Below, piece by piece: positions 1 through 6,807 of a DNA stretch of 6,807 nucleotides; positions within the stretch are counted from its first letter, which is position 1, and each line of letters opens with the position of its first letter. Under the pieces are notes generated by a model. That model worked only from the letters and a program-made list of their open reading frames with translations, ran no database searches and was not told where the DNA came from. The position numbers and the translations under genes were made by a program. This stretch comes from a bacterium HR25 (GTDB taxonomy: Bacteria > Chloroflexota > Dehalococcoidia > SM23-28-2 > HRbin24): contig BEIB01000044.1 of assembly GCA_002898615.1 (NCBI GenBank), positions 1 through 6,807 on the forward strand, written 5' to 3'.

Positions 1-348
1 CCGCCGGGGTTCATAGTGGGCTGTTCCACCAACAACGTGGAGGAGGCCCGGCGGGCGGAGGCGGATGGGGCGAGCTACGTCTCGGTGGGGCGCCTCTTCC
101 CCACGCAGTCCAAAGAGGACACCCGTCCCGCCTCCACGGATACGGTGCGACAGATCAGGGCGGCCGTCAGGGTGCCGGTCTGCGCCATCGGCGGCATCAA
201 CGAGGAGAACATCGACGCCGTTCTGGCCGCCGGGGCGGACATGGCGGCCGTCATCGGGGCGGTGGTGGCCGCCCCCGATCCGGAGGAGGCAGCGCGGCGC
301 CTGGCCTCTCGCTTCGGGCGGGCGGTCACAGGAAGCGGCCAGGACTGA
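1..348 (+). CDS. thiE: Thiamine-phosphate synthase, C-terminal part (cut by window start)
   Basis: ThiE is a cytoplasmic TIM-barrel enzyme. It joins hydroxymethylpyrimidine diphosphate to the thiazole phosphate to make thiamine phosphate. Only the last 115 residues are visible. The frame is open to base 1, so the GTG at 16 is internal and about 90-100 N-terminal residues lie outside the window. Seen in the sequence: GCSTNN (the family usually has G-[VC]-S-T/A-H, so Asn replaces the common His), then GRLFPTQSKEDTR, which matches the GPxFPTxTKxDT loop that contacts pyrophosphate and thiazole phosphate. CAIGGINEEN is the phosphate-binding glycine loop near the barrel end, and AGADMAAVIGAV is the last strand region. 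The gene ends at TGA 346-348, inside the 3' end of the opposing thiO. Nearness to thiO supports a thiamine role. The family call is firm; fusion to another domain upstream cannot be excluded. Confidence 0.93.
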   Translation, partial: PPGFIVGCSTNNVEEARRAEADGASYVSVGRLFPTQSKEDTRPASTDTVRQIRAAVRVPVCAIGGINEENIDAVLAAGADMAAVIGAVVAAPDPEEAARRLASRFGRAVTGSGQD

Positions 349-1432
349 AGGGCGCCAGGGGAAGCTCGGGCCGCTCCCCCAGGAGGAGCTGGGACATCAG
401 ACGGCCGGTGATGGGAGCCAGGAGGATGCCGTTGCGGAAGTGTCCCGTTGCCACGCTCAGACCCTCCCAGCCCGGCACCGTCCCCATGATGGGTAGCCCG
501 TCCGGGGAGCCAGGCCGGAGGCCGGCCCAGGCGGAGCCCTCCTGGACATGGCGGAAGGCCGGTGCCAGCTCCCCGGCCATGCGGCGCAGGGATGCCAGCC
601 CCCGTTGGGTGGTGCGGGGGCGGAACCCCACGTCCTCCACGGTGGCGCCGGCCCAGGTGGTGCCGTTGGGCTTGGGGACGAGATAGCCCCGCGGCCCCCA
701 GACGATGCGGCGCAGTGGCGTGCCCGGGTAGGCCAGCATCTGCCCCCGACGGGGAGGGGTGGCTATGTGAACGCCCAGGCAGCCCAGCAGCCGGCCCGTC
801 CAGGCCCCCAGGGCCAGCACCACATGGCCCCCTGGCAGGCTGCCCCGGGGCGTCCTCACGCCCGTGATGCGGCGCCCGCGGCGCAGGAAGCCGAAGACAG
901 GCGTCCCCGTGAGGATGCGCACGCCCCGCCGCTGGGTGGCCACGGCCAGGGCATCGACCAGCCGGACCGGGTTGACCTGGCCCTCGTGGGGAGAGTAGAG
1001 GGCGGCCCGCACCGCCGGGGTGAGGCCGGGCTCCAGCTCGCGCACGGCCCATCCCTCCAGCCACTCCAGACCCGGCTCCAGCGCCCGCTGCCACCGCAGA
1101 CGCTCCCGCAGCTCCCCCTCCTGCTCCGCCGTGAGGGCGACCCGCAGGAGGCCGGGCATCGTAAGCTCCAGGTCGATGCCTGTCTCCTGGCGCAGCTCCT
1201 CCGCCCAGGCGGGATAGAGGCGGAAGCTGGCCAGGGCCAGGTCGGCGAAGGGGCCAGGGCTGTGTGACTCGCTCAGGGGGACGAGCATGCCGGCGGCCGC
1301 CCGGGACGCTCCCTGCCCTGGCTGTCCCTGCTCCACTACGGTGACAGACGCGCCCGCGCCGGCCAGATAATAGGCGATGGAGCAGCCGATGACGCCGCCG
1401 CCGACGACGATGAAATCGCTCCCGGCGTCCAA
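326..1432 (-). CDS. thiO: Glycine oxidase ThiO-like FAD-dependent amine oxidase
   Basis: This is a DAO-family flavoenzyme of 368 residues, the normal length for ThiO. ThiO oxidises glycine to the imine that ThiG uses to build the thiazole ring of thiamine. Visible features: the FAD dinucleotide motif GGGVIG at residues 11-16 with Glu34 ending the second strand to bind the ribose; ASRAAAGML (42-50), typical of the family; GQVNPVRLVDAL (151-162); GATVEDVGF (262-270); WAGLRPGSPDGLPIMG (302-317); and GHFRNGILLAP (330-340). The Arg residues in the LRP and FRNG segments match the positions that bind the substrate carboxylate in characterised glycine oxidases. The start is TTG (1430-1432). It is the only start codon between an in-frame TAG (1436-1438) and the FAD motif, and a GGGAG lies about 10 bases upstream. 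Its last 23 bases overlap thiE head-on. It probably follows the zinc-ribbon gene in one transcript. thiS and thiG are not in the window, so a sarcosine or D-amino-acid oxidase role remains possible. Confidence 0.88.
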   Translation of the reverse strand: MDAGSDFIVVGGGVIGCSIAYYLAGAGASVTVVEQGQPGQGASRAAAGMLVPLSESHSPGPFADLALASFRLYPAWAEELRQETGIDLELTMPGLLRVALTAEQEGELRERLRWQRALEPGLEWLEGWAVRELEPGLTPAVRAALYSPHEGQVNPVRLVDALAVATQRRGVRILTGTPVFGFLRRGRRITGVRTPRGSLPGGHVVLALGAWTGRLLGCLGVHIATPPRRGQMLAYPGTPLRRIVWGPRGYLVPKPNGTTWAGATVEDVGFRPRTTQRGLASLRRMAGELAPAFRHVQEGSAWAGLRPGSPDGLPIMGTVPGWEGLSVATGHFRNGILLAPITGRLMSQLLLGERPELPLAPFSPGRFL

Positions 1433-1473
1433 GGGCTACTCGCTCCCGATGACAGCGGAACGCAAGAGACGAC

Positions 1474-1668
1474 CTACAATAGCCGCGAGTGGCCCCTCAG
1501 GGCCGGGAACCTTTCGGCCCAGGGCCTGGCCCGGCCCATGGCCAGGGCCAGGTCTATATCCTCGGCCGTAGCGAAGCCGCAGTGCTCGCAGACGTAGTAT
1601 TCACCCCACAAGTCGTGGCAAGAGCGGAGCTGCTCGCCGCAGGAGGGGCAGATGGGGCTCAGATCCAC
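1474..1668 (-). CDS. Small zinc-ribbon protein of unknown function
   Basis: This is a 64-residue protein, if translation begins at the GTG at 1666-1668. That codon has an ideal AAGGAGGT (1676-1683) seven bases upstream. An in-frame ATG at 1690-1692 would add eight residues (MPAKEVVA) but would place the perfect ribosome site inside the gene, so I prefer the GTG. The protein has two CxxC knuckles, CPSC (7-10) and CEHC (27-30), separated by 16 residues, with an extra Cys17-His18 pair between them. This is the layout of a treble-clef or zinc-ribbon metal site. The C-terminal half is a short charged helix-like stretch (AEDIDLALAMGRARPW) with no known motif. The gene lies 41 bases upstream of thiO on the same strand and downstream of a good promoter, so the two are probably cotranscribed. 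No function can be assigned; such ribbons often act as nucleic-acid or protein-binding adaptors. Confidence 0.68.
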   Translation of the reverse strand: MDLSPICPSCGEQLRSCHDLWGEYYVCEHCGFATAEDIDLALAMGRARPWAERFPALRGHSRLL

Positions 1669-1675
1669 CGCTACC

Positions 1676-1683
1676 ACCTCCTT
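1676..1683 (-). promoter_or_regulatory. Strong ribosome binding site deciding the zinc-ribbon start
   Basis: On the - strand this reads AAGGAGGT, a full match to the anti-Shine-Dalgarno complement. It sits seven bases before GTG 1668-1666. It lies within the reading frame that would open at the alternative ATG 1692, which argues for the downstream GTG as the true start. Confidence 0.7.
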
Positions 1684-1685
1684 GG

Positions 1686-1699
1686 CCGGCATAGGCCGG
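1686..1699. repeat. Small inverted repeat in the zinc-ribbon leader
   Basis: CCGGC and GCCGG flank a four-base loop (ATAG), giving a 5-bp GC stem. In the - strand transcript the stem would sit just before the strong ribosome site at 1676-1683 and contain the alternative ATG 1692 in its loop region. That would discourage use of the ATG. There is no U-tract, so it is not a terminator. It may be chance in GC-rich DNA. Confidence 0.3.
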
Positions 1700-1718
1700 T
1701 GTTATAGGTCTTATTGAG

Positions 1719-1746
1719 TTTATCATGCCGCAGGCCTTCCTGTCAA
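1719..1746 (-). promoter_or_regulatory. Putative sigma-70 promoter for zinc-ribbon gene and thiO
   Basis: On the - strand a perfect -35 box TTGACA (1746-1741) is followed after 16 bases by GATAAA (1724-1719, four of six matches to TATAAT). TAAACT, two bases further on, is an alternative -10 with an 18-base spacer. Transcription would begin near 1712, giving a leader of about 44 bases before the GTG at 1668. The -35 box overlaps an 8-bp palindrome CAATATTG (1744-1751), a possible operator half-site region. The segment is markedly AT-rich against its GC-rich surroundings. Confidence 0.5.
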
Positions 1747-1785
1747 TATTGTTTTCAATCACTACAAAAAATACAGCGGAGACGC

Positions 1786-1813
1786 CTGACGCGGTCGGCC
1801 CTTGTGCTAGAAT
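1786..1813 (+). promoter_or_regulatory. Putative sigma-70 promoter for the LLM oxidoreductase-SDR operon
   Basis: CTGACG (1786-1791, four of six matches to TTGACA), a 16-base spacer, then TAGAAT (1808-1813, five of six to TATAAT). Transcription would begin near 1820, leaving a leader of about 33 bases before ATG 1853, with GAGGG (1843-1847) as ribosome site. It is arranged back to back with the - strand promoter at 1719-1746. Confidence 0.5.
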
Positions 1814-1852
1814 AGGGGCGACCTTCCCATACCTGACACAGCGAGGGCAGCG

Positions 1853-2845
1853 ATGCGTTGGGGCGTGACCATACCCCTGGACGGCCTCCCTCTGGCGGCC
1901 CACCGGGAGGCGCTGGCGGAAGCCGTCCGCCTGGGCTACACCGATGCTTGGACGTCTGAGGTAGATGGGACGGACTCCGTCACCCCGGCGGCAGTGGCGG
2001 CCGCCTGGTTCCCCGAGCTGAACGTGGGCACCGCCATCACCAACATCTATCTGCGGGGGCCGGGCCTGCTGGCCCAGACGGCCGCCGCCCTGGCAGAGAT
2101 AGCACCGGGGCGGGCACACCTGGGCCTGGGCGTGAGCACCAAGGTCATCGTAGAGCGTTGGAACGGCCACCGGCTGGAGCGGCCCCTCTCCCGTATGCGG
2201 GCGACCGTAGACTTCCTGCGCACCGTCCTAGCGGGCGAGCGGGCCAGCAGCGAGGAGCTGGGCGTCCAGGGCTTCCGTCTGAGCCGACGGGTGGAGACGC
2301 CCCCTGCCATATATGTGGCCGCCCTCCGCCGCGCCATGCTCCGGCTGGCGGGAGAGATAGCGGACGGCGTCATCACCAACTGGCTGGCCCCGGGGGACGT
2401 CCCGCGGGTGGTGGAAGCGGTCAGGGAGGCGGCGCGGGCTGCCGGTCGGGAGCCGGAGTCGGTGAAGGTGGCCTGTCGCATATTCGTCATGCCGCCCCTT
2501 CCGGACGCCGCCGTGCGCAGCGTGGGGCGGCGCCTGGCCGCCGTCTACATCACCGCCCCCGTCTACAGGGCATTCCACGAGTGGCTGGGCCGGGGCGACC
2601 TGATCCGGCCGGCGGTGGAGGCCTGGGAGGCCGGCGACCGCCGCGCCGCCCTGGAGCTCATCCCCGACCGTCTCCTGGAGGAGCTGCTGGTGATGGGCAA
2701 CCGTCAGGAGTGCGTGGACAAGGTGCTGGCCTACTGTCGGAACGGCGTGGACATACCCATCCTGCAGCTCATCACTGTGGGCGAAGGGCCGCAGCAGCAG
2801 GCGGAGATCTCGCTGCGCATGTTGCGGGAGCTGGCCAGACCGTAA
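1853..2845 (+). CDS. LLM-class (luciferase-like) F420/flavin-dependent oxidoreductase
   Basis: This 330-residue protein belongs to the bacterial luciferase-like TIM-barrel superfamily. Its members use F420 or reduced FMN to transfer hydride or oxygen to varied substrates. Seen: an opening strand MRWGVTIPLDG; AVRLGYTDAWTSEVDG (25-39), the family's 'GFDSxWxxE' segment; VGTAITNIYLRGPGLLAQTAA (58-78), the typical strand and helix around the cofactor pocket; PGRAHLGLGVS (85-95), the R-x-x-LGLG motif; ADGVITNWLAP (170-180), the strand lining the phosphate site; and a C-terminal GNRQECVDKVLAYCRNGVD (282-300), matching the common 'G(T/S)PEEVxEKLxxYxxAGVD' region. The length is normal and the start has GAGGG five bases upstream. 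It is first in a likely two-gene operon with the SDR, 16 bases apart. Cofactor (F420 versus FMN) and substrate cannot be decided from the sequence. The overall pattern is closer to F420-dependent methylenetetrahydromethanopterin-reductase-like members than to true luciferases. Confidence 0.88.
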   Translation: MRWGVTIPLDGLPLAAHREALAEAVRLGYTDAWTSEVDGTDSVTPAAVAAAWFPELNVGTAITNIYLRGPGLLAQTAAALAEIAPGRAHLGLGVSTKVIVERWNGHRLERPLSRMRATVDFLRTVLAGERASSEELGVQGFRLSRRVETPPAIYVAALRRAMLRLAGEIADGVITNWLAPGDVPRVVEAVREAARAAGREPESVKVACRIFVMPPLPDAAVRSVGRRLAAVYITAPVYRAFHEWLGRGDLIRPAVEAWEAGDRRAALELIPDRLLEELLVMGNRQECVDKVLAYCRNGVDIPILQLITVGEGPQQQAEISLRMLRELARP

Positions 2846-2861
2846 TCAAAGGGAGGCGACC

Positions 2862-3671
2862 ATGGACCCCAGAGACAAAGTAGCCCTGGTGACGGGCGCC
2901 GCCTCCGGCATAGGGCGGGCCACTGCCCTGGCCCTGGCCCGGGCCGGCGCCAGCGTCGTCGTGGTGGACCTGAACAAAGAGGGCGGCCAGGAGACGGTGC
3001 GTCTGATAGAGGCGGAGGGCGGGCGGGCCGCCTTCGTCCGGGTGGACGTGACCCGCTGGGAGGACCTGGAGCGGATGGTGGCCTTCGCCGAGGAGACCTT
3101 CGGCGGGCTGGACATCGCCCACAACAATGCCGGCATCGTCACTGGCCGCCCTCGCTTCCCCCGCTCGCCCCGGGAGAAGTGGGAGCGCTGTCTGGACGTC
3201 TGCCTGTGGGCGGTCATCGCCTCCATACAGCTTGAGGTGCCGGCCATGCAGCGCCGCGGCGGGGGCGTCATCGTCAACACCGCCTCCCTGGCCGGCGTGG
3301 TGGGCTTCCAGGCGGACCCCGTCTACACCGCCGCCAAACACGGGGTGGTGGGGCTGACCCGCGCCCTGGCCTTCCTCCATAGCGAGGCCAACATAAGGGT
3401 CAACTGCGTCTGCCCCGGCGTGGTGGACACCCCCATCCTCTTCCAGGCGATGGAGGGCGCTTCCCCGGAGAGGCTGGCCCAGTACAAGGCCCAGCTAGAC
3501 GAGCTGCCCAAGCTGCGGCCGGAAGAGATAGCTGAGGCCGTCCTGGAGATAGTGCGGGACGACTCCATGGTGGGGGAGGCGATGGGCGTCCTGCCAGGGC
3601 GGCCCCGCCGCCTCATCCCGCCGGCGGTGCGGCTGGAGACGGACCCCCTTACGCGCATAATGGGCGGCTAG
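2862..3671 (+). CDS. Short-chain dehydrogenase/reductase (SDR), probably NAD-dependent
   Basis: This is a classical SDR of 269 residues in a Rossmann fold, interconverting an alcohol and a ketone. Seen: TGAASGIG (11-18), the TGxxxGxG cofactor loop; Asp36 after VVVV, which favours NAD(H) over NADP(H); VDVT (61-64), adenine-binding; NNAG (88-91); Ser142 in NTASLAG; Tyr155 and Lys159 in YTAAK, the catalytic pair; and NCVCPGVVDTP (181-191) after the active site. The Asn of the usual catalytic tetrad, in the 'vNLxG' segment after NNAG, reads VCLWA here, so Cys114 takes its place. The ribosome site GGGAGG (2851-2856) is five bases from ATG, and the gene follows the LLM oxidoreductase gene by 16 bases. 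Its TAG stop shares the palindrome CTAG with the stop of the opposing kinase gene. Context suggests a hydroxyacyl or ketoacyl substrate, perhaps as a C4 ketoacyl-CoA reductase like LvaD, but this is inference. Confidence 0.92.
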   Translation: MDPRDKVALVTGAASGIGRATALALARAGASVVVVDLNKEGGQETVRLIEAEGGRAAFVRVDVTRWEDLERMVAFAEETFGGLDIAHNNAGIVTGRPRFPRSPREKWERCLDVCLWAVIASIQLEVPAMQRRGGGVIVNTASLAGVVGFQADPVYTAAKHGVVGLTRALAFLHSEANIRVNCVCPGVVDTPILFQAMEGASPERLAQYKAQLDELPKLRPEEIAEAVLEIVRDDSMVGEAMGVLPGRPRRLIPPAVRLETDPLTRIMGG

Positions 3672-4711
3672 CCGCGCAGGGGGGCGAAGCTGGACTGGTT
3701 GGCGATCCTGAGGCCGCGGCGCGCCAGCACCAGCACCTGGTCGCCGATGGTCTCGAACCCTTCGCCGACGGTGCCGCCGCCCAGGTAGCGGGCGTACATG
3801 TTCTCCAGGATGACCGCCAGCTTGAAGTGTCCCAGCACCACGTAGTAGTCGAGCTGGCTGAGGTCTCGCCCGCTCTTCTCGGCGTAGCGCTGGGCCACCT
3901 CGTCCCAGGTGGGGAAGCCGGGCAGGCTGGTGACAGTGACGCCGGCCACGCTGAGCTCCTGGTCCACCCCCCGCGCCCAGTACATGCGCAGCATGCCCAC
4001 GTCGGCCAGGGGGTCGCCCAGGGTGGCCATCTCCCAGTCCAGGACGGCGATGATGTTCCCCTCCTCGTCCACGATGGCGTTGTCTAGACGGTAGTCGCCA
4101 TGGACGATGGCGTGGTCGCTCTCCTCCATGGTGATCTGGTTGAGGCGACGGCACAGCTCGTCCAGCTCCGGGATGTCACGGAAGCGGATGCGCTGCCATT
4201 GCTCGGTGAAGCGCTTCACCTGGCGGGCCAGGTAGCCCTGGGGGCGGCCGAAGTCGCTCAGGCCTATCTCGTCGGGGCGCAGGGCGTGCAGAGTGGCCAG
4301 CACGTCCACTAGCTGCTCTCCCATACGCCGCCGCTGAGCCTCATCGTAGCGCTGCGCCACTTCCTTGGGGTTGGCGGGGACGAAGCCTTTCACATAGGTC
4401 ATGACGTAGAAGGGGGCGCCTATCACCTCCGGGTCGCCACAGAAGGCGAGGGGACGGGGCGCCGGCACCGCCGTGTCCTTGATAGCGGAGAGGACGCGGA
4501 ACTCCCGCGACATGTCGTGGGCGGTGGGCTGCACGTGGGAGAGAGGGGGGCGCCGCAGCACCCAGGACTGGCCGTCCCCGTCGAGCCGGTAGGTCAGGTT
4601 CGACCGCCCGTGGCCGATGAGGGAGGCCCGCAGCTCCTGCACAGGCGCCACGTGCTCACGGAACCAGGGGAGAAGGTTCGCCATCACAATGCCAGGAACG
4701 TCCTCGGCCAT
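3668..4711 (-). CDS. APH-fold phosphotransferase, ACAD10/11-kinase-like (LvaA-like)
   Basis: This 347-residue kinase has the aminoglycoside-phosphotransferase/choline-kinase fold. Seen: GHGRSNLTYRL (33-43), the nucleotide loop; WVLRRPP (50-56), where the ATP-binding Lys of most kinases is Arg, common in this subfamily; Glu70 in SREFRVL; YVMTYVKG (102-109), the hinge; HGDYRLDN (204-211), the catalytic loop with Asp206 and Asn211; VLDWEMATLGDPLADVG (223-239), carrying the metal-binding Asp225 and the GDPLAD motif typical of the ACAD10/11 kinase domain. The best start is ATG 4711-4709 with AGGG upstream; Met10 is a weaker alternative. It is divergent from an acyl-CoA dehydrogenase across a 125-base gap and converges on the SDR with overlapping stops. 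In animal ACAD10/ACAD11 this kinase is fused to an acyl-CoA dehydrogenase and phosphorylates 4-hydroxyacyl-CoAs; bacterial LvaA does the same for 4-hydroxyvaleryl-CoA. A similar role is inferred here. Antibiotic resistance is unlikely. Confidence 0.87.
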   Translation of the reverse strand: MAEDVPGIVMANLLPWFREHVAPVQELRASLIGHGRSNLTYRLDGDGQSWVLRRPPLSHVQPTAHDMSREFRVLSAIKDTAVPAPRPLAFCGDPEVIGAPFYVMTYVKGFVPANPKEVAQRYDEAQRRRMGEQLVDVLATLHALRPDEIGLSDFGRPQGYLARQVKRFTEQWQRIRFRDIPELDELCRRLNQITMEESDHAIVHGDYRLDNAIVDEEGNIIAVLDWEMATLGDPLADVGMLRMYWARGVDQELSVAGVTVTSLPGFPTWDEVAQRYAEKSGRDLSQLDYYVVLGHFKLAVILENMYARYLGGGTVGEGFETIGDQVLVLARRGLRIANQSSFAPLRG

Positions 4712-4750
4712 CGCTCTACCCTGCCTGGAATTAAGAATAAGGGCGACTGC

Positions 4751-4763
4751 TGCCCGTCAGGCA
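4751..4763. repeat. Short inverted repeat at the upstream edge of the divergent promoter
   Basis: TGCC and GGCA flank a five-base centre (CGTCA). The site overlaps where the -35 box of the + strand promoter would fall, so it could be an operator for a dimeric regulator. The arms are only 4 bp, so chance is a real possibility. No regulator gene is in the window. Confidence 0.25.
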
Positions 4764-4770
4764 CTCCGAA

Positions 4771-4780
4771 TATTATAATA
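4771..4780. promoter_or_regulatory. Palindromic -10 element, putative bidirectional promoter
   Basis: TATTATAATA is its own reverse complement. It contains a perfect TATAAT on the + strand (4774-4779) and on the - strand (4777-4772). It lies in the AT-rich middle of the gap between the kinase (- strand) and the acyl-CoA dehydrogenase (+ strand). Both -35 regions are weak: CTGCCC at 4750-4755 (+, 18-base spacer), and TGGTCG on the - strand at 4799-4794 (16-base spacer). The weak -35 boxes suggest activator help or weak transcription. The + leader would be about 50 bases, ending in AGGAGG (4826-4831) five bases before ATG 4837. A separate - strand possibility is CTGACG (4760-4755) with TATTCT (4739-4734) at a short 15-base spacing. 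Confidence 0.5.
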
Positions 4781-4836
4781 GCCACGAGGTCTCCGACCAC
4801 CCTGGCAAGACCTTCGCTTTCGCTCAGGAGGAGAGG

Positions 4837-6060
4837 ATGGGCATCGATTTCACCCTGCCCCCGGACATAGAGGAGGTACGACAGCGAGTCCGCACCTTCA
4901 TAGAGGGGGAGGTGCGGCCGGTGGAGGACGGCCTGCTGCGGGAGAACGCCCCTCGCAGCGAGTGGGTGCGCTCCGTGCAGGAGTTGCGCCAGCGGGCCCG
5001 CGAGGTGGGCCTCTGGAACCCGCACCTGCCGCCGGAGTGGGGCGGCATGGGGCTGGGGCCCACGGCCATGGCCTTCGTCCACGCCGAGGCCGGCCGCACC
5101 ATGATAGGCCCCTACATCCTGAACGCCCAGGCCCCGGACGAGGGGAACATGCACACCCTCCTCCACTGGGGGACGCCGGAGCAGAAGGAGAAGTACCTGC
5201 GCCCCCTGGCCGAGGGCCGCTGTCGCTCCTGCTTCGCCATGACGGAGCCGGAGGTGGCCGGCTCCGACCCCACTCTCCTCCAGACCCGCGCCGTCCAGGA
5301 CGGGGACTACTGGGTCATCAACGGGCACAAGTGGTTCGCCTCTGGTGCCCGCGGCGCCAAGTTCGCCATCGTCATCGCCTGCACCGACCCCGACGCCGAC
5401 CCGCCCCAGGCCCGCAACTCGGCCTTCATCGTGGACATCCCCACCGAGGGGTGGGAGCTGGTGCGCACCATCGCCACCATGGCGGGGGAGGGCAACCACG
5501 GCGAGATCCGCCTCAACAACGTGCGCGTCCCCGCCTCCAACATGCTGGGCCCGCGGGGCCAGGGGCATCTCTTGGGGCAGTACCGGCTGGGCCCGGCCCG
5601 TCTGGCCCACTGCATGCGCTGGATAGGCCAGGCGGAGGTGGCCCTGGAGATGCTGGTGGACCGCGCCCTGAACCGCTTCGCCCATGGCTCCTATCTGGCG
5701 GATAAGCAGGCCATCCAGTGGATGATCGCCGAGTCGGCTATGGAGCTGTACACGGCCAAGCTGATGGTCCTGCACGCAGCCTACAAGATCGAGCGGGGGC
5801 TGCCTTTCCGCCAGGAGGTGGCCATGGCCAAGGTGCACGTGGCCAACACCCTCTGGCGGGTGGTGGACCGGGCCATCCAGGTGCACGGCGCGTTGGGCTA
5901 CTCCACCGACACCCCGCTGGAGCGCTGGCTCCGCCACGCCCGGGCGGCCCGCATCGTCGACGGGGCGGACGAGGTGCACATGCAGTACATCGCCCGTCAC
6001 GTCATCGAGACCTTCAAGGAGAAAGGGAAGGTCAAGTCCGCCCTGGGCGACCTGATGTAG
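4837..6060 (+). CDS. Acyl-CoA dehydrogenase, ACAD10/11-like (LvaC-like)
   Basis: This 407-residue FAD enzyme has the acyl-CoA dehydrogenase fold. The N-terminal helical domain spans roughly 1-130 (VRTFIEGEVRP, LPPEWGGMGLG). The middle beta domain spans about 131-245, with CFAMTEPEVAGSDP (132-145), which binds flavin and acyl-CoA, and WVINGHKWFASGA (159-171). The C-terminal helical domain includes RLAHCMRWIGQAEVALE (255-271), a pattern typical of ACAD10/11-type members, and QVHGALGYSTDTPLERW (348-364). The catalytic Glu of classical enzymes (EGTSQ-type motif) aligns with Asp375 in IVDGADEVH, as in ACAD10/11-like proteins. The start has AGGAGG five bases upstream. The gene is divergent from the kinase. 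Animal ACAD11 fuses the two activities; bacterial LvaC acts after LvaA on phosphorylated 4-hydroxyacyl-CoA, removing phosphate to form an enoyl-CoA. The same division of labour is inferred here. A plain fatty acyl-CoA dehydrogenase role is the main alternative. Confidence 0.92.
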   Translation: MGIDFTLPPDIEEVRQRVRTFIEGEVRPVEDGLLRENAPRSEWVRSVQELRQRAREVGLWNPHLPPEWGGMGLGPTAMAFVHAEAGRTMIGPYILNAQAPDEGNMHTLLHWGTPEQKEKYLRPLAEGRCRSCFAMTEPEVAGSDPTLLQTRAVQDGDYWVINGHKWFASGARGAKFAIVIACTDPDADPPQARNSAFIVDIPTEGWELVRTIATMAGEGNHGEIRLNNVRVPASNMLGPRGQGHLLGQYRLGPARLAHCMRWIGQAEVALEMLVDRALNRFAHGSYLADKQAIQWMIAESAMELYTAKLMVLHAAYKIERGLPFRQEVAMAKVHVANTLWRVVDRAIQVHGALGYSTDTPLERWLRHARAARIVDGADEVHMQYIARHVIETFKEKGKVKSALGDLM

Positions 6061-6075
6061 GACGGCGGGCGTCCC

Positions 6076-6807
6076 CTACCTGCTGTCCAGCAGATAGCGG
6101 TTGCGGACCCAGGCGCTCACCAGGTCCATGACCAGGATGAGGGCCAGGATGAGCAGGAGGAGCGTCGTCAGGCGCTGGTACTCCAGCGTCTGCAGATAGA
6201 TGCTCATGTAGAAGCCGATGCCGCCGGCGCCAGCGAAGCCCAGGATGGAGGAGGCGCGGATGTTGTACTCCAGCATGAACAGTAGCTGGCTGATGGCGGC
6301 GTTGGCGCTCTCCGGCCAGACGACGAAGCGGGCCAGTTGCAGGCGTGAGGCGCCCACTCCCCGGAACGCCTCCACCACCTCCGGGTCCGTCCCCTCGAAC
6401 AGCTCGGCGTAGAGCTTCCCCAGATAGCCCACGGTGTAGAAGGTCAGCCCCAGCGTACCGGCCAGCGGGCCCAGCCCTACCACGATGACGAAGAGGACGG
6501 CCCACAGGAGCGAGGGTATCGTCCTCGCCACGGCGACGATGAGGCGGGAGAGCCAGACCACCGGCAGGGGGGCCAGGCTGCGCGCCCCCAGGAACCCCAG
6601 CGGCAGGGCGATGAGAAAGCCCAGGAAGGTGCCGGCGAAGGCCATCTGCACCGTCTCCCACAGGGCCCGCCCTGCCAGGGGAAGGATGCCCACGTCCGGG
6701 GGAACGGTGTCCCGGCTGAAGACCGCCAGGTTGCTGAGACCCTGCGAGATGCGCGAGGCGTCGAAGAGGCCGAACTGGTGCAGGGTGAGCCCGGCCAGGG
6801 CGGCCAC
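6076..6807 (-). CDS. phnE: PhnE-type phosphonate/phosphate ABC transporter permease (5' end outside window)
   Basis: This is an inner-membrane permease of the binding-protein-dependent ABC superfamily; 244 codons including the stop are visible. The frame is open at the window edge, where the first codon is GTG (6807-6805). PhnE proteins are usually somewhat longer, so about 10-40 N-terminal residues including the first membrane helix are probably missing. Seen: hydrophobic segments near residues 55-75, 84-115 (with RTIPSLLWAVLF, a strong PhnE signature), 116-130 (GLGPLAGTLGLTFYT spans 111-125) and 212-232. The EAA-type loop that docks the ATPase is VEAFRGVGASRLQLARFVV (145-163). NIRASSILGFAGAGGIG (182-198) is the most diagnostic PhnE stretch. 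The C-terminus is short and basic. It lies tail to tail with the acyl-CoA dehydrogenase, 15 bases apart. PhnC (ATPase) and PhnD (binding protein) are expected upstream, to the right of the window. The transported ligand (phosphonate, phosphite or phosphate) cannot be told. Confidence 0.88.
   Translation of the reverse strand: MAALAGLTLHQFGLFDASRISQGLSNLAVFSRDTVPPDVGILPLAGRALWETVQMAFAGTFLGFLIALPLGFLGARSLAPLPVVWLSRLIVAVARTIPSLLWAVLFVIVVGLGPLAGTLGLTFYTVGYLGKLYAELFEGTDPEVVEAFRGVGASRLQLARFVVWPESANAAISQLLFMLEYNIRASSILGFAGAGGIGFYMSIYLQTLEYQRLTTLLLLILALILVMDLVSAWVRNRYLLDSR

Follow-up and report, generated by a model that had tools for sequence, protein, structure and literature searches.

Divergent kinase and acyl-CoA dehydrogenase genes on a bacterial contig as a probable split ACAD10/11-type module acting on hydroxyacyl-CoA

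Two neighbouring genes in the window (the whole 6,807-nucleotide stretch of DNA that was analysed), one for a kinase and one for an acyl-CoA dehydrogenase (ACAD)-fold protein, probably form a split ACAD10/11-type module that acts on hydroxyacyl-CoA, most likely 4-hydroxyacyl-CoA; judging from their sequences, we put the probability of this reading at about 0.78, and each gene likely corresponds to one half of mammalian ACAD10/ACAD11. In the proposed mechanism, the kinase would bind hydroxyacyl-CoA (most likely 4-hydroxyacyl-CoA) and phosphorylate its hydroxyl with ATP, and the ACAD-fold protein would take the phosphoacyl-CoA, using (i) D375 as the base, (ii) FAD as a transient hydride store, and (iii) R250, H258, and R261 to hold the phosphate, which would then be expelled. 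The resulting 2-enoyl-CoA would be released for β-oxidation, with no electrons passing to ETF. The 4-phospho chemistry is taken over from passages on ACAD10/11 and LvaA/LvaC in PMC12440821, PMC11342911, and PMC6692424, and we infer by analogy that the window pair performs it, along with the 4-position and the chain length.

The preliminary description of this DNA had placed a kinase with the motifs HGDYRLDN and GDPLAD beside a divergent ACAD with IVDGADEVH, and both open reading frames and all three motifs were found where it had put them. The kinase (347 residues; positions 3668..4711, reverse strand) has an APH fold and is predicted, from its Pfam match, PDB sequence matches, and tree position, to be a 4-hydroxyacyl-CoA kinase of the ACAD11-kinase-like, not the DUF6285-linked, clade. 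The ACAD-fold protein (407 residues; 4837..6060, forward strand) is predicted, from Pfam, marker residues, and tree, to be an FAD-dependent, phosphate-releasing 4-phosphoacyl-CoA eliminase. The 125-base divergent intergenic region between them (4712..4836, no strand) contains a TATAAT-like stretch, as well as an AGGAGG (4826-4831) that precedes the ACAD start; no sigma-70 consensus match was called within this region. An Rfam scan of the window returned nothing at gathering scores, and megablast of the window against plasmids gave a single match of 40 bases.

The ACAD matched three Pfam domains (PF02771, PF02770, and PF00441), and the family libraries gave only generic names for both proteins. 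As both folds are common, an ordinary ETF-dependent dehydrogenase might lie by chance beside a small-molecule kinase with no connection to it, a reading against which the ACAD residues argue. Within IVDGADEVH (residues 373-381), the Glu-to-Asp change is already visible: D375 (5959..5961) aligns with the catalytic D753 of mouse ACAD11 and is the predicted base, and the IYEG position is without the Glu of ordinary ACADs such as 1ukw. The RLGPAR..HCMR stretch (residues 250-261), of which the preliminary description had made no use, is more telling than this motif. By alignment, R250 (5584..5586) corresponds to the phosphate contact R626 of mouse ACAD11, R255 (5599..5601) to R631, and the HCMR at H258-R261 (5608..5619) to H634-R637, all on the forward strand. 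The published 4-phosphoacyl-CoA residues of mouse ACAD11 (R626, R631, H634, R637, and D753) are thus all matched, every published active-site marker that could be aligned being present; in the mouse enzyme, Ala or Leu swaps of R626, H634, and R637 were the most disruptive to ACAD activity, according to an excerpt of PMC12440821. Moreover, the seven marker positions read RRHCMRD in 79/79 window-type ACAD rows (non-redundant, with identities of 64% or more), whereas the Asp base, HCMR, and extra Arg occurred as a full set in 0 ordinary ACAD rows.

The ACAD tree, which took in 14 of these 79 rows alongside the window ACAD and left out LvaC, separated 50 signature rows, including the window ACAD and mouse ACAD11, from 14 ordinary rows with support of 100/100. 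The window ACAD lies inside this signature clade, though outside the ACAD11 subclade. Placement of the dehydrogenase among ordinary Glu-type ACADs had been named beforehand as the outcome that would speak against the module; tree and residues both place it elsewhere, and the module reading therefore stands. The best fold matches of the ACAD model, a modest one (mean pLDDT 74.6, with residues 376-382 below 50), were 4hr3 and then ACAD11, and in structure alignments the identity to ACAD11 and 4hr3 was only 34-39%.

The kinase matched the APH family (PF01636, 2.3e-51) and, among PDB sequences, 9o56 (on which our literature search found no paper), 3dxp, and mouse ACAD11 8v3v. HGDYRLDN spans its residues 204-211 and GDPLAD residues 232-237; the catalytic Asp (D206), the Asn (N211), and the metal Asp (D225) are all present with the APH fold. 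In alignments with mouse ACAD11, the predicted catalytic D206 (4094..4096) corresponds to D220, in keeping with an excerpt of PMC12440821, N211 (4079..4081) to N225, and R163 (4223..4225) to R176, a CoA contact in published MD. R69 (4505..4507; like the other three on the reverse strand) directly precedes the αC Glu and is a putative CoA contact, equated with the published R86 by description only, as a count along the mouse chain gives 84. In the kinase tree, the window kinase, the mouse ACAD11 kinase, and 3dxp fall in a 40-row clade, separated from a 13-row DUF6285-linked clade at 100/99.

Substrates of APH-fold kinases include many other alcohols, and the pair could apply the same chemistry to a hydroxyl at C5/C6, or to one on an acyl-CoA whose side chain is branched, cyclic, steroid, or isoprenoid, much as the APH-fold 25-hydroxysteroid kinase (25-HSK) phosphorylates a steroid side-chain alcohol; the ACAD would again eliminate the phosphate. 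While the best fold match of the kinase model was 3dxp, 25-HSK structures (9fsg/9ft5) held ranks 3-5; further, single genomes carry several signature ACADs of different subclades (two in G001, three in G008, and four in G009), which suggests several substrates. However, the kinase scored only 40 bits to 25-HSK versus ∼166 bits to the ACAD11 kinase, and published work, in an excerpt of PMC12440821, ties the HCMR pocket and the Asp base to the 4-phosphoacyl group, so that we consider such another substrate unlikely.

The reading as a split ACAD10/11-type module is also supported by linkage, since the pairing of kinase and ACAD exceeds chance, being divergent in the nearest loci and arranged in other gene orders elsewhere. 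Of the 14 nearest loci (L001-L014), 13 have a divergent kinase beside the ACAD, within 270 bases in 11 of them, at 757 bases in L007, and at 2993 bases in L005; in the remaining one, the contig of L004 starts 113 bases ahead of its ACAD. A phylum draw of 151 genomes was centred on HR24 (L001, G001), which is 'unclassified Bacteria' in NCBI and was read as Chloroflexota from its kin; the kinase, ACAD, and DUF6285 counts were taken, from shared handles, as referring to the same 151 genomes. Among the matches listed, the kinase occurred in 31 genomes, the ACAD in 26, and both in 18 (Fisher 1.6e-9, uncorrected for kinship), with the kinase lacking an ACAD at the cut-off in 13/31, the ACAD lacking a kinase in 8/26, and the two linked in 15/18. 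These 15 pairs, 14 of them within 200 bases and one (G087) at 4.1 kb, are all tandem except that of G001; in G049, the ACAD is split over two frames. A draw of 149 Actinomycetota genomes gave the kinase in 59, the ACAD in 27, and both in 25 (Fisher 3.5e-10, again uncorrected for kinship), 9 of these 25 pairs lying within 5 kb and 7 of the 9 within 200 bases. Linked pairs were also present in L025, L027, and L032 (Myxococcota by their printed origins) and in L048 (Bacillota). In favour of a chance neighbourhood, 61 of 66 further loci showed no window-type kinase at 5 kb or less from the ACAD, which indicates that the ACAD subfamily can live apart from the kinase gene, although in 35 of the 66 the flanking sequence on one or both sides is shorter than 5 kb; all 20 of these 66 genomes that were tested hold a window-type kinase somewhere (1e-40). 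Residues, ACAD tree, and linkage across gene orders and phyla largely refute an ordinary ACAD beside an unrelated kinase, which we regard as barely credible and reject. The preliminary proposal of a non-fused ACAD10/11-like pair is one on which markers, both trees, and linkage agree.

The same proposal had assigned an LvaD-like C4 role to the neighbouring SDR-family oxidoreductase (2862..3671, forward strand; recognized by a profile match). This gene does adjoin the kinase, tail to tail, and four of the 14 nearest loci (L001, L002, L006, and L010; some contigs end sooner) have an SDR of its clade at most 3 kb from their kinase; by sequence, it is nevertheless a weakly supported candidate for the C4 alcohol/ketone enzyme, as SDRs are common and it is only 34-40% identical to four SDRs of DUF6285-type operons. 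A true lva-type levulinate module, with the SDR as LvaD, the kinase as LvaA, the ACAD as LvaC, and both LvaE and LvaB (which we take to be a DUF6285 member) encoded elsewhere, would draw on this adjacency and on the recurrence of SDRs with ACAD, kinase, and DUF6285 in plasmid operons of Azospirillum, Azoarcus, and Thermus. We find it very improbable, and reject a true lva operon, because, apart from these low SDR identities, (i) the kinase belongs to the other clade, (ii) the scanned window frames gave no match to DUF6285 (PF19802) or a CoA ligase, just as had been remarked of LvaB and the CoA ligase LvaE, and (iii) in near relatives, DUF6285 adjoins another kinase in 11 of 12 retrieved regions. 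In G002, DUF6285 is preceded by a DUF7065/DUF7064 protein, on a contig where no kinase was found. The scan included all five open reading frames of at least 40 residues in the 420-base gap at 1433-1852, where no DUF6285 was found; one 72-residue frame in this gap gave weak zinc-ribbon matches only.

Returning to the split ACAD10/11-type module, its kinase had been supposed either to work without LvaB or to have partners elsewhere. The former is favoured for this kinase type because DUF6285 was not found in 15 of the 18 phylum-draw genomes that hold both genes; as for the latter, DUF6285 is present in 11 of the 14 nearest genomes, always on another contig than the pair, and was not found in 3. 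In the aligned sequences, DUF6285-linked kinases are without the two putative CoA-contact arginines that window-type kinases keep: among 70 window-type rows, which were collected through linkage or their similarity to the window kinase and are thus not a random sample, Arg occupies the R69 position in 70/70 (versus 1/48 DUF6285-linked kinases) and the R163 position in 69/70 (versus 0/48), a contrast that may as a whole reflect one evolutionary event. This count took in 12 of the 18 DUF6285 places in the nearest genomes, as well as L225, counted as DUF6285-linked with a small neighbour annotated only 'hypothetical protein'; it left out L190, L191, and L242 (the same places as other rows), L228 (whose row was the second, ACAD11-like kinase of its locus, not a DUF6285-type one), and L146 (a member of the DUF6285-linked clade, with both arginines absent, from genome G010, where no DUF6285 was found), and no kinase was obtained for L192. 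DUF6285, on which our literature search found no paper, has a near-invariant Arg (35/36 rows), and some Dehalococcoidia hold both kinase kinds in one genome. Rather speculatively, two ancient kinds of 4-hydroxyacyl-CoA kinase might feed one phosphate-eliminating ACAD family, the window/ACAD11 kind gripping CoA by its own two arginines and working alone, and the other, having lost or never had them, needing DUF6285/LvaB for its CoA grip, perhaps via the near-invariant Arg. If true, this would explain the need of Pseudomonas putida for LvaB, whose role the findings on the pair and on DUF6285 make testable.

More broadly, these results suggest that the reaction pair of ACAD10/11, which is known in animals and some few bacteria, represents an ancient bacterial module of wide distribution that comprises several ACAD subfamilies, linked pairs having been seen on contigs taken as Chloroflexota, Actinomycetota, Myxococcota, and Bacillota. 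The set R, R, HCMR, and Asp would provide a simple sequence test for proteins now annotated as plain acyl-CoA dehydrogenase or aminoglycoside phosphotransferase.

Among known systems, 25-hydroxysteroid kinase (9fsg) resembles the window kinase in its APH fold and its phosphorylation of a lipid alcohol, but has a steroid substrate and is distant in sequence. The best fold matches, the Mycobacterium abscessus ACAD 4hr3 (with HAMR in place of HCMR) and the Ralstonia eutropha kinase 3dxp, were both deposited as 'putative'. On pTT27 of Thermus thermophilus HB8 (TTH_RS10060-10085), the ACAD TTH_RS10075 reads RRHCMRD, shares 46.5% identity with that of the window, and adjoins a kinase; unlike the window kinase, the latter is followed by DUF6285 and has neither CoA-contact Arg, and the stretch also carries AMP-binding, MaoC, thioesterase, and histidine phosphatase genes. 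LvaA/LvaB/LvaC of P. putida KT2440 likewise combine a separate kinase and an LvaC-type ACAD with an SDR nearby, whereas the window is without a DUF6285 or CoA-ligase gene and has a kinase of another clade, LvaA and LvaC being compared by description only. Finally, ACAD10/ACAD11 of mouse and human (PDB 8v3u, 8v3v, and 2wbi) are single fused chains (ACAD10 with an additional HAD domain), whereas the window pair consists of two separate proteins that have about one third of their residues in common with them and belong to another subclade; both share the kinase HGD...N and CoA-contact Arg, the R, R, HCMR, and Asp base of the ACAD, and, as predicted here, the two-step logic.

The window holds seven genes, namely thiE (1-348, plus strand, cut by the window start); thiO (326-1432, minus strand); an F420-type luciferase-like oxidoreductase (LLM; 1853-2845, plus strand); an SDR (2862-3671, plus strand); an APH-fold kinase (3668-4711, minus strand); an acyl-CoA dehydrogenase (ACAD; 4837-6060, plus strand); and phnE (6076-6807, minus strand, cut). 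The kinase and the ACAD are thus divergent neighbors, as the preliminary description had correctly observed. The closest proteins with a named source come from Chloroflexi or Dehalococcoidia; the order thiE-thiO-LLM-SDR-kinase-ACAD-phnE is common to the window and the HRbin24 locus (L001), and its LLM-to-phnE part is kept in a second relative (L002). A 72-aa ORF (1474-1692, minus strand) immediately precedes thiO in the same orientation; it has two CxxC pairs (CPSC...CEHC), and its zinc-ribbon matches were weak and below the cut-offs.

By sequence, the top solved relatives of the window ACAD are 4hr3 (246 bits), mouse ACAD11 (238 and 236 bits), and human ACAD11 (236 bits), the remaining solved ACADs scoring 180 bits and lower. 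Mouse ACAD11 requires R626, H634, and R637 alongside its catalytic D753, with H634 and R637 lying within an HCMR motif, and the R626/H634/R637 set is described as common to ACAD11 and LvaC, the Pseudomonas putida dehydrogenase, and absent from conventional ACADs (Rashan et al., PMC12440821). In our alignment, R250, R255, H258-C-M-R261, and D375 of the window ACAD occupy these ACAD11 marker places. The string RRHCMRD was read there in 79 of 79 ACADs at least 64% identical to that of the window (ACADs of the relatives' loci, duplicates removed), and the full set was found in none of the ordinary ACADs of the loci. The tree check proposed in the preliminary description gave the same picture: in a 64-row maximum likelihood tree, in which the program flags long branches, the window ACAD falls with ACAD11 among 50 signature rows, apart from the 14 others (support 100/100).

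Two variants of the signature occur among the relatives. HCMN replaces HCMR in a further ACAD subfamily (RRHCMND in 7/7 rows; L130, L131 at 1298-2548, L132, L133, L134, L125, and L150), which has no kinase within 5 kb, L125 and L130 being only ∼4 kb long. Because the lost Arg is one whose Ala or Leu mutants stall ACAD11 (PMC12440821), these proteins may, judging by this residue, catalyze a differing reaction. An HGMH variant adjoins a same-strand kinase in all three of its loci (L121, L123, and L149), and a different phosphorylated substrate is possible.

The window kinase has as its top solved relatives 9o56 (221 bits), 3dxp (175 bits), and mouse ACAD11 (166 and 162 bits); weaker ones are Rv3168 (3ats; 56 bits), 25-hydroxysteroid kinase (40 bits), and aminoglycoside/macrolide kinases (26 bits or lower). 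A 53-row kinase tree splits 13 rows from 40 (support 100/99), the smaller clade comprising 12 kinases that adjoin DUF6285, the LvaB-type partner, plus that of L146, and the larger including the window kinase, ACAD11, 3dxp, and 9o56. The catalytic D and N are kept in every row. In published modeling of ACAD11, CoA is contacted by an arginine next to the αC Glu and by R176 (PMC12440821). Arginine occupies these positions in 70/70 and 69/70 window-type rows, respectively, as against 1/48 and 0/48 DUF6285-linked rows, a contrast that represents one deep split, so that the row counts are not independent events. This apparent division into a window/ACAD11 type and a DUF6285-linked type is the most interesting by-product of our sequence comparisons. 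Structure models of the kinase (mean pLDDT 85.2; best fold match 3dxp) and of the ACAD (mean pLDDT 74.6; best fold matches 4hr3 and 8v3u) agree with both assignments, adding little to the sequence.

Linkage of the two genes was examined in 80 loci, the best 80 of 574 relatives. In L001-L014, all titled Chloroflexi, Chloroflexota, or Dehalococcoidia apart from L001 ("Bacterium HR24"), 13 of the 14 loci pair the ACAD with a divergent kinase, the contig of L004 being cut. Among the 66 other loci, 35 of which offer under 5 kb on one or both sides, a window-type kinase lies within 5 kb of the ACAD in five, in other orientations (L025, L027, L032, L048, and, weakly, L045), and an LvaA-like kinase in two (L024 and L039). 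Many Acidimicrobiia-type loci share neighbors resembling housekeeping genes (named by eye from sequence), and a kinase match at ≤1e-40 was present somewhere in all 20 genomes searched out of these 66. L026, titled Bifidobacterium breve, looks like a mislabeled bin; its ACAD is 69% identical to that of the window, with SDR and LLM neighbors, and it resembles the Acidimicrobiia-titled L030. In an even draw of 151 genomes from the phylum of HR24, centre genome included (cut-offs 1e-60 for the kinase and 1e-100 for the ACAD), the kinase occurs in at least 31 genomes, the ACAD in at least 26, and both in at least 18, kinship ignored; they are linked in 15 of these 18, in 14 within 200 bases. An ACAD of the family adjoins or lies near the kinase in 14 of 20 regions read, the kinase standing alone in six; 13 of the 14 ACADs read RRHCMRD, and that of L164, split over two frames, reads RRHAMRD. 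A second draw (149 genomes from the phylum of Acidiferrimicrobium, centre genome included) has the kinase in 25 of 27 ACAD genomes versus 59 of 149 overall (all counts at least these; kinship ignored), with the pair within 5 kb in nine genomes and within 200 bases in seven.

As LvaB is not encoded in the window, the preliminary description had proposed either that the kinase works without it or that partners lie elsewhere. DUF6285 was present in 17 of 20 genomes holding a window-type ACAD; it occurs in 11 of the 14 nearest genomes, always on contigs other than the pair's, and in 11 of 12 regions fetched from the nearest genomes it adjoins another kinase, 26-30% identical to that of the window. 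The first proposal gains support from the 151-genome draw, where DUF6285 was found in only four genomes and in 3 of the 18 with both window-type genes; hence, the pair often occurs in genomes where no DUF6285 was found. In the twelfth region (G002; L090, 4677-6051), a DUF7065/DUF7064 protein directly precedes DUF6285, in the kinase's place; DUF6285 is followed by a luciferase-like gene and, 1.7 kb beyond, by a CoA-transferase III gene. Against a strict mutual need of DUF6285 and the other kinase type stand this G002 arrangement, L146 (no DUF6285 found in its genome), and a Pseudomonas citronellolis lvaA region described without lvaB in the accessible part of PMC6692424. Signature ACADs are also paired with DUF6285-type kinases (Thermus thermophilus HB8, Azoarcus, and Azospirillum), so both kinase kinds appear to be served by one ACAD family. 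In Variovorax and Sulfitobacter, the DUF6285-type kinase is directly followed by an ordinary ACAD with Glu, so this kinase type is not always beside a signature ACAD. DUF6285 itself has a near-invariant Arg-Glu (Arg 35/36, Glu 31/36) and a C-terminal Pro (35/36), counted over the rows of L081-L088, L171-L184, L230-L240, L193, L227, and L229. A histidine phosphatase follows it in three of five annotated plasmid loci viewed (L193, 7478-8131; L227, 5373-6050; L229, 5418-6131), and one lies near lvaA in P. citronellolis (PMC6692424); perhaps it clears stalled phosphoacyl-CoA.

By analogy with the characterized enzymes, a CoA ligase encoded elsewhere would activate the acid, the kinase would then act, the ACAD would eliminate phosphate via transient oxidation followed by re-reduction, and the product would enter β-oxidation. 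ACAD11 requires a redox-active FAD whose oxidation state is not lastingly changed (PMC12440821). A bacterial kinase and a bacterial ACAD are reported to stand in, each for its own counterpart domain, in ACAD10, and LvaB does not occur in the text of that report (PMC11342911). Mouse ACAD11 groups with 4hr3, L135, and L136 in one subclade of the ACAD tree, whereas the window ACAD, although matching its marker residues, belongs to a different subclade of 15 rows from contigs of Chloroflexota, Actinomycetota, Myxococcota, Bacillota, and Binatota. Because the subclades are separate, the window ACAD is related to ACAD11 as a cousin rather than as its ortholog. With marker residues, both trees, and linkage in relatives behind it, the core reading of a split ACAD10/11-like pair is well supported, and the window pair is best regarded as a further member of the already known ACAD10/11-type system.
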